Of a stretch of 64,000 nucleotides of DNA, positions 1-64,000 are shown one piece after another. The notes under the pieces are model-generated. The model was not told where the DNA came from. It made no database searches and worked only from the letters and a program-made list of their open reading frames with translations. Each line of letters starts with the position of its first letter. Position 1 is the first letter of the stretch. Origin of the DNA: Methanosarcina barkeri MS (GTDB lineage: Archaea > Halobacteriota > Methanosarcinia > Methanosarcinales > Methanosarcinaceae); the NCBI RefSeq assembly GCF_000970025.1, contig NZ_CP009528.1, positions 1,227,168 to 1,291,167 on the forward strand. The letters are read 5' to 3'. Made by a program: the position numbers and the translations under genes.

Positions 1-1022
1 CCAAAGCGCATAAACAAGTAGCCAAGTATAACACCCGCGCCTGCGTAAAGCATGGCCTGGAGCACAAAGGATGTAACTATCACGTTTTGTTCTATCCCTA
101 TTGCTTTCTGAACCCCTATCTGTCTTTTTTTATTCACAATATTTACGTAAATAACCACAAAGATGATCACAAAAGCAATTAGCAGGCCGATTGCATTCAT
201 AATATTCCTGACCAGCCCAAGTGTGCTTTCGATCAGCCGGAGGAGACCTGCAAATTCATGCCAGGTACGGATATTCTCACTGATGCCAAGAGAAAGGAGC
301 GCAGTTCTGGTATCGTCCTCAGGTGTACCGTCTGCGGTTTTAACGGCTATTTCCTGAGCAAGGTCCCTGCCCTCAATACCCAGCATTTCTTCAAGGTCAG
401 CTCTGGTAAGATAGGCTGAGGCATCAGCCATGAAATAGCGCGTTGTATAGATTCCTTTTACCCTGAACTCCCGGGTTACACCTCCGATTGTGAGTTCAAC
501 GGTATCTCCTACTTCCACACCTCCTAAAGATCTCGAGTCCATGAGGGCTCCGAAACCTCCTGAGACCTCCCTGCCCAGAATAATCTCTCCTTTATCAGGC
601 CTGCTCAGAAATTCCCCACTTATCATAGCATCTTCAAGGCCTGTTACAAAGATCTCGTCCGCAGGATCTATCCCATAAACCGTAGCTCCTATTTCTTTCT
701 CTTTATAGCGGACGTTTCCAGTCATTTTCAGGCGAGCTGAGGTCCCTACCACCTGCGGAAGACTTTCTATCTTTTTCTGGAGGGCTGATGCGTCCTCTAT
801 ATAGCGTTCCTCTTCCTTCGGTTCGACCACGACGTTTCCGGTCTGAAAGTTCACCATAAGTTCATTAAACTTGAGCGTAACCCCAGCCAGCATGCTTGAA
901 AAAAGCACAAGCTGTATAAAGATCAGGGTCAGGACGAAAACTGTAAAGATTGTAATCCCTTTATTGCCCCTGGTTATGGAGCGACTGGCAAGGAAGAAGG
1001 AAACTCTCGCTTTTTCGAGCAT
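1..1022 (-). CDS. ABC transporter permease, FtsX/LolE type (partial, 3' end outside window)
   Basis: Reading leftwards from an ATG at 1022, the frame stays open to the window edge (340 codons). An N-terminal membrane segment (about residues 20-45) is followed by a long extracytoplasmic domain. A second segment begins near residue 280 (NIMNAIGLLIAFVIIFVVIY) and is followed by the conserved KAIGI loop and a third segment. This is the MacB/FtsX permease layout: the family works with a cytoplasmic ATPase to move or extract substrates, or to transmit force, across the membrane. The upstream gene is a COG1361 surface protein transcribed in the same direction, the same partnership as at 40 and 45 kb, although this permease is only distantly similar to those two. 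The substrate is unknown. The family call is firm. Confidence 0.85.
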   Translation of the reverse strand, partial: MLEKARVSFFLASRSITRGNKGITIFTVFVLTLIFIQLVLFSSMLAGVTLKFNELMVNFQTGNVVVEPKEEERYIEDASALQKKIESLPQVVGTSARLKMTGNVRYKEKEIGATVYGIDPADEIFVTGLEDAMISGEFLSRPDKGEIILGREVSGGFGALMDSRSLGGVEVGDTVELTIGGVTREFRVKGIYTTRYFMADASAYLTRADLEEMLGIEGRDLAQEIAVKTADGTPEDDTRTALLSLGISENIRTWHEFAGLLRLIESTLGLVRNIMNAIGLLIAFVIIFVVIYVNIVNKKRQIGVQKAIGIEQNVIVTSFVLQAMLYAGAGVILGYLFMRF

Positions 1023-1054
1023 AATAGGCCATCCTTTCTGGTTAATTCCGTTTT

Positions 1055-1144
1055 CGGGCTTGTTTCCTGGATTTTTGTTTTCAAGATTTTTGTTTCCAGG
1101 ATTTTTGTTTCCAGGATTCTTATTTCCAGAATTTTTGTTTCCAT
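1055..1144. repeat. 15-bp tandem repeat between the permease and COG1361 genes
   Basis: About six head-to-tail copies of a T-rich 15-bp unit (core ATTTTTGTTTCCAGG) lie between the stop of the COG1361 gene (1157) and the start of the permease (1022). The unit length is a multiple of three, so the array is open in several frames, but it lies between genes. Function unknown. Confidence 0.8.
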
Positions 1145-1156
1145 GATGCTTGGATT

Positions 1157-2434
1157 TTAGAGCTTACCTTTCTTTTTCGTATAAAGAATCACAGCTGCAA
1201 GGACCAGGACGGCTCCAAGAACAATTGGAATAACACTTCCTTCCTGTCTCTTCACATTAAAAGTCAGGTTCTCGCTAACCTGGTGCTCGCCAAAATCATC
1301 CTCATACTCGACCAGCAGGGTTACATTCTGATCACCTGTTTTTTCAGGAGTGAATGTAAAAACTGCAGGAGCATCATCATCCTTATCCAGACGCCCGAGA
1401 AAAGCACTCGTGCTTCCGCTGCCCTCAAGCCCCTCAAGCCTGGCTTTGACTGAGCGAGCTTCCCCTTCCCCAACATTTTCGAGCCTTAAAGTAAGGGATG
1501 CCTGCTGTCCTTTCACAGGTATCTCCGGGTCAAATTTCAGGCTTGAAATATCAATTTGCGCCCTATTAAGTACGTTAATTCCAATTTCCTGGATCTTGTC
1601 TATCTGGAAGGTCTCAGTGTTATTCGAGGCTGTTATCCGCAGTGGAATCCTGTAAGGCTTCACATCAGCATTGCTGCCCAGAAGAAGTTTGAAAGAGAGG
1701 TTTTCGGAACTGCCTGCACTCAGGTTCTCAAAGAAACGGACGTTATCTTCCAGCGGGATTAAAGGTGACGAGCTGTTGAGGTTAAGCATTACCCTGACAT
1801 TTTTTGCGTTCCCGTTTCCTGCATTCTTAACTGATGTCTTCAGATAGAACTCCTGTCCAGGAACTATGGCTCCTGAAGAGAAATTATCCTCATTTACAGG
1901 AAGAATTTCAGTGCTGCTGAGTACAAGGTCCGGGTTTCCTTCCACCCGAATAGGAATTCTTTTAGAAAAACTTGTCCCGCTCTTGTCTTTAATAGTGAAT
2001 TCGAGCTGATAGATTCCCGATTCAGCTTTAGGATCTACTCTCAAATAGAAACTCAGTTCGACCTTGGAACGTTGCCGTATCTGTTCAATCTGGAAATTTC
2101 GCTCCGTGTTCGTTCCGGAACCGTAAAGTTCTGAAGTGCTATACTTAAAAACGAAAGGATGAATTTCCTCAATTCCCACTATCACGTTCTCTGCGGGCTC
2201 GTCTCCGGCATTCTGGATATTGATCTTTATGAGCAGGTCTTCACCCGGCCTGGCAGGATTGGGGTTGATTTCCGAGACATCAACTCCAAGGTGAGTGTTA
2301 CCGGACACTACAACTGCAGAAGCCGGGCCTGTCAAAAAGACGGTTATCATCAATAAGGCAAGTACAAAATGAAGAAATGACGCCGAGATTCTATCTATCG
2401 GTGTTCTGTTTGCCGATTTTCGATTTACCGGCAT
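1157..2434 (-). CDS. COG1361-type surface protein with CARDB-like repeats and C-terminal membrane anchor
   Basis: From an ATG at 2434 the product is about 425 aa: a basic n-region, a signal-like hydrophobic stretch (FLHFVLALLMITVFLTGPAS), three or so beta-rich domains with the recurring pattern NxGxxxAxNV, and a C-terminal helix (VIPIVLGAVLVLAAVILY) followed by KKKGK. This is the COG1361 'S-layer domain' family seen beside ABC permeases in methanogens. It probably sits outside the membrane as a partner of the permease downstream (gap 134 bp). The frame stays open upstream to 2710, but that part is made of a degenerate 30-bp tandem repeat placed before the signal peptide, so I prefer the inner start. 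If the outer start is used, the protein has 517 aa and an odd basic N-terminal extension. Confidence 0.75.
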   Translation of the reverse strand: MPVNRKSANRTPIDRISASFLHFVLALLMITVFLTGPASAVVVSGNTHLGVDVSEINPNPARPGEDLLIKINIQNAGDEPAENVIVGIEEIHPFVFKYSTSELYGSGTNTERNFQIEQIRQRSKVELSFYLRVDPKAESGIYQLEFTIKDKSGTSFSKRIPIRVEGNPDLVLSSTEILPVNEDNFSSGAIVPGQEFYLKTSVKNAGNGNAKNVRVMLNLNSSSPLIPLEDNVRFFENLSAGSSENLSFKLLLGSNADVKPYRIPLRITASNNTETFQIDKIQEIGINVLNRAQIDISSLKFDPEIPVKGQQASLTLRLENVGEGEARSVKARLEGLEGSGSTSAFLGRLDKDDDAPAVFTFTPEKTGDQNVTLLVEYEDDFGEHQVSENLTFNVKRQEGSVIPIVLGAVLVLAAVILYTKKKGKL

Positions 2435-2650
2435 TTCATCCCTTGATCTTGGATTTTCCGGTATTTTATCAACTTTTCCTTGATTTTTCGGTTTTTTATC
2501 TATTGAACTTCTATATCTCAATGTTTTGTCTACTGTTCTTTGATTTCCCAGGATTTTACTTACTGCTTTTCTATTTATCAATGTTTTACTTACTGCTCTC
2601 CGATCTCCCGATATTTTATTTATCAATTTTCGGTCTGCGGATATTCGACC
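2375..2650. repeat. Degenerate 30-bp tandem repeat at the 5' end of the COG1361 gene
   Basis: About nine diverged copies of a 30-bp unit run through this interval. On the minus strand each would encode a ten-residue basic unit of the type NRKAVSKTLI. The array lies just before, and partly overlaps, the signal peptide coding region, so it either lengthens the N terminus or forms the leader of the mRNA. Confidence 0.7.
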
Positions 2651-2734
2651 TATTAACTTACACTTCTTTTTCCCGGTGCAGGAATACTTTTCTGGACAGG
2701 CGGGCTTCATATATAACAGTCCTTGTGCCTAGTT

Positions 2735-2960
2735 TATAACGGTTGCACTTTATTTGCAACCGGTAATATGTTGTATTCCAAGCCTTTTCAAAAAAGGCTT
2801 GAGCGAAAACTACTTGACGGTGTGATCAACCGGTGCAACGCAAGCCTTTTTAAAAAAGGCTTGACCGAAAAACTCAGAACAAGAGCGTGATAAACCGACT
2901 AAACGTTTACAGCTCAACGGTTGGGATTGAGCGAAAAGGTCTAACTGCGTGGCTATACCC
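2735..2960. repeat. Dispersed noncoding repeat, copy A, with two hairpins
   Basis: The spacer carries two palindromic modules (AAGCC-T/A-rich-GGCTT at about 2779-2800 and 2842-2864), each next to a GAxCGAAAA box, plus a GTGATCAACCGGTGCAACG segment. The same modules recur, in the opposite orientation, at 45125-45310 and 61664-61800. The hairpins could act as terminators for the symporter gene ending at 3062. Nothing else recognisable lies in 2711-3061. Confidence 0.65.
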
Positions 2961-3061
2961 CATTTTAAATATGAAAAAATTGATTGAAAAAGCTTCTATT
3001 TCAACAGGGTTTCCTAGAAAATCCAGCAGGATTATCTTGATACCTTCCTTGGGCTTGAGGC

Positions 3062-4417
3062 TTAGGCCTTGAGTTTATCAAAATACTTCCTGGTCTCAGC
3101 CTTAACAACTTTTCGCAGAGCCAGCAGAGCAATAAGGTTCGGGATAGCCATGAGCCCATTTACGATATCGGCAAGTACCCAGATAACATCTATAGTCAGG
3201 AAAGCGCCTGAGGCAACAATCAGGATGTAAATGATTTTGTAAGGGAGGATTCCTTTTATGCCAAAGAGATATTCCACACATCGCTCGCCATAGTAATTCC
3301 ATCCCAGGATAGTTGTAAAGGCAAACAAGATGAGCCCTACTGTTACGATGTAATTTCCAACCTCCGCAAGTACTGTGGAAAAAGCATAGCTTGTCATATA
3401 GGCACCTGCAAGGTCGCCTGTCCAGGAATCCGTTACGATCAGGACGATTCCGGTCATGAAACAGATGATAATGGTGTCAAAAAAAGTTCCTGTCATGGAA
3501 ATAAGCCCCTGCTTGGTCGGCTCTTTTACCTTTGCAGCCGCAGCAGCTATTGGGGCACTTCCGAGGCCTGCCTCGTTTGAGAAAATTCCTCGGGCAATTC
3601 CCATTCTGACTGCAAGCATCACCCCAGCTCCAAGAAAACCACCCCGTGCAGCAGTTTCTGTAAATGCAGAGTTTATTATCAAAGCGAGGATGTCAGGAAT
3701 TTTCTCAAGGTTTAACCCAAGAATTATCAGGCAGCCCAATACATAGCTTATTGCCATGAAAGGCACCAGAAGCTGGGCGACTGCTGCAATCCTCCTGATC
3801 CCGCCAAGCGTTACAAACGCCACAAGCAGGCTTATTACAAAAGCGCTCAGGGTTTCAGGGATATTAAAGGCAATCCTTGCCGAATCTACAATGGCGTTTA
3901 CTTGCGGAAAAGTTCCGATTCCAAAGAGGGCTACGTTCATCCCAAAAAAAGCAAAAGCGGCTGCAAGAGCGCGGCTGTACTTCCTCTGCCCAAGCCCATT
4001 TTTGATATAATACATGGGCCCTCCTGACATCTGCCCGTTTGCATCCATGACCCTGTATTTGACTGCAAGCAGGGACTCGGAATACATGGTTGCCATTCCG
4101 AAAAAGCCTGCAAGAAGCATCCAGAAGAGAGCGCCCGGACCTCCCGTTTTTATTGCAGTTGCAACCCCAACTATATTCCCTGTCCCGATAGTTGAGGACA
4201 GCGCAGTGGTGAGAGCTCCAAAACTCGAAACGTCCCCCTGTACTCCAGTTTCGGCTTTTCTTGAATTAAGCACATACCTGAGCGCAAGAGGCAGCCTGAA
4301 TACCTGGACCATTCCGAGTTTCCAGGTAAGGAAAATCCCGGTCCCTACAAGTAAAACCAGAAGCGGTGGTCCCCAGATTAACTGGTCTATCCCTGTAAGG
4401 ATCTCAAGTACATTAAC
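3062..4417 (-). CDS. Sodium:alanine/glycine symporter (AGCS family)
   Basis: A polytopic membrane protein with AGCS family hallmarks: the loop GTGNIVGVATAI near the N terminus, SGGPMYYI, and FSNEAGLGSAPIAAAAAK in the middle. The family imports alanine or glycine with sodium ions. An ATG at 4312 gives 416 aa but cuts off the first conserved helix. The same frame continues upstream with a typical AGCS N terminus (LEILTGIDQLIWGPP, then LLVGTGIFLTWKLG) as far as about 4417. This stretch contains no ATG, GTG or TTG back to the upstream stop; GTT at 4415-4417 stands where the start would be expected. The length from there (451 aa) suits the family. Either a near-cognate start is used or the start has been lost. 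Confidence 0.85.
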   Translation of the reverse strand, partial: VNVLEILTGIDQLIWGPPLLVLLVGTGIFLTWKLGMVQVFRLPLALRYVLNSRKAETGVQGDVSSFGALTTALSSTIGTGNIVGVATAIKTGGPGALFWMLLAGFFGMATMYSESLLAVKYRVMDANGQMSGGPMYYIKNGLGQRKYSRALAAAFAFFGMNVALFGIGTFPQVNAIVDSARIAFNIPETLSAFVISLLVAFVTLGGIRRIAAVAQLLVPFMAISYVLGCLIILGLNLEKIPDILALIINSAFTETAARGGFLGAGVMLAVRMGIARGIFSNEAGLGSAPIAAAAAKVKEPTKQGLISMTGTFFDTIIICFMTGIVLIVTDSWTGDLAGAYMTSYAFSTVLAEVGNYIVTVGLILFAFTTILGWNYYGERCVEYLFGIKGILPYKIIYILIVASGAFLTIDVIWVLADIVNGLMAIPNLIALLALRKVVKAETRKYFDKLKA

Positions 4418-4684
4418 ACCCGATAATTCCGTTAAAGCCAGCCCCCAGAAAGCAAAGAGATAGTTTAAGAAAAGACATAGTCTTAAAAGAGATAGTTTTA
4501 ACTCAGTATTTGTTCCAGGCTGGTCTTAAACTTTGATGTTCAGGCACTCTTGTTGTAAAATTAAGTTTCGAGTTTAAAATATTCAAAAAAATATTCCCGC
4601 AAGCAAAAGGTTACCTTTTTCAGCCGCCAAACAAAGTAAATTTTTATACTAAGAAGTTATTTAATATTTTTTAGGGGAGCTAAT
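4418..4684. other. Divergent spacer between symporter and small membrane protein
   Basis: AT-rich spacer between divergently read genes. A TATA-like AATTTTTATACTAAG lies near 4638-4652, about 35-45 bp before the ATG at 4685, and the ribosome binding site GGGGAGC sits close to that ATG. No gene was seen. Confidence 0.5.
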
Positions 4685-4951
4685 ATGGTGCGTATCACAT
4701 CTTTAAATAGCATGTCTCTGGCAAAAGTCCTGAGTCTTATGTATCTCTGCTTTGCAATTGTATTTTCGCCGCTTATTCTTTTCATGGTAAGTATGGATGG
4801 GATAGGTCTTACTGAAGGTGTATTCGTAACTGTATTCTTTATTGTTTTTTATGGGATTGCGGGAGCAGTAGCGGGATTTCTTATTGGCACGATATATAAT
4901 ATTGTTGCAAAACAAGTTGGGGGTATCGAAATAGATACTGAAACTGTTTGA
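4685..4951 (+). CDS. Small two-helix membrane protein of unknown function
   Basis: An 88-aa protein with two predicted membrane segments (about residues 13-35 and 48-72) separated by a short MDGIGLTEG loop; the second helix is rich in Gly and Ala. It ends with a short acidic tail. A clear GGGGAGC ribosome binding site precedes the ATG, and an archaeal TATA-like box lies further upstream. It resembles the short membrane proteins of the DUF3566 kind in size and in the 'AGAVAGFLIGTIYN' style of the second helix, but I cannot assign a family with certainty. Confidence 0.65.
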   Translation: MVRITSLNSMSLAKVLSLMYLCFAIVFSPLILFMVSMDGIGLTEGVFVTVFFIVFYGIAGAVAGFLIGTIYNIVAKQVGGIEIDTETV

Positions 4952-5113
4952 TATGATAGAAAAACATGATAGAGAAACATGATAGAGAAACTTATCAAAA
5001 GAAATTTTTTTTTAAACTCATCAAAAGCAATTCTTTTTTCTAAACTCTTTCTCTCCTGTCCTTCTATTTCAGGTTATTTAATAAGTTTCATATTTCTGGA
5101 TTTTTATTTTTTC

Positions 5114-5719
5114 TTAATCCCGGAAAAAAGCCGAAAGTTTCATCTGCTCAATTTTCTGAATTACTTCAATTTGCTCTTCTTGTTTTTGTTGTTTTTTAGA
5201 TTTTACTATTTTTCCGGGCTCAAGTTCGGGCTCGAGAACAGGCTCAAGAACAGGTTCAAGAACGTTATCAAAAAAAGCGGCTTCATTTTCTGGACTTAGC
5301 GAATTTCTATAACACTCTGTTGTTTTTTCCTGCCAGTTTTCCGAAAGCAGTAAGAATTTCATCCCTCTTTTTTGCTCATTCCATTCCCACACTCCAGCCT
5401 GGTAAAAGATAGCTCCTAACTGGCTTGAAAGTTGAGCATAAGATACTTCGGAACGGAGCTTATACAGGAATTTCCCGATTCCGTCCTTTTCCGTGCCCAT
5501 GCATAGTTTTGCGGCGTTATTTGCAAGAGTCTTCCATTCCCTATCCTGCATGAATTCGCAGAGCCTGTCAAGGTGGCGGCAGCTAATCTTATCGATTCTG
5601 GGAAAACGATTCTTTCTGAACTTCCTTTTTATGAAAAGGTTTCCTCGACTGTCTATCCGCCAGGAAAAGACCTTCTGCTTTGTCCCAAGGGTTTTTGATC
5701 GAGACCAGGAAGCAGCCAT
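5114..5719 (-). CDS. Hypothetical protein with LEPV repeat
   Basis: A 201-aa soluble protein I do not recognise. The N-terminal two thirds are basic and rich in aromatic residues, with paired Cys/His (ISCRHLDRLCEF). Residues 150-168 are a short LEPV/LEPE repeat (VLEPVLEPVLEPELEPG), followed by a Lys/Gln-rich stretch likely to form a coiled coil. No membrane segment or signal peptide is seen, and no clear ribosome binding site precedes the ATG at 5719. The reading frame is long for this AT-rich region and its composition looks protein-like. Confidence 0.6.
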   Translation of the reverse strand: MAASWSRSKTLGTKQKVFSWRIDSRGNLFIKRKFRKNRFPRIDKISCRHLDRLCEFMQDREWKTLANNAAKLCMGTEKDGIGKFLYKLRSEVSYAQLSSQLGAIFYQAGVWEWNEQKRGMKFLLLSENWQEKTTECYRNSLSPENEAAFFDNVLEPVLEPVLEPELEPGKIVKSKKQQKQEEQIEVIQKIEQMKLSAFFRD

Positions 5720-6101
5720 TGAAAATAAATTGGATTTTAAATATAAAAAATTGTTTGTTGTAATCTTCCCTGCAGTGCTTGCAAATCTGAAGGGTAAACC
5801 ATAAATTATTTTATGCAGCTTTCAGTAATTTGAATTCCCTTTAAAAATCTGTTAAGTTTTTTTGTTAGAATTCTAAAGTTAAGAGGTACAGGCATTTATG
5901 TAGTTTCTGATAATAATCCAGAGAACAAGCCAACCAATGGCTGAAATTATATCTTTTTTTAACTGTAGTTTCATGTTCTTATTTAATCAACCAATCTTAT
6001 TTAGATTTTTTCTTCTGTTTAAAAATCGAGTAATCTATCGTTAATTCCTACAGGGAAACTTCCCGTCTCACAAACCAGAATAAAACGGGACGGACTAACC
6101 A
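5720..6101. other. Noncoding AT-rich spacer
   Basis: No reading frame with protein-like composition, no hairpin terminator and no repeat stood out in these 382 bases. Confidence 0.5.
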
Positions 6102-6701
6102 TCAGTTGTCCTTCATGTCTTCTTCAAAAAAATCATCATCCGGGTCCGCGATATCATCAACCAGATTAGAGATATAATACTGTAAATTGTCCCCTATTCC
6201 GTAAGGGCTGTCTTCAGAGTCCCGGTATATTTTATGAAGTCTCTCTCTGAAGTATGGGTAAAAATTTTGCCCTTCTTCATTCCTGGCCAGCTCACAAAAC
6301 TTTTCCATCATGTCAGATCCACCAACGTAAGATGCTTCGTCAATGCCTGAAAATTCATGAATATACTTCATAACGTTTTCCACAAGAGTAAGAGCCAGAT
6401 CCATTGTCCCTTTTATGTTTCCGGAAGCCTTAGAATAGTCGTTGATAGCTTTTTTTGCTACCGAATAATGGGGCCTACTGGCTGCTCTTCGTGGAGTATA
6501 ATATGCATTTACAACCTTTTTCCGGTAGGCCTCAAGAATTTTGCTCTCGTCTTCCGTTTTTGCATACCTGGCAGTGATGTACCTGCGGTTGTCTGCGGAT
6601 TTTTTGTACAAATCGTGCAGCAGGTTGATAAGTTCTTTCTGGTCTGCTTCCTGCAACGATTTCTTCAAGTCAGATCATTTTAAAGTTGGTTCTTCTGCCA
6701 T
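6102..6701 (-). pseudogene. DUF6155-family protein, copy 1, with TGA at codon 9
   Basis: The best start is ATG at 6701, but codon 9 is TGA (6675-6677). The two neighbouring paralogues have tryptophan here (VKW, LRW), so this is a TGG-to-TGA nonsense change. The frame is then open to 6102 (about 190 aa) and shows the family pattern: N-terminal helix LKKSLQEADQKELINLL, central AKKAINDYSKASG, the ENVMKYIHEF segment and an acidic tail. A TTG at 6668 could restart translation and lose only about 11 residues. The role of DUF6155 is unknown. Selenocysteine is unlikely, because Methanosarcina is not known to decode TGA that way. Confidence 0.7.
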
Positions 6702-6725
6702 GAAAACTCACCTGAGTTTTTTGTT

Positions 6726-7308
6726 TTAGGAATCAATCTGCTCTTCCTCAAAGAAATCTTCAATATCTGATATGAGATCATAAATTGCCTCCTCAAAACC
6801 CCATCCGACATTTTCCAGTCCCACATCGACCTTAAGCAGTCTTTCCCTGAAAAGATGATAGTATTTCTGTCCTTCCTCAGTTTTTAATTGTTCACAAAAC
6901 CTCTCCAGCATCCCTTCAATGTTGTCATAGAACTCATCATCTATTGTTCCAAAAATACGAGCAAATTGAACCCCTTCTTTCAACATATGTAAGCATCAGG
7001 TCCAGAGTCCCCAAAAAGTCTCCTGAAGCATTTGAATAATCATTGATAGCTCTTTCTGCTACAGAGTAATGGATTTTTCCCAGTCCCTCTTTTGGGGAGA
7101 ACTCCTCTTTAATTATTTTCCGGTACTGATCCAGCATCTTATTCATTTTCGTCTTTACGCTCTCTCCAAGGTATCTGGAATTTATGAGCATGCGGTCTCC
7201 AACCGAATGTCCATAAAGTTCACAAATAAGATCGACAAGTTCCGTTTTTTCAGCTTTCTGCAGGATTTTCTTCGCCTGTGTCCATTTTACAGAATCTGTT
7301 TTTTCCAT
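6726..7308 (-). pseudogene. DUF6155-family protein, copy 2, single-base frameshift
   Basis: ATG at 7308 is preceded by a strong GGAGG-type site. The frame runs through EKTELVDLICELYGHS and AERAINDYSNASGDFLGTL to LMLTYVE near 6985, then leaves the family pattern. The next frame (-6986 to 6726) carries on with GVQFARIFGTIDDEF, FCEQLKTEEGQKYY and an acidic C terminus. One lost or gained base in the GAAAGAAGGGGTT stretch explains the break. Joined, the product would be about 193 aa, matching copy 1. Confidence 0.75.
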
Positions 7309-7333
7309 GAACCCCCCACCTCCGTTTTTTGTG

Positions 7334-7924
7334 TTATGAATCACTCTGCGCGTCTTCAAAAAAATCTTCAGCATCTTGAAAAAAATCTTCAATTTCTTTC
7401 ACACGCAGTTTTATTCCGTCTCCAAATCCCCATGCCATTCCTTTTGTTTTCCTGCTGATTAAAAAGCCTTTCTCTGAAAACGGCATAAAGGGTTTTACCT
7501 TCAGGTGTTTCTAACTTGGTGCAGAACTCGTCAAAGGCACTGTATATTTCTTGATAAAACTCCTCCGTCTATATCTCCATATTCGTTGGTAAAATCCACC
7601 CCATTTTCTACGTAAAAAAGCATCAACTACATTTTCCCTGCAAAATCCCCGGAAGCCTTCGAATAGTCGCTAATTGCTTTTTTTGCAACCGAGTACCTGA
7701 GCGTCCCGTGCCCCTTTTTGGGAAAACTCATTTTTTATTACTTCCCTGTAAGCTTCCAGAATCCCGGGCTCAGCATTTGTATCTATGGATCTGGCAAGCA
7801 GGTACCTTCTATTTTCCTCAGAATACCTGTAAAGATCCTGAATAATATTAATAAGTTCTTTCCGGTCTACATTTTGTAGGGTCTTTTTTAAGTCAAGCCA
7901 CCTTAAGTCCGGAGTATTTCTCAT
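7334..7924 (-). pseudogene. DUF6155-family protein, copy 3, heavily degraded
   Basis: ATG at 7924 opens with LRWLDLKKTLQNVDRKELI, clearly related to copies 1 and 2. The frame breaks near 7725 (FSQKG to GARDAQ). The neighbouring frame continues with RYSVAKKAISDYSKASGDF, meets a TAG, then reads YVENGVDFTNEYGDIDGG, a diagnostic DUF6155 segment. A third frame gives FDEFCTKLETPEGKTLY, and the tail EIEDFFQDAEDFFEDAQ ends at a stop at 7334. Several independent lesions make this a clear relic and the most decayed of the three. Confidence 0.8.
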
Positions 7925-8458
7925 TTTACAGCTCCATAAGGCAAAAGTTACGTTTTCTGAACCTCATTAAAAAAATTAATCCGAGTAAGGACACAGAATA
8001 TTTCGAGATTTTCAAGCTAGAATTAGCCCGAAGTTCATCCTCTATATCTCATAACCTATACTCATTTTCGTTATTATTGCCTGTCATTTTCACATTTTCT
8101 TTTGAACTTGTTTTTACTTCACATCACAGAATTAACATATATAGGTTGCTAAAAAGTAGAAAAGTTTGATGTTAATCAACTTGAACCATGAGGCTTTTTA
8201 ACTTATAAGGTCTAACTAATTGTCATAATTTGTTTTTACGTTTTAACGGTTTGTTTTTATGTTTTAATGAAAAATTTTTCATCAATATTACTGGACACCC
8301 TGAAAAAATAAAAAAGTCTCGTTAATTATTGCCACATAAAGTGAGCTAACGGTCTCGCCGAATGTTTGAGTATTCCCAGAAATAAACTCTTCTAATTGGG
8401 GTAGTAAATCAGTAATATACACCTTTAAAACTCAACCGTTTTACAGAAGGTAAAAAAT
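7925..8458. other. Noncoding spacer between the DUF6155 array and Nudix gene
   Basis: AT-rich; it contains a doubled GTTTGTTTTTAYGTTTTA motif around 8229-8268 and a TATA-like ACATATATAGG near 8138. No gene was recognised. Confidence 0.45.
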
Positions 8459-8833
8459 ATTTCAAGCGCATACGACAATCGAAGAGGCTCAGTAATATTT
8501 GAAACCGATGAAGGAATCCTGCTGGTGAGCAGTTCAGGCTCTTACTACAGGCTTCCCGGAGGAAGACCCAAGAAGGGGGAAGCTAGCATCGAAGCCGCAA
8601 TCCGGGAACTTCGGGAAGAAACAGGGCTTCGGGCATACGATGTAAGATACCTTTTCAAGTTTCATGCGTCCAAGGTTTTCAAGATTAAGGCTAAAGGAGT
8701 GCCAGAACCAAGAAGTGAGATCCACCATTTTGCTTTTTTCAGGCCGGACAAGGAAATGAAGGTGCAGGTCTCTGAAAACACCCTCAAATTACTGGATATT
8801 TATTATGGGTTGAAAGAAAAGGAGAGTAAATAA
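8459..8833 (+). CDS. Nudix hydrolase (start codon apparently ATT)
   Basis: A perfect Nudix box is present: G-x5-E-x7-R-E-L-x-E-E-x-G-L at about 8554-8622. This is the metal-binding catalytic motif of enzymes that cleave nucleoside diphosphates linked to another group. The sequence RRGSVIFETDEGILLVSSSG, the usual first beta strands, lies upstream in frame. No ATG, GTG or TTG occurs between the upstream stop (8426) and GTG at 8525, which would remove those strands. ATT at 8459 sits 8 nt after a good GAAGG ribosome binding site, exactly where a start is expected. The protein would have 124 aa, a usual size. Substrate unknown. It may be a mutated start or a genuine non-AUG start. Confidence 0.75.
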   Translation: MSSAYDNRRGSVIFETDEGILLVSSSGSYYRLPGGRPKKGEASIEAAIRELREETGLRAYDVRYLFKFHASKVFKIKAKGVPEPRSEIHHFAFFRPDKEMKVQVSENTLKLLDIYYGLKEKESK

Positions 8834-8951
8834 GAATAAATAAGGTATCTTCTTCACATTTGAGTGGAAACTTCAATGATAGAAAATAAAATATGAAAAG
8901 CTTTGGCATACATTTCATTTTTAATTTCCATTTTTAATTTCATCTGGATTG

Positions 8952-9299
8952 ATGTCCAGCGAAGCCAGAGATTGTTTTAAAGCTTCAAGTTCTATTTTTA
9001 CTCAAAGTTTACTCCATGATATGATAAAGGAAAATGGAATAACTGATAAAGGAAGATGGAATAACTATTACATTTTGTCTGTGGTTAGAAATCCATTACT
9101 GCTTTTACCCATACAAGTTGAAGAGGATACAAGAGATATCATATTTGGGAGTTGTAATCTTAGCAGTAATAATGAAATTACAGGAAGTTTTGGGATAGAA
9201 TCTTTAAAAATTCTCCGATTCATAAGAAATTTCCACGACCATTATCACTATTTTTTTGGAAAAATGAAAAAGATTGCTAATTATTATGGTTTTCAATAA
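8952..9299 (+). CDS. Small hypothetical protein with an R-x4-H motif
   Basis: A 115-aa frame from ATG at 8952 with a protein-like composition: amphipathic helices, WNNYYILSVVRNP in the middle and a C-terminal helix with IRNFHDHYHYFF. The RNxxxH-like RNFHDH recalls the catalytic motif of HEPN-type ribonucleases, but the protein is short and nothing else confirms this. No good ribosome binding site is seen. It could also be a gene fragment. Confidence 0.35.
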   Translation: MSSEARDCFKASSSIFTQSLLHDMIKENGITDKGRWNNYYILSVVRNPLLLLPIQVEEDTRDIIFGSCNLSSNNEITGSFGIESLKILRFIRNFHDHYHYFFGKMKKIANYYGFQ

Positions 9300-9704
9300 T
9301 TAACACCTGCACTTTAAGATAAATCTCTTAATTTGTCAAAATAAAAATAACAAATGCGCATAAAAATTTATATATTTTTTCAATTTTAAAATGTTAGAAA
9401 GATTGATATATCTGAATAATTGTTAATAAAATGATTATTTGTATTAAATATTAGATATAATTTGAAAAATCTTATGAGAAAGAACCCAAAAGATAACTGT
9501 CTAAAGGAGTCCCTCAGAAACGGGAATTAATTTGAGATATCTAGTTCGAATACACATTTGGTCACATTTTCTAAAACAGAATAATAATTATTTGAATTTA
9601 CTTTTATTGGCAACACTCAGGTTCCTGTTAATTATTTGATAAGAACTGCTTATGCACAGATCTCTGGAAATTCTTTCTCTAATTGAAGTACGGGAGAAAG
9701 GTCA
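9300..9704. other. Leader region of first DUF3344 gene, duplicated at 11.9-12.2 kb
   Basis: Segments such as GATAACTGTCTAAAGGAGTC (9493 on), ACAGATCTCTGGAAATTCTT (9656 on) and TTCTCTAATTGA recur with small changes before the second DUF3344 gene (11993-12190). The upstream region was therefore copied together with the gene. A TATA-like AAATTTATATATTTTT lies near 9364. Confidence 0.6.
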
Positions 9705-11119
9705 ATGAATAGAAAACTAATTTTGATATTGTTAACTCTTATTCTGAGTAGTGGAGTCTGCCTGGCTGACAATTACGTCGGCGGGATCCCTCTGGCTTCG
9801 GTTCACAGCGGAACAGTAAGTGGTGGTGTTTATTGTGACAGCTACTACGGAACAGCAAGTCAGCCAATACACGACGCTAAAACTATAGACAAGACCTTTA
9901 CATTGCCGTCTAACGCCAAGGTCGAATGGGCAATGTTGCTCACAACCGTATACTGCGGACACATGCAAAATAATTACCAGGGGCTTGCAAAGGTGAGTTT
10001 TAACGGGAAAGCCTCGGAACAGAATCTCTTAAAGTTCCTTTTGTATTCCTTACCAATGGAGGCAATAATGGAAAGGGATACGTCAAGGTAAACGACCATG
10101 TTGACAGGGTGACCAGTGACTATATGATGTATTATGATGTCACGAGTCTTGTAAAGTCCGGGGCAAACAAAGCTACCGTACACACGGAGCCCAGTGATAG
10201 TAAATTTGATGGTCGAATAAAACTGATAACTCTCATTGTAGCTTACAATGACGGCAGCGGAAAAAAGATATGGTATCAGGTGAACCGCGGGCACGATGCG
10301 GATACTTATTATAGTGATGATAACCTGGGTGAAAACTACATTGGAAGCACAGCTTTTAAGGCAGCTTTACCAGCGGGTTCTACACTAACATCTGCAAAAC
10401 TTACGGATATACACATGGCAAGTACAGACGGATCATACACTTTCAACGGAAAAACACTCACTTCAGGTACACCTCAGGGTACTTATTGTGGATCCGATTC
10501 ATGGAGTGTTAAAGACAACTTTAAATCTACCGGCACAAACACCCTGACCTATGACAGGAGTGCTCCATTCTATAAGAATTCACTCGCCATAATAACAGCA
10601 GAATACAAGACCTCAAGTAACAAACCTGTTGCTGCGTTTTCTGCATCTCCAACCTCCGGAAAAGTACCATTAAAAGTTACCTTTACTGACAAAAGTACAG
10701 GAACGCCAACGAAATGGAAATGGAATTTTGGAGATGGAAAAACTTCAGTCAAACAGAATCCAGTCCATAAGTATTACAAAGCAGGAAAATATACAGTGAC
10801 ACTTACAGTTTCCAATGCAGCAGGTATTAATAAAGTAACGAAATCAAAGTATATCACAGTGACAGCAAAACCTGTTGCTGCTTTCTCTGCATCTTCAACC
10901 TCCGGAAAAGCACCATTAAAAGTTACCTTTACTGACAAAAGTACAGGAACGCCAACGAAATGGAAATGGAATTTTGGAGATGGAAAAACTTCAGCCAAAC
11001 AGAATCCAGTCCATAAGTATTACAAAGCAGGAAAATATACAGTGACACTTACAGTTTCCAATGCAGCAGGTATTAATAAAGTAACGAAATCAAAGTATAT
11101 AACAGTTAAAAATAAATAA
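9705..11119 (+). pseudogene. DUF3344 surface protein with two PKD domains, one-base frameshift
   Basis: ATG at 9705 follows an AGAAAGG site and opens a signal peptide (MNRKLILILLTLILSSGVCL). A DUF3344-like domain begins with DNYVGGIPL. Compared with the paralogue at 12.2 kb, one base is missing near 10012-10016 (paralogue ACTCTAGGAACA, here GCCTCGGAACA). The first frame then ends at 10091, and the next frame resumes the alignment (VTSDYMMYYDVTSLVKSG) and stays open to 11119. The C-terminal half has two near-identical 82-aa PKD domains (SFxDKSTG, WNFGDGKTS, HKYYKAGKYTVTLTV), which are extracellular beta-sandwiches. The corrected product would be about 471 aa, a secreted cell-surface protein. 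The rest of the gene shows no further damage, so the lesion is recent or a sequencing error. Confidence 0.8.
10622..11113 (+). repeat. Tandem 246-bp PKD domain duplication
   Basis: Two consecutive 246-bp units (10622-10867 and 10868-11113) encode PKD domains that differ at only a few positions (for example SPTSGKVPL versus SSTSGKAPL), which points to recent duplication within the gene. Confidence 0.9.
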
Positions 11120-12209
11120 TTAAATAAATCTCCATAAAATGTAAAATGGCAAGGTTTTATGTAGTGGGGGGAGCTATTTACTATATCTAAAAAATACATA
11201 ATAATTTTTCACTTTTTGCTCCCGCAATTTTTCCGAGAATTCTACGTTTATTTTCCTGAGAATTCTACGTTTATTTTCCTGAGAATTCTACGTTTTTGAG
11301 ACTATTTATTTAACTATTTTCATATTTAAAGTTTGTGACTCCAAGATAGTTATTTAATATCGCTTAAATCATTATTTAACAGGAATGTAAATCTTGTAAT
11401 GTATAAATGAGCTTCACGTTTTTGCTTAGTTCAAATTGTTTGGATTTCTACCTTATGTTCTTTAATTTTCTCCATTCTATGAGGCGCACTGTAGTCAACT
11501 TATAAAAACTTCCAAATCAGGATTATAAAGCAATGTTTCCAATATTTGCACATGTTTTTAGCAATTATTCATAAAAACTATTAAATAAAGATTACTATTT
11601 AATAATAATTATAAATTTTAGGATAAATAATCGTTTATTGAACTATAAATAGATACTCAGTAATTAATTAGCTGGGACAAATCAAAAACATTAAACACCA
11701 TTATAAAAATTGATAGGCAAACCTATGAAATCAAAATTTTTTAATTGCTGGTTTAGACATTTTATTTTGAATTTTTAATTAGTAACAATTATAATCTGTC
11801 AAGTAAAAAATCAACATCAATCAAATAATTTTTAGGAAATTTATAATTACAATTCACATAATATCTTATATATTTCTGCACATATAAAACATTTGGAAAG
11901 ATTAATATATCTGAATAGTTATTAAGAAAATGATTATTTATCTTAAAAAGTAATCAAAATTAACAATTGGAAAATTGTTGGGAGAAAGAATCCTGAAGAT
12001 AACTGTCTAAAGGAGTCACTCAGAACTGAAATTAATATGATCCATTCAGTCTGACAAAAGCATTTGATACTTTCCTTAAAACCCAATGAAAACGACTTGG
12101 CTCTGCTTTTACAGGTAATAGTCTAGATTCCTGTTATTTTTTTGAAAAGAGCTTCTTATTCACAGATCTCTAGAATTCTTTCTCTAATTGATGTACAGGA
12201 GGAAGGTTA
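11120..12209. other. Noncoding spacer with 23-bp repeat and duplicated leader
   Basis: Very AT-rich. Three copies of a 23-bp unit (GAGAATTCTACGTTTATTTTCCT) lie at 11235-11297. From about 11870 the sequence parallels the leader of the first DUF3344 gene (GATAACTGTCTAAAGGAGTC at about 11998; ACAGATCTCTAG near 12161). No gene was seen. Confidence 0.6.
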
Positions 12210-14813
12210 ACGAATAGAAAACTAATTTTGATATTGTTAACTCTGATGCTGAGTAGTGGAGTCTGCCTGGCTGACAATTACGTCGGCGGGGTCCCTCTGG
12301 CTTCTGTCCACAGCGGAACAGTAAGTGGAGGTGTCTATTGTGACAGCTACTACGGAACAGCAGATCAGCCAATACACGACGCTAAAACTATAGACAAGAC
12401 CTTTACATTGCCGTCTAACGCCAAGGTCGAATGGGCAATGTTGCTCACAACTGTATACTGTGGACACATGCAAAATAATTATCAAGGAACAGCAACAGTA
12501 AGCTTTAACGATAAAACTCTAGGAACAGAATCCCTCAATGTTCCTTATACATACATTACTAATGGAGGTAATAACGGAAAAGCATATGTCCAGGTAAACG
12601 ACCACGTTAACAGGGTAACCAGTGACTACATGATGTATTATGATGTCACAAGTCTTGTAAAGTCCGGGGCAAACAAGGCTACCGTACATACCGAACCTAG
12701 TGACAATAAATTTGATGGCAGAATAAAACTGATAACCCTCATTGTAGCTTACGACGATGGTAGTGGAAAAAAGATCTGGTATCAGGTAAACCGTGGACAT
12801 GATCCGGATACTTATTATGTTGATGACAATGGCGAAACTTACGTTGGGAGTACGTCTTTCCAGGCAGCTTTGCCATCTGATGCGTCCTTGACAGATGCAA
12901 CGCTTACAGATGTACACATGGCAAGTACAGACGGGTCATACACTTTCAACGGAAATGCACTCACTTCAGGTACACCTCAGGGAACTTACTGTGGATCTGA
13001 TTCCTGGGATGTTACGGACGATTTTAAATCGACAGGTGCAAATACCCTGACATATGATCGGACTGACGCATTCTATAAAAATGCACTTGCTATAATGACA
13101 GCTGAATACACTACTTCATCCTCAGACAACGGCAGTGGAAACAACTCCTCAGACAATGGTAGTGATAACTCCTCAGACAACAGTGGTGGAAACAACTCCT
13201 CAGACAATGGTAGTGATAACTCCTCAGACAATGGTAGTGATAACTCCTCAGACAACAGTAGTGGAAATAACTCCTCAGACAATGGTAGTGATAACTCCTC
13301 AGACAACAGTAGTGGAAATAACTCCTCTGATACCTCTAACGGATATACTGGAGACAAGCCTCTTGAAACTTATGCCCATGACACTGTTAAAGGCGACATA
13401 ATTTATGAGTACGGAGACAGCAAGTACAGCGGCAAGGTATTTTCTGACGGCACATATACAGTACACCACAACCTGAAGCTTCCTGCAGATGCAACTGTAA
13501 AGCTTGCAAGACTCTATAATTACTGGACATGGAGTGCTACACGCACTACCGGAGTCTATCCTTCCATGAACCTGCAGTTCCAGGGGACTTCTCTGACTCC
13601 GGATGCCGAATACAGTGACCAGAAGGGATGGGGTTCTGTATATGACTACCCAAGTGGTACTTGGGCTTATGATGTAACGGATCTTATAAAAGGAAGTGGA
13701 AATTATACCACAGTAGTTACAAATGCCAATAGTGATACCGGAAACTTTGTCTGCTTTGACGGAATTGGTTTACTTGTGGTGTATGAAGATGCCACAGGAA
13801 ACGAAACCGAATACTGGATAAATGAAGGCTGTGACATGGTGAGTACGATGAGTACTTCAGGTGGTCTGACTCCTGAAGAGGCTACCGTAAAAATCCCATT
13901 CAACGGCTCTATAAATCTCAGCAATGTAGACAGTGCCAAGCTCTTGACTGTAGTCCAGTCTGGAGGACATGATGGCATTAGATTGAAATTTAATAAAATG
14001 AACATATCCGGTGTTTATGACTCGACTCCATATTCGGATCTGGATATCGATGAAGCTAGACCTGTCGGAAATTATCTCCTGGCCAATAATAACATGGCTC
14101 AGATAATTCCTCCATCTATTACAGATAATAGTGGGGACTACCTTGCTCCCTCGAGTGCAATCCTTTCTGTCAGTTATAAAGGCGGAACCAGTGACAACGG
14201 AACCAGTGACAACGGAACTAGTGACAACGGAACCAGTGACAACGGAACCAGTGACAACGGAACCAGTGACAACGGAACCAGCGACAACGGAACCAGTGAC
14301 AACGGAACCAGTGACAACGGAACCAGCGACAACGGAACCAGTGACAACGGAACCAGTGACAACGGAACCAGTGACAACGGAACCAGTGATAACGGAACAT
14401 GTGATAATGGAACCAGTGATAACGGAACATGTGATAATGGAACCAGTTCATCTGGATCTGATTCAGCTACGGTATCACTTACTGTGAACATCACACCTGC
14501 TATTTGCTTGCAGGTCACACCGAACTCAGTCAATTTCGGAACAGTAAAACCGGGAGCGTCGAGCGAGTCCGTACCTTTGACCCTTAAAAACAATGGACAC
14601 GGTAGTATAAAAGTAACGGCTGAAGTGGAAGACCAGGATGACGGCCCATTTAATACAGGGCTTATGCTTGACCAGAACAAATGTTCTGATTACAGTAAGA
14701 CAATAGCTTCAAACGCGTCCGAAACCTCGGAAGCCCAGCTTGACCTACCAGGAAATTATTCCTCTACAGGACAGTTTAATGGAAGCCTTATATTTTGGGC
14801 AGAAGCGGCCTAA
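12210..14813 (+). CDS. Large DUF3344 surface protein with Ser/Asn/Asp/Gly-rich repeat linkers (ACG in place of ATG)
   Basis: Paralogue of the 9.7-kb gene. A strong AGGAGGAAGG site (12197-12206) is followed at the right distance by ACG at 12210, where the paralogue has ATG; the next codons (NRKLILILL) are identical. A TTG at 12228 is the first canonical-type start but would shorten the signal peptide. Order: signal peptide; DUF3344 domain 1 (DNYVGGVPL to about residue 300); an SSDNGSxNN linker; a second DUF3344-like domain (ETYAHDTVKGDIIYEYGDS to about 655); a 17-unit TSDNG repeat; and a C-terminal beta domain (VTPNSVNFGTVKPG), in all 867 residues from the ACG. It is secreted and probably part of the cell envelope. 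Unlike the paralogue it has no PKD domain. The reading frame is otherwise intact. Confidence 0.8.
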   Translation, partial: TNRKLILILLTLMLSSGVCLADNYVGGVPLASVHSGTVSGGVYCDSYYGTADQPIHDAKTIDKTFTLPSNAKVEWAMLLTTVYCGHMQNNYQGTATVSFNDKTLGTESLNVPYTYITNGGNNGKAYVQVNDHVNRVTSDYMMYYDVTSLVKSGANKATVHTEPSDNKFDGRIKLITLIVAYDDGSGKKIWYQVNRGHDPDTYYVDDNGETYVGSTSFQAALPSDASLTDATLTDVHMASTDGSYTFNGNALTSGTPQGTYCGSDSWDVTDDFKSTGANTLTYDRTDAFYKNALAIMTAEYTTSSSDNGSGNNSSDNGSDNSSDNSGGNNSSDNGSDNSSDNGSDNSSDNSSGNNSSDNGSDNSSDNSSGNNSSDTSNGYTGDKPLETYAHDTVKGDIIYEYGDSKYSGKVFSDGTYTVHHNLKLPADATVKLARLYNYWTWSATRTTGVYPSMNLQFQGTSLTPDAEYSDQKGWGSVYDYPSGTWAYDVTDLIKGSGNYTTVVTNANSDTGNFVCFDGIGLLVVYEDATGNETEYWINEGCDMVSTMSTSGGLTPEEATVKIPFNGSINLSNVDSAKLLTVVQSGGHDGIRLKFNKMNISGVYDSTPYSDLDIDEARPVGNYLLANNNMAQIIPPSITDNSGDYLAPSSAILSVSYKGGTSDNGTSDNGTSDNGTSDNGTSDNGTSDNGTSDNGTSDNGTSDNGTSDNGTSDNGTSDNGTSDNGTSDNGTCDNGTSDNGTCDNGTSSSGSDSATVSLTVNITPAICLQVTPNSVNFGTVKPGASSESVPLTLKNNGHGSIKVTAEVEDQDDGPFNTGLMLDQNKCSDYSKTIASNASETSEAQLDLPGNYSSTGQFNGSLIFWAEAA
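13120..13330 (+). repeat. Low-complexity SSDNGS/SSGNN linker repeat
   Basis: Repeating units built from TCCTCAGACAAYGGTAGTG encode alternating SSDNGSDN and SSDNSSGNN blocks between the two DUF3344-like domains. They form a hydrophilic, probably flexible and N-glycosylatable linker (NxS motifs). Confidence 0.85.
14187..14441 (+). repeat. 15-bp minisatellite encoding 17 TSDNG pentapeptides
   Basis: Exactly 255 bp, 17 head-to-tail copies of ACCAGTGACAACGGA. Variants are confined mostly to the 3' end (TGT for AGT in two units, GAT/AAT for GAC/AAC), so the 5' units are the youngest. It acts as a linker between the second DUF3344-like domain and the C-terminal beta domain. Because the unit length is three times five, copy-number change keeps the frame. 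Confidence 0.95.
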
Positions 14814-15170
14814 TAAGGCTGCTTTTTCATTTTTATATTTAGTAAATAATTAAGTTGTGCTTAGTGGCTGGCTGATATTTTATCTTTGTGTTTTTTTGAG
14901 TTTTTCTGTTTTCTAAGCTTACCTGTATACAAAAAGTTAGTGTACATAAGCAGGTATGAGATCGGAGTACAAATGTGAATATTCTGGAAAAATATCAACT
15001 GATTATTGACGGAACAATAATAAAATTGATATATCCTGAAATTTCTTTCGTCCTCTAAAAGCCCAAACCAATATGATTAAGGTAGAATATAAATTGGGCA
15101 ATTTGGATATAAGTCCTAAAAAGTAGCCTGATAGGGTATATCTAATCAATTCTGAAAAACCTTTTCCCTT
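14814..15170. other. Noncoding spacer downstream of the DUF3344 gene
   Basis: No gene was seen. The stretch is AT-rich and leads into the MITE-like element at 15171. Confidence 0.45.
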
Positions 15171-15417
15171 CTTAGAGCGTGTCTTAATATTAGATTGATT
15201 CTGTAATAGTGATAGTAATTACTCATTTGTACTGAAAAATGGTGGCATCAAAATTTTAAATAGTTAAAGTATAAATTTTAACTATAATGTCTGATGTATT
15301 TGATTTCATACATAGAGTGAGTAAGCCTAATCTAATAAATTTACAATCTGAATTAAAAATCAACAACAATCACTATCCAAATGTAGAAATAGTTTGAATT
15401 TTAAGACAGCCTCTTAG
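15171..15417. mobile_element. MITE-like element 1 (about 247 bp)
   Basis: Left end CTTAGAGCGTGTCTTAATATT; right end, read on the other strand, CTAAGAGGCTGTCTTAAAATT. These imperfect terminal inverted repeats match those of the element at 16718-16991. The interior is AT-rich, has no reading frame and ends 44 bp from the peptidase gene. No clear target-site duplication was seen. Confidence 0.6.
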
Positions 15418-15460
15418 ATTTCTCAATTCTGGACATATTCAAGCATATTGGTACCTGGAT

Positions 15461-16165
15461 TTAGTCCACGTGTATGAAACCAGGATTTTGTGCAGGCTTG
15501 TCTCCACTGATAAAGATTCCCATATGAATCATATTTGTTTTTTTATCAGCTGTAGGAGATTCATAACTGAAAGTATGCCAACGTTCTATGAACTCATCAT
15601 GTGGAATATACCCTCTGTTGCCAAGTATCCATGGGTCTTCAAAGTACACATTTTTGCTGTCTATGCCTATGACTACCATGTAGTGACTGCTCGCATTCAT
15701 TTCCCAAGTTTGATTCTCATCCTTCCAGGCCTGAAGTCTAACTATTACTGGAATGCCCTTATTAATGGAGTCTCTTAAATTGTCCAGTGTCAGGTTCTCC
15801 CTAATCTCAGCTCTAAACCCCATTTTTTCTGCCCCTTCTACTATGCCGCTGGGGGTGGTGCCCTTGCGTTCAGTCTCTCCAAGAGTAGTATTGACGAGCT
15901 CAATAAACTGGCCTTCTCCCATATCTTTACCGCCCCAGTAGCTTACTACAGCCTGAAAGCATGAAGCCCCACACGAGTAGTTGGTGGATTGGCGCACATC
16001 AGGCACCTGTAACAACATAGTTGTGTTATTCTCAGGAACTACACTTTTAACTTTGATCTCACTGGCGCCTGCAGGCATTCCTATAGCTGTTAATATTACC
16101 AAACCAGCAACGCTTAGAAGAAATGCTGCTTTTCTTATCTTCAAACTCTTATTATCTATTTTCAT
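15461..16165 (-). CDS. Secreted C39-like cysteine peptidase
   Basis: A 234-aa protein with a basic start and a hydrophobic signal segment ending near GASE. The peptidase C39-like core follows: VPDVRQSTNYSCGASCFQAV holds the conserved Gln and catalytic Cys; ASSHYMVVIGID holds the His; and NVYFEDPW holds the Asp. C39-like domains adopt the papain fold and cleave peptides, for example at double-glycine sites; free-standing secreted ones in archaea have unknown substrates. It has no linked transporter or leader peptide here. MITE-like elements lie on both sides (15.2 and 16.7 kb). Start ATG at 16165. Confidence 0.85.
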   Translation of the reverse strand: MKIDNKSLKIRKAAFLLSVAGLVILTAIGMPAGASEIKVKSVVPENNTTMLLQVPDVRQSTNYSCGASCFQAVVSYWGGKDMGEGQFIELVNTTLGETERKGTTPSGIVEGAEKMGFRAEIRENLTLDNLRDSINKGIPVIVRLQAWKDENQTWEMNASSHYMVVIGIDSKNVYFEDPWILGNRGYIPHDEFIERWHTFSYESPTADKKTNMIHMGIFISGDKPAQNPGFIHVD

Positions 16166-16435
16166 AGACGTATCCTCACAAAATTCAAATTCGGAGAAGA
16201 GACCAAGTTTTTGCTAAAGAGTATAGATCAGGCCTCTTCAATTAAAGAGTCGTAGCTAAATAGCTTGAGCGACGATTTGTGTTTTGAATCAAAGTTACGC
16301 TGGGCACCCAGCTGCAAGCAACGGTTTATTCGACTGAAATGAAACTGTTTTATTAGTGTTTGAGTACAGTGTAAAAATTGGTTTAAGTTATTTCTTGACA
16401 TACATTTAATATCAGATAAATTATATTCTGTTTAA

Positions 16436-16478
<43 letters not shown>

Positions 16479-16717
16479 ATACAATACTAAATATTATAAT
16501 TATATTTATGAGAAACAAGATTTAGAAACAAAGTAGCTGATTAGATGCACAAGATAATAAAAATCTCTAAAACCTTTCAAAGAAATAAACATCTTATCCT
16601 TTTTATCTTGGGTTAAAACAATAGTTAATTTTTTAAATAGTTGATTTTTTAGTTTGTTTTGAGAGATTTTTAATTGCATAAATCAAACTTACCCTAACAA
16701 CTAGTATAAAGGGCAGA

Positions 16718-16991
16718 CTCTAAGAGACTGTCTTAAAATTCAAATCATTTATACAATTAGATAAAAATCATTTATACAATTAGATAAAAATCATTTATAC
16801 AATTAGATAATATGCAACGTTCCATTTAAATTCATATTACGCACTCGATGTATAAAATCAAGCACAATAAAAGTCATGGTTTAAACTTTCGTTTTGGATA
16901 TTAACAGTTTAACACTCCGTTTATCAATTTAAATGCATAAGTCCTATCTCAATTATAGAACCAGATTTAATTTTAAGACATGCTCTTAGAG
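16718..16991. mobile_element. MITE-like element 2 (274 bp)
   Basis: Terminal inverted repeats CTCTAAGAGACTGTCTTAAA on the left and CTCTAAGAGCATGTCTTAAA on the right, read inward, with more matching A/T beyond. The interior has a threefold 23-bp repeat (core AATCATTTATACAATTAGAT, 16741-16810) and no coding capacity. The same end sequence occurs on element 1. It is probably mobilised by a transposase encoded elsewhere. Confidence 0.65.
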
Positions 16992-17165
16992 GATTCTGCT
17001 TCAGATAACTCTTCATTTTTGGCGTTTATTCTATCCTGGATACTCATTTTATTCCCTGAACATTCATACTTGGTCCAATATAATTAGTTGCAGTTACCTG
17101 AGTTTAAAACCTGAATACAGGAAACAAATATAAGCCAGCTTGCTAAATAATATATTAGAGAGCTT

Positions 17166-17990
17166 ATGAAAATTATAGAGTGCAACACCATTGATATTGC
17201 TCCTACGATCTCGAGATTACTGAAAATCCCTATGGTTCCGCCAACTGGCAGGTCAATTCCGGAAGTAGAGAGCTACGCAAAGGAAAGAAGCTGCAAAAGA
17301 GCAGTAATCATTGTGGTTGACAGTCTGGGGTATTCTCTTTATAACTATTTTTCTCCGATAATGAAGAACTTGAACAAAATCGCCGAAAAAGGGCTCCTCT
17401 TCAGGTGTAAATCCCCGGCAACAATAACCTCCCCTGCGATTGCATCAATCTTTACAGGATATCTACCAGAAGAACATAATATCTACTCGACCGCAGACAT
17501 TTATACTGAAAGGACAAAAGACTCGGAAAACCCAAAATTGAAAAGCATTATGGAATGGGCTTGTAGGGCAGGCATGAAAGCGTCAGCAGTCATAGAGACC
17601 GAAGGTGCGGAAAGTTTCAGGGGAAGGATAAAGGACTTTTATGGAGTTCCGAATTCCGAGGATATCCTGGATTATGACCTTCAGATAACAAACTATGCGC
17701 TACATGCCCTTAAAGAAAAGCCCGATATACTGGCGGTTCACCTCAGAACCCTTGACCGTTTTTCTCACAGGGCAGAAAGCTGGGAAGAACTGAAAAAGGC
17801 TGCAAAGGCTGTGGATAAAAACCTGGGCGAGATTTTCAGAAATGCGGAAAAAGGAACGATTTTCTTTATCTGCGGGGACCATGCAATTCACGGAGCAAAA
17901 AAGTGGTTAAAAGATGTGGAAGGAGAATATATCAAAAACCACAGGCAAAACTTTGTGGCTCTTATCGTAGCCTGTAATCAGGAAGAATAA
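17166..17990 (+). CDS. Alkaline-phosphatase-superfamily hydrolase (phosphodiesterase-like)
   Basis: A 274-aa soluble enzyme with the metal sites of the alkaline phosphatase / nucleotide pyrophosphatase fold: IIVVDSLGYS (first Asp), SPATITSPAIASIFTG (nucleophilic Thr region), HLRTLDRFSH (Asp and His) and FICGDHAIHGA (Asp-His pair). It is shorter than full phosphodiesterases and has no signal peptide, so it is probably cytoplasmic and acts on a small phosphoester. The exact substrate cannot be told. A TATA-like AAATAATATATTAG and a GAGAG site precede the ATG at 17166. It converges with the HAD gene at 18038. Confidence 0.8.
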   Translation: MKIIECNTIDIAPTISRLLKIPMVPPTGRSIPEVESYAKERSCKRAVIIVVDSLGYSLYNYFSPIMKNLNKIAEKGLLFRCKSPATITSPAIASIFTGYLPEEHNIYSTADIYTERTKDSENPKLKSIMEWACRAGMKASAVIETEGAESFRGRIKDFYGVPNSEDILDYDLQITNYALHALKEKPDILAVHLRTLDRFSHRAESWEELKKAAKAVDKNLGEIFRNAEKGTIFFICGDHAIHGAKKWLKDVEGEYIKNHRQNFVALIVACNQEE

Positions 17991-18037
17991 GCCTTTTCGA
18001 CCTCCCCTGTAAAGTTTAACCTGTAAAGTTTAGCATA

Positions 18038-18658
18038 TCAGAACTTTTGCTCGACTTTAAGAACCTTAGTGAAACACCGGATCGTCCGACTGGTGTTCTT
18101 ATGCAGGATTCCTATACCTCCTGCTTCTTCCCATTCGCGGATATTCTCAGAGTTGTCATCAATAAGAACTCTTGCAAACCCTGATTGTAAGGCTTTTTCC
18201 GGGCGGTAACAGAGAATTGCAGCCTCTGCATAAGAGGGCCCGAGTTCCTTCCTGATCCATTTGATTTTTCCTTCTCTAGCATTGATTAAGGCTTTTTTTC
18301 TCTCAGGTCCGGGAAGCGCAGAAAGGATTGTCGGACAAAGTCCCGAGCTTCTAAGGAAACCATGCAATTCCTGCCCACCGGGCATCCAGGACATCTCGGA
18401 CCAGAACTCGATTCCTGCAGATGTAATCTTTTTCCAGAAGAGCTCTCTGTCGGTACTGTACCAGAACATCATATTGCCCTCGATCTTCTCACAGGCTGCG
18501 GTGAAATCCGTAAGGACTCCGTCCATATCAAGGAAGAGTTTTATTCCTTCCAAAGGCCCGAAAGAAAAAGAGTTATCAGACGAATAGTTTGATTGAAATT
18601 CCAGAAAGCTTTCCAAATTTTTCTGGATATAATTGTGCTGATTGAGAGAAACAGACAT
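18038..18658 (-). CDS. HAD-superfamily 5'-nucleotidase-like protein
   Basis: A 206-aa protein with the HAD motif I LFLDMDGVLTDF (nucleophile Asp and acid/base Asp), a motif II-like SALPG after a variable cap, a lysine in the KALINAREGK region, and motif IV in RVLIDDNSENI. This pattern fits the 5'(3')-deoxyribonucleotidase group, which removes phosphate from (deoxy)nucleoside monophosphates. About 35 residues precede motif I, longer than usual and of low complexity; the ATG at 18658 is the only clear start. Substrate not certain. Confidence 0.75.
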   Translation of the reverse strand: MSVSLNQHNYIQKNLESFLEFQSNYSSDNSFSFGPLEGIKLFLDMDGVLTDFTAACEKIEGNMMFWYSTDRELFWKKITSAGIEFWSEMSWMPGGQELHGFLRSSGLCPTILSALPGPERKKALINAREGKIKWIRKELGPSYAEAAILCYRPEKALQSGFARVLIDDNSENIREWEEAGGIGILHKNTSRTIRCFTKVLKVEQKF

Positions 18659-19510
18659 AATAAACTTCCCTTAATTGCTCTGCAGCGAGTGACTTCCCAT
18701 TAATCATTAAGACACCATAATTAAAAAAAGCACTCATCATAAAAAAATTTAACTAGTATCAAAACTTTAGATGAAAATAATCAGAGTAAAAAATTAAACG
18801 GAGAGTATGAAATGAAAAACAATAGAAGTAGAGGCAAAAATGAGAAAAAATAAGGATGAAATTTCATTAAAGGAAACAATAACCCTAAACATTTAGTTTG
18901 AGCATAAGTTAACAACCAAAAAATGGAATTAAGAATCATATTATTATCAACTTCACTTTCGACAGATGTTTTCAAAAAAATAACATTTTTCATGTTATCG
19001 TTTTTGGAAAATTATTCGAAAATTTGCAATTGTTACCTCAACCGAAGCCTCAAGATATCAATACTGAAAATTTTCAATAAAGGAAAAAGGTCGAAAACTG
19101 CAGGATATTTCAAAAACACATGTTTGAGAAAACAGGTCCGTCTTCAGAAAAAACAATGGCAGAAACAATTATATAAATTGATATAACATGCTGCGGAAAG
19201 TGGGCTGCATAATCTACTAAACTCGGAAAAACAGAGAAGTTTGCCTGACAAGAGCCTGACTCGGTTGAAGAACCTGGTAGGCTCATATGTCAACTATGGC
19301 GAAATTAACCCTAAATCTAGTGTTCTCTATTTCTTAAAAACAAATTTAGTTCTGCAAACCGTTGAAATTTTCAATACCATTGAAAAATCTCATGACTTGA
19401 GATCTGTCCATCAGGGGTGTCATAACGTACTGGCTTTTCAAATTCATAGGCAGTACTCAAGTTCCTGCCTTTTTTGAAAAAACTCTACAGGTTGGGCTAA
19501 ATAATTCTGG
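18659..19510. other. Noncoding region upstream of the mtb operon
   Basis: No convincing gene. Short frames at 18923-19186 and 19241-19477 have the biased, low-complexity composition of chance frames. The region may hold regulatory sites for mtbC, but I could not point to one. Confidence 0.45.
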
Positions 19511-19525
19511 ACTTATATATAAATA
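19511..19525 (+). promoter_or_regulatory. TATA box of the mtbC operon
   Basis: ACTTATATATAAATA is a strong archaeal TATA box. Transcription should begin about 25 bp downstream (near 19545), leaving a leader of about 55 nt before the ATG at 19600. Confidence 0.6.
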
Positions 19526-19599
19526 TCCAATTAGAATGCTAGATTTAGTTTTCTCTTCAAATACTAAGGGAATTTCTGGCATTTGTGGAGGTACAAAAA

Positions 19600-20244
19600 A
19601 TGGCAACCAAAGAGGAACTTATTCAGGATCTTTCTGATGCAGTTATCTCCTGTAAAAAAGATGCAGTGCTCGCAGCTGTTAATAAAGCAAAAGAAGTTAT
19701 GGAACCAGCTGAGATCATTGACAAAGGTCTTTCTGCAGGCATGAACCAGGTAGGAATTCTTTTTGAGAGAGGGAAACTTTTCCTGCCCCATGTAATGATG
19801 GCTGCTGATGCAATGACAGCAGGGGTTAAAGTGCTTGAAGCTGAGCTCCCTGCAGGAACAGAGAGTAAGAAACTAGGGATTATCGTAAACGGTACGGTCG
19901 AAGGCGACGTTCATGATATAGGTAAGTCCATAGTATCCACAATGCTCCAGTCTTCTGGTTTTGAAGTATATGATATTGGCAGGGATGTTCCGGTCAGGAA
20001 CTTCATCGAAAAGGCAAAGGAAGTCGATGCCAATATGGTTGGAATTTCCGCCCTTATGACCACAACCCTTCAGGGGCAGAGGGATGTAATTGAGCTCCTC
20101 AAGGAAGAAGGGCTAAGGGACAAAGTAAAAGTCATGGTAGGCGGAGCCCCTGCGACCCAGTCTTGGGCTGACAAAATCGGTGCCGATTGCTATGCTGAAA
20201 ACGCAAGCGAAGCTGTCGCAAAAGCAAAGGAAATGCTACTCTGA
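19600..20244 (+). CDS. mtbC: Dimethylamine corrinoid protein MtbC
   Basis: A 214-aa protein that carries the methyl group on a cobalamin between MtbB and the CoM methyltransferase MtbA. An N-terminal four-helix cap (about residues 1-85) is followed by a Rossmann B12-binding domain with the cobalt-ligand motif EGDVHDIGKSIV (the DxHxxG His), GISALMTTT, and GGAPATQSWADKIGAD. Start: the ATG at 19600 lies 7 nt after a perfect GGAGGT; a GTG at 19585 in the same frame lies before this site and is unlikely. mtbB follows after 71 bp with its own GGAGG. Methylotrophic methanogenesis from dimethylamine. Confidence 0.95.
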   Translation: MATKEELIQDLSDAVISCKKDAVLAAVNKAKEVMEPAEIIDKGLSAGMNQVGILFERGKLFLPHVMMAADAMTAGVKVLEAELPAGTESKKLGIIVNGTVEGDVHDIGKSIVSTMLQSSGFEVYDIGRDVPVRNFIEKAKEVDANMVGISALMTTTLQGQRDVIELLKEEGLRDKVKVMVGGAPATQSWADKIGADCYAENASEAVAKAKEMLL

Positions 20245-20315
20245 ACCCCAATTATCAATATAATTTGTCAATAAAATTTGTGGTCTAAACTAAGTTGATC
20301 TTATGGAGGATAAAA

Positions 20316-21719
20316 ATGGCAACCGAATACGCTTTGCGTATGGGAGACGGTAAACGTGTCTACCTTACCAAAGAAAAAATAATGGCGGAGATTGAGGCCG
20401 GAACTGCAAATGCTGCCGACCTTGGCGAGATCCCTACCTTGAGCGCCAATGAAATGGACAAGCTTGCAGAGATCCTCATGATGCCCGGCAAGACTGTTAG
20501 TGTCGAACAGGGTATGGAAATTCCTGTGACACACGACATCGGTACCATCAGGCTTGACGGTGACCAGGGCAACAGCGGTGTTGGTATTCCTTCCAGCCGT
20601 TTAGTTGGCTGCATGACGCACGAGCGTGCTTTTGGTGCTGACACAATGGAACTCGGGCACATTGATTACAGCTTCAAGCCTGTCAAACCTGTTGTATCAA
20701 ACGAGTGCCAGGCAATGGAAGTCTGCCAGCAGAACATGGTTATTCCGTTGTTTTACGGCGCAATGCCAAACATGGGATTGTATTATACTCCTGATGGACC
20801 TTTCGAGAACCCTGGCGACCTCATGAAGGCTTTCAAGATTCAGGAAGCCTGGGAATCAATGGAACATGCTGCAGAACACCTGACAAGAGACACTGTCTGG
20901 GTTATGCAGAAGCTCTTTGCCTCCGGTGCCGATGGGGTCAACTTCGACACAACCGGTGCAGCAGGCGACGGTGACATGTATGGTACACTCCATGCGATTG
21001 AAGCCCTCAGAAAAGAGTTCCCTGATATGTACATTGAAGCAGGTATGGCTGGGGAGTGTGTCCTTGGTATGCACGGAAACCTTCAGTATGACGGCGTTAC
21101 CCTTGCCGGATTATGGCCTCATCAGCAGGCCCCGCTTGTTGCAAAAGCCGGAGCAAATGTATTTGGACCAGTATGCAACACCAATACCAGTAAGACCTCA
21201 GCCTGGAACCTTGCTCGTGCAGTTACTTTCATCAAGGCTGCCGTAGGAGCTTCTCCAATCCCCTGTCATGTAAATATGGGTATGGGAGTTGGCGGAATTC
21301 CCATGCTCGAAACACCTCCAATTGATGCGGTTACCAGAGCAAGCAAGGCAATGGTCGAAATCGCAGGCGTCGACGGCATATAGATCGGAGTCGGCGACCC
21401 AATGGGTATGCCGATTTCCCACATAATGGCTTCAGGTATGACTGGTATGAGAGCTGCAGGAGACCTTGTTGCAAGAATGGAGTTCTCAAAGAATATGCGC
21501 ATAGGTGAGGCAAAAGAGTACGTTGCAAAGAAACTCGGGGTCGACAAGATGGACCTTGTAGACGAGCACGTTATGCGCGAACTGCGTGAAGAACTTGATA
21601 TTGGTATTATAACGTCAGTACCAGGCGCTGCAAAGGGTATTGCTGCAAAGATGAACATTGAAAAGTTGCTCGGTATTAAGATTAATTCCTGCAATCTCTT
21701 CAGAAAGCAGATAGCGTAA
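20316..21719 (+). CDS. mtbB: Dimethylamine:corrinoid methyltransferase MtbB (pyrrolysine at codon 356)
   Basis: Transfers a methyl group from dimethylamine to the corrinoid of MtbC. ATG at 20316 follows GGAGG (20305-20309). An in-frame TAG at 21381-21383 (codon 356) lies after EIAGVDGI; the same frame continues [18 protein letters not shown] to TAA at 21717, giving 467 residues, the known size of MtbB, with pyrrolysine at the known position. Pyrrolysine is thought to bind and orient the amine in the active site. Reading the TAG as a stop would lose a quarter of the conserved protein. The tRNA-Pyl and pyl genes are not in this window. Immediately 3' of the TAG, a nested inverted repeat (21384-21388 with 21411-21415; inner 21397-21400 with 21404-21407) could form a stem-loop. 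Confidence 0.97.
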
Positions 21720-22012
21720 AGAAAAGCTCCAGAATAACTAAGAAGATACGAAAAAGCGGATATAGATCTCCTGTAGATCTTTCTCAGAATATTTCTTGAT
21801 AATGTTTCTAGGCGATGTTTCTGGAAGATATCTCTTGGAGATATTTCTGGAAAATAGTTCTGGAAGATATTTCTTGATAATATTCTGGGAAGGCTTGATT
21901 TTCCTGATTTTCCACTTTTTCCATTTGCAGGCTTTTATGAGTCGATTTATGCTGCAAGAGCTGTGCGAATCGTCAATTTCCGTCTATAGTAATTATAGGA
22001 GTGTGTTTGAAA
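21720..22012. other. Spacer between mtbB and permease with imperfect repeats
   Basis: Contains several imperfect copies of a TTCTGGAAGATATTTCTT-like unit (about 21780-21890), some able to pair as AAGATATCTCTTGGAGATATTTCT. No gene was seen. It may act in partial termination or mRNA processing between mtbB and the permease. Confidence 0.4.
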
Positions 22013-23455
22013 ATGAGCGACGAAAACAGTGAAAACGGAGGGCTCCAGCGAACAATTGATTGGAAGCAAGGACTTGCAATTGCCCTGGGGGTTCCTGTGC
22101 TGATCCTGCCGTCCATAGGTTATTTTGCAAATTATGTCTGGGCCTTTGCAATCATTATCTGGGCGCTATCTGTCTTTCAGGGTTTCATGCAAAATTTTGC
22201 TTACGGAGAACTTGCCACAATGTTCCCGAAAGCATCCGGGCTTCCAGGGTACGCCCAGAGTGTTTTTACGGGTAACGCAAATAACCGATATGACCTTAGC
22301 AAATTGCTTGGAGGTTTCAGTGCCTGGAGTTACTGGTTTGCCTGGAATCCGGTTCTTGCAATCTATTCAATTTTGATCGGAAGCTATCTTAAAGGCCTGG
22401 TCCCTGCACTTGCAGGTGTGCCTGACCTTGTTGTTTACCTGGCGTCCGGTGCAGTCGTATTCGTGCTTCTTATCCTGGTTAATTATCGCGGGCTATCGGG
22501 TGGAGCAAAGCTCGGGTACATTCTTGCCGTGCTTTCGCTTGCCCCACTTATCATTATTGCCCTTGCGCCTTTCGTAACCGGGCACTTTGAGATCAGTAAT
22601 ATTACCGGTGCCTGGCTTCCCACAAACTGGAGTTGGGATATCCAGCATATCCTGATCTTGCTCGGGCTTTTTGCAATGGCTCAGTGGAGTGCCTGCGCCT
22701 GGGAAACCGCAGCGATCTACGGGCCCGAATATAAACAGCCCAAATCAGATGTCCCAAAAGCCCTCTTTATCTGCGGTGCGATATGTCTTGTGACCTTCAT
22801 TCTTGTCCAGGCAGCCTGTACAGGAGCTCTGGGAATTGAAGGAATCCTGGACGAACCGGTTTCTCCAATGCTGCCTATAGCCCAGATGACCCTTGGTCCT
22901 ATAGGTGGATCTCTGACTATCTTCATGTTGATTGCGGCAATGGTTCTTATTATCCAGACTGCCTTCCTTGGAGCTTCAAGGGCCATGTATTCCATGGCTG
23001 AAGAAGGAAATCTGCCAGGGTTCTTTGGAAAAATGAATTCACATGGAACTCCAGTCAACGCAATGATCGTCATTGCCCTCCTGAATATGGGTTTCATCTG
23101 CCTGGGAACTCCTGCAGCTATAGTTGCAGCTTCAGCAATAGGTTATGTCTGTGCCAACGGGATAAGTCTGCTCGCGTATGTTAAGGCAAAAATTGACCCG
23201 AGGTTCTCTAAGCTTGAAAGACCGTTCAAAGCTCCTGGAAGCTGGCAATACGTAGCCCTTTTCTTTGGGTTTTTTAACCTCCCTCTGTGTCTTATTGGGA
23301 TAATATACCTTAACAGTCTTGAGTTAGGCTGGACTTCAACGATAGTTGGCTTCGTGGTGCTTGCCCTTTATCTCCCTCTCTGGTACTATTCCCAAAATGA
23401 AAACAGGACAACTTTAGAGACGGATAATTCCCTATCAGGCGAGTCCACGATATAA
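22013..23455 (+). CDS. mtbP: APC-superfamily permease, probable methylamine permease
   Basis: A protein of about 480 aa with some twelve membrane segments and the APC-family start (QGLAIALGVPVLILPSIGYF). It also has the intracellular SGGAKLG loop and a helix 8 region with FLGASRAMYSMAEEGNLP, typical of amino acid/polyamine/organocation carriers. It lies just downstream of mtbCB in the same direction, where Methanosarcina methylamine operons usually encode a permease, so uptake of dimethylamine is the likely role. The symbol is an inference from position. ATG at 22013 follows AGGAG (21997-22001); GTG at 22001 overlaps that site and is less likely. Confidence 0.8.
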   Translation: MSDENSENGGLQRTIDWKQGLAIALGVPVLILPSIGYFANYVWAFAIIIWALSVFQGFMQNFAYGELATMFPKASGLPGYAQSVFTGNANNRYDLSKLLGGFSAWSYWFAWNPVLAIYSILIGSYLKGLVPALAGVPDLVVYLASGAVVFVLLILVNYRGLSGGAKLGYILAVLSLAPLIIIALAPFVTGHFEISNITGAWLPTNWSWDIQHILILLGLFAMAQWSACAWETAAIYGPEYKQPKSDVPKALFICGAICLVTFILVQAACTGALGIEGILDEPVSPMLPIAQMTLGPIGGSLTIFMLIAAMVLIIQTAFLGASRAMYSMAEEGNLPGFFGKMNSHGTPVNAMIVIALLNMGFICLGTPAAIVAASAIGYVCANGISLLAYVKAKIDPRFSKLERPFKAPGSWQYVALFFGFFNLPLCLIGIIYLNSLELGWTSTIVGFVVLALYLPLWYYSQNENRTTLETDNSLSGESTI

Positions 23456-23630
23456 AGGGCGCAAAGAGACATTACAAAAGTAAATCCGAAAATTTCCACC
23501 GTTTTCATTTTTCGGAAACCGGTCAAACTCGTGAGTCGATAAATATTATCGGATCATGAGTTCTGTTTCTGGTGCAAAAAGGGTTAGCAGAAAATAGGTG
23601 GCTACAGGATACATAATCTATATGCGGTAG

Positions 23631-23796
23631 TATTAATTTATAGATAATAATATTAATTTACAGATAATAATATTAATTTGCAGATAATAATATTAATTTA
23701 TAGATAATAATATTAATTTACAGATAATAATATTAATTTACAGATAATAATATTAATTTATAGATACTAATATTAATTTACAGATAATAATATTAT
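23631..23796. repeat. 20-bp tandem repeat, 8 units plus partial
   Basis: Eight near-perfect copies of TATTAATTTAYAGATAATAA and a partial ninth lie downstream of the permease gene. The unit contains TTAAT/ATTAA and TTAT/ATAA self-complementary parts. It is noncoding. Confidence 0.95.
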
Positions 23797-25240
23797 AGAA
23801 AATATGTAACCTTAATAATCCTGAAGCCTCATACTCATTTTTTTATTATCAAAAGACAAAAAGCCTTGAAACTAAAGACATTTTCGCTATCTCAATTCTA
23901 CGAGTTCATCCCAAAGCCAACTTTTAGTCACGAGGCTAAATAATGTAACTGCTCATGATAAATGAGATTTTTGTTGCAACAATTACAGGCGTGACTTTTA
24001 TTCTCAATCGGTATATTTTTAAAACTGTTTTCATGATCCAAAGTTTTGAGAATTGCAAATTATAGCTCAAAAGAAACTGTTTTGAGTTTTAGGATTAGCT
24101 CTACAAGAAAATAACCATTCTGGCCGAAAATTGAGTAAGGGGTAAAAAATAGAAAAAGTGAGGAAAAATAGAAAAAGTGAGGAAAATAAGTACGAAGAAT
24201 ATAACTTGACTATATCACGTTACAAGGTAAAAAGTCATCATTAGACCTCATATCCCAAGTATATTGTTTGTAGTGAAATTAATAACTGCAATTGGACTAA
24301 CTGTCTAATCTGACATATTACCTGCAATGAAATAACCTTTGCAACTTATAAGTTATTGTACTTTGATTGGTTATCTTGATATTGAAAAATCAAAAAGTCC
24401 AATTGGACATCTGCGTAGTTTATTCTGAGATAGGGCTATAGTTGAGATAGTAATAGTGAAAAAATTCAGTTACGGAGGTATCCAGAAGCTATGGCATTCC
24501 CACATACCAAAGCTCTGGTACATTTTTAATGCATTTGCTGGAATTCGGAGTAAGGAAAATTTCGGTTAAACCTGAAATGTTCCTTTTTAGTTCTCCAGAG
24601 ATACCGTGAGTTTCAGCCAGATTTTCACATAGATCCGGCATGAATCCAGCAGTACTCTTTAATCTCTTCTCAAAAGGATGCAATAATTTCTATCGTTTTT
24701 TAATGTTTGTACTTTTAATCTGTTTTTAATGCGCCATTTTTAGTTCATTTTTTATGTCGTTTTTTATTTTACAGTTTTTATTATTGGTGGTTGTTTTATT
24801 CCGTTTTTCTTGTCATTTTTAATAATTTTAGCGGTCACTTTATCCTATCTTTCTTGCCATTTTTGTTTATCCTGTGACCATATATCCCGTTTTTAACGCT
24901 AGTTCTAATTTATTACTTGCCCTTCCAGAAGTATTCATTGTTCTTTCAGGCAATTATTTTTTGTTGGATTTGTTCTTGTTAACTGGCAAGTGATTTATCT
25001 ATGGTTTCAATAATATATAGCCCGATTCGCATTGCTCTTGCAAAAGTTTCGGGTAGGAGAAAGAGCTACATGCAGGTTCTAAAGTAAAGTGATATTTTAA
25101 TGCCGTTAAATTTTTCAACCTAGTCTATCAAAGCTCAGGAAGCCTTTTAGAATCTTTTTAAAAATCAAAATTTTTTTAAATATAACTCGTTTGTAACATA
25201 ATCTTTTAATAAAAGTACTCTCTATATATATAAGTTAACA
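23797..25240. other. Long noncoding spacer before the Msr regulator
   Basis: 1.4 kb without a convincing gene. It contains a dispersed repeat copy (24343-24430) and a T-rich stretch (24690-24900) with repeated TTTTTAAT/TTTTTAT words. A short minus-strand frame at 24489-24683 is not recognisable. A TATA-like TTTAAATATAACTC at about 25175-25188 may serve the gene at 25241. Confidence 0.5.
24343..24430. repeat. Dispersed repeat, related to the segment inside the SET gene
   Basis: About 88 bp (AACTTATAAGTT, then TTTGATTGG, CTTGATA, GAAAAATCAAAA, GTTTATTCTG) align with 52154-52240 at the 3' end of the SET-domain gene, in the same orientation relative to the + strand. Confidence 0.7.
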
Positions 25241-26026
25241 ATGAGCTCATCTTTGTGTGACACTATCTGGCTTTCTGAAAAAAGAAAAAATCTCCTTCTC
25301 CTGCTTATGGAAGGTCCCAGGAATATTGAGCAAATAAAAACCTCTCTCAACGTGACCTCAAAGGCGATGATGCCCCAGATTAAAATCCTTAAAAAACAGG
25401 GCCTGGTCCTTCAGAAAGAGAACACTTATATGCTCTCGGAGATTGGAAAACTTGTTGTAGGAAACATGCTCCCTCTCCTGAATACGCTTGAGGTCCTCGA
25501 GGAAAACAAGGAATACTGGACAAGCCGGGATACAAGTGTCATTCCCCAGGAGCAATTTATGCGGCTTGGAGAATTGGGTGAGTGCATGGTAATCGAACCT
25601 GATCTTAACCATCTGTTTGACCTTCCAAGGGAATTTACGGAGAATCTTATAAAGTCCAGATGCATCATGAGTTCGCTTTCTTACTATCATCCTCTTTATT
25701 CGTCGCTTTATTCCAGGCTTGCAAAAAGCGGAGCTGAAATGGAAATAGTGCTTACAAAAGCCGTACTTGAAAGGCTAAAAAATGATTGTAGAGACGAGCT
25801 GGAAACCCTGCTCGACTCCGAGAGTACGGTTGTTAAGATCTGCGAGGAAAACCTGAATCTTCCGACAATTGCTGTTACTGAAAAATTCATGTATATCTGC
25901 CTCTTCAACAAGCAGGGAAAATACGACCATAGGAAAGTGATGAGTTTCGATGCAAGCGCTCTTCGCTGGGGAAGGGAGCTTTTCATGCATTATAATGAAT
26001 TGTCTCAAGAAGTAATCGAAATCTGA
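25241..26026 (+). CDS. Msr-type transcriptional regulator (wHTH + DUF1724)
   Basis: A 261-aa protein with an N-terminal winged helix (residues about 10-70: IEQIKTSLNVTSKAMMPQIKILKKQGLV) and a C-terminal DUF1724-like domain with YHPLYSSLYSRLAKSGAE and ALRWGRELF. This is the build of the methyltransferase-specific regulator (Msr) family that controls methylotrophic methyltransferase genes in Methanosarcina. Its closeness to mtbCB and its position directly before a sensor kinase suggest control of methylamine genes. The actual target is an inference. Confidence 0.85.
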   Translation: MSSSLCDTIWLSEKRKNLLLLLMEGPRNIEQIKTSLNVTSKAMMPQIKILKKQGLVLQKENTYMLSEIGKLVVGNMLPLLNTLEVLEENKEYWTSRDTSVIPQEQFMRLGELGECMVIEPDLNHLFDLPREFTENLIKSRCIMSSLSYYHPLYSSLYSRLAKSGAEMEIVLTKAVLERLKNDCRDELETLLDSESTVVKICEENLNLPTIAVTEKFMYICLFNKQGKYDHRKVMSFDASALRWGRELFMHYNELSQEVIEI

Positions 26027-26101
26027 AGCATGCCTTATCTTTACAGGCAGGACCAAAATAGGCCTTCCACCTTTCTTTCATAACTGGCTGGAGTTTTGAC
26101 T

Positions 26102-28696
26102 ATGAGATTTAATAATTTCCCCCTGAAATCAAAGCTAGTTATCTACATTGTTGTTGGGGTTTTTCTTGTTCTCGCAGTTTCTACGGCTGTGATCATCAGT
26201 ACGGTCACCTCCCAGGAAGAAAAGCTGGCTTATCAGAAATCAATTGAAATGGCAAGCAGTTATGCAAACCAGTTCGATACCGGCATGAAAGCTAACAGCG
26301 CAGTTGCAAAAACTCTTGCTCTTACAATGGAAAATTACAAGGCTTCCAACAGGACTGAGGTAATAGGCATCCTTGAGAATATCCTTGAAAAAAATCCAAA
26401 TCTGATTGGGGTTTATGTGGGATACGAGCCAAACGCTTTTGATGGCAAAGATGCAGAATATATTAACGCCTCAGGACACGATGCAACAGGCAGATTTGTT
26501 CCTTATTGCAATAAAATTAAAGGTCCTATGACAATTGAGCCTCTTGTCCACTATGATTTTTCTGATTATTACCAGCTGCCAAAAGCCAGAGAAGAAGATG
26601 TCCTGACCGAACCCTACTTTTATGAAGGAATATTCATGGTGAGTTATGACTCTCCTATTTTTAAAAATGGAGAGTTTGTAGGGATTGCCGGTGTGGATGT
26701 ACCTCTTGATTATATGGACGATGTTTTGAGTAAGGTCAAAGCTTTTGACACAGGATACGCCTTCATGGTAAGCAACACAGGCGTCCTGCTCTCTCACCCT
26801 ACACGCAAGGACTGGATCGGGAAAAAGAGTCTCTACGACTTTAATTCGAAAGAAATATCCAGAGCCGCAGATGATATAAAAAACGGAACTGGCGGATATA
26901 TTGAGACCCTGGACTCTACCACAGGCAAAACTGTTGTAATGTTCTATGAACCTGTGCGAACCGGAAATCTCGCCTTTGTGCTTGTAATTCCTAAAGAGGA
27001 AATGCTTGAAGGTGTTGTTGATCTTCGGAACAGGCTTCTGGTCATTTCTGCAATTTCCATTCTGTTTATGGCGGCTCTTGCTTATATGATTGCTCTTTCT
27101 ATTACAAGGCCAATAGATGAAATCGTTAAGGATTTCAAGAACATTGCCCAGGATGCGGTTCAAGGAAAACTTGATGTCAGGGCAGACACAGATGTGGAGA
27201 GAGATTTCAGAGAAATCCCTACAGGCCTGAATGAAATCCTTAAAGCTGTAATTGTTCCTGTAAGAGAGTCTATAAGAGTAACCAATGCACTTGCAAGAGG
27301 GGAGTTAAAAGAGAGGGTAAATGTGGATGTACAGGGAGAGTTTAGAGAACTCGGAAATACACTTGACAAATTCTCAGAAACTTTGAACAGTATTATTGAT
27401 GATTCAAATGCTGTTCTTACTGCATTCCAGCAGAATGATTTTAAACGGCAGATCAGTATCCATGGGCAGGGTGATTTCAAGCTGCTTACGGACGGAATCG
27501 AAGAAACCCGTCAGGCTCTTGATATGATTACAACCCAGAGAAGAGAGGCGGAAAAAGCCCTTCTGGACTATGCGAAAGAACTTGAGCGTTCCAACCAGCT
27601 TAAGGAAGAGCTGGAAAGGGTTATCAATACAAGTCCTGTAATTGTGTTTCTGTGGAAGTATGAACCCAAGTGGCCTGCAGAGTTTGTTTCGGAAAATATT
27701 ACCAGGCTGGGTTATGAGGTAGAGGATTTCACCTCGAACAGGCTTCTTTATGGGGATATTGTGCATCCCGAAGACTTGAAAAAGATGACCGACGAACTTG
27801 AAATGAACGTTGAAGCCGGCTGCGCGGACTATACCTCAGAATATAGGATTCTCACAAAATCCGGGGAGGCCCGCTGGGTTGACGAAAGGACATTTATCCA
27901 GCGCAGCGAGGACGGCGACGTCCATCTTCAGGGCATTATTCTGGACATAACCGAGCATAAGAAAGCCGAAGATGCACTTCTCCAGATGGAGGAAATCCGC
28001 AAAAAAGAAATTCATCACCGCATTAAGAATAATTTGCAGGTGATTTCTATGCTTTTATATCTTGAGTCCGGAAATTTTACGGACAGGGATGTGATCGAGG
28101 CTTTCAGGGACAGCCAGAACAGGGTAAAATCAATGGCTCTTGTCCACGAAAAACTTTACCAGTCCGAGGATATGGTAAGTGTGGACTTTGCGGATTATAT
28201 TGAGAATCTTGTAGATTACCTGTTCCAGTCCTACTCTTTGGACAGCAGAAAAGTGAGTTTGAAGTTGGATGTCGAAAAGGTTTTCCTTGGAATGGATACG
28301 GCTGTTCCCCTGGGAATAATTGTCAATGAGCTGGTCTCAAATTCTCTGAAACATGCTTTTGCCGGAGAGAAAGAAGGAGAGATATATATTGAGTTGCACA
28401 GAAGTAGAGAAAACTCTACCTTGCAGAATAAGGATCCTGACAACTCCGAAAATACAAAATCCAGGCCGCAGAATAATGAACAGACTGACCTTAACGGCGT
28501 AACAGAGGACAAGGATGAGAAGTTGATCCTTATAGTTAGAGATAACGGCAAGGGATTCCCTGAGAATCTGGACTTCCGGAACACAACTTCCTTGGGCTTA
28601 CAGCTGGTAACAACGCTTGTAGATCAGATTGAAGGGGATATTAGACTTGATCGATGCAGGGGAACAAGTTTCGAGATTAGTTTTCTCAGAAAATGA
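26102..28696 (+). CDS. Membrane sensor histidine kinase (Cache-HAMP-PAS-HisKA_2-HATPase)
   Basis: About 864 aa. TM1 at about residues 10-33; a large extracellular dCache domain with GVYVGYEPNAFDGKD and VSNTGVLLSHPTRKDWIG; TM2 (LLVISAISILFMAALAYMIA); HAMP segments; and a PAS domain (about 510-630, with EYRILTKSGEARWVDER). A HisKA_2 box EIHHRIKNNLQVISMLL holds the phospho-accepting His. The ATPase domain has an N box (GIIVNELVSNSLKHAF), a G box (DNGKGFPENL) and GTSFEISF. The Cache domain should bind a small extracellular molecule; PAS adds a second input. ATG at 26102 follows GGAG; TTG at 26096 is an in-frame alternative. It lies 75 bp after the Msr gene and 38 bp before a response regulator, so probably one operon. 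Confidence 0.9.
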   Translation: MRFNNFPLKSKLVIYIVVGVFLVLAVSTAVIISTVTSQEEKLAYQKSIEMASSYANQFDTGMKANSAVAKTLALTMENYKASNRTEVIGILENILEKNPNLIGVYVGYEPNAFDGKDAEYINASGHDATGRFVPYCNKIKGPMTIEPLVHYDFSDYYQLPKAREEDVLTEPYFYEGIFMVSYDSPIFKNGEFVGIAGVDVPLDYMDDVLSKVKAFDTGYAFMVSNTGVLLSHPTRKDWIGKKSLYDFNSKEISRAADDIKNGTGGYIETLDSTTGKTVVMFYEPVRTGNLAFVLVIPKEEMLEGVVDLRNRLLVISAISILFMAALAYMIALSITRPIDEIVKDFKNIAQDAVQGKLDVRADTDVERDFREIPTGLNEILKAVIVPVRESIRVTNALARGELKERVNVDVQGEFRELGNTLDKFSETLNSIIDDSNAVLTAFQQNDFKRQISIHGQGDFKLLTDGIEETRQALDMITTQRREAEKALLDYAKELERSNQLKEELERVINTSPVIVFLWKYEPKWPAEFVSENITRLGYEVEDFTSNRLLYGDIVHPEDLKKMTDELEMNVEAGCADYTSEYRILTKSGEARWVDERTFIQRSEDGDVHLQGIILDITEHKKAEDALLQMEEIRKKEIHHRIKNNLQVISMLLYLESGNFTDRDVIEAFRDSQNRVKSMALVHEKLYQSEDMVSVDFADYIENLVDYLFQSYSLDSRKVSLKLDVEKVFLGMDTAVPLGIIVNELVSNSLKHAFAGEKEGEIYIELHRSRENSTLQNKDPDNSENTKSRPQNNEQTDLNGVTEDKDEKLILIVRDNGKGFPENLDFRNTTSLGLQLVTTLVDQIEGDIRLDRCRGTSFEISFLRK

Positions 28697-28734
28697 ATTA
28701 TAAATAATGTGTGATAGTGGTGGAAGGAAGAATA

Positions 28735-29148
28735 ATGGCAGAAGAACGAAAAAAGGTGGAAGGCAGAATTCTTGTCGTTGAAGACGAGCATATCGTTGCA
28801 ATGGGAATAAAAAAAATGGTAAAGAGTTTGGGGTACACGGTTACCGGTGTAGCCTCGTCCGGAAAGGATGCCATTAGCAAGGCTGAGAGTACTTTCCCTG
28901 ATGTTGTGCTTATGGATATCATGTTAAAAGGTGATATGGACGGCGTAGAAGCTGCAGGTGAAATCAGGGAAAGGTTTGATGTCCCGGTTGTTTACCTGAC
29001 TGCTTATTCTGATAATAAGATTCTTGAAAGGGCTAAAAAAACTGAACCTTTTGGTTATATCGTAAAACCTTTTGATGAGAATGATCTGCACAGCAGCATT
29101 GAGATAGCCCTGCACAGGCACAGGAAGGAAAAAGAAAAAACGGAATGA
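28735..29148 (+). CDS. Single-domain response regulator
   Basis: A receiver-only protein of 137 aa: VEDEHIVAMG (acidic pocket), VLMDIMLKG (phospho-acceptor Asp), VVYLTAYSD (switch Thr) and GYIVKPF (Lys). There is no output domain, so it probably passes phosphate on or acts by protein contact. ATG at 28735 follows GGAAGG. It is likely the partner of the kinase ending 38 bp upstream. Confidence 0.9.
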   Translation: MAEERKKVEGRILVVEDEHIVAMGIKKMVKSLGYTVTGVASSGKDAISKAESTFPDVVLMDIMLKGDMDGVEAAGEIRERFDVPVVYLTAYSDNKILERAKKTEPFGYIVKPFDENDLHSSIEIALHRHRKEKEKTE

Positions 29149-29848
29149 TTCAGGACGAAAAAGAGCAGAACGAAAGATATTTCGGGAAACAGAAACAGAA
29201 TGAAATAACAGCTCGAGTGGTCAACAGCAAAGAAATAAGAAAGCCAGATGGCTCAGGAAAAACTCGTTATTTATCTAGCAGGAAACTGTTTTCCCAGGTT
29301 ATTTAAAAAATCCTGAAATCTTCCGGACAGCCAAAGTTTACTCTTTTTCTTTAAAGACAAAGGTGCCTTCCTATTCTTCCGGCACCTTTTTCCCAACATC
29401 TCCCTCAACTTTTACTAATAGTACAATTAAAATTTTTAATAGGATCAAAATATCCCTTGCACCCGGACAAAGTTCTTCCCCTTTGCCATTGACAGGGTCA
29501 GTTTAAAGTTCCTATTCTTTTGTAAGTGCCATACGGGGTGGGTTATATATCTTAATTTATATAGGGTTCAATACCGGAAGCAATACAGAAGTTTGCCTTC
29601 GGTCCAAGGTTTGTGATAATTATGAAATCATAGTTATTGAAATCATAGTATTGCAATCAAACAGTTATTTAAATCAAACAGTTATTGAAATTCTTGAATT
29701 GCTTTCATAACTTAGAGATCGAATGTGTTCGAGTGCTTCTGTTCCGGCCGATAATTTCATTGACAGATTGGAGGATTTAAGCCTGAAATAGGTAGGAAAC
29801 CTGTTTCAAATCCAGCTCTCTGAAGCTGAATAAGGGTGTAACAGTAAC
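29149..29848. other. Spacer between the two response regulators
   Basis: Holds a terminator (29360-29388) and a run of short direct repeats around 29621-29695 (GAAATCATAGTTATT, AATCAAACAGTTATT). No gene was seen. Confidence 0.5.
29360..29388 (+). terminator. Hairpin followed by T-run, end of kinase/regulator operon
   Basis: AAAGGTGCC and GGCACCTTTT pair as an 8-9 bp stem with a loop of about 13 nt and a T-run after it, about 210 bp beyond the response regulator stop. Confidence 0.6.
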
Positions 29849-30322
29849 ATGGTAGAAGGAAGAATTCTGGTTGTTGAGGACGAGCATATCGTTGCAATGG
29901 GAATACGGATAATGCTGAAGAATCTGGGACATGCTGTTACGGGTGTAGCTTCATCTGGAGAGGAAGCCATTAGCAAAGCCGAAAGGACCCGACCTGATCT
30001 TGTGCTTATGGATATTATGTTAAAAGGTAACCTGAATGGTATAGAAGCATCAAAGGAGATAATTGCCAGGTTCGGTATTCCAGTTGTTTACCTTACTACC
30101 TGTTCGGATCGTAAGCTTCTTGAACAGATCTGGGATACTGGGTCTGGATGTATTGTGAAACCTTTTGATGAAAAGGACTTGGAAAAGAGTATTGATATCG
30201 TTCTTTCGCGGTGCGGTTTGGAGAAGAAGGATGTGAAAGAAGACTCGCAAAAGCTTCAAAGCGATTCAGAAAAAACCAGGTCTGCTTCAGGTTACTTACC
30301 CGGCCCCGAAGGTTCAAAGTAA
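29849..30322 (+). CDS. Single-domain response regulator, paralogue
   Basis: A 157-aa protein whose first 120 residues closely match the regulator at 28735 (shared VEGRILVVEDEHIVAMGI and ISKAE, VLMDIMLKG). The switch region is VVYLTTCSD and the Lys lies in CIVKPFDEKDL. A Ser/Lys-rich tail of about 30 residues replaces the short basic end. It has its own spacer and no adjacent kinase, so it looks like a duplicated receiver that may share or compete for the same kinase. Confidence 0.85.
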   Translation: MVEGRILVVEDEHIVAMGIRIMLKNLGHAVTGVASSGEEAISKAERTRPDLVLMDIMLKGNLNGIEASKEIIARFGIPVVYLTTCSDRKLLEQIWDTGSGCIVKPFDEKDLEKSIDIVLSRCGLEKKDVKEDSQKLQSDSEKTRSASGYLPGPEGSK

Positions 30323-30580
30323 ACATTCAGGCTGTGCAATAGGTCAGGTGGATTACCAACTGAGGCAAAGTTTAAAACAGTAATAATATTGTTTGGGTTG
30401 TGGAAGAATAACAAAATGAAAAAAGTTTCAAAACTAAATTATTTCAGGATATTTCAGGATAAGACGTATACAATCAGAGCACAAAAACATTATAAAAAGT
30501 CTTGTTACAAGCCCAGAACAAAGTAAAATTATAAGAATTAAAAAGCAGGTTAATTAAATAATACCTGAGGTTACATTAAA

Positions 30581-30697
30581 TAGCTTTTTAAAAATCTTAC
30601 TCAATAACTTTTAAAAATCTTACTTAATAACTTTTAAAAATCTTACTCAATAGCTTTTAAAAATCTTACTCAATAGCTTTTTAAAAATCTCACTCTT
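30581..30697. repeat. 23/24-bp tandem repeat, five units
   Basis: Five copies of TARCTTTTTAAAAATCTTACTCAA (one T more or less) lie directly downstream of the TrmB-type gene. They end 18 bp before its stop. Noncoding. The rest of 30323-30714 shows nothing else. Confidence 0.9.
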
Positions 30698-30714
30698 TTT
30701 CTGGCTTCTATTTC

Positions 30715-31098
30715 TTAGACTCGTACTTTTAATTTGCGAAAACTTCCTACAGAAAATCCTTTAGTTGTAGGGCTCAAAGCGTTAAGTTCATTTGCAGTCT
30801 CGCTTAGAGAAAGCATAAAATCCGTCCTTATCCTGAAAATAAGCTCTTCAGGCTCTACACAGCAAAAAAGTGTTGGTTCACCTTCAATTATCCGGACATA
30901 TCCCTTCTTCTCCATTCCTCTGAGAGTTCCATAAACTTTAGATCTGGGGACTCCGGAACTTTCTGCAATTTCACTGGCTCGCGCTTGTTTAAGGCAGACA
31001 AGTACTGCGTAGATTTTAGCTTCGTTTCTGGTAAACCCCAGTTTTTGAAGATTTTCTATAATTTTACGAGTCACTTCCTCCTCCTCCTTTTCACCCAT
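30715..31098 (-). CDS. TrmB-family winged-helix regulator
   Basis: A 127-aa DNA-binding protein: LGFTRNEAKIYAVLVCLKQA, SEIAESSGVPRSKVYGTLRG (recognition helix) and MEKKGYVRIIEGEP. These are the TrmB N-terminal winged helix; the sugar-binding C-terminal domain of full TrmB proteins is missing. It starts 13 bp after the MarR gene, so the two are cotranscribed. Confidence 0.85.
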   Translation of the reverse strand: MGEKEEEEVTRKIIENLQKLGFTRNEAKIYAVLVCLKQARASEIAESSGVPRSKVYGTLRGMEKKGYVRIIEGEPTLFCCVEPEELIFRIRTDFMLSLSETANELNALSPTTKGFSVGSFRKLKVRV

Positions 31099-31111
31099 TT
31101 TCTGATTAAAT

Positions 31112-31576
31112 TTATCGAATTTGTTGGCTGACTGCCTTTCTTAAAATCCTCACCATTGTCTCAAGACTCTGGACATAGTCCTCTATATCCTTCTCATCTA
31201 CAAGCTTAAGCAACTCATCGAGAATCTGATTAGAATAGTTATAACACTCTAATCCTTTCTCCGTCAGCGAAACAAGCACTTTCCTTCGGTCTTCCGGGTC
31301 AGTTTTCCGAAATACCAATCCTTTTCTCTCCAGATCATCAACCATTCGAGTGAGGCTGCTTTTATCCATACCTGTGTACCTCCCAATGGTTGAGGGCATG
31401 ATCTCACCTTCCATACCTATGATCTTGATTACTACGGGTTGATTTTTGCTTAGATTTTTGAATTTGCTAATGATTTTCTTCTGAAAAGTCTGTTCAAAAA
31501 TAAAATTGTCAAGAGCGTCTCTTTCCATCATCAGAAGAATTATTTTCTTCAGAGTTACTTCATCCATTTTATTCAC
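31112..31576 (-). CDS. MarR-family transcriptional regulator
   Basis: A 154-aa winged-helix protein: GEIMPSTIGRYTGMDKSSLTRMVDDLERKG (helix-turn-helix; seen in parts) followed by the wing DPEDRRKVLVSLTEKG, diagnostic of MarR. Flanking helices should form the dimer interface. GTG at 31576 follows GAGGA by 5 nt; ATG at 31567 is possible. A long palindrome lies 80-140 bp upstream and is the likely operator. It is the first gene of a two-gene operon with the TrmB-type regulator. Confidence 0.9.
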   Translation of the reverse strand: MNKMDEVTLKKIILLMMERDALDNFIFEQTFQKKIISKFKNLSKNQPVVIKIIGMEGEIMPSTIGRYTGMDKSSLTRMVDDLERKGLVFRKTDPEDRRKVLVSLTEKGLECYNYSNQILDELLKLVDEKDIEDYVQSLETMVRILRKAVSQQIR

Positions 31577-31655
31577 TGTTCCTCTTTACACCTGATTTTG
31601 CAATCATAAGCATATTCTCAGGGAGTAATTTCCGAATATAATGAATTATAATAAT

Positions 31656-31714
31656 ATTGATTTTTCAATTATACAAAATTAAATAATTGAAAAATCAATA
31701 GTTGATAAATCAAC
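31656..31714. promoter_or_regulatory. Palindromic operator candidates upstream of the marR gene
   Basis: A perfect 16-bp inverted repeat (ATTGATTTTTCAATTA, 31656-31671, with its complement at 31684-31699, 12-bp spacer) is followed by a second perfect palindrome GTTGATAAATCAAC (31701-31714). The shared half-site TTGAT suggests binding of a dimeric regulator, most simply the adjacent MarR protein. Confidence 0.6.
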
Positions 31715-32038
31715 AATACTCTAAACCTATTTAAGCTTCACGGTTCACTCATAAACAAAAAAATTGTAAAGTATAAAAACTGGTTGCCTTTGTTTTGCAA
31801 AAAAATCTAATTCTCTGTTCCTTTGAACTCAAAAAACTAGTTAACGAAAGGTCAATTAGAAGAAAAGGATTCAGTAACTCTTTAAAATATAAAATAAAAA
31901 GTTATATGTCCAGAAACTAATTTTTCAGAAGGTCAGATAGAATTGAAAGGTTTAAAATAGAATCAGACTAAAGACTTAAAACCTGGCTGCAAATTGATTT
32001 TATCCTGATCTGTTCCACTATACTCTTTACCTGGAGGT
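31715..32038. other. Divergent spacer before the MoxR gene
   Basis: AT-rich, no gene. GGAGG at 32033-32037 lies next to the first possible start of the MoxR gene. Confidence 0.4.
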
Positions 32039-33577
32039 TTGTTCCTGAAAGAAAAGCTTCTTGAGATCAAATCCGTATTTATGGCTTATTTTAAAGAGCG
32101 AGAAGCCGAGATCAATGGCTCACTCCTTGCCGTGCTGTCCGGAGAAAACCTCCTTTTTCTGGGGCCTCCCGGAACGGCAAAAACTCAGCTTGCGAAAAAT
32201 ATCTGCCAGTCAATCGAAGGAGGAAATTTCTTTAATTATCTCCTGACAAGTTTTTCCACTCCTGAAGAGCTATTTGGCCCACTTTCCTTAAAAGCCCTGG
32301 AAAAAGACGAGTTCCACCGGAAAATCGATGGCTGCCTCCCAACTGCGCATATCGCTTTGCTGGACGAGATTTTCAAAGCGAGCAGTGCGATTCTGAACAG
32401 CCTCCTGACGATCCTCAATGAGCACAAATACCATAACGGCAGAGAGCTTGTAGATGTACCTCTGCTTTCGGTTTTCGGGGCATCCAATGAGCTTCCTGAT
32501 GAAAATGAGAGTCTTGAAGCTCTTTATGACCGCTTTTTATTCAGGTACAGGCTCTCCTACATTCAGGACGATGAGAATTTCCGGGACCTCCTTTTCAGGA
32601 GCCCTGAAGAATTCGAACCTGCTGCAACTCTCAGGGTTTCCGCAATATACGAACTCCGAGCACGTGCAAAGGACATGCCTGTTGATCCTGATGTTGAGGT
32701 CATTATAACTGAGCTCCGAAAAAGCCTTCAACTTCAGGAAATTGAAATCTCGGACCGGCGTTGGAAAAAAGTTATTCAGGTCTTGAAGGTTGCAGCCTGC
32801 AGCAGCGGATGCCCTACCGTGGACAGGACAATGGTACTCCTGCTTCAGCACATGCTCTGGAACTTGCCTGAAGAGCGAGAAACCATAAGAAAAACCGTTT
32901 TTGAGTTCGCAATTTCAGGCGGAATCAGCACGGAAAAACTGTGCCAGGAAGCCGAAGACCTCCAGGCTGCGGTAAGTATTGCTCTGAAAAATGAACTTCC
33001 TGTAAATATTATCTGCGACAGTTGCGGAGAAGAATTCCTGCTAAGGCAGGAAATCGAAACCCACCATATTTCCCACCCTAATCACAGCTATACCCTTAAA
33101 GCTGAAGGATCTTCAAGGATCTATCCCTATAGCAACCTTGTGAAAAAAATTGATTCGCTCCAGGAAGTCGCTGGAAAAGTGAGCACACTGTCACAGGCTC
33201 AAAAAGAAATTTTTGAAACCGAATTAGAAGCCCTGGTCGATCGCATGGAACGCGTAAAATACAGGTTTGAAGCCGAAAGAGAACTTCTCAAAAACCTGAT
33301 GAATGCAAATATCTGGCTCTCAACGCTTGACAGAAACGAGGCTCTCCTTCTTCACGATACCCGAAGTACCGAACTATCAGAGCTCAACGACCTTATATCG
33401 AAAAGTCGGTTAATGCTTGGAGTTCAGAGCAGGCAAGCAAAACCTGAACCAAAGCCTGCACTTCAGCCTGCAAAAGAAGCGGGAAAAAGAGAAATTGAAA
33501 AAATTTCCGTATCCGATTCGGGCAACAGTGTCAACAGTTTTATGAAGGGAATTGGTTCTCGATTCAAACTCAGATAA
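32039..33577 (+). CDS. MoxR-family AAA+ ATPase (RavA-like)
   Basis: A 512-aa protein. AAA+ core: Walker A GPPGTAKTQ, Walker B ALLDEIFKAS, a sensor region FGASNELPDENESLEALYDR, and FRYRLSY typical of MoxR/RavA. A cysteine/histidine cluster, CDSCGEEFLLRQEIETHH, with a further His after it resembles a C2H2 zinc finger inserted after the lid; coiled-coil helices and a variable tail follow. It pairs with the VWA protein encoded 127 bp downstream; such pairs act as metal-insertion or complex-remodelling chaperones. Start uncertain: TTG at 32039 nearly touches its GGAGG; ATG at 32081 lacks a clear site. Confidence 0.85.
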   Translation: MFLKEKLLEIKSVFMAYFKEREAEINGSLLAVLSGENLLFLGPPGTAKTQLAKNICQSIEGGNFFNYLLTSFSTPEELFGPLSLKALEKDEFHRKIDGCLPTAHIALLDEIFKASSAILNSLLTILNEHKYHNGRELVDVPLLSVFGASNELPDENESLEALYDRFLFRYRLSYIQDDENFRDLLFRSPEEFEPAATLRVSAIYELRARAKDMPVDPDVEVIITELRKSLQLQEIEISDRRWKKVIQVLKVAACSSGCPTVDRTMVLLLQHMLWNLPEERETIRKTVFEFAISGGISTEKLCQEAEDLQAAVSIALKNELPVNIICDSCGEEFLLRQEIETHHISHPNHSYTLKAEGSSRIYPYSNLVKKIDSLQEVAGKVSTLSQAQKEIFETELEALVDRMERVKYRFEAERELLKNLMNANIWLSTLDRNEALLLHDTRSTELSELNDLISKSRLMLGVQSRQAKPEPKPALQPAKEAGKREIEKISVSDSGNSVNSFMKGIGSRFKLR

Positions 33578-33586
33578 AGAGCTCGG

Positions 33587-33667
33587 ATCAGATAGCTTCA
33601 AATCAGGTATCTTTAAACTAGGTAGCTTCAAATCAGGTATCTTTAAACCAGGTATCTTTAAACAAAG
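33587..33667. repeat. Tandem repeat between MoxR and VWA genes
   Basis: Imperfect copies of a 15-16-bp unit (CAGGTATCTTTAAAC / AGGTAGCTTCAAAT) fill the gap between the two genes. Confidence 0.75.
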
Positions 33668-33704
33668 AAATGTTAAAATCAAATAATCTAAATGAGGTTT
33701 TGAT

Positions 33705-35378
33705 ATGGAAAGCTCTGGGGATTTTCCAAATAATCCAGGTGCAGCCTCATATGGAACTTACTCCTTTTCAGAAAATAAAGCCTCAGGAAATAAGGGCTTG
33801 CAGGATTTGCTTATACTCCAGAATCAGACTGCGACCGTGCTGAAACGGGATCTCAGGAACACAATAGCCTTTCCTCGAACTATTCCCCGTCCAATACGAG
33901 AAAAAATAGCCGAAATCATAACTCTTGAGATCCTCTTTGGCCAGCCTTATGAGATTAAGGATCCTAAAAGGTTTATTGAGACTTTCGGAGCTTTTTATCC
34001 AATTCTTCTTACCCTGAGAAACTCAAAACCCTGGCCTAAACTCCGAAAAATTGCAAAAAAAAGCCGGGGAGCCGGAATTGCAGGCTTGAAAATTCTTCTG
34101 CCTTTGATTTATGAGATCCTGGGACACTTTTCAGAATCAACCAGTGTTTCAGGTACAGAGTGTCTTAAGGAGCTTGATGCCGGAATGGATGAGGTCCTGA
34201 GGCAATTTGAAGAAATCCTGAAAGAAACTCTCCTTATGTGGGGGAATTCGGGACCTGCGGAATTTTCAGGGAGGAAAGACCATGAAATGAAAAATTCCGG
34301 AGAATCTGCCCTTGTCGACGTTGTTCTGTCATTCATGCAGAAAGGAGGGTACCAGGAGTTTCTGGAAAGAGTTATGGAGGGGCTATACAGGAGAATGAAC
34401 GAATTCGTTTCGGAAATGGAAGAAAACCTGGAGCTTTTCGATACGCTTGCTCTGCTTTTTCCCCGGCGCAACTGGAGTTATTCCGTAAAAGAGCTTAAAA
34501 AAGAGCCTTTCTATGTGCAGCTTAAAATGCTTAAAAACTATTCGACCTTTTTTGAAAAAAGTCCTGACCTGAAAAAAATTATAGATTTCATAGGCAGGCG
34601 GGAATTTGACCCGCCCTCAGACCATATATGCCTTTCACCTTTCGGGAAAAACCGGATACAGACTGTGCGTTTTTCCGACTCCATTAATAACCTGTTGCCC
34701 ATGGAAGCCGCAAAACTCCTGAATCCTTCTCTGAAAAAGAAGTTCTATGCAGACATGCTTGAAGGAAAGCTCCTGAGCTACCAGCTCCTTGGAAAGCATT
34801 ACACAGGCCCTCCACGCATAAAACCCAGAGGCCCGATGATAGTGCTTGTGGACACTTCCGGGTCAATGCACGGAGCTCCCCAAACTTTAGCTAAATCTGC
34901 GGTGCTGGCTATGGCAAAACTGATGCTTTCCCAGCAGAGGGACATGAAAGTTATCCTTTTTGCCTCGACAAACCAGCACCTGGAAATCGAACTTAGCAGC
35001 AGGAAAAAAATGTCCGAAAAATTCCTTAATTTCCTTCTCTATACCTTCGGCGGAGGGACTGACTTCAATACCGCCCTTGCCTCAGGCCTTAAGTCTCTGA
35101 AAGAAAAGGATTTTCAGGGTGCAGACCTGCTCTTTATAACCGATGGCAAATCAGAAGTTTCTGACGAACTGGTACTGGCCCGCTGGGAGGAAGCAAAAAA
35201 GAAGTATAACGCAAAGGTCTATTCACTGATAGTAGGCAGCAGCGGAGCAGGAGGTTTGTCTGAAATCTCGGATTATATTTATTTTGTAGAAATGGAAATG
35301 GATTCTGAGGGCAGAAGTGGATTTGTGAGATTAATCAAATTTACAGGAGAGAAACATGAAAGCCACAGATTCCAATAA
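33705..35378 (+). CDS. VWA-domain protein, MoxR partner (ViaA-like)
   Basis: A 557-aa protein. The N-terminal two thirds are helical with no known motif. The C-terminal third is a von Willebrand factor A domain with the metal-ion-dependent adhesion site VDTSGSMHG (DxSxS), the GGGTDFNTAL Thr loop and FITDGKSEVS. This matches ViaA/CoxE-type partners of MoxR ATPases, which act together in the cytoplasm. ATG at 33705; the TGATATGG context gives no strong ribosome site, so translation may depend on the upstream gene. Confidence 0.85.
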   Translation: MESSGDFPNNPGAASYGTYSFSENKASGNKGLQDLLILQNQTATVLKRDLRNTIAFPRTIPRPIREKIAEIITLEILFGQPYEIKDPKRFIETFGAFYPILLTLRNSKPWPKLRKIAKKSRGAGIAGLKILLPLIYEILGHFSESTSVSGTECLKELDAGMDEVLRQFEEILKETLLMWGNSGPAEFSGRKDHEMKNSGESALVDVVLSFMQKGGYQEFLERVMEGLYRRMNEFVSEMEENLELFDTLALLFPRRNWSYSVKELKKEPFYVQLKMLKNYSTFFEKSPDLKKIIDFIGRREFDPPSDHICLSPFGKNRIQTVRFSDSINNLLPMEAAKLLNPSLKKKFYADMLEGKLLSYQLLGKHYTGPPRIKPRGPMIVLVDTSGSMHGAPQTLAKSAVLAMAKLMLSQQRDMKVILFASTNQHLEIELSSRKKMSEKFLNFLLYTFGGGTDFNTALASGLKSLKEKDFQGADLLFITDGKSEVSDELVLARWEEAKKKYNAKVYSLIVGSSGAGGLSEISDYIYFVEMEMDSEGRSGFVRLIKFTGEKHESHRFQ

Positions 35379-35384
35379 GCAGGG

Positions 35385-35560
35385 AATTAAGAAAGGATTA
35401 CTAAGAAAGGGTTACTGAGAAAGGATTACTAAGAAAAGGTTGCTAAGAAAAGGTTACTAAGAAAAGGTTACTAAGAAAGGATTACTAAGAAAAGGTTACT
35501 AAGAAAAGGTTACTAAGAAAAGGTTACTAAGAAAGGATTACTAAGAAAAGGTTCATTAAG
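35385..35560. repeat. 15-bp tandem repeat downstream of VWA gene
   Basis: About eleven copies of AAGGTTACTAAGAAA, with GGATTACTAAG variants, fill most of the spacer to the MATE gene. The remaining bases to 35696 show nothing else. Confidence 0.9.
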
Positions 35561-35696
35561 AGAGGGTTGATGGCTCTCTCTTTCTTTTCGATTTAATTTC
35601 CAAACCTATTCACTTAAAAGCTGCTTATCATAATCTGAATACCTATTATGACATGTCAGATATTAACCATCAGATATAACCATCAGGTATGAAATA

Positions 35697-37103
35697 TCAG
35701 ATAGGTGATATTTTATCTGCAGTTTCTGACCCCGCACCTTTTTTTGAAGAATATTTACTTTCTTTTAAGATTCTGTATCCCCTGAAAAGCAGAAACCCGG
35801 ACAGCATAAATGCCATAAAGTCCGACACCGGAAAAGCCGCCCAGACTCCATTCAGCTGGTATAAACGGGGAAGGAGAACAACAGCAGGGATCAGAAATAG
35901 GAGCTGTCGGCTAATGGATAGAAGGAAAGCGGGTTTTGCTTTTCCCAGGGCCTGATATAGGGTTGAAGTAATTACATTCATACCTATCAAAGGCGTTCCG
36001 AGCAACATAATCACTATAGCGTTTTTCCCAAGCTCCATATATTCCGGATCTGTGCTGAATAACCCAAGAAGTTGTTCTTTTAAGAAGTAAATACTAACCA
36101 GTCCAAGAAGCCCAGTGACCGTTGTCGCTGTGAGCGATAATTTCACAGCTTCGGTTATCCTTTCATATTTTTTTGCTCCATAGTTGAACCCGACAATTGG
36201 CTGCAGGCCAAAGGCCATACCCAGGAGGGTCATGAAAATGATAGAATTAATCTTCATTACCACACCAAAAACAGCAATAGCAACGTCTCCTCCATAAGTT
36301 GCAAGTGCATTGTACACGAAAATCATCATGACACTGTTCGCGCATTCCATTACAAAAGATCCAGTACCAATAGCCCCAATTTCCTTAATGATTTTCATGT
36401 CTGGTTTCAAGGTTTTGGACCTAAAGCGTACAGCCCCTTTTCCTCTAATATAGTATAGCAGGAGCCAGATCGAAGATATCGTCTGTGATATTACGGTTGC
36501 AATTGCAGCGCCTTCAACACCCATCCCGAAACCAAACATGAAAACTGGGTCAAGGAAAATATTGAGGCCGCCTCCTAAAACCATAGCATTCATTGCAAGA
36601 CGGGCGTTTCCTTCAGATCGGACAATATTCTGAACAGCCGTCCCAAAGACAAAGACAGTTCCTCCCAGTATTATATATTTAAGATATTCTCTAGCATAGG
36701 GCATAACACCAGCAGTTGCTCCAAAAACCTTCAAAAGCGGATCAAGATAATAAAGGCAGAGAACGGCTATAAGTACGCTTAAAATCAAACTCAGGGAAAA
36801 AACATTTCCAAGTACTTTTTCGGCTTTTTTATTTTCTCGGGCTCCAAGAGCACGCGAGATTATGGAAGAACCACCTGTCCCGAGCATAATCCCAAAAGCC
36901 ATGATTATCATCTGAATTGGAAAAGCTATTGAGAGCCCGCCTATGGCCTGGACGTCATCTGCTCCATAGGCCATTCCCACAAAAAAGGTGTCCACTACGT
37001 TATAAATAGCCTGAACCAGCATTCCGACGACAATCGGGACTGAGAGCTTAAACAAGAGCTTCTTTATGTTATCTTTGCCAAGAAACTCACTTTTTTCATC
37101 CAT
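35697..37103 (-). CDS. MATE-family multidrug/metabolite exporter, copy 1
   Basis: A 468-aa membrane protein with about twelve segments. MATE signatures are LSVPIVVGMLVQAIYNVVDT in helix 1 and EGNARLAMNAMVLGGGLNIF in the middle; the second half has FGLQPIVGFNYGAKKYERI. MATE proteins export organic cations or drugs driven by sodium or proton gradients. The gene is preceded by a MarR regulator (21-bp gap) and is a close paralogue of the gene at 47968, matching it along its full length. ATG at 37103. Confidence 0.9.
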   Translation of the reverse strand: MDEKSEFLGKDNIKKLLFKLSVPIVVGMLVQAIYNVVDTFFVGMAYGADDVQAIGGLSIAFPIQMIIMAFGIMLGTGGSSIISRALGARENKKAEKVLGNVFSLSLILSVLIAVLCLYYLDPLLKVFGATAGVMPYAREYLKYIILGGTVFVFGTAVQNIVRSEGNARLAMNAMVLGGGLNIFLDPVFMFGFGMGVEGAAIATVISQTISSIWLLLYYIRGKGAVRFRSKTLKPDMKIIKEIGAIGTGSFVMECANSVMMIFVYNALATYGGDVAIAVFGVVMKINSIIFMTLLGMAFGLQPIVGFNYGAKKYERITEAVKLSLTATTVTGLLGLVSIYFLKEQLLGLFSTDPEYMELGKNAIVIMLLGTPLIGMNVITSTLYQALGKAKPAFLLSISRQLLFLIPAVVLLPRLYQLNGVWAAFPVSDFMAFMLSGFLLFRGYRILKESKYSSKKGAGSETADKISPI

Positions 37104-37124
37104 ATTTTCATCTCTACCGTTTTT

Positions 37125-37634
37125 TTACTTCATGTCATTAGGTCTGTCAGATGGAGGCTCGAATCCAGGCTCAAAAAGTTTAATCACAGCTTTATGAATG
37201 AGTAACCTGAAAATTTCTTTTTCTTCAAAGGTAAAATCCGAAAAGAGAATAGATATGAAAGCAGTCTGCTTTTTAAATATTATATCTCTCATTTCCTTTC
37301 CTTTTCCAGTCAGGTAAACCTTGTAAGCTCGAAGGTCACTTTCGTCTCTTTCCCTATGAACATAACCTTCTTTTTCCAGATTCTGGATTGCTCTTGCACT
37401 TGTTGCTTTGCTGACTTTCAGGGTTCTTGCAATAGTCTCCTGTGATACTCCATCTTTGCAGTACAAAAACATTAAAAACTCAAACTGTCCGCTTCCTACC
37501 CTGTAAGCATCGAGTTCCTTTGCCATGTATGCCACATTGCTCCGATATATGTGGGCAATTGGACCTAATATTTCTCTAGGGTCTATTTCCTTTAAGTTTA
37601 CTTTTACAGAATTTTCCATAAATTTATCCTTCAC
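37125..37634 (-). CDS. MarR-family regulator of the MATE gene, copy 1
   Basis: A 169-aa MarR protein: QETIARTLKVSKATSARAIQ recognition region, then the wing with VHRERDESDLRAYKVYLTGK. C-terminal helices follow (EEKEIFRLLIHKAVIKLFEP). It is cotranscribed with the MATE exporter and probably represses it until a ligand binds. Paralogue of 49402-49920. Confidence 0.9.
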   Translation of the reverse strand: MKDKFMENSVKVNLKEIDPREILGPIAHIYRSNVAYMAKELDAYRVGSGQFEFLMFLYCKDGVSQETIARTLKVSKATSARAIQNLEKEGYVHRERDESDLRAYKVYLTGKGKEMRDIIFKKQTAFISILFSDFTFEEKEIFRLLIHKAVIKLFEPGFEPPSDRPNDMK

Positions 37635-37714
37635 ATTTTAGGAACTGAGTGATTCATATTGAAATTGAAAGTATTGAAATAATAGTTGCATATAAAACAG
37701 ATTTATTGCCTGGA

Positions 37715-37930
37715 AGAGTTTATTTCAGTCGAATACCCCGCTAGCTTGCTGCGGGGGTGGAAAACTTCCCCAGTAACCGTCGATGATAATGTGATTTATC
37801 AGTTCCATTTTCGGTTATTAACTTCTGCTCAAACTAAATTGTTTAAGGTTATTATTTCCTTTAATGGAATTTGGAGTGGTGGTGCGAACATACCCCGTTG
37901 CTTGTAGCAGGTTGCTCCAGCGCAACTTTG
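37715..37930. mobile_element. Possible small insertion (IS200/IS605-like ends) in the marR leader
   Basis: ATACCCCGCTAGCTTGCTGC (hairpin CCCCGC/GCGGGG) at the left and ATACCCCGTTGCTTGTAGCA at the right bracket about 170 bp without coding sense. Such paired subterminal palindromes recall non-autonomous IS200/IS605 relatives. The corresponding spacer of the second MarR-MATE pair (49921-49995) lacks this segment. Confidence 0.35.
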
Positions 37931-38040
37931 ATTTTTCGGTCTTATATAGCCTGTACTTCACTTTTTATGAGTCTGAATGTTTTTAGTACTGATATCAAAT
38001 ATATGCATTAAATCGTTCCATATGACACTATCAAGGGCTT

Positions 38041-38083
38041 AATAGGTTTATGAGTATATAATAGTTTCGCATGAGACGAAATT
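38041..38083 (-). promoter_or_regulatory. Conserved promoter/operator of MarR-MATE operon 1
   Basis: TATATAATAGTTTCGCATGA with flanks aligns with 50009-50029 upstream of MarR copy 2. On the minus strand it offers the TATA box ATTATATA and an imperfect inverted repeat TTTCG/CGAAA. The start of the MarR 1 gene lies about 400 bp away, against about 80 bp for copy 2. Confidence 0.45.
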
Positions 38084-38457
38084 AACATGATAAATAATTA
38101 CTTTCCAGATAAACTATCTAAACAAGAATAAACAATAAAGTTAGTATTTTTGAAGGGTTTGCAGTGACTGATACTAGTTGTAAATCATATGAGTAAAACA
38201 TTAAAAACAACATCTTTAGCCTTAAATGATGGTGGTTTAAGTGATATTGTCTCATAAAAAACAATGAATAAAATCAATAAAATATTACATTTGTGCATAT
38301 TTATATAATATAGAAATTAATCTAAATTTCATGGATTACAAAAACATATTACAGTTACTTAAGAAACCAAATTATATCTATCAATTTACAAATTTATCAG
38401 CCGGTTAAAGCAATCTTCCGGAATTATTACAAATATTAATTCAACCTTTATTATCAT

Positions 38458-38628
38458 TCAATCTTTACCTCCTGGATTTAGAGGATCGATTCTGAAAAGC
38501 AAAATCACGAATAATGCAGTTACAATCCAGGTACCCCAAAAAAACGGGTTTATGGCAATTTTCAGGAGTGTACCTATGATCACTAATATAACTCCCAATA
38601 ACAGCAAAATTTGGGTCCTTTTACTCAA
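38458..38628 (-). CDS. Small two-helix membrane protein (56 aa)
   Basis: TTG at 38628 follows a GGAGAG site. The product has a first helix (QILLLLGVILVIIGTLLKIA), a short NPFFWG turn, a second helix (TWIVTALFVILLF) and a polar end RIDPLNPGGKD. The composition and ribosome site support a real gene. Function unknown. It precedes the ABC block in an otherwise noncoding 1.2-kb gap. Confidence 0.55.
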   Translation of the reverse strand: MSKRTQILLLLGVILVIIGTLLKIAINPFFWGTWIVTALFVILLFRIDPLNPGGKD

Positions 38629-38752
38629 CTGCTTTCTCTCCGTTATCCATTTTTAAAATAAGCCAGTTTTCAAACAAGGTCAAGGAAGTAAAATTAGTTT
38701 TCACAATATCTCAATACCAAAAAATAGGAAACTAAGAAAGGAAATTGACCCC

Positions 38753-38837
38753 CGTTTCTATTTTCCTTTCGTTTCTATTTTCCTTTCGTTTCTATTTTCC
38801 TTTCGTTTCTATTTTCCTTTCGTTTCTATTTTCCTTT
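38753..38837. repeat. 17-bp tandem repeat, five perfect units
   Basis: Five identical copies of CGTTTCTATTTTCCTTT end 7 bp before the stop of the permease gene (read leftwards). It is the downstream region of the ABC operon. Perfect identity suggests recent expansion. Confidence 0.95.
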
Positions 38838-38844
38838 TTGCCGT

Positions 38845-40080
38845 TTATTCATATCTCAGTGCATCTACTGGTTTTAACTTTGAAGCCCTGTAAGCAGGGA
38901 CCACTCCTGAGATAACTCCTATTAAAATTGCCAGGCCAAGCCCCAGAGCCATAAGATCTGGAGCAAAGTACATGCTTGAGCTCCCTCCTCCTCCCATCAT
39001 CTGCAGGCCCAGCATAGGGAAGAGAGTTGAAATAAAAGCTCCTAACATATCTCCAAGGATACCACCAACAAGACCCACCATTGCGGAATTAAAGAGGAAA
39101 ATCATGAGGATATCCCTATTTTTTGCCCCAATGGCTTTCATAGTCCCTATTTCCTTTGTCTTTTCCAGGACAGAGGTAAACATGGTATTGGCAATCCCGA
39201 CAGCTCCCACAAGCAGTGACACAGCTGCAATGGCACTAAGGAAAAGCGTCATTGAACTCGTCATTTCAGTTACAGACTCTGCCATAGATTTAGAAGCTGA
39301 AACCGAAAAGTCTCTATCATCATCACTGACAATGTGCCTTGAGATCATGAGCTTATCCACAATATCTTCTGTCAGGCTGTCTACTGCATCTTCGTTCTTA
39401 GCTTTTATAGAAATGGAATCATAAACACCATTTTCTGCATCATCGATCAGGGTTACTGCTCCATCGATAGGCATGTAAATACTTCTGTCACCTTCACCTT
39501 CTTCTGACAGAATCCCAACAACACGCACTGCTTTACCATTTATAGTTATTACCTGGTTAACTCCGATGTCCTGATCATAAATTCCACTTGCAACGCCACT
39601 TCCGATGACTGCGACATACTTGTCAGATGGCTCGAGTAATCTTCCGGACTGTGTCGTTAAAGTGGTCATATATTGCCAGACCTGTGGGTCTACACCTGTG
39701 ATTGAAAGGGTTGCATTTTGCGCTGCATATATCACTGGCACACTGCCGCTAATCTCTCCTTCTATATATGATATATTATTCAACCCTTGAAGTGCCGCAA
39801 TATCCGTATCAGTTAATTCAACATCTGTTGTCGTACCTCCCATTCCTCCGGGCCCAGGCATATTCGAGGATGCTTTGGTATAACCCGGACTTATTGTAAT
39901 TTTTGTCAGATCCATCTCGGAAAGCTTGCTCTGAACCTGCTCTTGCATGGCGTCCCCGAGGGAGAGGATGCCGACAACAGATCCGATCCCTATAACTATC
40001 CCGATAATGGTCAGCCAGCTTCGGAGCTTACTGTGTACAAGCATGTTCAGACCCATCTTCAGGTAGGTTGATTGTCTCAT
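38845..40080 (-). CDS. MacB-type ABC permease, copy A
   Basis: A 411-aa protein: TM1 after LRSWLTIIGIVIGIGSVVGI, a large extracytoplasmic MacB_PCD domain (about 45-270), and three C-terminal segments (SSMTLFLSAIAAVSLLVGAV; MIFLFNSAMVGLVGGILG; LAILIGVISGVVPAYRASKL). KTKEIGTMKAIGA marks the FtsX loop. It works with the ATPase encoded two genes upstream and the COG1361 protein between them. ATG at 40080 follows GGAAGG by 7 nt; the upstream ATG at 40095 lies before this site. Paralogue of 43873-45102. Confidence 0.9.
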   Translation of the reverse strand: MRQSTYLKMGLNMLVHSKLRSWLTIIGIVIGIGSVVGILSLGDAMQEQVQSKLSEMDLTKITISPGYTKASSNMPGPGGMGGTTTDVELTDTDIAALQGLNNISYIEGEISGSVPVIYAAQNATLSITGVDPQVWQYMTTLTTQSGRLLEPSDKYVAVIGSGVASGIYDQDIGVNQVITINGKAVRVVGILSEEGEGDRSIYMPIDGAVTLIDDAENGVYDSISIKAKNEDAVDSLTEDIVDKLMISRHIVSDDDRDFSVSASKSMAESVTEMTSSMTLFLSAIAAVSLLVGAVGIANTMFTSVLEKTKEIGTMKAIGAKNRDILMIFLFNSAMVGLVGGILGDMLGAFISTLFPMLGLQMMGGGGSSSMYFAPDLMALGLGLAILIGVISGVVPAYRASKLKPVDALRYE

Positions 40081-40114
40081 CTTGCATCCTTCCATTTGCT
40101 AATGATACTGTTTT

Positions 40115-41503
40115 TCAGACCTTCTGGTCTTCAGGCTTTTTGTACCCGGCTTTTTTTGCTTTCATTGCCTGTATCTTTTCGTGTATCTTCCTGCGATAAA
40201 CGAATGCTCCACCTGCAATGATGAGCAGTCCGATGTATGGCAGGTACGAACTAATTCCAGAGCTGCGACCTGGGCCTCCCGGACCTGCTGAAGTCATATT
40301 TCCTGAGGATGTAGTTTCGATATTTACTTCTTTAGTAACAGTTTCCCTTTCCCCTTTTGCATCCGTATACTCAATCTGGACCTTCAGTGGATTGGAGGAA
40401 CTCATAGAGTTTGAGCTTGCGCCGTTAGCACTATCTTGTGAAGAATCTGGAGGTGTTTCTGGGCTATTTTCGGTTGTATTTCCTCCTGCACCACCCTGTG
40501 AATTCGAAACATCAAATGAAGCAATTGTGTAATCTCCTTTCTCCAGATTTCCTACAATTGTTGACGAACTTCCTGAAACTTTGTATCCATCTTGATCTGG
40601 AATAGATACTTTCACAGCATACGCTATGTTATTACCCACATTTGCAACTGAAAGGGAAGTCTCTCCAGCGCTACTTTCCGAGAATGAAACATCGAAATCC
40701 GTTGTTCCTCCTACAAAAAGTCCTGCTGTGGTCTGGATATTTTTAGAGTTAGAGTTAGCATCTTCATACGAAAGATTCACATTCAAGGTATAAAGCCCAG
40801 GATCGGCATTCACATCGGCCATTACCGAGTAAGAGACGGTTACTGATTGACCTGCTTCCAGATTCTTGATGTGTTTTGTGTTATCAGAGTATACAGGCAA
40901 AACCACGCCTTTAGGATCAGTCCAGGAGAAAACCAGGTTTTTCAAGGGAGAAGTCCCTGTATTTGTAACAATAAACTCAAGAGGCTCTTCTTTAGCTATG
41001 TCGATATCAGCCTTACTTACGGTCACAACCTGAGCATATTCTTTACCCTGAACCTCTAATTGAATTGTTTGTTTAGTGGTAATCGTGTTTGACGAGGATC
41101 CGCTCTTATAAGTAGTGACTATGTCAAGATCATACGTGCCTTCAGATGCATTGGAATCGGTCATGAGTTTGAATTTAAGAACTCCAGCATCATCCTCGTC
41201 TTGTCGTGCATTTAGATAAGAGATACTCTTTTCAAGGTCTTCTCCGGAAATTTTACTGAAAGGGTATTCCGGATTGAGTGTAACCTTTATATCCTTGAGG
41301 TCATCGTTTCCTATGTTCTGCACGCTGAGGGTAAGTTCAACAGGTTCCCCAGGCCGGGCAGTGTCAGGGTTTTGATTAGTTACATTTACCTGCACAGCGG
41401 CAGAGTTTATATTGCCGTTTGATGCTCCCAGTGCTGTGCCTGCCCCCAGGCATAGGAACGTTGAAAGCAGTAGTAAAAATGTTAACAAAGAGATTTTTTT
41501 CAT
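40115..41503 (-). CDS. COG1361-type surface protein with membrane anchor, copy A
   Basis: A 462-aa protein: signal peptide (KKISLLTFLLLLSTFLCLGA), then two or three CARDB-like beta domains (NQNPDTARPGEPVELTLSVQ; EPLEFIVTNTGTSPLKNLVF; SLSVANVGNNIAYAVKVSIP), a Ser/Asn/Gly-rich stretch, and a C-terminal helix (SSYLPYIGLLIIAGGAFVYR) with a basic tail. The bulk is extracellular. Its invariable place between ATPase and permease suggests it is a dedicated outer subunit of the ABC system, perhaps in place of the bacterial MacA adaptor; this is an inference. Confidence 0.85.
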   Translation of the reverse strand: MKKISLLTFLLLLSTFLCLGAGTALGASNGNINSAAVQVNVTNQNPDTARPGEPVELTLSVQNIGNDDLKDIKVTLNPEYPFSKISGEDLEKSISYLNARQDEDDAGVLKFKLMTDSNASEGTYDLDIVTTYKSGSSSNTITTKQTIQLEVQGKEYAQVVTVSKADIDIAKEEPLEFIVTNTGTSPLKNLVFSWTDPKGVVLPVYSDNTKHIKNLEAGQSVTVSYSVMADVNADPGLYTLNVNLSYEDANSNSKNIQTTAGLFVGGTTDFDVSFSESSAGETSLSVANVGNNIAYAVKVSIPDQDGYKVSGSSSTIVGNLEKGDYTIASFDVSNSQGGAGGNTTENSPETPPDSSQDSANGASSNSMSSSNPLKVQIEYTDAKGERETVTKEVNIETTSSGNMTSAGPGGPGRSSGISSYLPYIGLLIIAGGAFVYRRKIHEKIQAMKAKKAGYKKPEDQKV

Positions 41504-41512
41504 TTTAATTCC

Positions 41513-42691
41513 TCACTCCAGATCGGGTTCATTTTTCGTACTTGGTTCGTTTTTCGTACTTGGCTCATTTTCTATACTTTGTTCATTTTCTATACTTTGT
41601 TCATTTTCTATACTTTGTTCATTTTCTATACTTTGTTCATTTTCTATACTTTGTTCATTTTCTATACTTTGTTCATTTTCTATACTTTGTTCATTTTCTA
41701 TACTTTGTTCATTTTCTATACTTTGTTCATTTTCTATACTTTGTTCATTTTCTATACTTTGTTCATTTTCTATACTTGGTTCGTTTTTCGTACCTGGTTT
41801 GTTTTTCGGACGTGTCTCGATTTTTTCAATCTCACCGTCACGGATGTACACGACTCTTGTTGCATATCTTACAAGTTCAACGTCATGGGTAACAATAATT
41901 ATCGTCTTACCTTCTCTTGCATGCAGCCCATCCAGAAAATCCAGAATATAATATCCAGTCTTGGTATCCAGGTTTCCTGTAGGCTCATCTGCCAGGATTA
42001 TGGGCGGGTTTACAGCTAGGGAACGGGCTATTGCAACTCTCTGCCTTTGTCCGCCTGAAAGCTGGGACGGAAGGTTCTGTTTCTTGTTTGAGAGCCCGAC
42101 AATGTCAAGCAGATATGAGGCTTTTTGTCGGGCTATTTTTCGATCATCTTCCTGAAATTCCATAGGTAAAAGCACGTTTTCTTCTGTACTGAGTGTGGAG
42201 AGGAGGTTAAAGCTCTGGAATATGAAACCAATCATCTGTCCTCGGATAATGGCAAGTTCGGATTCGTCAAGTTCTGAGATGTCTTTAGAATTCAGGCAAA
42301 CCGTGCCTTTTGAAGGTATATCCAGGCAGCCCAGCAGGTTCATCATCGTACTCTTTCCGCTTCCGCTGGGCCCGAGAATGATCAGAAATTCCCCTTCGTA
42401 AATTTCCAGGTTTATTCCTTTGAGAGCTGCAAACTCAACTTCCCCCATTTGATAGATTTTCCAGACATTGGTCAGTTTGATAAGAGGTTCATTTTTATTT
42501 TGAGATATCCTTACCGCGTTGGAACTATTAGTAGCACCGTTTCCGGAATTTAAGTACGGGTTGATTTTAAGATCCTCCTCTGAATCACTCTCGGATGGAC
42601 CAGTGAAGCTCGCTGCTTCTTCAAGCGAGTTTATAATCTTTGAGGGATTCAATACCGTTTTAAGAGAATCTATTATTCCAGTGAGTGTCAT
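41513..42691 (-). CDS. LolD/MacB-type ABC ATPase with expanded C-terminal repeat, copy A
   Basis: A 392-aa protein. An N-terminal extension of about 70 residues is followed by a standard ATPase: Walker [11 protein letters not shown]-loop FIFQSFNLL, signature [12 protein letters not shown], Walker [13 protein letters not shown] and H-loop IVTHD. The ATPase ends at GEIEKIETR; after it come about 100 residues of ENEQSI-type repeats. The core powers the permease at 38845. Copy B (46784) has the same core, but its tail holds only about three degenerate units. ATG at 42691 follows GAGG. Confidence 0.92.
41561..41778 (-). repeat. 18-bp minisatellite encoding ENEQSI in the ATPase tail
   Basis: Eleven identical-length copies of the 18-bp unit (TTCATTTTCTATACTTTG on the + strand), with no visible base changes, flanked by variant units ([12 protein letters not shown]). 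Each copy adds six residues (ENEQSI) to the C terminus. Confidence 0.97.
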
Positions 42692-43872
42692 ACAAAACCT
42701 CTAAAAGTTAGTCATATCTGAGCTCAACCTTTTCAAGGTAGCTTGAGTTTTTATTCTTTTGATGCATGGCTTCCATCTTTTCCGTGATTTATTTTATGAT
42801 GCAGTCAGAAGATTCTTCGGTAAATTATCAAGACTGCAAAATTATATTGTCAGATATTGTCAGGTTGATATATAAATATCATAAGCGTACAATTTTTATG
42901 AGCTATCTGCCACAGGCTATCCTGTTGTGTGGGTATAATCGGTCTAATCAGACCATTTATATGACCTAACTAGACCCTGTGGTTTGATTCGTTTTTGAGG
43001 CACTAGTGAAATGCATAGTGCCTCATTTTCTGGAGTGTAGATTTTTTGCTGGTTGCCTCCTTTCTTTATTACAATGGATAACACCTGATTTTCAAGCGAT
43101 AGGCTTGATGTTCCTAGTGGCGAGGTCATGTTCTCAGGGTGTTCCTTTTCAGTTTTTCCTTTTCCACTGTAGTTAACCAAATTGAGCATCTGATATGGGG
43201 TTGAAAACCTGTCTGAGATAGGTGCTTGAGATGGGCAAAACACCTACCTTATTGGGTATTTTATTTTCCAGCTGCTCAACAGGATTGGAGGCAGCCGATC
43301 CCCTCATTGGCGTTTAATAATATAAGCATACTTAGCTAAAAACAGGGAAATATAGAGAATTAATTTATCAATGAAGCTTTTCTAGGTGTTATTCGATTAA
43401 TTTAATCTTTAAATATTCTATAAAAGGCAAATGAAACCTCTATAAAGTATTATTCGTGGCAAAATTATTTTCAAAGGGAGCCTCAGGCCTAACATAAGAG
43501 CTTTTTCTTTTGACCCTGACAAATATTCCGAATGGCTGCTCAAAAAACAAAGAAAAATGCCCTGCAATTAGAATTTTAGATGCATTCCAGTGTCGCGTCA
43601 AGTCTCAATTACTGGATAACGAGATCGTATACACGAGTCATGGATCTATTCAAAAAACGAGCACTGTTGCCTTTTTTAATATAAATATAAAAGAGTTTCT
43701 ACCAGTTATGGCTTTCAATAACTCATACCATAACCTTTTTTCTTTGTTAGCAGAAATCCACTGATTCCAGTGAAGCAGGAAATAAGAACGGGGAATTAAC
43801 CCTTTCTTTTCTGTTTATTCCTTCTTTTTCTATTTATTTCCTACTTTTCTATTTATTCATATCTTTTCCGTT
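42692..43872. other. Spacer between ABC units A and B
   Basis: 1.2 kb without a recognised gene. A minus-strand frame at 42944-43243 (99 aa, with QVLSIVIKKGGNQQKIYTPE) and a plus-strand frame at 43510-43764 have no family resemblance and no ribosome site; either could be the relic of a gene. T/C-rich imperfect repeats (TTTCTATTTATT) lie at 43797-43880. Confidence 0.5.
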
Positions 43873-45102
43873 TTATTCATATCTGAGTGCGTCCACAGGT
43901 TTTAATTTCGAGGCCCTGTACGCTGGTACTACTCCAGAGATTACACCTATCAAAACTGCAAGAGTAAGGCCTTCAAGCATCAACGAAAAGCTTACTCCAC
44001 TACCCCCTCCAGTCATATTGCCTCCCATCATCATCTGGAGCCCGGATGAAACAAAAGACCCCAGAATTACTCCAAGGATACCACCAACAAGGCCTACCAT
44101 TGCGGAATTGAAAAGGAAAATCATAAGAATGTCCCTGTTTTTTGCCCCAATAGCTTTCATAGTTCCGATTTCCTTTGTCTTTTCCAGGACAGAGGTAAAC
44201 ATAGTATTGGCAATGCCTACGGCTCCTACAAGCAGGGAAACAGCTGCAATGGCGCCAAGGAAAAGAGTCATCGAACTCATCATTTCAGTAACCGAATCAG
44301 CCAACGATTTTGACGCTGTTACGGAAAAATCCCTGTCATCTTCCTTATTAATGTGTCTTGAGACCATCAGCTTTTTTTCGATTTCTGTCGTCAATTCATC
44401 TACCTGATCTTCACTCCTGGCTTTTACAGATATGCTATCATAAACATCTTTTTTCGCATCTGTAATAAGATCTACTGCTCCATCGATTGGCATGTAGATT
44501 CTTGAGTCACCTCCCATGCCCTCTTCTTCTAGGATTCCTACAACGCGAACTGCTTTGCCGTTTATGGTTATTACCTGGTTAACTCCGATATTCTGATCAT
44601 AAATTTCACTGGCAACATCGCTTCCTATGACTGCAACATTCTTATCAGCTGGTTCGAGTAATCTTCCTGATTGCGTTTTCAGGGTAGTCATGTATTTCCA
44701 GACTTGAGGATCAACACCTGTGATTGAAAGGGTTGCGTTTTGCCCTGCATATTTAACTCCTTCTCTGCCTGAAATTTCTCCTTCAATATATTGTATACTA
44801 TCCAGTCCTCGAAGCGCGTTAATATCATCTATAGTTAATTCTGCATCTGTTGATGTGCCACCCCCCATACCAGGGCCATGCATATTGGATGATGCCTTGG
44901 TATACCCGGGGCTGATCGTTATCGTTGTCAGATCTAGATCAGATAGTTTACTCTGCACATTTGCTTGCATGGCATCTCCCAGAGAGATGATGCCAACTAC
45001 AGATCCCACTCCTATAACTATCCCGATAATGGTAAGCCAGCTTCGCAGTTTACTGTGCACAAGCATATTTAGACCCATCTTCAGGTAGGTTGAGTTTCTC
45101 AT
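43873..45102 (-). CDS. MacB-type ABC permease, copy B
   Basis: A 409-aa paralogue of the 38845 gene, nearly identical in the membrane regions (MRNSTYLKMGLNMLVHSKLR; VGAVGIANTMFTSVLEKTKE) and more divergent in the extracytoplasmic domain and the loop before the last helix, where a Met/Gly-rich insert MMMGGNMTGGGSG differs. ATG at 45102 follows GGAAGG. The gap to the upstream COG1361 gene is 334 bp and holds a dispersed repeat, whereas in copy A the gap is 34 bp. Confidence 0.9.
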   Translation of the reverse strand: MRNSTYLKMGLNMLVHSKLRSWLTIIGIVIGVGSVVGIISLGDAMQANVQSKLSDLDLTTITISPGYTKASSNMHGPGMGGGTSTDAELTIDDINALRGLDSIQYIEGEISGREGVKYAGQNATLSITGVDPQVWKYMTTLKTQSGRLLEPADKNVAVIGSDVASEIYDQNIGVNQVITINGKAVRVVGILEEEGMGGDSRIYMPIDGAVDLITDAKKDVYDSISVKARSEDQVDELTTEIEKKLMVSRHINKEDDRDFSVTASKSLADSVTEMMSSMTLFLGAIAAVSLLVGAVGIANTMFTSVLEKTKEIGTMKAIGAKNRDILMIFLFNSAMVGLVGGILGVILGSFVSSGLQMMMGGNMTGGGSGVSFSLMLEGLTLAVLIGVISGVVPAYRASKLKPVDALRYE

Positions 45103-45124
45103 CCTGTATCCTTCCGTTATTTTT

Positions 45125-45310
45125 TTGCTCAACCGTTGCGCCGGTTGATCACGCCGATAGGGTTTGGAGATAAAATTTTCAAACTCAAACGTTTCTCGGG
45201 GTTTTCGGTCAAAATTTTTTTCAAAAGGGTTGTGATCACGCCGACCACCTTGTTGTTTGAGTGCCTGAATTTTCGGTCAAGCCTTTTTTATAAAAGGGTT
45301 GCAGGCAAGC
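45125..45310. repeat. Dispersed noncoding repeat, copy B, inside ABC operon B
   Basis: Contains TTGCGCCGGTTGATCACGCC, GGGTTTGGAGA, TCAAACTCAAACG, TTTTCGGTCAA and hairpin-like CAAGCCTTTTTTATAAAAGGG. The order of modules matches copy C at 61664-61800 and, inverted, copy A at 2735-2960. It interrupts the COG1361-permease junction relative to operon A. Confidence 0.7.
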
Positions 45311-45436
45311 AGTTTTTTCAAAAGGCTTGTCTTTCTCATCCCATATCCTCTGTTTGTTAGTGATGCTACTTCTGTGATGCTGCCTTATTCATACCTTCTG
45401 TTTTTCATACCTTCTGTTTTTCAGGTTTTTTCCGGA

Positions 45437-46774
45437 TTACTTCTTTTTTCTTCCCATCAGTTTTTCCTGGATTTTCTTTCTGTATACGAATGCTCCTCCT
45501 ACAAGAGCTATTATCACAATATAGGATAAATATGACCCAAATCCACTACTCTTGTTGCCCGGTCCTCCTGATCCCTGTACAGTCATGTTTCCGGAGTTCA
45601 TTTCGAGCTTTACTTCCTTATCAACCGTTATTCTTTCTCCTTTTGCATCCGTATACTCAATCTGGACTTTTAGAGGATTGGAATCCATAGAATCGAAAGT
45701 TACGTTTTCTCCTTTATCACTGGATTTTATATTCTCTGATGAGGATTCCGCATTCTTAGCATCCTGCTGTGTGCTTGCAATATTGAAAGACGCGATTGTA
45801 TAATCTCCTTTCTCAAGGTTTCCAACAATTGTTGAGGAACTTCCTGAAACCTTATACCCATCCTGATCAGGGATCGAAACTTTCACGGAATATGCCATGT
45901 TGTTTCCTACATTTGCAACTGAAAGAGAAGTTTCTCCCTGGTCACTTTCCGAAAAGGAAACATCAAAATCGGTTTCTCCTCCAACGAAAAGCCCTGCTGT
46001 AGTTCGTATACTTTTTTCATTTGAATTATAGTCTTCAAAGCTGAGGTTTACGTCCAGAGTATAGAGTCCAGGGTCTGCATTTACATCTGCCATTACCGAG
46101 TAAGCAACGGTTACGGAGTCGCCTGCAGCCAGATACTTGATGTACTTCGTGTTATCCGAATATACTGGCAAAATTACCCCTTTTGGGTCTTTCCAGGAAA
46201 CTACCATATTTTTCAGGGGTGAATTTCCGGTATTTGTTATTATGAATTCCAGAGGCTCTTCCTTTGCAATGTCAATACTTGCCTTATTTATGGTAACAAT
46301 CTGAGCGTATTCCTTACCCCTTACCTCGAGATGGATGGTTTTTGTAGTGGCAATCGTATTTGACAAAGACCCACTTTCTTTAGCAGTGGTGGTTATATCG
46401 ATATCATATGTGCCTTCTGAAGCATTGGCATCTGTCATAAGCTTGAATTTAAGGACTGCTGCATCGTCATCATCCTGCCTTGCATTCAGGTAAGATACCT
46501 TTTTCGTTAGTTCTTCTCCGGAAATCTTACTGAAAGGATATTCAGGGCTAACTGTGACAGCGATGTCTTTCAGGTTAGCGTTTCCTACATTTTGCACGCT
46601 GACGGTGAGTTCAACAGGTTCTCCAGGACGGGCAGCATCAGGGTTCTGATTAGTCAGGTTTACCTCCAAATATGCAGATTTTATATCACCATTAGAGGCA
46701 AGTGCTGTTCCAGCTCCAAGGCATATGAATACTGAAAACAACAGTATTATTTTTAGCAAAGAGAATTTTTTCAT
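45437..46774 (-). CDS. COG1361-type surface protein with membrane anchor, copy B
   Basis: A 445-aa paralogue of 40115-41503 with the same order: signal peptide (SLLKIILLFSVFICLGAGTA), CARDB-like domains (NQNPDAARPGEPVELTVSVQ; NTGNSPLKNMVVSWKDPKGV), a variable polar stretch that differs from copy A, and a C-terminal helix (SYIVIIALVGGAFVYRK) with a Lys-rich end. It starts 9 bp after the ATPase gene. Confidence 0.85.
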   Translation of the reverse strand: MKKFSLLKIILLFSVFICLGAGTALASNGDIKSAYLEVNLTNQNPDAARPGEPVELTVSVQNVGNANLKDIAVTVSPEYPFSKISGEELTKKVSYLNARQDDDDAAVLKFKLMTDANASEGTYDIDITTTAKESGSLSNTIATTKTIHLEVRGKEYAQIVTINKASIDIAKEEPLEFIITNTGNSPLKNMVVSWKDPKGVILPVYSDNTKYIKYLAAGDSVTVAYSVMADVNADPGLYTLDVNLSFEDYNSNEKSIRTTAGLFVGGETDFDVSFSESDQGETSLSVANVGNNMAYSVKVSIPDQDGYKVSGSSSTIVGNLEKGDYTIASFNIASTQQDAKNAESSSENIKSSDKGENVTFDSMDSNPLKVQIEYTDAKGERITVDKEVKLEMNSGNMTVQGSGGPGNKSSGFGSYLSYIVIIALVGGAFVYRKKIQEKLMGRKKK

Positions 46775-46783
46775 TTTAACGCC

Positions 46784-47743
46784 TCAATTCAGATTTGCTT
46801 CATTTTTCGTACCTTGTTCATTTTCCACACCTGATTCGTTTTTTGTGCGTGTTTCGATTTTTTCAATCTCACCATCTCGGATGTACACGACTCTTGTTGC
46901 ATATCTCACAAGTTCAACGTCGTGGGTAACAATAATGATCGTCTTCCCTTCTCTTGTGTGCAACTCATCCAGAAAATCCAGAATATAATATCCAGTCTTG
47001 GTATCCAGGTTTCCTGTAGGTTCATCTGCCAGGATTATGGGCGGGTTTACAGCTAGGGAACGGGCTATTGCAACTCTCTGCCTTTGTCCGCCTGAAAGCT
47101 GGGACGGAAGGTTTTGTCTCTTGTTTGAGAGCCCGACAATGTCAAGCAGATATGAGGCTTTTTTTCTGGCCAGTTGTCTATCTTCTTCCTGAAATTCCAT
47201 CGGTAAAAGCACGTTTTCTTCCGTATTCAGGGTTGGAAGAAGGTTAAAGCTCTGGAATATGAAGCCAATCATTTTTCCTCGGATAATGGCGAGTTCTGAT
47301 TCATTTAATTCTGAAATATCCTTAGAATTCAGGCAAACCGTGCCTTTTGATGGTATATCCAGGCAGCCCAGCAGGTTCATCATCGTACTCTTTCCACTTC
47401 CGCTGGGCCCGAGAATGATCAGAAATTCCCCTTCGTAAATTTCCAGGTTTATTCCTTTAAGGGCTGCAAACTCAACCTCCCCCATCTGATAAATTTTCCA
47501 GACATTGGTCAGCTTGATAAGAGGCTCATCTTTATTTTGAGATATCCTTCCCGCATTGGAACTTTTAGCATCACTGTTTCCGGAATTAAAGTATGGAATG
47601 GATTCTAAATTCCCAACTGAGCCATTCTCCTCGGAACCATTCTCGGATTCGTCATAGAAATCCGTCTTTCTTTCGAGGGAATCCATAAATTTTGAGAGAT
47701 TCAATTTTGATTTGAAATAATCTATTATTTCAGTAAGTGTCAT
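46784..47743 (-). CDS. LolD/MacB-type ABC ATPase, copy B
   Basis: A 319-aa ATPase with Walker [10 protein letters not shown], signature [12 protein letters not shown] and Walker [13 protein letters not shown], nearly identical to copy A through the core. The N-terminal 75 residues diverge, and the tail after KIETR is short ([19 protein letters not shown]). ATG at 47743 follows GAGGGTGG; a GTG at 47749 overlaps that site. First gene of ABC unit B, 225 bp after the MATE 2 stop. Confidence 0.92.
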
Positions 47744-47861
47744 ACCCACCCTCTAAAAAGTTAGTTATATCTGAGCTGAACTTTTTTAAAGAACCTGAGT
47801 TGAATTTTTTTGTTTATAATATAAGTTATTCCTTAAACGATTTTATGATGAGATGAAAACC

Positions 47862-47948
47862 CTTTTTGTGACAGACCTAACGACTTTTTTGTGACAGATC
47901 TGAAAACTTTTCTTGTGACAGACCTAAAGATTTTCTTGATCTGACACA
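47862..47948. repeat. Short direct repeat TTTTTGTGACAGACCTAA between ATPase B and MATE 2
   Basis: Three to four imperfect copies of CTTTTTTGTGACAGACCTAA lie just downstream of the MATE 2 stop. Noncoding. Confidence 0.7.
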
Positions 47949-47967
47949 AAAACTCTTTTGTAAACTG

Positions 47968-49374
47968 TTAGATATTAGACATTTTATCTGCAATTTCTGA
48001 TCCAGCAGCAGTTTTTGAAGACTTTTTCTGTTCTTTGAAGATTTTATAGATCCTGAAAAGCAGGAACCCGGAAAGCAGAAATGCCAGAAAATCTGAGATC
48101 GGATAAGCTGCCCAGACTCCATTCAGTTGATAATACCGGGGAAGAATGGTAACAAGAGGGATCAGGAAGAGGAGCTGCCGGCTAATTGAAAGAAGGAACG
48201 CAGGTTTTGCTTTTCCCAAAGCCTGGAACAGGATTGATGTGATCACATTCATGCCTACCAGAGGCATACCCAGAAGCATGATAGTTATAGCTTTTTTTCC
48301 AATCTCCAGATATTGCGGGTCTGCACTGAATAATCCGAGAATTTGTTCTTTTAAGAGTAATATGCTCAGCAGGCCCAGTATTCCAATAGTCGTTGTCGCT
48401 GCAAGCGATAATTTTACAGCTTCGACTATTCTTTCATATTTTTTTGCTCCATAGTTAAACCCGACAATAGGTTGCAGGCCAAAGCCCATACCCAAAAGGG
48501 ACATGAAAATGAAGGAGTTAACTTTTATTATTACACCAAAAACGGCAATTGCGCTATCTCCTCCATAAGTTGCGAGTGCATTGAACACGAAAATCATCAT
48601 GACACTGTTTGAGCACTGCATTACAAAAGACCCAATACCAATAGCCCAGATTTCCTTAACAATTTTCATATCGGGTTTCAAGGTTTTGGGTCTGAAATGA
48701 ACAGCTCCTTTTCCTTTGAGGTAGTAAAGCAGGAGCCAGATCGAAGCTATTGTTTGTGATATTACGGTTGCAATTGCAGCCCCTTTTACACCCATTCCAA
48801 AACCAAGCATAAAAAGCGGGTCAAGGAAGATATTGAGACCGCCTCCTACAAGCATAGCATTCATTGCAAGGCGGGCGTTTCCTTCGGAGCGAACAATATT
48901 CTGAGTAGCCACTCCAAAGACAAAGACAGTTCCTCCTAATATTATATATTTAAGATATTCTCTGGCATAGGGCATGACACCAGCAGTTGCTCCGAAAATC
49001 TTCAAAATCGGATCAAGATAATAAAGGCAAGGAATGGCTATAAGCACACTTAATATTAAACTCAGGGAAAAAACATTTCCAAGTACTTTTTCGGCTTTTT
49101 CATTTTCTCGAGCTCCAAGAGCACGCGAAATTATGGAAGAACCTCCTGTTCCGAGCACAATTCCAAAAGCTACCACCATCATCTGGATTGGAAATGCTAT
49201 CGAAAGTCCGCCTATGGCCTGGACGTCATCTGTTCCATAGGCCATTCCCACGAAAAAGGTGTCCACTACGTTATAAATAGCCTGAACCAGCATTCCGATG
49301 ACAATAGGGGCTGAGAGCTTAAACAAGAGCTTCTTTATGTTATCTTTGCCGAGGAACTCACTTTTTTCATCCAT
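47968..49374 (-). CDS. MATE-family multidrug/metabolite exporter, copy 2
   Basis: A 468-aa paralogue of 35697-37103 of exactly the same length, sharing LFKLSAPIVIGMLVQAIYNV, EGNARLAMNAMLVGGGLNIF and FGLQPIVGFNYGAKKYERI. Differences are spread evenly, as expected for an older duplication kept under selection. It follows MarR 2 after 27 bp. Confidence 0.9.
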   Translation of the reverse strand: MDEKSEFLGKDNIKKLLFKLSAPIVIGMLVQAIYNVVDTFFVGMAYGTDDVQAIGGLSIAFPIQMMVVAFGIVLGTGGSSIISRALGARENEKAEKVLGNVFSLSLILSVLIAIPCLYYLDPILKIFGATAGVMPYAREYLKYIILGGTVFVFGVATQNIVRSEGNARLAMNAMLVGGGLNIFLDPLFMLGFGMGVKGAAIATVISQTIASIWLLLYYLKGKGAVHFRPKTLKPDMKIVKEIWAIGIGSFVMQCSNSVMMIFVFNALATYGGDSAIAVFGVIIKVNSFIFMSLLGMGFGLQPIVGFNYGAKKYERIVEAVKLSLAATTTIGILGLLSILLLKEQILGLFSADPQYLEIGKKAITIMLLGMPLVGMNVITSILFQALGKAKPAFLLSISRQLLFLIPLVTILPRYYQLNGVWAAYPISDFLAFLLSGFLLFRIYKIFKEQKKSSKTAAGSEIADKMSNI

Positions 49375-49401
49375 ATTTTTTTATCTCCATCGTTTTTCAC
49401 C

Positions 49402-49920
49402 TCAATCGTCTGATCTGTCAGATGGAGGCTCGAACCCAGGCTCAAAAAGTTTAGTTACAGCTTTATGAATGAGCATCCTGAAAATTTCTTTTTCTTCAAA
49501 GGTAAAATCCGAAAAGAGAATATCTGTAAAAGCAGTCAACTTTTTTAAAATAATATCTCTCATTTCCTTTCCTTTATCAGTAAGGTAAACCCTGTAAGCT
49601 CGAAGGTCAGTTTCGTCCCTTTCCCTGTAAACGTAACCTTCTTTTTCCAGACTCTGGATTGCTCTGGCACTTGTTGCTTTGCTAACTTTCAGTTCCTTTG
49701 CAAGAGTTTCCTGGGATACTCCATCTTTGTAGTATAATGACATTAAAAACTCAAACTGTCCGCTTCCGACCCTGTAAGCTTCGAGTTCTTTTACCATGTA
49801 CGCCAGATGGCTCCTGTAAATGTAAGCAATAGGGCCTAATATTTCTCTTGGATCTTTTCTTTTTGGGTCTGTTTCTCTTAAGTTTCCTTCTCTCAGGTCT
49901 TCCATAATTTGATCCTTCAC
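49402..49920 (-). CDS. MarR-family regulator of the MATE gene, copy 2
   Basis: A 172-aa paralogue of MarR 1: KELKVSKATSARAIQSLEKE recognition region, RERDETDLRAYRVYLTDKGK wing. The N terminus has a short charged insert (RETDPKRKDPREILGP). Its promoter region (49996-50041) is shared with copy 1. Confidence 0.9.
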   Translation of the reverse strand: MKDQIMEDLREGNLRETDPKRKDPREILGPIAYIYRSHLAYMVKELEAYRVGSGQFEFLMSLYYKDGVSQETLAKELKVSKATSARAIQSLEKEGYVYRERDETDLRAYRVYLTDKGKEMRDIILKKLTAFTDILFSDFTFEEKEIFRMLIHKAVTKLFEPGFEPPSDRSDD

Positions 49921-49995
49921 ATTTTATGAGCTGGGCAGCTTGTTTTTTAAATATAACATTGTGAAAATCATTACAAATGAAGCTGATCCGACCTC

Positions 49996-50041
49996 TATAG
50001 GCTTGTGAGGTATATAATAGTTCCGAATGAAACTAAACTTA
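49996..50041 (-). promoter_or_regulatory. Conserved promoter/operator of MarR-MATE operon 2
   Basis: GAGGTATATAATAGTTCCGA with flanks aligns with 38041-38083. Read leftwards, TATA box ATTATATA lies about 90 bp before the MarR 2 start. The AGTT-AACT inverted repeat around it may be the MarR binding site. Confidence 0.5.
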
Positions 50042-50153
50042 AATGCAAAATAACTGGTTAGTATATATACTCATAAAGGAAGTAATTTTTATCCCAAAAA
50101 TAAATATTTATTTACAGGTTTCTATAGCAAATTAATTTCTTTAAGGTGAAAAA

Positions 50154-50612
50154 ATGGGAAGTAAAGACCTGATACAGGATCATCAGCAGATAGAAGAGAT
50201 TCTCTCAAAGGCAAAGTTCCTTCGTATCGCCCTCTCGGACTCAGACAAACCTTACATTATCCCAATGGCTTTTGGATACGAAGATAACAAAATTTATCTC
50301 CACTGTTCTAGCAAAGGCAAGAAGATCGAGATCCTTAACAGGAACCCCAGAGTCGCTTTCGAAGCCGATGCTGAAGCTGAAGTCGTCACTGCCGAAGATA
50401 TCTGCAAATATAATGTCTGCTATCGAAGTGTTGTAGGGAACGGACAGGCATTGTTTGTTGAAGATTATGATGATAAAGTAGAAGGGCTTACTATCCTTTC
50501 CGAGCATTACGGGAAAAAAGGGCCTTTTGAGTTTGAAGAATGGAAAGTTAACAGGTTGTGCGTAATTGAGATTGAGATTGAAGAAATGACAGGAAAGCAG
50601 CATGGGTTTTAA
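50154..50612 (+). CDS. Pyridoxamine 5'-phosphate oxidase-like FMN-binding protein
   Basis: A 152-aa split-barrel protein: FLRIALSDSDKPYIIPMAFG, NKIYLHCSSKGKKIEIL and NPRVAFEAD are typical of the PNPOx-like / NimA group that binds FMN or F420 and reduces small molecules or protects against oxidants. Motifs for pyridoxamine phosphate itself are not evident. AAGGTGA precedes ATG at 50154. It reads away from the MarR-MATE operon across a shared 233-bp spacer. Confidence 0.85.
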   Translation: MGSKDLIQDHQQIEEILSKAKFLRIALSDSDKPYIIPMAFGYEDNKIYLHCSSKGKKIEILNRNPRVAFEADAEAEVVTAEDICKYNVCYRSVVGNGQALFVEDYDDKVEGLTILSEHYGKKGPFEFEEWKVNRLCVIEIEIEEMTGKQHGF

Positions 50613-50635
50613 GTGAAGCAGAAAAGATCTTTGTA

Positions 50636-50760
50636 AAAAACAATCTGTTCTTCAATCTTCACTTTTATATTTCAAGTTTTATATTTCAAGTTTTATAATT
50701 CAACTTTTATATTTAAACTTCTACATTTCAAGTTTTCTAATTTAATTTTTATATTTTGGC
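50636..50760. repeat. Imperfect 17/18-bp repeat downstream of PNPOx gene
   Basis: Several copies of TTTTATATTTCAAG with variations lie between convergent genes. Noncoding. Confidence 0.7.
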
Positions 50761-50825
50761 GTTTATTATCCTGACTTAAAGTTCTTTATTATTTATGTAA
50801 ACAAATTACTATATTTATGATATTT

Positions 50826-51632
50826 TTAAACCAGATGATACGCAAAAGCACTTAAAACCAGCCTGATTAATGAAAAAACAATTGAAATCATTGAAAAGGC
50901 TACAAGATATACGTTTAGAGCCAGTATCTCTGCAAAAAGGCCGGAGAAATCAGCATTGAAAACGAGAGCAAACAAATTTATCAGCAAAATGAAAAAGAGT
51001 ATGGTTACAAAACCCCTGCCTGCTCCTTTAAGGTCTTCTTTGCTCAGGGCTATATGCGAAGAGATTGCGATTGCTAGGGCAAAATAAATCCAGAAATTGA
51101 GAGAAAACAGGTTTTCTACCGAAAATATGCTTTGAAAAAGACCTGCGGTAAGGGCGAAGATTTTTGTCAAAATATACTGGTCCGGCTGGGCAGGTTCAAG
51201 GGTAAGATAATTGGCAACCCTTGTAAAAGAATCCGGCAGCAGCAGTTTCATGCCGATGATAAGAGCCGTGGTCCCGCTGAAGATCGGGCCCATACCTATG
51301 AAAAAGTTTCCTATGTTCTGGTAGAGGCTTTTAGGGTTCCAGCTATGATTGACGTATCCAAGGGTTCCGTCCTTTTCCTTGTGGGTAAACAGCTTGAGTT
51401 TAGTTATTTTGTGTCTGAATACGTAGCACATCAGCAGGTGGCCGAGTTCGTGAATCGGAGTGCCTATCCAGGCTGTGACCAGAATTCCTTTCCTGCCAAA
51501 AGCTCTCTGGACGTAAAAGTTAGCCCGGTTCTCAAGAAGGCCGAGTATCATCCCGACAAGAATCAGAGAGCCTGTGACATAGAGAGTGTCAAACAGGCTT
51601 ACCCGAAAAACCGTAAGAAATGTATTTTCCAT
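50826..51632 (-). CDS. Membrane-embedded M50-like metalloprotease
   Basis: A 268-aa protein with about six membrane helices. The zinc motif HELGH lies in IGTPIHELGHLLMCYVF (about residue 61) at a helix start, as in site-2 proteases and M50-like families; a possible third ligand lies in a later helix. The hydrophilic loop KLKLFTHKEKDGTLGYVNHS recalls the region after the motif in M50B. Substrate unknown. AAGGAGT precedes ATG at 51632. Confidence 0.7.
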   Translation of the reverse strand: MENTFLTVFRVSLFDTLYVTGSLILVGMILGLLENRANFYVQRAFGRKGILVTAWIGTPIHELGHLLMCYVFRHKITKLKLFTHKEKDGTLGYVNHSWNPKSLYQNIGNFFIGMGPIFSGTTALIIGMKLLLPDSFTRVANYLTLEPAQPDQYILTKIFALTAGLFQSIFSVENLFSLNFWIYFALAIAISSHIALSKEDLKGAGRGFVTILFFILLINLFALVFNADFSGLFAEILALNVYLVAFSMISIVFSLIRLVLSAFAYHLV

Positions 51633-52134
51633 TTTGGACTCCTTTTTGTAACTTCAGGAGAAGTTTTGGCTTTGAATTAACCCTGGATTAAATTTCACAG
51701 CTATTACTGTGATTCCTAAGTAGGCTCATCACACTTGATTTTTTAATAGATCCGAAGACCACGGATTTTTCCGTGGATAAGGAATTGATTTTGAAATCGA
51801 AGCGCTAGCTTATAGGTCAGTGTATAGGGTCAACATATAGGTCAGTGTATAGGATCAACATATAGGTCAATTTGTAGGTCAACTTATAGGTCAACTTATA
51901 GGTCAACTTATAGGTCAACTCATAAGTTAGCTTTTTATTATAAAGTGGCCGAAAATATAAACTTCGCGCCTGTCATATACAGAATCAAAAAAGCTTAATA
52001 AAGGTTAAAAGAGAAAAATACTTCTTCTTTCAGGAACATTCAATGACTAGACTCAATAGTCATTCTTTTCAGCATATTTCAAGATCTTCCTGACCTGCAA
52101 GATCGAACCAGACTGGGTTTTCGTCTTAGTGCCC
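51633..52134. other. Spacer with 13-bp repeats
   Basis: Tandem copies of TAGGTCAACTTA and of a related TATAGGTCAGTG, period about 13-14 bp, lie at 51816-51925. The segment 52040-52134 holds a short protein-like frame (minus strand, LQVRKILKYAEKN) that may be a gene relic next to the dispersed repeat. Confidence 0.6.
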
Positions 52135-52620
52135 TCAACGAAAGAGCCCATGAAACTTATAATTCCTTGTAACTTTGATTGGCCAACCTTGATAGTGAAA
52201 ATCAAAATGCCCAATCGGGAATGCGCAGAGTTTATTCTGTGACTTCTGTGACGAGGTCTTAGGGTCACAGTGATAATTTATTGTGATTTCTTCGTCTTCC
52301 TGAATATCTCTTATGCAGACGTATTTTAAAAGGCTGTTATCGAAGTCTTTATAGTACCTTGCATTCGGGTTGTACGAGTGGTTATAACGAGAACCATAGC
52401 CCAGCGCCACAGCTGCATCTTTTGAATCAGGATCCACGGCGAAATAATAATTATAGAGCTTGGTAAGCTCAAGTGAGTCTATCTCTTCAGAGGGTAAGAC
52501 TATGAAAGGACAGGTTTCTATTACCTCGCCTTTTCTAAAGTTCCTCTGTGCAAACACGCCCCTACCTTTTCCAGGTGATTCTTTTACACTTATCGACAAT
52601 ATATGGTCACATCCCCGCAA
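52135..52620 (-). CDS. SET-domain protein with repeat-derived C terminus
   Basis: A 161-aa protein with a compact SET domain: ESPGKGRGVFAQRNFRKGEV at the start, the cofactor motif SRYNHSYNPNARYY, and EDEEITINYH. SET proteins transfer methyl from S-adenosylmethionine to lysine. After NYHCDPKTSS the last 35 residues (about 52135-52240) are encoded by a dispersed repeat also found at 24343-24430, so the original C terminus (often an aromatic lid or Cys motif) has been replaced. The start may be TTG at 52620; no strong ribosome site is seen. Activity is doubtful. Confidence 0.75.
   Translation of the reverse strand: MRGCDHILSISVKESPGKGRGVFAQRNFRKGEVIETCPFIVLPSEEIDSLELTKLYNYYFAVDPDSKDAAVALGYGSRYNHSYNPNARYYKDFDNSLLKYVCIRDIQEDEEITINYHCDPKTSSQKSQNKLCAFPIGHFDFHYQGWPIKVTRNYKFHGLFR
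52154..52240. repeat. Dispersed repeat copy inside the 3' end of the SET gene
   Basis: Aligned with 24343-24430: AACTTATAA, TTTGATTGG, CTTGATA, AATCAAAA, GCCCAATC/GTCCAATT, GTTTATTCTG in the same order and spacing, with small indels. Confidence 0.7.
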
Positions 52621-52726
52621 AATTTAAAAGTTGCTTATGAACTGTTTTATTATATTTATAAAGAATACGATTTATAGTTTTCTCTTTGAATTTTTTAGTT
52701 TAGTATTCACATTTAGTGCTTAACAT

Positions 52727-54064
52727 TCAGTGCTTAGCCAAGACAGATATTTCCTGAGTTTCTTCACGGAGTGCATTTTCATTTCCGGATACATGACTGG
52801 ATGTAGAAATTTTCTCTGTACTCCTGAGAAACCTGTAATATCCAAAGCCTATCAAAAAGACCGGATAGGCAATTTTCCAGGTAAAACCTGAGACCAAAAA
52901 ACTCAGGGACACGAGTGAAAGAACCGAGAAAGTCCATTTCTTCCAGCCGTTTTCGGTTTTCCAGTATGCAATTATAATGAAAGCGTAGAGGAAAACGAAA
53001 TTCTGGTTTACGAGCAGTATCATCGCTGATACCGGAATTTTTAGGAGATAACTTCCAAGAATCAGGAAAATTGAAAGTACATACAGCCCAACAAGGCTGG
53101 GCACAGGAATATTCCTTTTTGAAAGCTTTCCGAATATCTCAGGAAAAATTCCAGTCCTGCCCCCGGCGTACAGCAGGCGGCTTGCAGTAAAGTCCCAGGA
53201 ACAGGCATTTGCTGCAATAACTATTATCATGAGCCAGATGAGCAGTTTTCCTCCGGGCGTAAAAAGCACGAGGCCGGAAAGCCCGGCTGCCCCCTGAAGA
53301 GAAGCACCTGAAACACTAGCTCCCGTGCTGATTAAGGCAAGTACAAGGTAAATTGAGGTCACAAGGGCAAAACTTAGCCAGTAAAGGCGAGGTACGTTTT
53401 TTTCAGGATCTTTTATTTCCCCAAGGGAAAAAGAAAGGTTTTCCCAGCCCAAAAAAGCCCAGAAAAGGAGGGCTGCAACTTTCCAGATGTTATGCAGGTC
53501 TATATGCGCGTTGCCGCTAATTGCTTCGCTGGCAATTCCGAGGCCCGAGCCCAGAAAATCAAGGTTAAAGGCAATAAGCAGGCCTATTAGCAGAAAAAGG
53601 ACAGCCAGAGATGCGTAATTGATTAGAGAGATAACCCTCATTCCTGCCATGTTCGAAAGAAACATCAGGGTTACAAGAAGGATTGCAAAAAGTGCTGCTC
53701 CTGTGTTTGATAACTGAAAAAGCTGCTTCATATATTCGCTGCCTATAAGGGCAACTGCAGGAAGCCCGAAAAATAAAGAGCCTCCCACAAGGTAGGAAAC
53801 CGCATATCCTCCCCAGGGTCCAACAGCCTTTTCAGCATAACCTGCAAGTCCGGCTGTAGAAGGAAATTTAAGGCCAAGGCTGGAGCAGACTTCGATAAGA
53901 GGGACTGCGACAATCGCTATAAGGAACCAGCCGAGGATTGCTTCATAGACGGTTCCTGCATCAAGTGCCAAGCCTGGCAGTGCAAGAATCCCTGTGCCTA
54001 TAAGCATGCAAATTGCAAGCCCCATGCCCCGAGTGAAGGAAATCGTTTTCTTAAGTTCGGTCAT
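52727..54064 (-). CDS. APC-superfamily amino acid permease
   Basis: A 445-aa protein with about twelve membrane segments. It has the APC helix-1 loop MLIGTGILALPGLAL, the helix-3 region with LKFPSTAGLAGYAEKAVGPW, and the helix 6 region FWAFLGWENLSFSLGEIKDP. It is closest in style to the YjeH/neutral amino acid exporter group. Substrate unknown. Single gene with its own spacers. Confidence 0.85.
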   Translation of the reverse strand: MTELKKTISFTRGMGLAICMLIGTGILALPGLALDAGTVYEAILGWFLIAIVAVPLIEVCSSLGLKFPSTAGLAGYAEKAVGPWGGYAVSYLVGGSLFFGLPAVALIGSEYMKQLFQLSNTGAALFAILLVTLMFLSNMAGMRVISLINYASLAVLFLLIGLLIAFNLDFLGSGLGIASEAISGNAHIDLHNIWKVAALLFWAFLGWENLSFSLGEIKDPEKNVPRLYWLSFALVTSIYLVLALISTGASVSGASLQGAAGLSGLVLFTPGGKLLIWLMIIVIAANACSWDFTASRLLYAGGRTGIFPEIFGKLSKRNIPVPSLVGLYVLSIFLILGSYLLKIPVSAMILLVNQNFVFLYAFIIIAYWKTENGWKKWTFSVLSLVSLSFLVSGFTWKIAYPVFLIGFGYYRFLRSTEKISTSSHVSGNENALREETQEISVLAKH

Positions 54065-54202
54065 TTTTATCTCTTAGGCTACCTGTAAAAGGTTTTGTAT
54101 ATTTATTTGTTCGCAAAGAGGCTTTCAGATAATTAAAACACATACTAAATATATTTTTCTAAAACCCTTAGTAGAAGAAAAGAGTTAAACATCGAAAAAG
54201 AA

Positions 54203-54664
54203 TTAAAATATGCCGAAGTAATGCAAAAAAGCAATTGCGAGTGCCACGAAACTAATAATCAGCAAAAATCCCGAAATACGGATGTACCTGTACTTAATTT
54301 TCACCATTTCCTCGAATTTTTCCTTTGAGTCCCTAGTCGAATTTATGTTAATCTCATACCTTTTCCTTATAAGCACCATCACCGCAAAAATCAAACTCAG
54401 TAACCACAGCACAAGCGGAGCCATATAAATCAGGACAGAATACCATGTTGCTCCCTTAATATCTGAAAATGCAATAGCATGAAAATAAATTCCCTGAAGC
54501 AGCCCTGTGACAACAACAAACTGTTTTGCTGTATCCTCTACAACTGAAATAGATTCCCCAACAAGCTTTTCAGCGTTCTTTTTCCAGAAAGGATTGGGCT
54601 CAACGGGAACAAAAGGAATCTCTTCCTCACCAGTCCCGCTTTCAACTTCTCCTTCAGTTGTCAT
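54203..54664 (-). CDS. Three-helix membrane protein of the CHAT operon
   Basis: A 153-aa protein from ATG at 54664, whose ATGA overlaps the stop of the zinc-ribbon frame; an ATG at 54679 in the same frame would add five residues. Acidic N terminus with Pro (EEEIPFVPVEPNPFWKK), an amphipathic stretch, a weak first hydrophobic segment (FVVVTGLLQGIYFHAIAF), then two strong helices (YSVLIYMAPLVLWLLSLIFA; ISGFLLIISFVALAIAFLHY) separated by a basic cytoplasmic loop. No known family. The tight overlap suggests it works with the CHAT-STAND protein upstream, for example as its membrane-bound partner or effector. Confidence 0.7.
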   Translation of the reverse strand: MTTEGEVESGTGEEEIPFVPVEPNPFWKKNAEKLVGESISVVEDTAKQFVVVTGLLQGIYFHAIAFSDIKGATWYSVLIYMAPLVLWLLSLIFAVMVLIRKRYEININSTRDSKEKFEEMVKIKYRYIRISGFLLIISFVALAIAFLHYFGIF

Positions 54665-54869
54665 ACCTTTGCTTCCCATTCAAATTCTTTTTTGCAATTG
54701 GGGCAGGCGAGATCTATATACAGGCTTTTGGGAGTTTTTCGGCTGAATACTTTTTTGATATCAGATAAACCAAAGCGTACTGCAACAGTTGTCCCATCTT
54801 CCATAATTATTTCTACATCTGTGTAATATTTGTACCCGCAGTGAGGACATTTAATGAGTTCAGAGTCAT
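54661..54869 (-). CDS. Zinc-ribbon protein overlapping both neighbours (start frame-shifted)
   Basis: The frame reads SELIKCPHCGYKYYTD, then VRFGLSDIKKVF and LACPNCKKEFEWEAKV: two CxxC pairs 45 residues apart, a zinc ribbon. It stops at 54661 in an ATGA overlap with the next gene. It has no start of its own; ATG at 54867-54869 (overlapping the TPR stop as ATGA) is one frame off. The loss of one base just after this ATG would explain it. About 68 aa. It may be non-functional or translated by frameshifting. Confidence 0.55.
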
Positions 54870-57478
54870 TCGTTCACCAACTTTTCAAATTCAGCTTTAA
54901 ATTCTTCTTCTCCCATTTTATCTCTCAACTCTAAGATAAGTTTAGAAGCCAGTTGACTATATGGGGACTTAAGAGATTCGAAAATTGAAAAAGCTTTTAT
55001 GTAAGCGTTGAGAGCAAAAACATATTCTCCCTTTGCTTCATAAATCACTCCTAACTGCCCCATTGTGCTTGCAATTCCGCTTTTGTCCCCCAGCTCTTTT
55101 GCAATTTTCAGTGACTTGTTATACTTTTTCACTGCTTCTTCGTAATTGCCCTGTTGCTGATGAATCATTCCGAGCTGGTGCAGTGTTTGTGCAATTCCAC
55201 TTTTATCTCCCAGCTCTTCTTTCATTTTCAGTGACTTGTTATACTTTTTCACTGCTTCTTCGTAATTGCCCTGCTGCTGATAAATCATTCCTATCTGGTG
55301 TAGTGTTTGTGCAATTCCGCTTTTGTTTCCTAGCTCTTCTTTAATTTTCAGTGACTGGTTATATTTTCCCATTGCTTCTTCGTAGTTGCCCTGATTCTGA
55401 TAAATCATTCCTATCTGGTGTAGTGTTTGTGCAATTTCGTTTTTATCCCCAAGCTCTTCTTTAATTTTCAGTGACTGGTTATATTTTCCCATTGCTTCTT
55501 CGTAGTTGCCCTGATTCTGATAAATCATTCCAATCTGGTGCAGTGTTATTGCAGTTCCGCGTTTGTCTCCAAGTTCTTCTTTCATTTTCAGTGACTGGTT
55601 ATACTTTTCCAAGGCTTCTTTATAGTTGCTCTGAAGGAAATGAACACTTCCAAGTTGATGTAGTGTTTGTGCAATTCCGCTTTTGTCCCCCAGCTCTTCT
55701 TTCATTTTCAGTGACTGGTTATACTTTTTCACTGCTTCTTCGTAGTTGCCCTGATCATAATAAATATTTCCAAGCTGGTGCAGTGTTATTGCAATTCTGC
55801 GTTTGTCCCCCAGCTCTTCTTTCAGTTTTAGAGACTTGTTATACTTTTTCACTGCTTCTTCATAGTTGCCCTGCTGATGATTAATAACTCCAAGCTGGTG
55901 TAGTGTTGTTGCAATTTCGCTTTTGTCTTCCATATCTTCAAATATTTTCAGAGCCTGCTTATACTTTTTCACTGCTTCTCCGTAATTTCCCTGAAGTAAA
56001 TGAACATTTCCAAGCTGATGCAGTGCTTGTGCAGTTCCGCGTTTGTCTCCAAGTTCTTCTGCAATTTTCAGTGACTGGTTATACTTATTCACTGCCTCTT
56101 TGTAGTTGCCCTGCTCCTGATGAATAATTCCAACTTCATGGAGTATAACTGCAACCCCCTTATTATTCCCCATTTCTTCATATTTATTTTTAATTTTGTT
56201 ACATATTTTTAATGCTGTTGTTAAGTCTCCAAGGCGATGGTAGATAGTTGCAAGGGTGTACTCGGCGTTTGTTTTCGTTTCTCCTAATGTCGTGTTAATA
56301 GAATCATTTAACAGATCCATTGCAAGTTTAATATGACCCCAGAGGATCAGATGATCGACTGTACTTTCTACAATTCGGGTTGCACTTTTGTAGTCTTCTG
56401 CTTGGAAGTAATAGTCGCGTGCTTTTAAATGATCCCATAGATTTCTATTCTGGGCAACTAGATTTTCGTAATATCTGGCAGCCCTGACGAGTAGCGTTTT
56501 TTTATCCAGTCCATCTTCTTTCAGTTTTTTGAGTGCGAAATCTTTTACAATTGTATGCTCTGAGTAAACACTCTTGTCATACTCCTGTTCTTTTGAAACC
56601 AGACCCCATTGGAGGAGTTTTTGTAGAGGTTCGCCGACAGCAGGACATTCATCTTTTTCATCTCCGACAATCCATGATAATGCTTCGATGGGAATGGCTT
56701 CTTCGAATATTGAAGCGCTGAGGAGCAATTTTATGGCGTCTTCGTCCAGTTTGGAAAATGACTTGTCTAGAAGGGTGAACTCAATAAGCTCTTTTTTCAA
56801 GGGTGACAGATCCAGCAGTAAATCATCTACTCTCTGAACAGCGGCATGTTTTGCAAACTGGCCTATTGTCCAGGGGTGGCCGCCTATAACATCATATATT
56901 TCCTTTTTCTTCTGAATTCCCAGATCTGCCAGTTCAGTAAAATTGTTCATAAGCCAGTTTGTCTGAGGGAAATGGAGTTCGGGAAGGGAAATGTGTTCGA
57001 TTCCGGAAGCAAGCCTGCCATCAAGAGGATCGAAATCATAGCGGGTTGTTATGAGGAATTTTGTGTTTCTGGTTGTATTGTTAAGGAGATGCTGGATGAA
57101 CGCTTTAAGTTCAAGGTTTTCTATGCCGTTTCTTTCTTCATTCAGACAATCTTCAAAGTTATCGAAAATGACCAGAAATCTTATCTGGTTTAGTATGTTT
57201 ACCAGCAAAGAAGTTTTAACTTCAAGGGGAACCTGCTGGTTCAGAATCTGGTTCAATTCTGGCCTTCCTTTCATCAGCAAAAAACTATTGAACTTGTTCA
57301 GGATATCTTCCGGCCTGGTTGTGGGAGTAAATTTGATCCCCAGAGTGCCTTCGAAGTAATAGCCCATTTTCAACGCGAATCGAGTTGCAAGTACGGTTTT
57401 TCCAATTCCTCCAAAGCCGTGAATAATTGCAGCCCGTTTTACATCTGACTTGAAACCTTTTTCAAGAAGTCTGAGTTC
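54866..57478 (-). CDS. STAND-type NTPase with TPR array (C-terminal part of a split CHAT-STAND-TPR gene)
   Basis: The frame opens at the frameshift (57479) and reads LLEKGFKSDVKRAAIIHG, Walker A GFGGIGKT (57395-57418), Walker B FLVIFDNFED, then FLITTRYDFDPL and LSGxHPWTIGQFAKHAA-type NB-ARC/NACHT features and a winged-helix region. Eleven TPR units follow (about residues 360-820), nine of 40 aa with consensus GNYEEAVKKYNQSLKMKEEL. A start inside this frame (TTG at 57373) would lack the P-loop, so the piece is not a natural independent gene. Such proteins bind a trigger with the repeats, oligomerise with ATP, and activate the N-terminal effector, here the CHAT protease encoded upstream. Confidence 0.85.
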   Translation of the reverse strand, partial: ELRLLEKGFKSDVKRAAIIHGFGGIGKTVLATRFALKMGYYFEGTLGIKFTPTTRPEDILNKFNSFLLMKGRPELNQILNQQVPLEVKTSLLVNILNQIRFLVIFDNFEDCLNEERNGIENLELKAFIQHLLNNTTRNTKFLITTRYDFDPLDGRLASGIEHISLPELHFPQTNWLMNNFTELADLGIQKKKEIYDVIGGHPWTIGQFAKHAAVQRVDDLLLDLSPLKKELIEFTLLDKSFSKLDEDAIKLLLSASIFEEAIPIEALSWIVGDEKDECPAVGEPLQKLLQWGLVSKEQEYDKSVYSEHTIVKDFALKKLKEDGLDKKTLLVRAARYYENLVAQNRNLWDHLKARDYYFQAEDYKSATRIVESTVDHLILWGHIKLAMDLLNDSINTTLGETKTNAEYTLATIYHRLGDLTTALKICNKIKNKYEEMGNNKGVAVILHEVGIIHQEQGNYKEAVNKYNQSLKIAEELGDKRGTAQALHQLGNVHLLQGNYGEAVKKYKQALKIFEDMEDKSEIATTLHQLGVINHQQGNYEEAVKKYNKSLKLKEELGDKRRIAITLHQLGNIYYDQGNYEEAVKKYNQSLKMKEELGDKSGIAQTLHQLGSVHFLQSNYKEALEKYNQSLKMKEELGDKRGTAITLHQIGMIYQNQGNYEEAMGKYNQSLKIKEELGDKNEIAQTLHQIGMIYQNQGNYEEAMGKYNQSLKIKEELGNKSGIAQTLHQIGMIYQQQGNYEEAVKKYNKSLKMKEELGDKSGIAQTLHQLGMIHQQQGNYEEAVKKYNKSLKIAKELGDKSGIASTMGQLGVIYEAKGEYVFALNAYIKAFSIFESLKSPYSQLASKLILELRDKMGEEEFKAEFEKLVNE
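55050..56150 (-). repeat. 120-bp tandem repeats encoding 40-aa TPR units
   Basis: About nine consecutive units with a 120-bp period. Two neighbouring units (about 55351-55530) are almost identical at the DNA level, which shows recent duplication or gene conversion in the sensor part. Confidence 0.9.
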
Positions 57479-58710
57479 TTTTTTCTGGCAACAAAACCTT
57501 TTTCCATTACCTGTAAATCCGGCATCATCATAGGTTTGAAAACGAATTCAGAAGGTTCCGGTTTTAAATTGCCCACATTAACGCAGTCGCAGTCTGAAAG
57601 ATACAGTACAGGAGTTGCAAAATCAAGGCCATTACCGTTTTCTAAATTCTTCATCACGAGTCTTGCTTCTTTTAAAGCAAGGTCAACAGGTTTTCCGCTT
57701 GCAATTGCTCTGTAAAAATTGTACGCAAACTTTATGGCGACGTCATCAAGTACAGAATACTGCATTGCTACTACAGCAGGAATTCCTTTTTTGGAAAGCA
57801 TACTGGCCAGATCATCAAAAGCTTCTTTATTCGAGCCTTTGGCTGATTCGCAGGAACTGAGCATCACAAGCCGGATACCTCGTTCGGAAAAAAGGTCGGA
57901 AAGAGTTTTGTTGTCAATAAGCCTTGCTTTCTGGTCTTCGTTTTCAAAAACAAGATGACCTTTGCCATCTATGCTGATCCCGTGACCTGTGAAATGGATA
58001 ATATGATAATCTTGTTCGTTCAGGTAGCCTTCGACGTTTTCAAAGGTTGCATCTTCAGTAAAATCCACTTTTATTTTCTGATCTCTTTGAAGTTTGTCCA
58101 CGGCTTCAAGGATAATTTCCTGTTCTTTTTCCGTGTTCAAAGGAGAAATCCTGGGGTCATCAGGACCGGAAATTATTACCAGCATTCTGAGTACGGAATC
58201 AAGGGGTTCAAGCTTTTTCTTCTTCACGCCTGCCGGTAGCCTTGAAATAAGGATGTTTCTTCTTCGAATCAGAAAATCTTCGTCGTCATAGAGGTATTCC
58301 CAGGGCAGCGCTGAAATTTCCGGAACATCTTCACCAAACCGGAGTGAAATCCTGAGTCCACTGCCATTATCTTGAACTTCCTTTATGGATTTGTTGAAAT
58401 ACTCCCCGAGTTGACCGGAAAATACCTTGCTGTAAAGCATTTTCCCAAATTCGATATGTGGCTCTTCTCTATCCTTTTCTTCCTGTGCCTCTGCATTTTC
58501 TTTATGTTTCTTTGGTTCTTCAGGACTTTCGGTAACTTTTTTCTCTATACTTTTAAGCATCTGAGAGAGTTTCAGGTCTTGCCTGAGTTCAAAATCATTG
58601 CTTGCTACAACATTCCCATCCTCCAGAATTGAGGCACGATATATATATGGAGATGCTTCGGGGGATCGGGTAATCTGAAAATCGAGAGAAGAGTATTCCA
58701 AAAAGATCAC
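57439..58710 (-). CDS. CHAT-domain caspase-like protease (N-terminal part of a split CHAT-STAND-TPR gene)
   Basis: A 423-aa frame from GTG at 58710. A beta-rich N-terminal region and an acidic/Lys linker are followed by a CHAT domain with the catalytic His in IIHFTGHGISIDGKGH and the Cys in VMLSSCESAKGS, then YNFYRAIASGKPVDLALKEA and FATPVLYL. CHAT is the caspase/separase fold fused to TPR or STAND modules. The frame ends at 57439 after FLKKVSSQM. At the A6 tract 57479-57484, one extra A would give KKELRLLEKGFKSD and join it to the STAND-TPR frame, making one protein of about 1,281 aa. As it stands, protease and P-loop are uncoupled. Confidence 0.88.
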   Translation of the reverse strand: MIFLEYSSLDFQITRSPEASPYIYRASILEDGNVVASNDFELRQDLKLSQMLKSIEKKVTESPEEPKKHKENAEAQEEKDREEPHIEFGKMLYSKVFSGQLGEYFNKSIKEVQDNGSGLRISLRFGEDVPEISALPWEYLYDDEDFLIRRRNILISRLPAGVKKKKLEPLDSVLRMLVIISGPDDPRISPLNTEKEQEIILEAVDKLQRDQKIKVDFTEDATFENVEGYLNEQDYHIIHFTGHGISIDGKGHLVFENEDQKARLIDNKTLSDLFSERGIRLVMLSSCESAKGSNKEAFDDLASMLSKKGIPAVVAMQYSVLDDVAIKFAYNFYRAIASGKPVDLALKEARLVMKNLENGNGLDFATPVLYLSDCDCVNVGNLKPEPSEFVFKPMMMPDLQVMEKGFVARKKNSDFLKKVSSQM

Positions 58711-59068
58711 CGATCACTATTTGGGCTTCATAATTAATAAATTTAAAGTGTATATATCAATAAAAATAATATTTAAGACTTAAAAATGTGATTTAAAACA
58801 GAAATCCCAGCTTTAAAGGTATCAGGACTCTCAATAAAACTCACGAGAATTCAAACCGATTTTGATTCAAGTTGACGTAAAAAGAAAAAGTAGGCAATCA
58901 AAAATTCATGTTTTAATCCCTTAAAAAACTCATTGAAAACATGAAAATTAGGTTTATTAGTCTCATACTTAAATGGCAAGAGCTTACAATATAAAACTGG
59001 AAAGGGCAATTTTTCAAATCTTTCAAATCTTTCAAATTTCCAATTTTTCAATTTAATTTTGGGAAAAG
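58711..59068. other. Noncoding spacer upstream of the CHAT gene
   Basis: AT-rich promoter region. Tandem TTTCAAATC (three to four copies) at 59008-59040. No gene was seen. Confidence 0.45.
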
Positions 59069-59090
59069 CCGGTCGTGTCTGCACGACCGG
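59069..59090 (-). terminator. Hairpin terminator of the ThyX-like gene
   Basis: Perfect 9-bp stem CCGGTCGTG/CACGACCGG with a 4-nt loop. Read leftwards it is followed by CTTTTCC. It lies about 75 bp beyond the stop at 59163. Confidence 0.65.
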
Positions 59091-59162
59091 TGAGAGCCTG
59101 GGGTTCTGAAATCGATTTATTCACAAAGGGGTTTCTGAAAAGATATTTCCGGTTTTACCCCT

Positions 59163-59807
59163 TTACTCTTTCTTTTCCAGGCAGATGAGCTCTTCGGCGT
59201 ACGGCAGCGTCTCTTTTATCCAGGCGCAAAACTCTATCCACTCATCAAGCTTGTGATTGCGGCGCTGGAAGTAAATGTTTCTGAGCTCAGCGTAATTGGT
59301 TATAACGGTCCTTTTCTGCAAAAACGCGCTCGGCAGATCCTGGACGAGTTCCCTGAAAATCGCTTTCCGGTATGCGTTGTCCTCTTCACTATCCCCCTCG
59401 CGGGATTTGTAGGCTTTGATAAGGTCGTTCAGGTGTCGGATCTGGTCGTTCCTGTAATCTGTCAGGGTATCAAATGAAAAATCGTGAGGAGCAAGCTCCC
59501 TGCTGGTCAGCTTGTGCATCGTTGAAGTGGAGTTCTTTTCTGCGAATTTGTAAGTATCAAACTCTTTCCACCAGTAGAGAGGGGCTGTTAGGTCAAAACA
59601 GACTGTAATGAACCTTAAAAATTTGCCGTGCTCGTTCCCTGCAAGGGTCAGGCGCTGGGCCAGGTTCAGGTCCTTTTCCCCGAGCGTGCAGTTTCCTGCC
59701 TCATCAGGCTTACTGCTGTCCATAAGGTGCCAGGAATTCATAGGGTTCCGCATGCCGAGAATGGCATAGTAGATATTGTATGTACCGTGTAATTTCATCT
59801 TAATCAT
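59163..59807 (-). CDS. ThyX-like (FAD-dependent thymidylate synthase fold) protein
   Basis: A 214-aa protein from ATG at 59807 (GAGG 7 nt upstream; a TTG at 59840 is less likely). The layout recalls ThyX: LTLAGNEHGKFLRFITVCFD, then a central helix-loop with KFAEKNSTSTMHKL where ThyX has its flavin/nucleotide motif, and a C-terminal ELRNIYFQRRNHKLDEWIEF matching the ThyX NLRxLxxFxxxR region. The canonical RHRxxSxNxxSxRY motif is not preserved (WWKEFDTYKFAEKNS instead), so classical thymidylate synthase activity is doubtful. It may be a divergent, phage-like ThyX relative. Confidence 0.55.
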   Translation of the reverse strand: MIKMKLHGTYNIYYAILGMRNPMNSWHLMDSSKPDEAGNCTLGEKDLNLAQRLTLAGNEHGKFLRFITVCFDLTAPLYWWKEFDTYKFAEKNSTSTMHKLTSRELAPHDFSFDTLTDYRNDQIRHLNDLIKAYKSREGDSEEDNAYRKAIFRELVQDLPSAFLQKRTVITNYAELRNIYFQRRNHKLDEWIEFCAWIKETLPYAEELICLEKKE

Positions 59808-59840
59808 AAAAGCGCCTCTTAAACCCATTACGATAAACAA

Positions 59841-60687
59841 TTTATAAATCTGTTTTTGTAAGTTATTGTAAATGATTCATCAATCGAGGTAATAAACAAT
59901 TTATAAACCTATCCATGGCAGATAAACTAATTCGTGTAAATGGACTGATTTTAAACAAATGAACTGGTTTTAAACAAGTTGACTGATCTTAAAAAGCTAC
60001 TTGGTTTAAAAAAACTAACTGTTTTTAAAAAAACTGACCAATGTTAAAAACTGAACACTGAATCCATGGGTCTGATTAGTAGCCATCGTTTTCTGAGGGG
60101 AAATTATTTAAGAAAAATAAACGCCTTTTTAACTCATGCTTTATCCTTTCAAGTATAACCTTTCTGCAACTTCCGGATATTTCTATTTGACAATGAGTAG
60201 TAACATTGTATATTATCAGTATGAGCCTGTTAGCGTGAAAAAACTTGTAATTCCATTAAATCAGAAGCCAGAAACCTTACCTTAAAGTTAACAGTTCTAA
60301 TCTTGATACAACGTATTGATACAATGTTTTGGGACAAAACTTCGAGCTATTTCTTCAAGCTCTTTATGGTCTATTATAAAAATAGTTGTTGCTGAAATCA
60401 CATTCAAGCTTGATCACATTCAGGCTTGATATTTTCCGATTTTTTAAAGTTTTTAATAATAAGGATAAATTGTTCGGCTGTTTTTATTTATTATCTAGCT
60501 ATATACATTTATGCTCTTAAGTGGAATAAATTTTGGCTCATTATGTTAACAATATGGATGCGTTGTCCAGATAATTTTAAAAATTAATTCTTAAAACTGG
60601 CAAGAGATGTTTGCACTTACAGATTTAAAAAATCAACCGTATAAAAAAAATCAACCGTATAATATTGAAAGTAATGGAAGACCAAAC
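59841..60687. other. Noncoding spacer with degenerate 20-bp repeats
   Basis: Imperfect repeats of ACTGATTTTAAACAAATGA (period about 20) fill 59935-60058. The rest is AT-rich. An in-frame stretch upstream of 60688 (from 60607, with a doubled AAAAAATCAACCGTATA) lies before the ribosome site of the thioredoxin gene and is not expected to be translated. Confidence 0.6.
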
Positions 60688-61209
60688 ATGAAGAAATCAG
60701 TTATATTACTGATCTTGCTTGTATTAGCACTCTTTACGGCTGGATGTGATGAAAAAACTCCAACAAATTCAACAAATTCAGAGGCAAACATGGAGAACAG
60801 TGTTGTGGCTATAACCCAACTGGAGCAGGTAAACACATCCCTTCAGAAAACTCCCGTCTTTGTGAAGATAGGATCTAGATGGTGTCCAGAGTGCCGGTCT
60901 TTGAAGCCCGTTCTTGATAAATTAGCGGTAGAATACCAGGGAAAAGCAACTATTGCTGCCATAGATGCAGACAAAAACCTAGAACTTGCAGAATATTTCG
61001 AAGTAGAATTTATTCCTGACTCTTTTGTGATTGTGGGCATTGAAAATGGAACATATGTCTATATGCAGGAGAATGGGAATGTCAGCACAGACAGATCTAA
61101 AGCCAGGTTTATTGGACGAAATGAGACTGACGAAGAAATGTTTAAAAAAGTTCTGGATTTTGCCCTTATTCAACAGGAAAAAACAGAAGCAAATGAAACG
61201 AAACATTAA
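60688..61209 (+). CDS. Thioredoxin-fold lipoprotein
   Basis: A 173-aa protein from ATG at 60688, preceded by GGAAG. Signal peptide KKSVILLILLVLALFTAGC with lipobox (TAGC) and a Thr/Asn/Ser-rich tether; then a thioredoxin domain with VFVKIGSRWCPECRSLKPVL (active site WCPEC), AAIDADKNLELAEYFEVEFI and the cis-Pro region IPDSFVIV. It is anchored outside the membrane and likely exchanges disulfides in envelope proteins. The following gene encodes a small CPVC membrane protein, possibly a partner. Confidence 0.88.
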   Translation: MKKSVILLILLVLALFTAGCDEKTPTNSTNSEANMENSVVAITQLEQVNTSLQKTPVFVKIGSRWCPECRSLKPVLDKLAVEYQGKATIAAIDADKNLELAEYFEVEFIPDSFVIVGIENGTYVYMQENGNVSTDRSKARFIGRNETDEEMFKKVLDFALIQQEKTEANETKH

Positions 61210-61306
61210 CTAATAGATTTAATCTCAACGTTTGGATATAAATCGAAAACTAAAGCTAAGGTAAAATTAAGGTTCCGAATATAAATCAAAGAGCAAGAGG
61301 ATAATT

Positions 61307-61540
61307 ATGGTTTGCCCAGTGTGTGTAGTTGGAGGAATCGGATTTGTTCTCAGTCGAGTTTTTGGGCTTCCTGATGTTTGTGTTTCTTTCGTGGTCGGGA
61401 TGCTGGCGACTTCGATGTCTTACTGGGTAAATCATATCATGGCAAAAAGATGGAGAAAAGTGAAAGGTCAACTTGTAGCACTCAATCTTCTGTTAGGGAT
61501 TATGTTTTTATACTCTTTAAAAATGATAGGATTGTGGTAA
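61307..61540 (+). CDS. Small membrane protein with CPVC motif
   Basis: A 77-aa protein after GAGGATAATT. It begins MVCPVCVVGG, a CxxC pair, and has two or three hydrophobic segments (GGIGFVLSRVFG; VSFVVGMLATSMSYWVNHI; LVALNLLLGIMFLYSLKMIG) with a basic loop KRWRKVKG. It lies 97 bp after the thioredoxin lipoprotein on the same strand. The CxxC at the membrane edge could relay electrons to the thioredoxin, but the sequence alone does not prove this. Confidence 0.65.
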   Translation: MVCPVCVVGGIGFVLSRVFGLPDVCVSFVVGMLATSMSYWVNHIMAKRWRKVKGQLVALNLLLGIMFLYSLKMIGLW

Positions 61541-61663
61541 AGTATAAGAGGAGTACTATTTAATACTCTATTCAATTATTTTAGTTATAATCCAATTTTT
61601 CTCAGTAAAACTTCGTTCTTTTATAATTTTTATATAATCCATTTTCGGTCGTGCTGCAACTGT

Positions 61664-61800
61664 TGACCTGCAACCGTTAACCTGTAATCATTGCGCCGGT
61701 TGACCACGCAGAGATGGTTTGGGGACAAGACTATCAAACTCAAATGGTTTTCGTTTTTCGCTCAAGTCTTTTTTTGAAAAGCTTAGGGGTAAGTCTTTAT
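61664..61800. repeat. Dispersed noncoding repeat, copy C
   Basis: Same module order as copy B: TTGCGCCGGTTGACCACGC, GGTTTGGGGACAAGA, ATCAAACTCAAATGG, then TTTTTCGCTCAAG and a hairpin-like T/A tract. Part of the 61541-62139 spacer. Confidence 0.7.
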
Positions 61801-61891
61801 TAAAAAGGAGTGTAACCACGTCATCCGCATGGCCCAAAAAATTAAGAAAGATCAAACATCCTGAGCTCATTAAAAATATAGCCTTTCTTAT

Positions 61892-62027
61892 CCATAATTC
61901 AGCCCGCTTGAGCGAACGGAGTGAACGAAAAGGGCACCGTCCTCCGAGACGGTTAATTACTCTAGCCCATAATTCAGCCCTCTTGAGCAAACGAAGTGAG
62001 CGAAAAGGGCACCGTCCTCCCGAGACG
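61892..62027. repeat. 75-bp direct repeat, two copies
   Basis: CCATAATTCAGCCCGCTTGA through AAAAGGGCACCGTCCTCCGA occurs twice (61892-61951 and 61967-62027). The units hold AACGGAGTGAACG / AACGAAGTGAGCG and a G/C-rich end, unlike the surrounding AT-rich DNA. They lie just upstream of the cyclophilin gene; noncoding. Confidence 0.85.
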
Positions 62028-62139
62028 GGACTCGGGCATCGAAGCATTTACATGTAAGGTGAACATAGAGTGCACAAAAAGCCGACAAAAAGATAGGCGA
62101 AAATAAAAATAAAACTGAATGACTGGCAGAGGAAAAGCA

Positions 62140-62607
62140 ATGGCTGTATGGAAAGGAAAGAAAGTGGTTCTGAATACCACTATGGGCGATATAACAATCG
62201 AGCTCTTTGAAGACATGCCGATTACGGCAGGAAATTTCGCAAAACTCGTGGATAAAGGCTTCTACGATGGAGTTGTTTTCCACAGAGTGATCGACAAATT
62301 TATGATCCAGGGTGGAGACCCGACAGGTACAGGCATGGGGGGGCCAGGTTATGAGATCCCGGATGAGTTTACGAATCATAATCGCAATGACAGGGGCACT
62401 CTATCCATGGCAAACGCAGGCCCTAACACAGGCGGCAGCCAGTTCTTTATCAACCTTGTGAACAATAATTATCTCGACAAGATGCACCCTGTCTTCGGAA
62501 AGGTAGTGGATGGCATGGATGTTGTGGATTCTATAGGAAAAGTGAAAACTGACCGCCAGGACCGCCCGAAAACCGAAGTTAAAATTATAAAGGCTGAGCT
62601 GGTCTGA
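62140..62607 (+). CDS. Cyclophilin-type peptidyl-prolyl cis-trans isomerase
   Basis: A 155-aa cytosolic foldase: [20 protein letters not shown] (catalytic Arg), [19 protein letters not shown] (substrate loop) and a C-terminal beta strand. It speeds rotation of Xaa-Pro bonds. ATG at 62140 follows AGAGGA; an earlier ATG at 62119 in the same frame lies before that site. It has the usual length of prokaryotic cyclophilin A. Confidence 0.95.
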
Positions 62608-62696
62608 AACTTCTTATACTTAGGGACAACTCTTGCTTTTTATTTTTCCTATCTTTCTAGCTTTCTATTTTTTATACATTCTGCTTTTTATTTCTA

Positions 62697-62834
62697 TTTT
62701 TGACTATTATTTTTTGTCATCATTTTGACCATCATTTTGACCATCATTTTTGGTCACAATTTCTGATCACTATTTCTAATCACTATTTCTAATCACTATT
62801 TCTAATCACTATTTCTAATCACTATTTCTAATCA
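62697..62834. repeat. 13-bp tandem repeats upstream of the RNR gene
   Basis: Copies of ATCATTTTGACC (62716-62750) pass into five or six perfect copies of TCACTATTTCTAA (62766-62834). This is the only notable feature of the 62608-62910 spacer. Confidence 0.9.
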
Positions 62835-62910
62835 TATTTTCGGATACAATGATAAAAAAGCCCGCCTAATAAGAATATAATTTCTTTTATCGGAGACTGA
62901 AGCCTGTTGA

Positions 62911-64000
62911 ATGTTTACAGGAGAAGAGATTTTTGTGTGGGAAACAGAGGAGGGACTGGATTTTCTGGCAAGTGAAACCCTTAAAGCCAGGTATCTGCGT
63001 GAGGGAGAAAAGAATTGGGAAGATGTCTGTGAGAGGATTGCAAAGGCAGTTGCAGCAAATGAAGAAGAGTATCTTGATTTCAAGGACCTCATGGTCAGAA
63101 AGATTTTTCTTCCGAGCTCACCCACGCTCATGAACGCGGGCACCGAACTCGGACAGCTCGCAGCTTGTTTTGTAATTCCTGTGGAGGATAGGGTTGAGGA
63201 AATCTTCGATTCGATAAAAACTGCAGCTCTGATCCAGAAAACCGGAGGAGGCACAGGTTTTGATTTCTCAAAAATACGCCCTGAAGGTTCTTCCAGCTCA
63301 TGTGGCGATGACGCGACAAGCGGTCCCGTAGCTGTCATGAAACTTTTTAATGAGGTAACTGAGATCGTAAAACAGTTTGGAAGGCGACGGGGTGCCAATA
63401 TGGGCATCCTTGATATTTCCCACAATGATATCCTTTCTTTCATCAGGGCAAAACATGTCGAAGGAGAGTTGAGCAACTTCAACCTCTCGGTTATGGTGCC
63501 TGATGCTTTCATGGAACTTGTTGAAGCGGATAAGGCTGACGAAGTTTGGAACAGGCAAACAGATGTGACAGTCGGGTGCATATTTTCCGAGATTGTAGAA
63601 GGAATCTGGAGAAATGGCGAACCGGGTATTCTTTTTTATGACCGAATAAATAGAGATAACTTCACGCCTGCACTTGGTGATATCTCGGCCACAAACCCCT
63701 GCGGGGAAGAACCACTTCTGCCTTTTGAAGCCTGCAACCTGGGCAGCATAAACCTTTCCCTTTTCGTTATTGACGGGAAAGTAAACTGGGATTTTCTCAG
63801 GGAAGTAGCCGGAAAAGCTATCCGTTTTCTGGATAACGAAATTGATAAGAATACGTATTCTGTTCCGGAGATCGAGACTGCAACTAAGAGGACCAGGAAA
63901 GTAGGGCTTGGGGTAATGGGGCTTCACGACATGCTTTTAAAGCTCGGGCTGCCCTACGACTCACAGGAGGCTCTCGAGCTTGCGGAAAAGCTTATGGAAC
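62911..64000 (+). CDS. nrdJ: Adenosylcobalamin-dependent (class II) ribonucleotide reductase, N-terminal part
   Basis: Frame open from ATG at 62911 to the window end (363 codons). Recognisable are KIFLPSSPTLMNAGTELGQL with the first redox Cys in LAACFVIPVED, IQKTGGGTGFDFSKIRP, ATSGPVAVM, and the active-site segment ATNPCGEEPLLPFEACNLGS (Cys and Glu for radical transfer). It reduces ribonucleotides for DNA synthesis using coenzyme B12, which is abundant in methylotrophic methanogens. An in-frame TGA ends directly before the ATG, so no earlier start is possible; GTG at 62935 is an alternative. Class II rather than class I is judged by motif style. Confidence 0.88.
   Translation, partial: MFTGEEIFVWETEEGLDFLASETLKARYLREGEKNWEDVCERIAKAVAANEEEYLDFKDLMVRKIFLPSSPTLMNAGTELGQLAACFVIPVEDRVEEIFDSIKTAALIQKTGGGTGFDFSKIRPEGSSSSCGDDATSGPVAVMKLFNEVTEIVKQFGRRRGANMGILDISHNDILSFIRAKHVEGELSNFNLSVMVPDAFMELVEADKADEVWNRQTDVTVGCIFSEIVEGIWRNGEPGILFYDRINRDNFTPALGDISATNPCGEEPLLPFEACNLGSINLSLFVIDGKVNWDFLREVAGKAIRFLDNEIDKNTYSVPEIETATKRTRKVGLGVMGLHDMLLKLGLPYDSQEALELAEKLME

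What the first reader, a model, noticed from the sequence alone, without database searches (positions are those of the whole stretch)
52135..52275. Dispersed repeat supplies the C terminus of a SET protein
The last 35 codons coincide with a repeat that also occurs in noncoding DNA at 24343-24430. The repeat has replaced the native end, creating a chimeric protein, an example of exaptation or inactivation by a noncoding element.
Basis: partly seen in the sequence, partly recalled or inferred. Interest (0 to 1): 0.5.

Follow-up and report, generated by a model that had tools for sequence, protein, structure and literature searches.

The report
Small transposon interrupts archaeal SET gene
A 120-base non-coding jumping element landed near the end of a probable protein-methylating enzyme gene in a common ancestor of two Methanosarcina barkeri lineages, leaving the enzyme's normal tail out of frame; it is a clear example of an ordinary process, with no sign that the new tail does anything useful.

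Summary
A 120-bp repeat at 24318-24437 recurs, enlarged to 130 bp, at 52129-52258 and supplies the last 40 codons and stop of a SET-domain ORF (52135-52620, minus). The repeat is MITE-like: 120-121 bp as a rule, imperfect ~20-bp inverted ends, and a 3-bp duplicated target (mostly TTA/TAA), identical on both sides in 34 of 41 copies against 19.5 in shuffles. There are 13 strong copies in the genome; a profile matches 25 of 30 Methanosarcina genomes at E 0.01, 18 of 30 at E 1e-6. The native tail was not replaced: it lies out of frame just beyond the element (52069-52125). All 20 orthologues without the element have PVWF shortly after the SET domain. A sister genome, M. barkeri Wiesmoor, shares the insertion but has a different tail, because later indels put the two in different frames. 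Since the insertion the SET core has evolved with dN/dS 0.37: less constrained than most intact pairs, yet probably not neutral. Best reading: an old MITE insertion gave a SET protein with a foreign tail, probably impaired and slowly decaying; exaptation is unsupported. Ordinary, but a clean case.

The parts
52135..52620 (-). SET-domain ORF as it stands (161 codons from TTG at 52620; a start at TTG 52599, giving 154 aa, lies one codon after the place of the orthologues' ATG); last 40 codons and the stop lie in the element
52273..52566 (-). SET domain match (PF00856, residues 19-116 of 161)
52129..52258 (+). MITE-like element inserted in the SET gene (130 bp: the usual 120 plus a 9-bp tandem duplication and 1 extra base)
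52126..52128 (.). flanking triplet TTA, distal side (gene sense: TAA after the element)
52259..52261 (.). flanking triplet TTA, proximal side (gene sense: the TAA of CCTAAG)
52235..52252 (+). 9-bp tandem duplication (TTCTGTGAC twice), seen in this copy only among the 13 aligned
52069..52125 (-). displaced native C-terminal tail (DENPVWFDLAGQEDLEIC-stop, read by hand from the DNA), without a stop of its own before its end but out of frame with the SET ORF
24318..24437 (+). second copy of the element in the window, intergenic, flanked by ATA 24315-24317 and ATA 24438-24440

Best explanation
The repeat is a MITE-like non-autonomous transposable element of about 120 bp that inserts at TWA with a 3-bp duplication. 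In the common ancestor of the window genome (M. barkeri) and G004 (M. barkeri Wiesmoor), one copy inserted at a TAA in the codons just after the SET domain of a small SET-domain gene. It separated the SET domain from the conserved PVWF tail. Translation now runs into the element: in the window genome it stops inside it after 40 codons, in G004 it crosses the whole element and continues in a wrong frame of the old tail. Shown: insertion, empty sites, matching triplets, shared position in both carriers, displaced tail. Inferred: the insertion weakened the enzyme and the gene is decaying slowly (about 0.6); the element's peptide has no selected function; mobilisation was by an IS5-type transposase acting in trans. 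The confidence below is for the insertion itself.
For: Uninterrupted site in 20 of 20 non-carrier orthologues, and in both carriers the native tail DNA lies beyond the element. Identical flanking triplets in 34 of 41 copies, shuffle mean 19.5, maximum 29 in 10,000. A second empty site: the copy at G000:C2:866218 begins at the stop codon after GAC where 5 of 7 aligned relatives read GAC-TAA (the far side matched by eye). Inverted ends: mean 11.5 of 20 matches against 5.3 in shuffles, 10 or more in 24 of 30 copies. 13 strong copies in the own genome; the SET copy is the only one of 13 shown here to lie inside a conserved gene. Carriers are sisters on the SET-core tree, with moderate support (87/80). 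Tails differ between carriers. For the decay part: core dN/dS of the carrier pair 0.373 (bootstrap 0.18-0.81), where the median of 52 non-carrier pairs with dS 0.05-0.5 is 0.14; 5 replacements at otherwise invariant sites in the window gene, the most of 22 rows. In G004 the displaced tail has a stop in its old frame (third frame).
Against: No autonomous partner with these ends was found in what was examined. The distal junction in both carriers is one base shorter than a clean duplication of the relatives' sequence would give, so the duplication at this site rests on the family's rule. The SET copy's own inverted ends match at only 9 of 20. 7 of 41 copies have unequal triplets. On decay: the three highest of the 52 non-carrier pairs reach dN/dS 0.32-0.37 too, both carriers keep an open SET frame, and neutral simulations give 0.373 or less in 1, 10, 23 and 51 of 1000 at kappa 1, 2, 4 and 8, so some constraint probably persists.
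Confidence: 0.9

Rival explanations
1. About the outcome, not the insertion: the chimeric SET protein is a working enzyme; the tail after the SET domain is dispensable, the insertion was tolerated, and the element's peptide is neutral ballast.
For: SET frame open in both carriers since their split; carrier-pair dN/dS 0.373, undercut or equalled in 10 and 23 of 1000 neutral simulations at kappa 2 and 4 (observed ts/tv 19:13). GRG, NHSY-PN and the tyrosine of ITINY are kept in the window gene; G004 keeps GRG, NHSY-PN and ITINY too.
Against: PVWF invariant in 20 of 20 orthologues suggests it matters; V28F, W51V, I60V, L67R and N106H in the window gene and F49C, Y64C in G004 hit otherwise invariant sites.
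Confidence: 0.35
2. Exaptation: the element's peptide has become a selected new C-terminal module.
For: The element is open end to end in the SET frame in G004's copy although most copies carry a stop there (4 of 30 open); 120 bp plus 3 is a multiple of three.
Against: The two carriers end differently (40 codons with an internal stop versus read-through into the wrong frame); the window copy has a 1-base and a 9-base insertion; element divergence between carriers is 15 of 120 plus 10 gap columns, no less than the SET core's 32 of 318.
Confidence: 0.06
3. The repeat is a dispersed structured RNA or regulatory element, not a transposable element.
For: The alignment and 4 of 4 single copies folded give long imperfect hairpins, and most own-genome copies lie between open segments.
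Against: Fixed length with matching target triplets and empty sites; the hairpin follows from the inverted ends; no Rfam match to the element in the window or in the 5 loci tested; 3 of 33 predicted pairs with any double change.
Confidence: 0.04

Closest known systems
Archaeal MITEs of Methanosarcina linked to IS5-family elements (Kamoun et al. 2013, PMC3852290; one section with its Table 4, and passages, read)
   Same: Short, multi-copy, inverted ends, lacking recognisable ORFs; the table lists an M. acetivorans MITE linked to ISMma12 (IS5) of 140 bp, IR 16, DR 3, 24 copies.
   Different: Here 120-121 bp; sequences of that table were not available for comparison, so identity with that family is untested.
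IS5-type insertion sequences of Methanosarcina (e.g. loci L177, L182, L184, L207, fetched with the DUF4096 and DDE_Tnp_1 models)
   Same: Inverted ends next to equal TTA or TAA triplets, found in about 15 of 53 loci; the script asked for equal TWA triplets, so this is not independent proof of their target.
   Different: Their ends (GAGCCTATCCGAAAA, GAGGCTGTCTTAAAA and like) resemble this element's only loosely, by eye; no copy with its ends and a transposase was found.
Rickettsia palindromic elements (as summarised in PMC10969869, passages seen)
   Same: Small palindromic repeat that ends up inside a protein-coding gene.
   Different: RPEs are often inserted in genes, in frame, and keep an ORF; here 1 of 13 own-genome copies is shown to be in a conserved gene and the frame is usually closed.
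Go1-SET of Methanosarcina mazei (as described in PMC3980110, passages seen)
   Same: Small archaeal SET-domain protein of the same genus; Go1-SET methylates the chromatin protein MC1-alpha in vitro.
   Different: Orthology with the window gene was not tested (no Go1-SET sequence was in hand; a second, distant SET gene shows in two relatives, G029 and G003).

Membership tests
MITE (prokaryotic) | short, repeated, no transposase | tested here: met
   120-121 bp as a rule; 13 strong copies in own genome; few copies have any frame open end to end (0, 4, 2 and 1, 1, 0 of 30 in the six frames)
MITE (prokaryotic) | terminal inverted repeats | tested here: met
   mean 11.5 of 20 matches vs 5.3 shuffled, 24 of 30 copies at 10 or more; the SET copy itself 9 of 20; closer to perfect in the related copy L108
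MITE (prokaryotic) | target-site duplication | tested here: met
   34 of 41 copies identical triplets, none of 10,000 shuffles reached this; empty sites
MITE (prokaryotic) | autonomous partner sharing the ends | tested here: inconclusive
   none seen among end-pattern hits and loci examined or in 53 transposase loci, which are only a part of the transposases present
IS5-family mobilised element | 3-bp TNA target (subgroup rule recalled) | tested here: met
   TTA or TAA in most copies
IS5-family mobilised element | ends like those of IS5-type elements | tested here: inconclusive
   GTGCCCG / GGCCCCG compared by eye with GAGCCTA / GAGGCTG ends; no statistic
IS5-family mobilised element | transposase acting on it | not testable with these tools
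   needs a transposition assay
SET-domain methyltransferase | Pfam SET match and conserved motifs | tested here: met
   PF00856 E 2.2e-16; GRG, NHSY-PN and ITINY present; motif roles recalled and from passages of PMC3980110
SET-domain methyltransferase, this ortholog group | PVWF tail | tested here: not met
   present in 20 of 20 non-carriers, out of frame in both carriers
SET-domain methyltransferase | enzymatic activity | not testable with these tools
   needs an assay
Rickettsia-palindromic-element-like coding insert | copies commonly in genes and in frame | tested here: not met
   1 of 13 own-genome copies shown inside a conserved gene; two more overlap 76- and 89-codon open segments without a Pfam match; 4 of 30 copies open in the SET frame

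The most novel reading that the evidence does not exclude
The insertion at first added an element-encoded peptide of about 41 residues in frame between the SET domain and its PVWF tail (120 + 3 bases, open frame in the G004 copy), and the carriers later settled on different element-derived tails under continuing selection on the SET core: an archaeal case of a MITE serving as raw material for a protein's C terminus.
Probability: 0.08. Interest if true: 0.5.

Novelty: new member of a known kind. Interest (0 to 1): 0.25.

Why it matters
It gives a sequence-complete example (empty site, matching triplets, displaced native tail, two carriers, age bracketed by their split) of a MITE altering an archaeal protein. 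It also warns that a protein predicted for this M. barkeri SET gene carries a transposon-derived tail. The MITE family, found in three genera of the family by the profile search, may help to trace insertion histories in these methanogens. The biology itself is ordinary.

Tried and rejected
Structure prediction of an intact orthologue and of the chimera: mean pLDDT 33.1 and 38.6, too poor to use; no fold search was made. So I cannot say from structure what the PVWF tail does.

Structured-RNA reading: Rfam gave nothing for the element; the alignment fold gave -5.57 kcal/mol with 3 of 33 pairs changed on both sides in any sequence. Rejected in favour of inverted ends.

Search for the parent IS: end patterns with up to 3 mismatches over 30 genomes (their hits were compared by eye with the profile hits, not all flanks were fetched), the G018 contig-end variant over 111 family genomes, TIR pairs in the loci fetched, IS5-type transposase loci (53 loci out of longer, capped lists). 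None seen had these ends with a transposase. The two G018 contigs break about 100 bases into the element, so a longer element there cannot be excluded.

Do other copies lie in genes? Two of the 13 own copies overlap open segments of 76 and 89 codons (L025, L020); neither has a Pfam match up to E 0.1. Others only abut open segments or lie apart from them. Conservation of those segments was not tested, except beside L021.

Literature: searches. None of the listings or passages seen describes this SET interruption or this repeat; that rests on those searches of an open-access library only.

Rows dropped: of 69 model matches, 28 end-to-end ones were used for the triplet count with the 13 own copies; partial, duplicate and reverse-strand matches were left out. 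Of the 41, L136/L081 have identical flanks (orthologous) and the two SET copies are orthologous, so 39 are independent at most. Searches used 30 copies (13 own plus 17 of the closest), leaving out the divergent subfamilies. The dN/dS comparison kept non-carrier pairs with dS between 0.05 and 0.5 only. The script ended with an error after printing all its counts.

Full report
What is there. The window lies on the 4,533,209-bp contig of a genome whose second contig matches the plasmid of Methanosarcina barkeri 227 at 100% over 83% of a 6-kb query, so the organism is M. barkeri or very near it. By the same test G004 is M. barkeri Wiesmoor and G029 is M. vacuolata Z-761. ORF 52135-52620 (minus) has a SET domain. 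Its 3' end overlaps a repeat also found at 24.3 kb.

The repeat. Own-genome searches with the two copies and with a profile gave 13 strong copies. Aligned with flanks they share a sharply bounded unit that starts GTGCCCGCAACGAAATAAC and ends GTTTATTCTGTGACGGGGCC or variants, bounded on both sides by a triplet, mostly TTA or TAA. The unit is 120 bp in 11 of the 13; one is 116 and the SET copy 130. With 28 further end-to-end copies from the genus, the two flanking triplets agree in 34 of 41, where shuffled pairing gives 19.5 on average and never more than 29 in 10,000. The ends are imperfect inverted repeats, closer to perfect in related copies. A sequence profile matches 25 of 30 genus genomes at E 0.01, some of them only weakly, and 23 of 111 family genomes, in 3 of 14 genera, at E 1e-6, 18 of these in the genus. 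These are the features of a MITE with a 3-bp TWA target.

The insertion. Twenty-two of 30 Methanosarcina genomes have the SET gene (18 of 23 near-complete ones), so it seems dispensable in the genus. In 20 of these 22 the SET domain is followed within a few residues by a short tail with invariant PVWF. In the window genome and in G004 the element sits between. Beyond it, at 52125-52069, the window still encodes DENPVWFDLAGQEDLEIC-stop, in a different frame. So the element was inserted; it did not replace the end. The two carriers are sisters on the SET-core tree (support 87/80, moderate) and have the element at the same place and in the same orientation, so the insertion most likely predates their split. 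In both, the distal junction is one base shorter than a clean duplication of the relatives' sequence would give, and the old tail is out of frame; whether that difference arose before, at or after insertion is unknown.

Two carriers, two tails. The window copy has gained a 9-bp tandem duplication and one further base and stops inside the element after 40 codons. The G004 copy is 120 bp, open through its length, and reads on into the wrong frame of the old tail, 178 aa in all. In its old frame the G004 tail now has a stop (third frame). A selected new C terminus should be shared; this one is not.

Selection on the SET part. If the insertion predates the split, all divergence between the carriers is later than it. 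Over 106 codons, dN/dS for this pair is 0.373 (dS 0.213, dN 0.080), bootstrap 0.18-0.81; the median of 52 non-carrier pairs with dS 0.05-0.5 is 0.14, but the three highest of them reach 0.32-0.37. Neutral simulations give 0.373 or less in 1, 10, 23 and 51 of 1000 at kappa 1, 2, 4 and 8 (observed ts/tv 19:13). The window gene has 5 and G004's has 2 replacements at sites invariant in all other rows; the rest have 0-3. So constraint is probably relaxed but not gone. I favour a weakened, slowly decaying gene over a fully working one, at about 3 to 2, and give exaptation about 6%.

Comparison with what is known. Kamoun et al. 2013 (PMC3852290; one section and passages read) list Methanosarcina MITEs, among them one linked to ISMma12 (IS5) with 140 bp, IR 16 and DR 3. 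Transposase loci with inverted ends next to equal TTA or TAA triplets are present in the genus (where equal triplets were a search condition). The element is thus of a known kind; identity with a named family is untested. A review (PMC10969869; passages read) notes that in-frame fusions of intragenic MITEs with genes are not unusual and describes Rickettsia palindromic elements. Go1-SET of M. mazei methylates MC1-alpha in vitro according to PMC3980110 (passages read); I did not test whether it is this gene's orthologue.

Noticed in passing
L021 (G000:C2:866218-866344) and relatives L156-L162: Another copy of the element begins right at the stop codon of a 470-codon open segment: 5 of 7 aligned relatives read GAC-TAA there, the window genome GAC-TGA then the element, so a stop is kept and the product is probably unchanged. 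TWA targeting may make stop codons natural landing sites.
   Followed up: partly
window 15374-15418, 16718-16763, 16951-16991: Inverted repeats that look by eye like ends of IS5-type elements (GAGGCTGTCTTAAAATT type, compare).
   Followed up: no
window 21381-21480 (+): PYLIS_2 (RF02509, pyrrolysine insertion sequence of mtbB) match.
   Followed up: no
window 14123-14492, 41473-41859, 54950-56209: Tandem arrays with periods of 15, 18 and 120 bp.
   Followed up: no
window, about 51815-51930: Array of TATAGGTCAA-like repeats downstream of the SET gene; similar runs follow the orthologues in G029 and G020.
   Followed up: no
L130 (G007:C1:3425490-3426235): A copy of the element is itself interrupted by a stretch of about 600 bp that looks like a small IS200/IS605-type element (judged by eye, no family search).
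   Followed up: no
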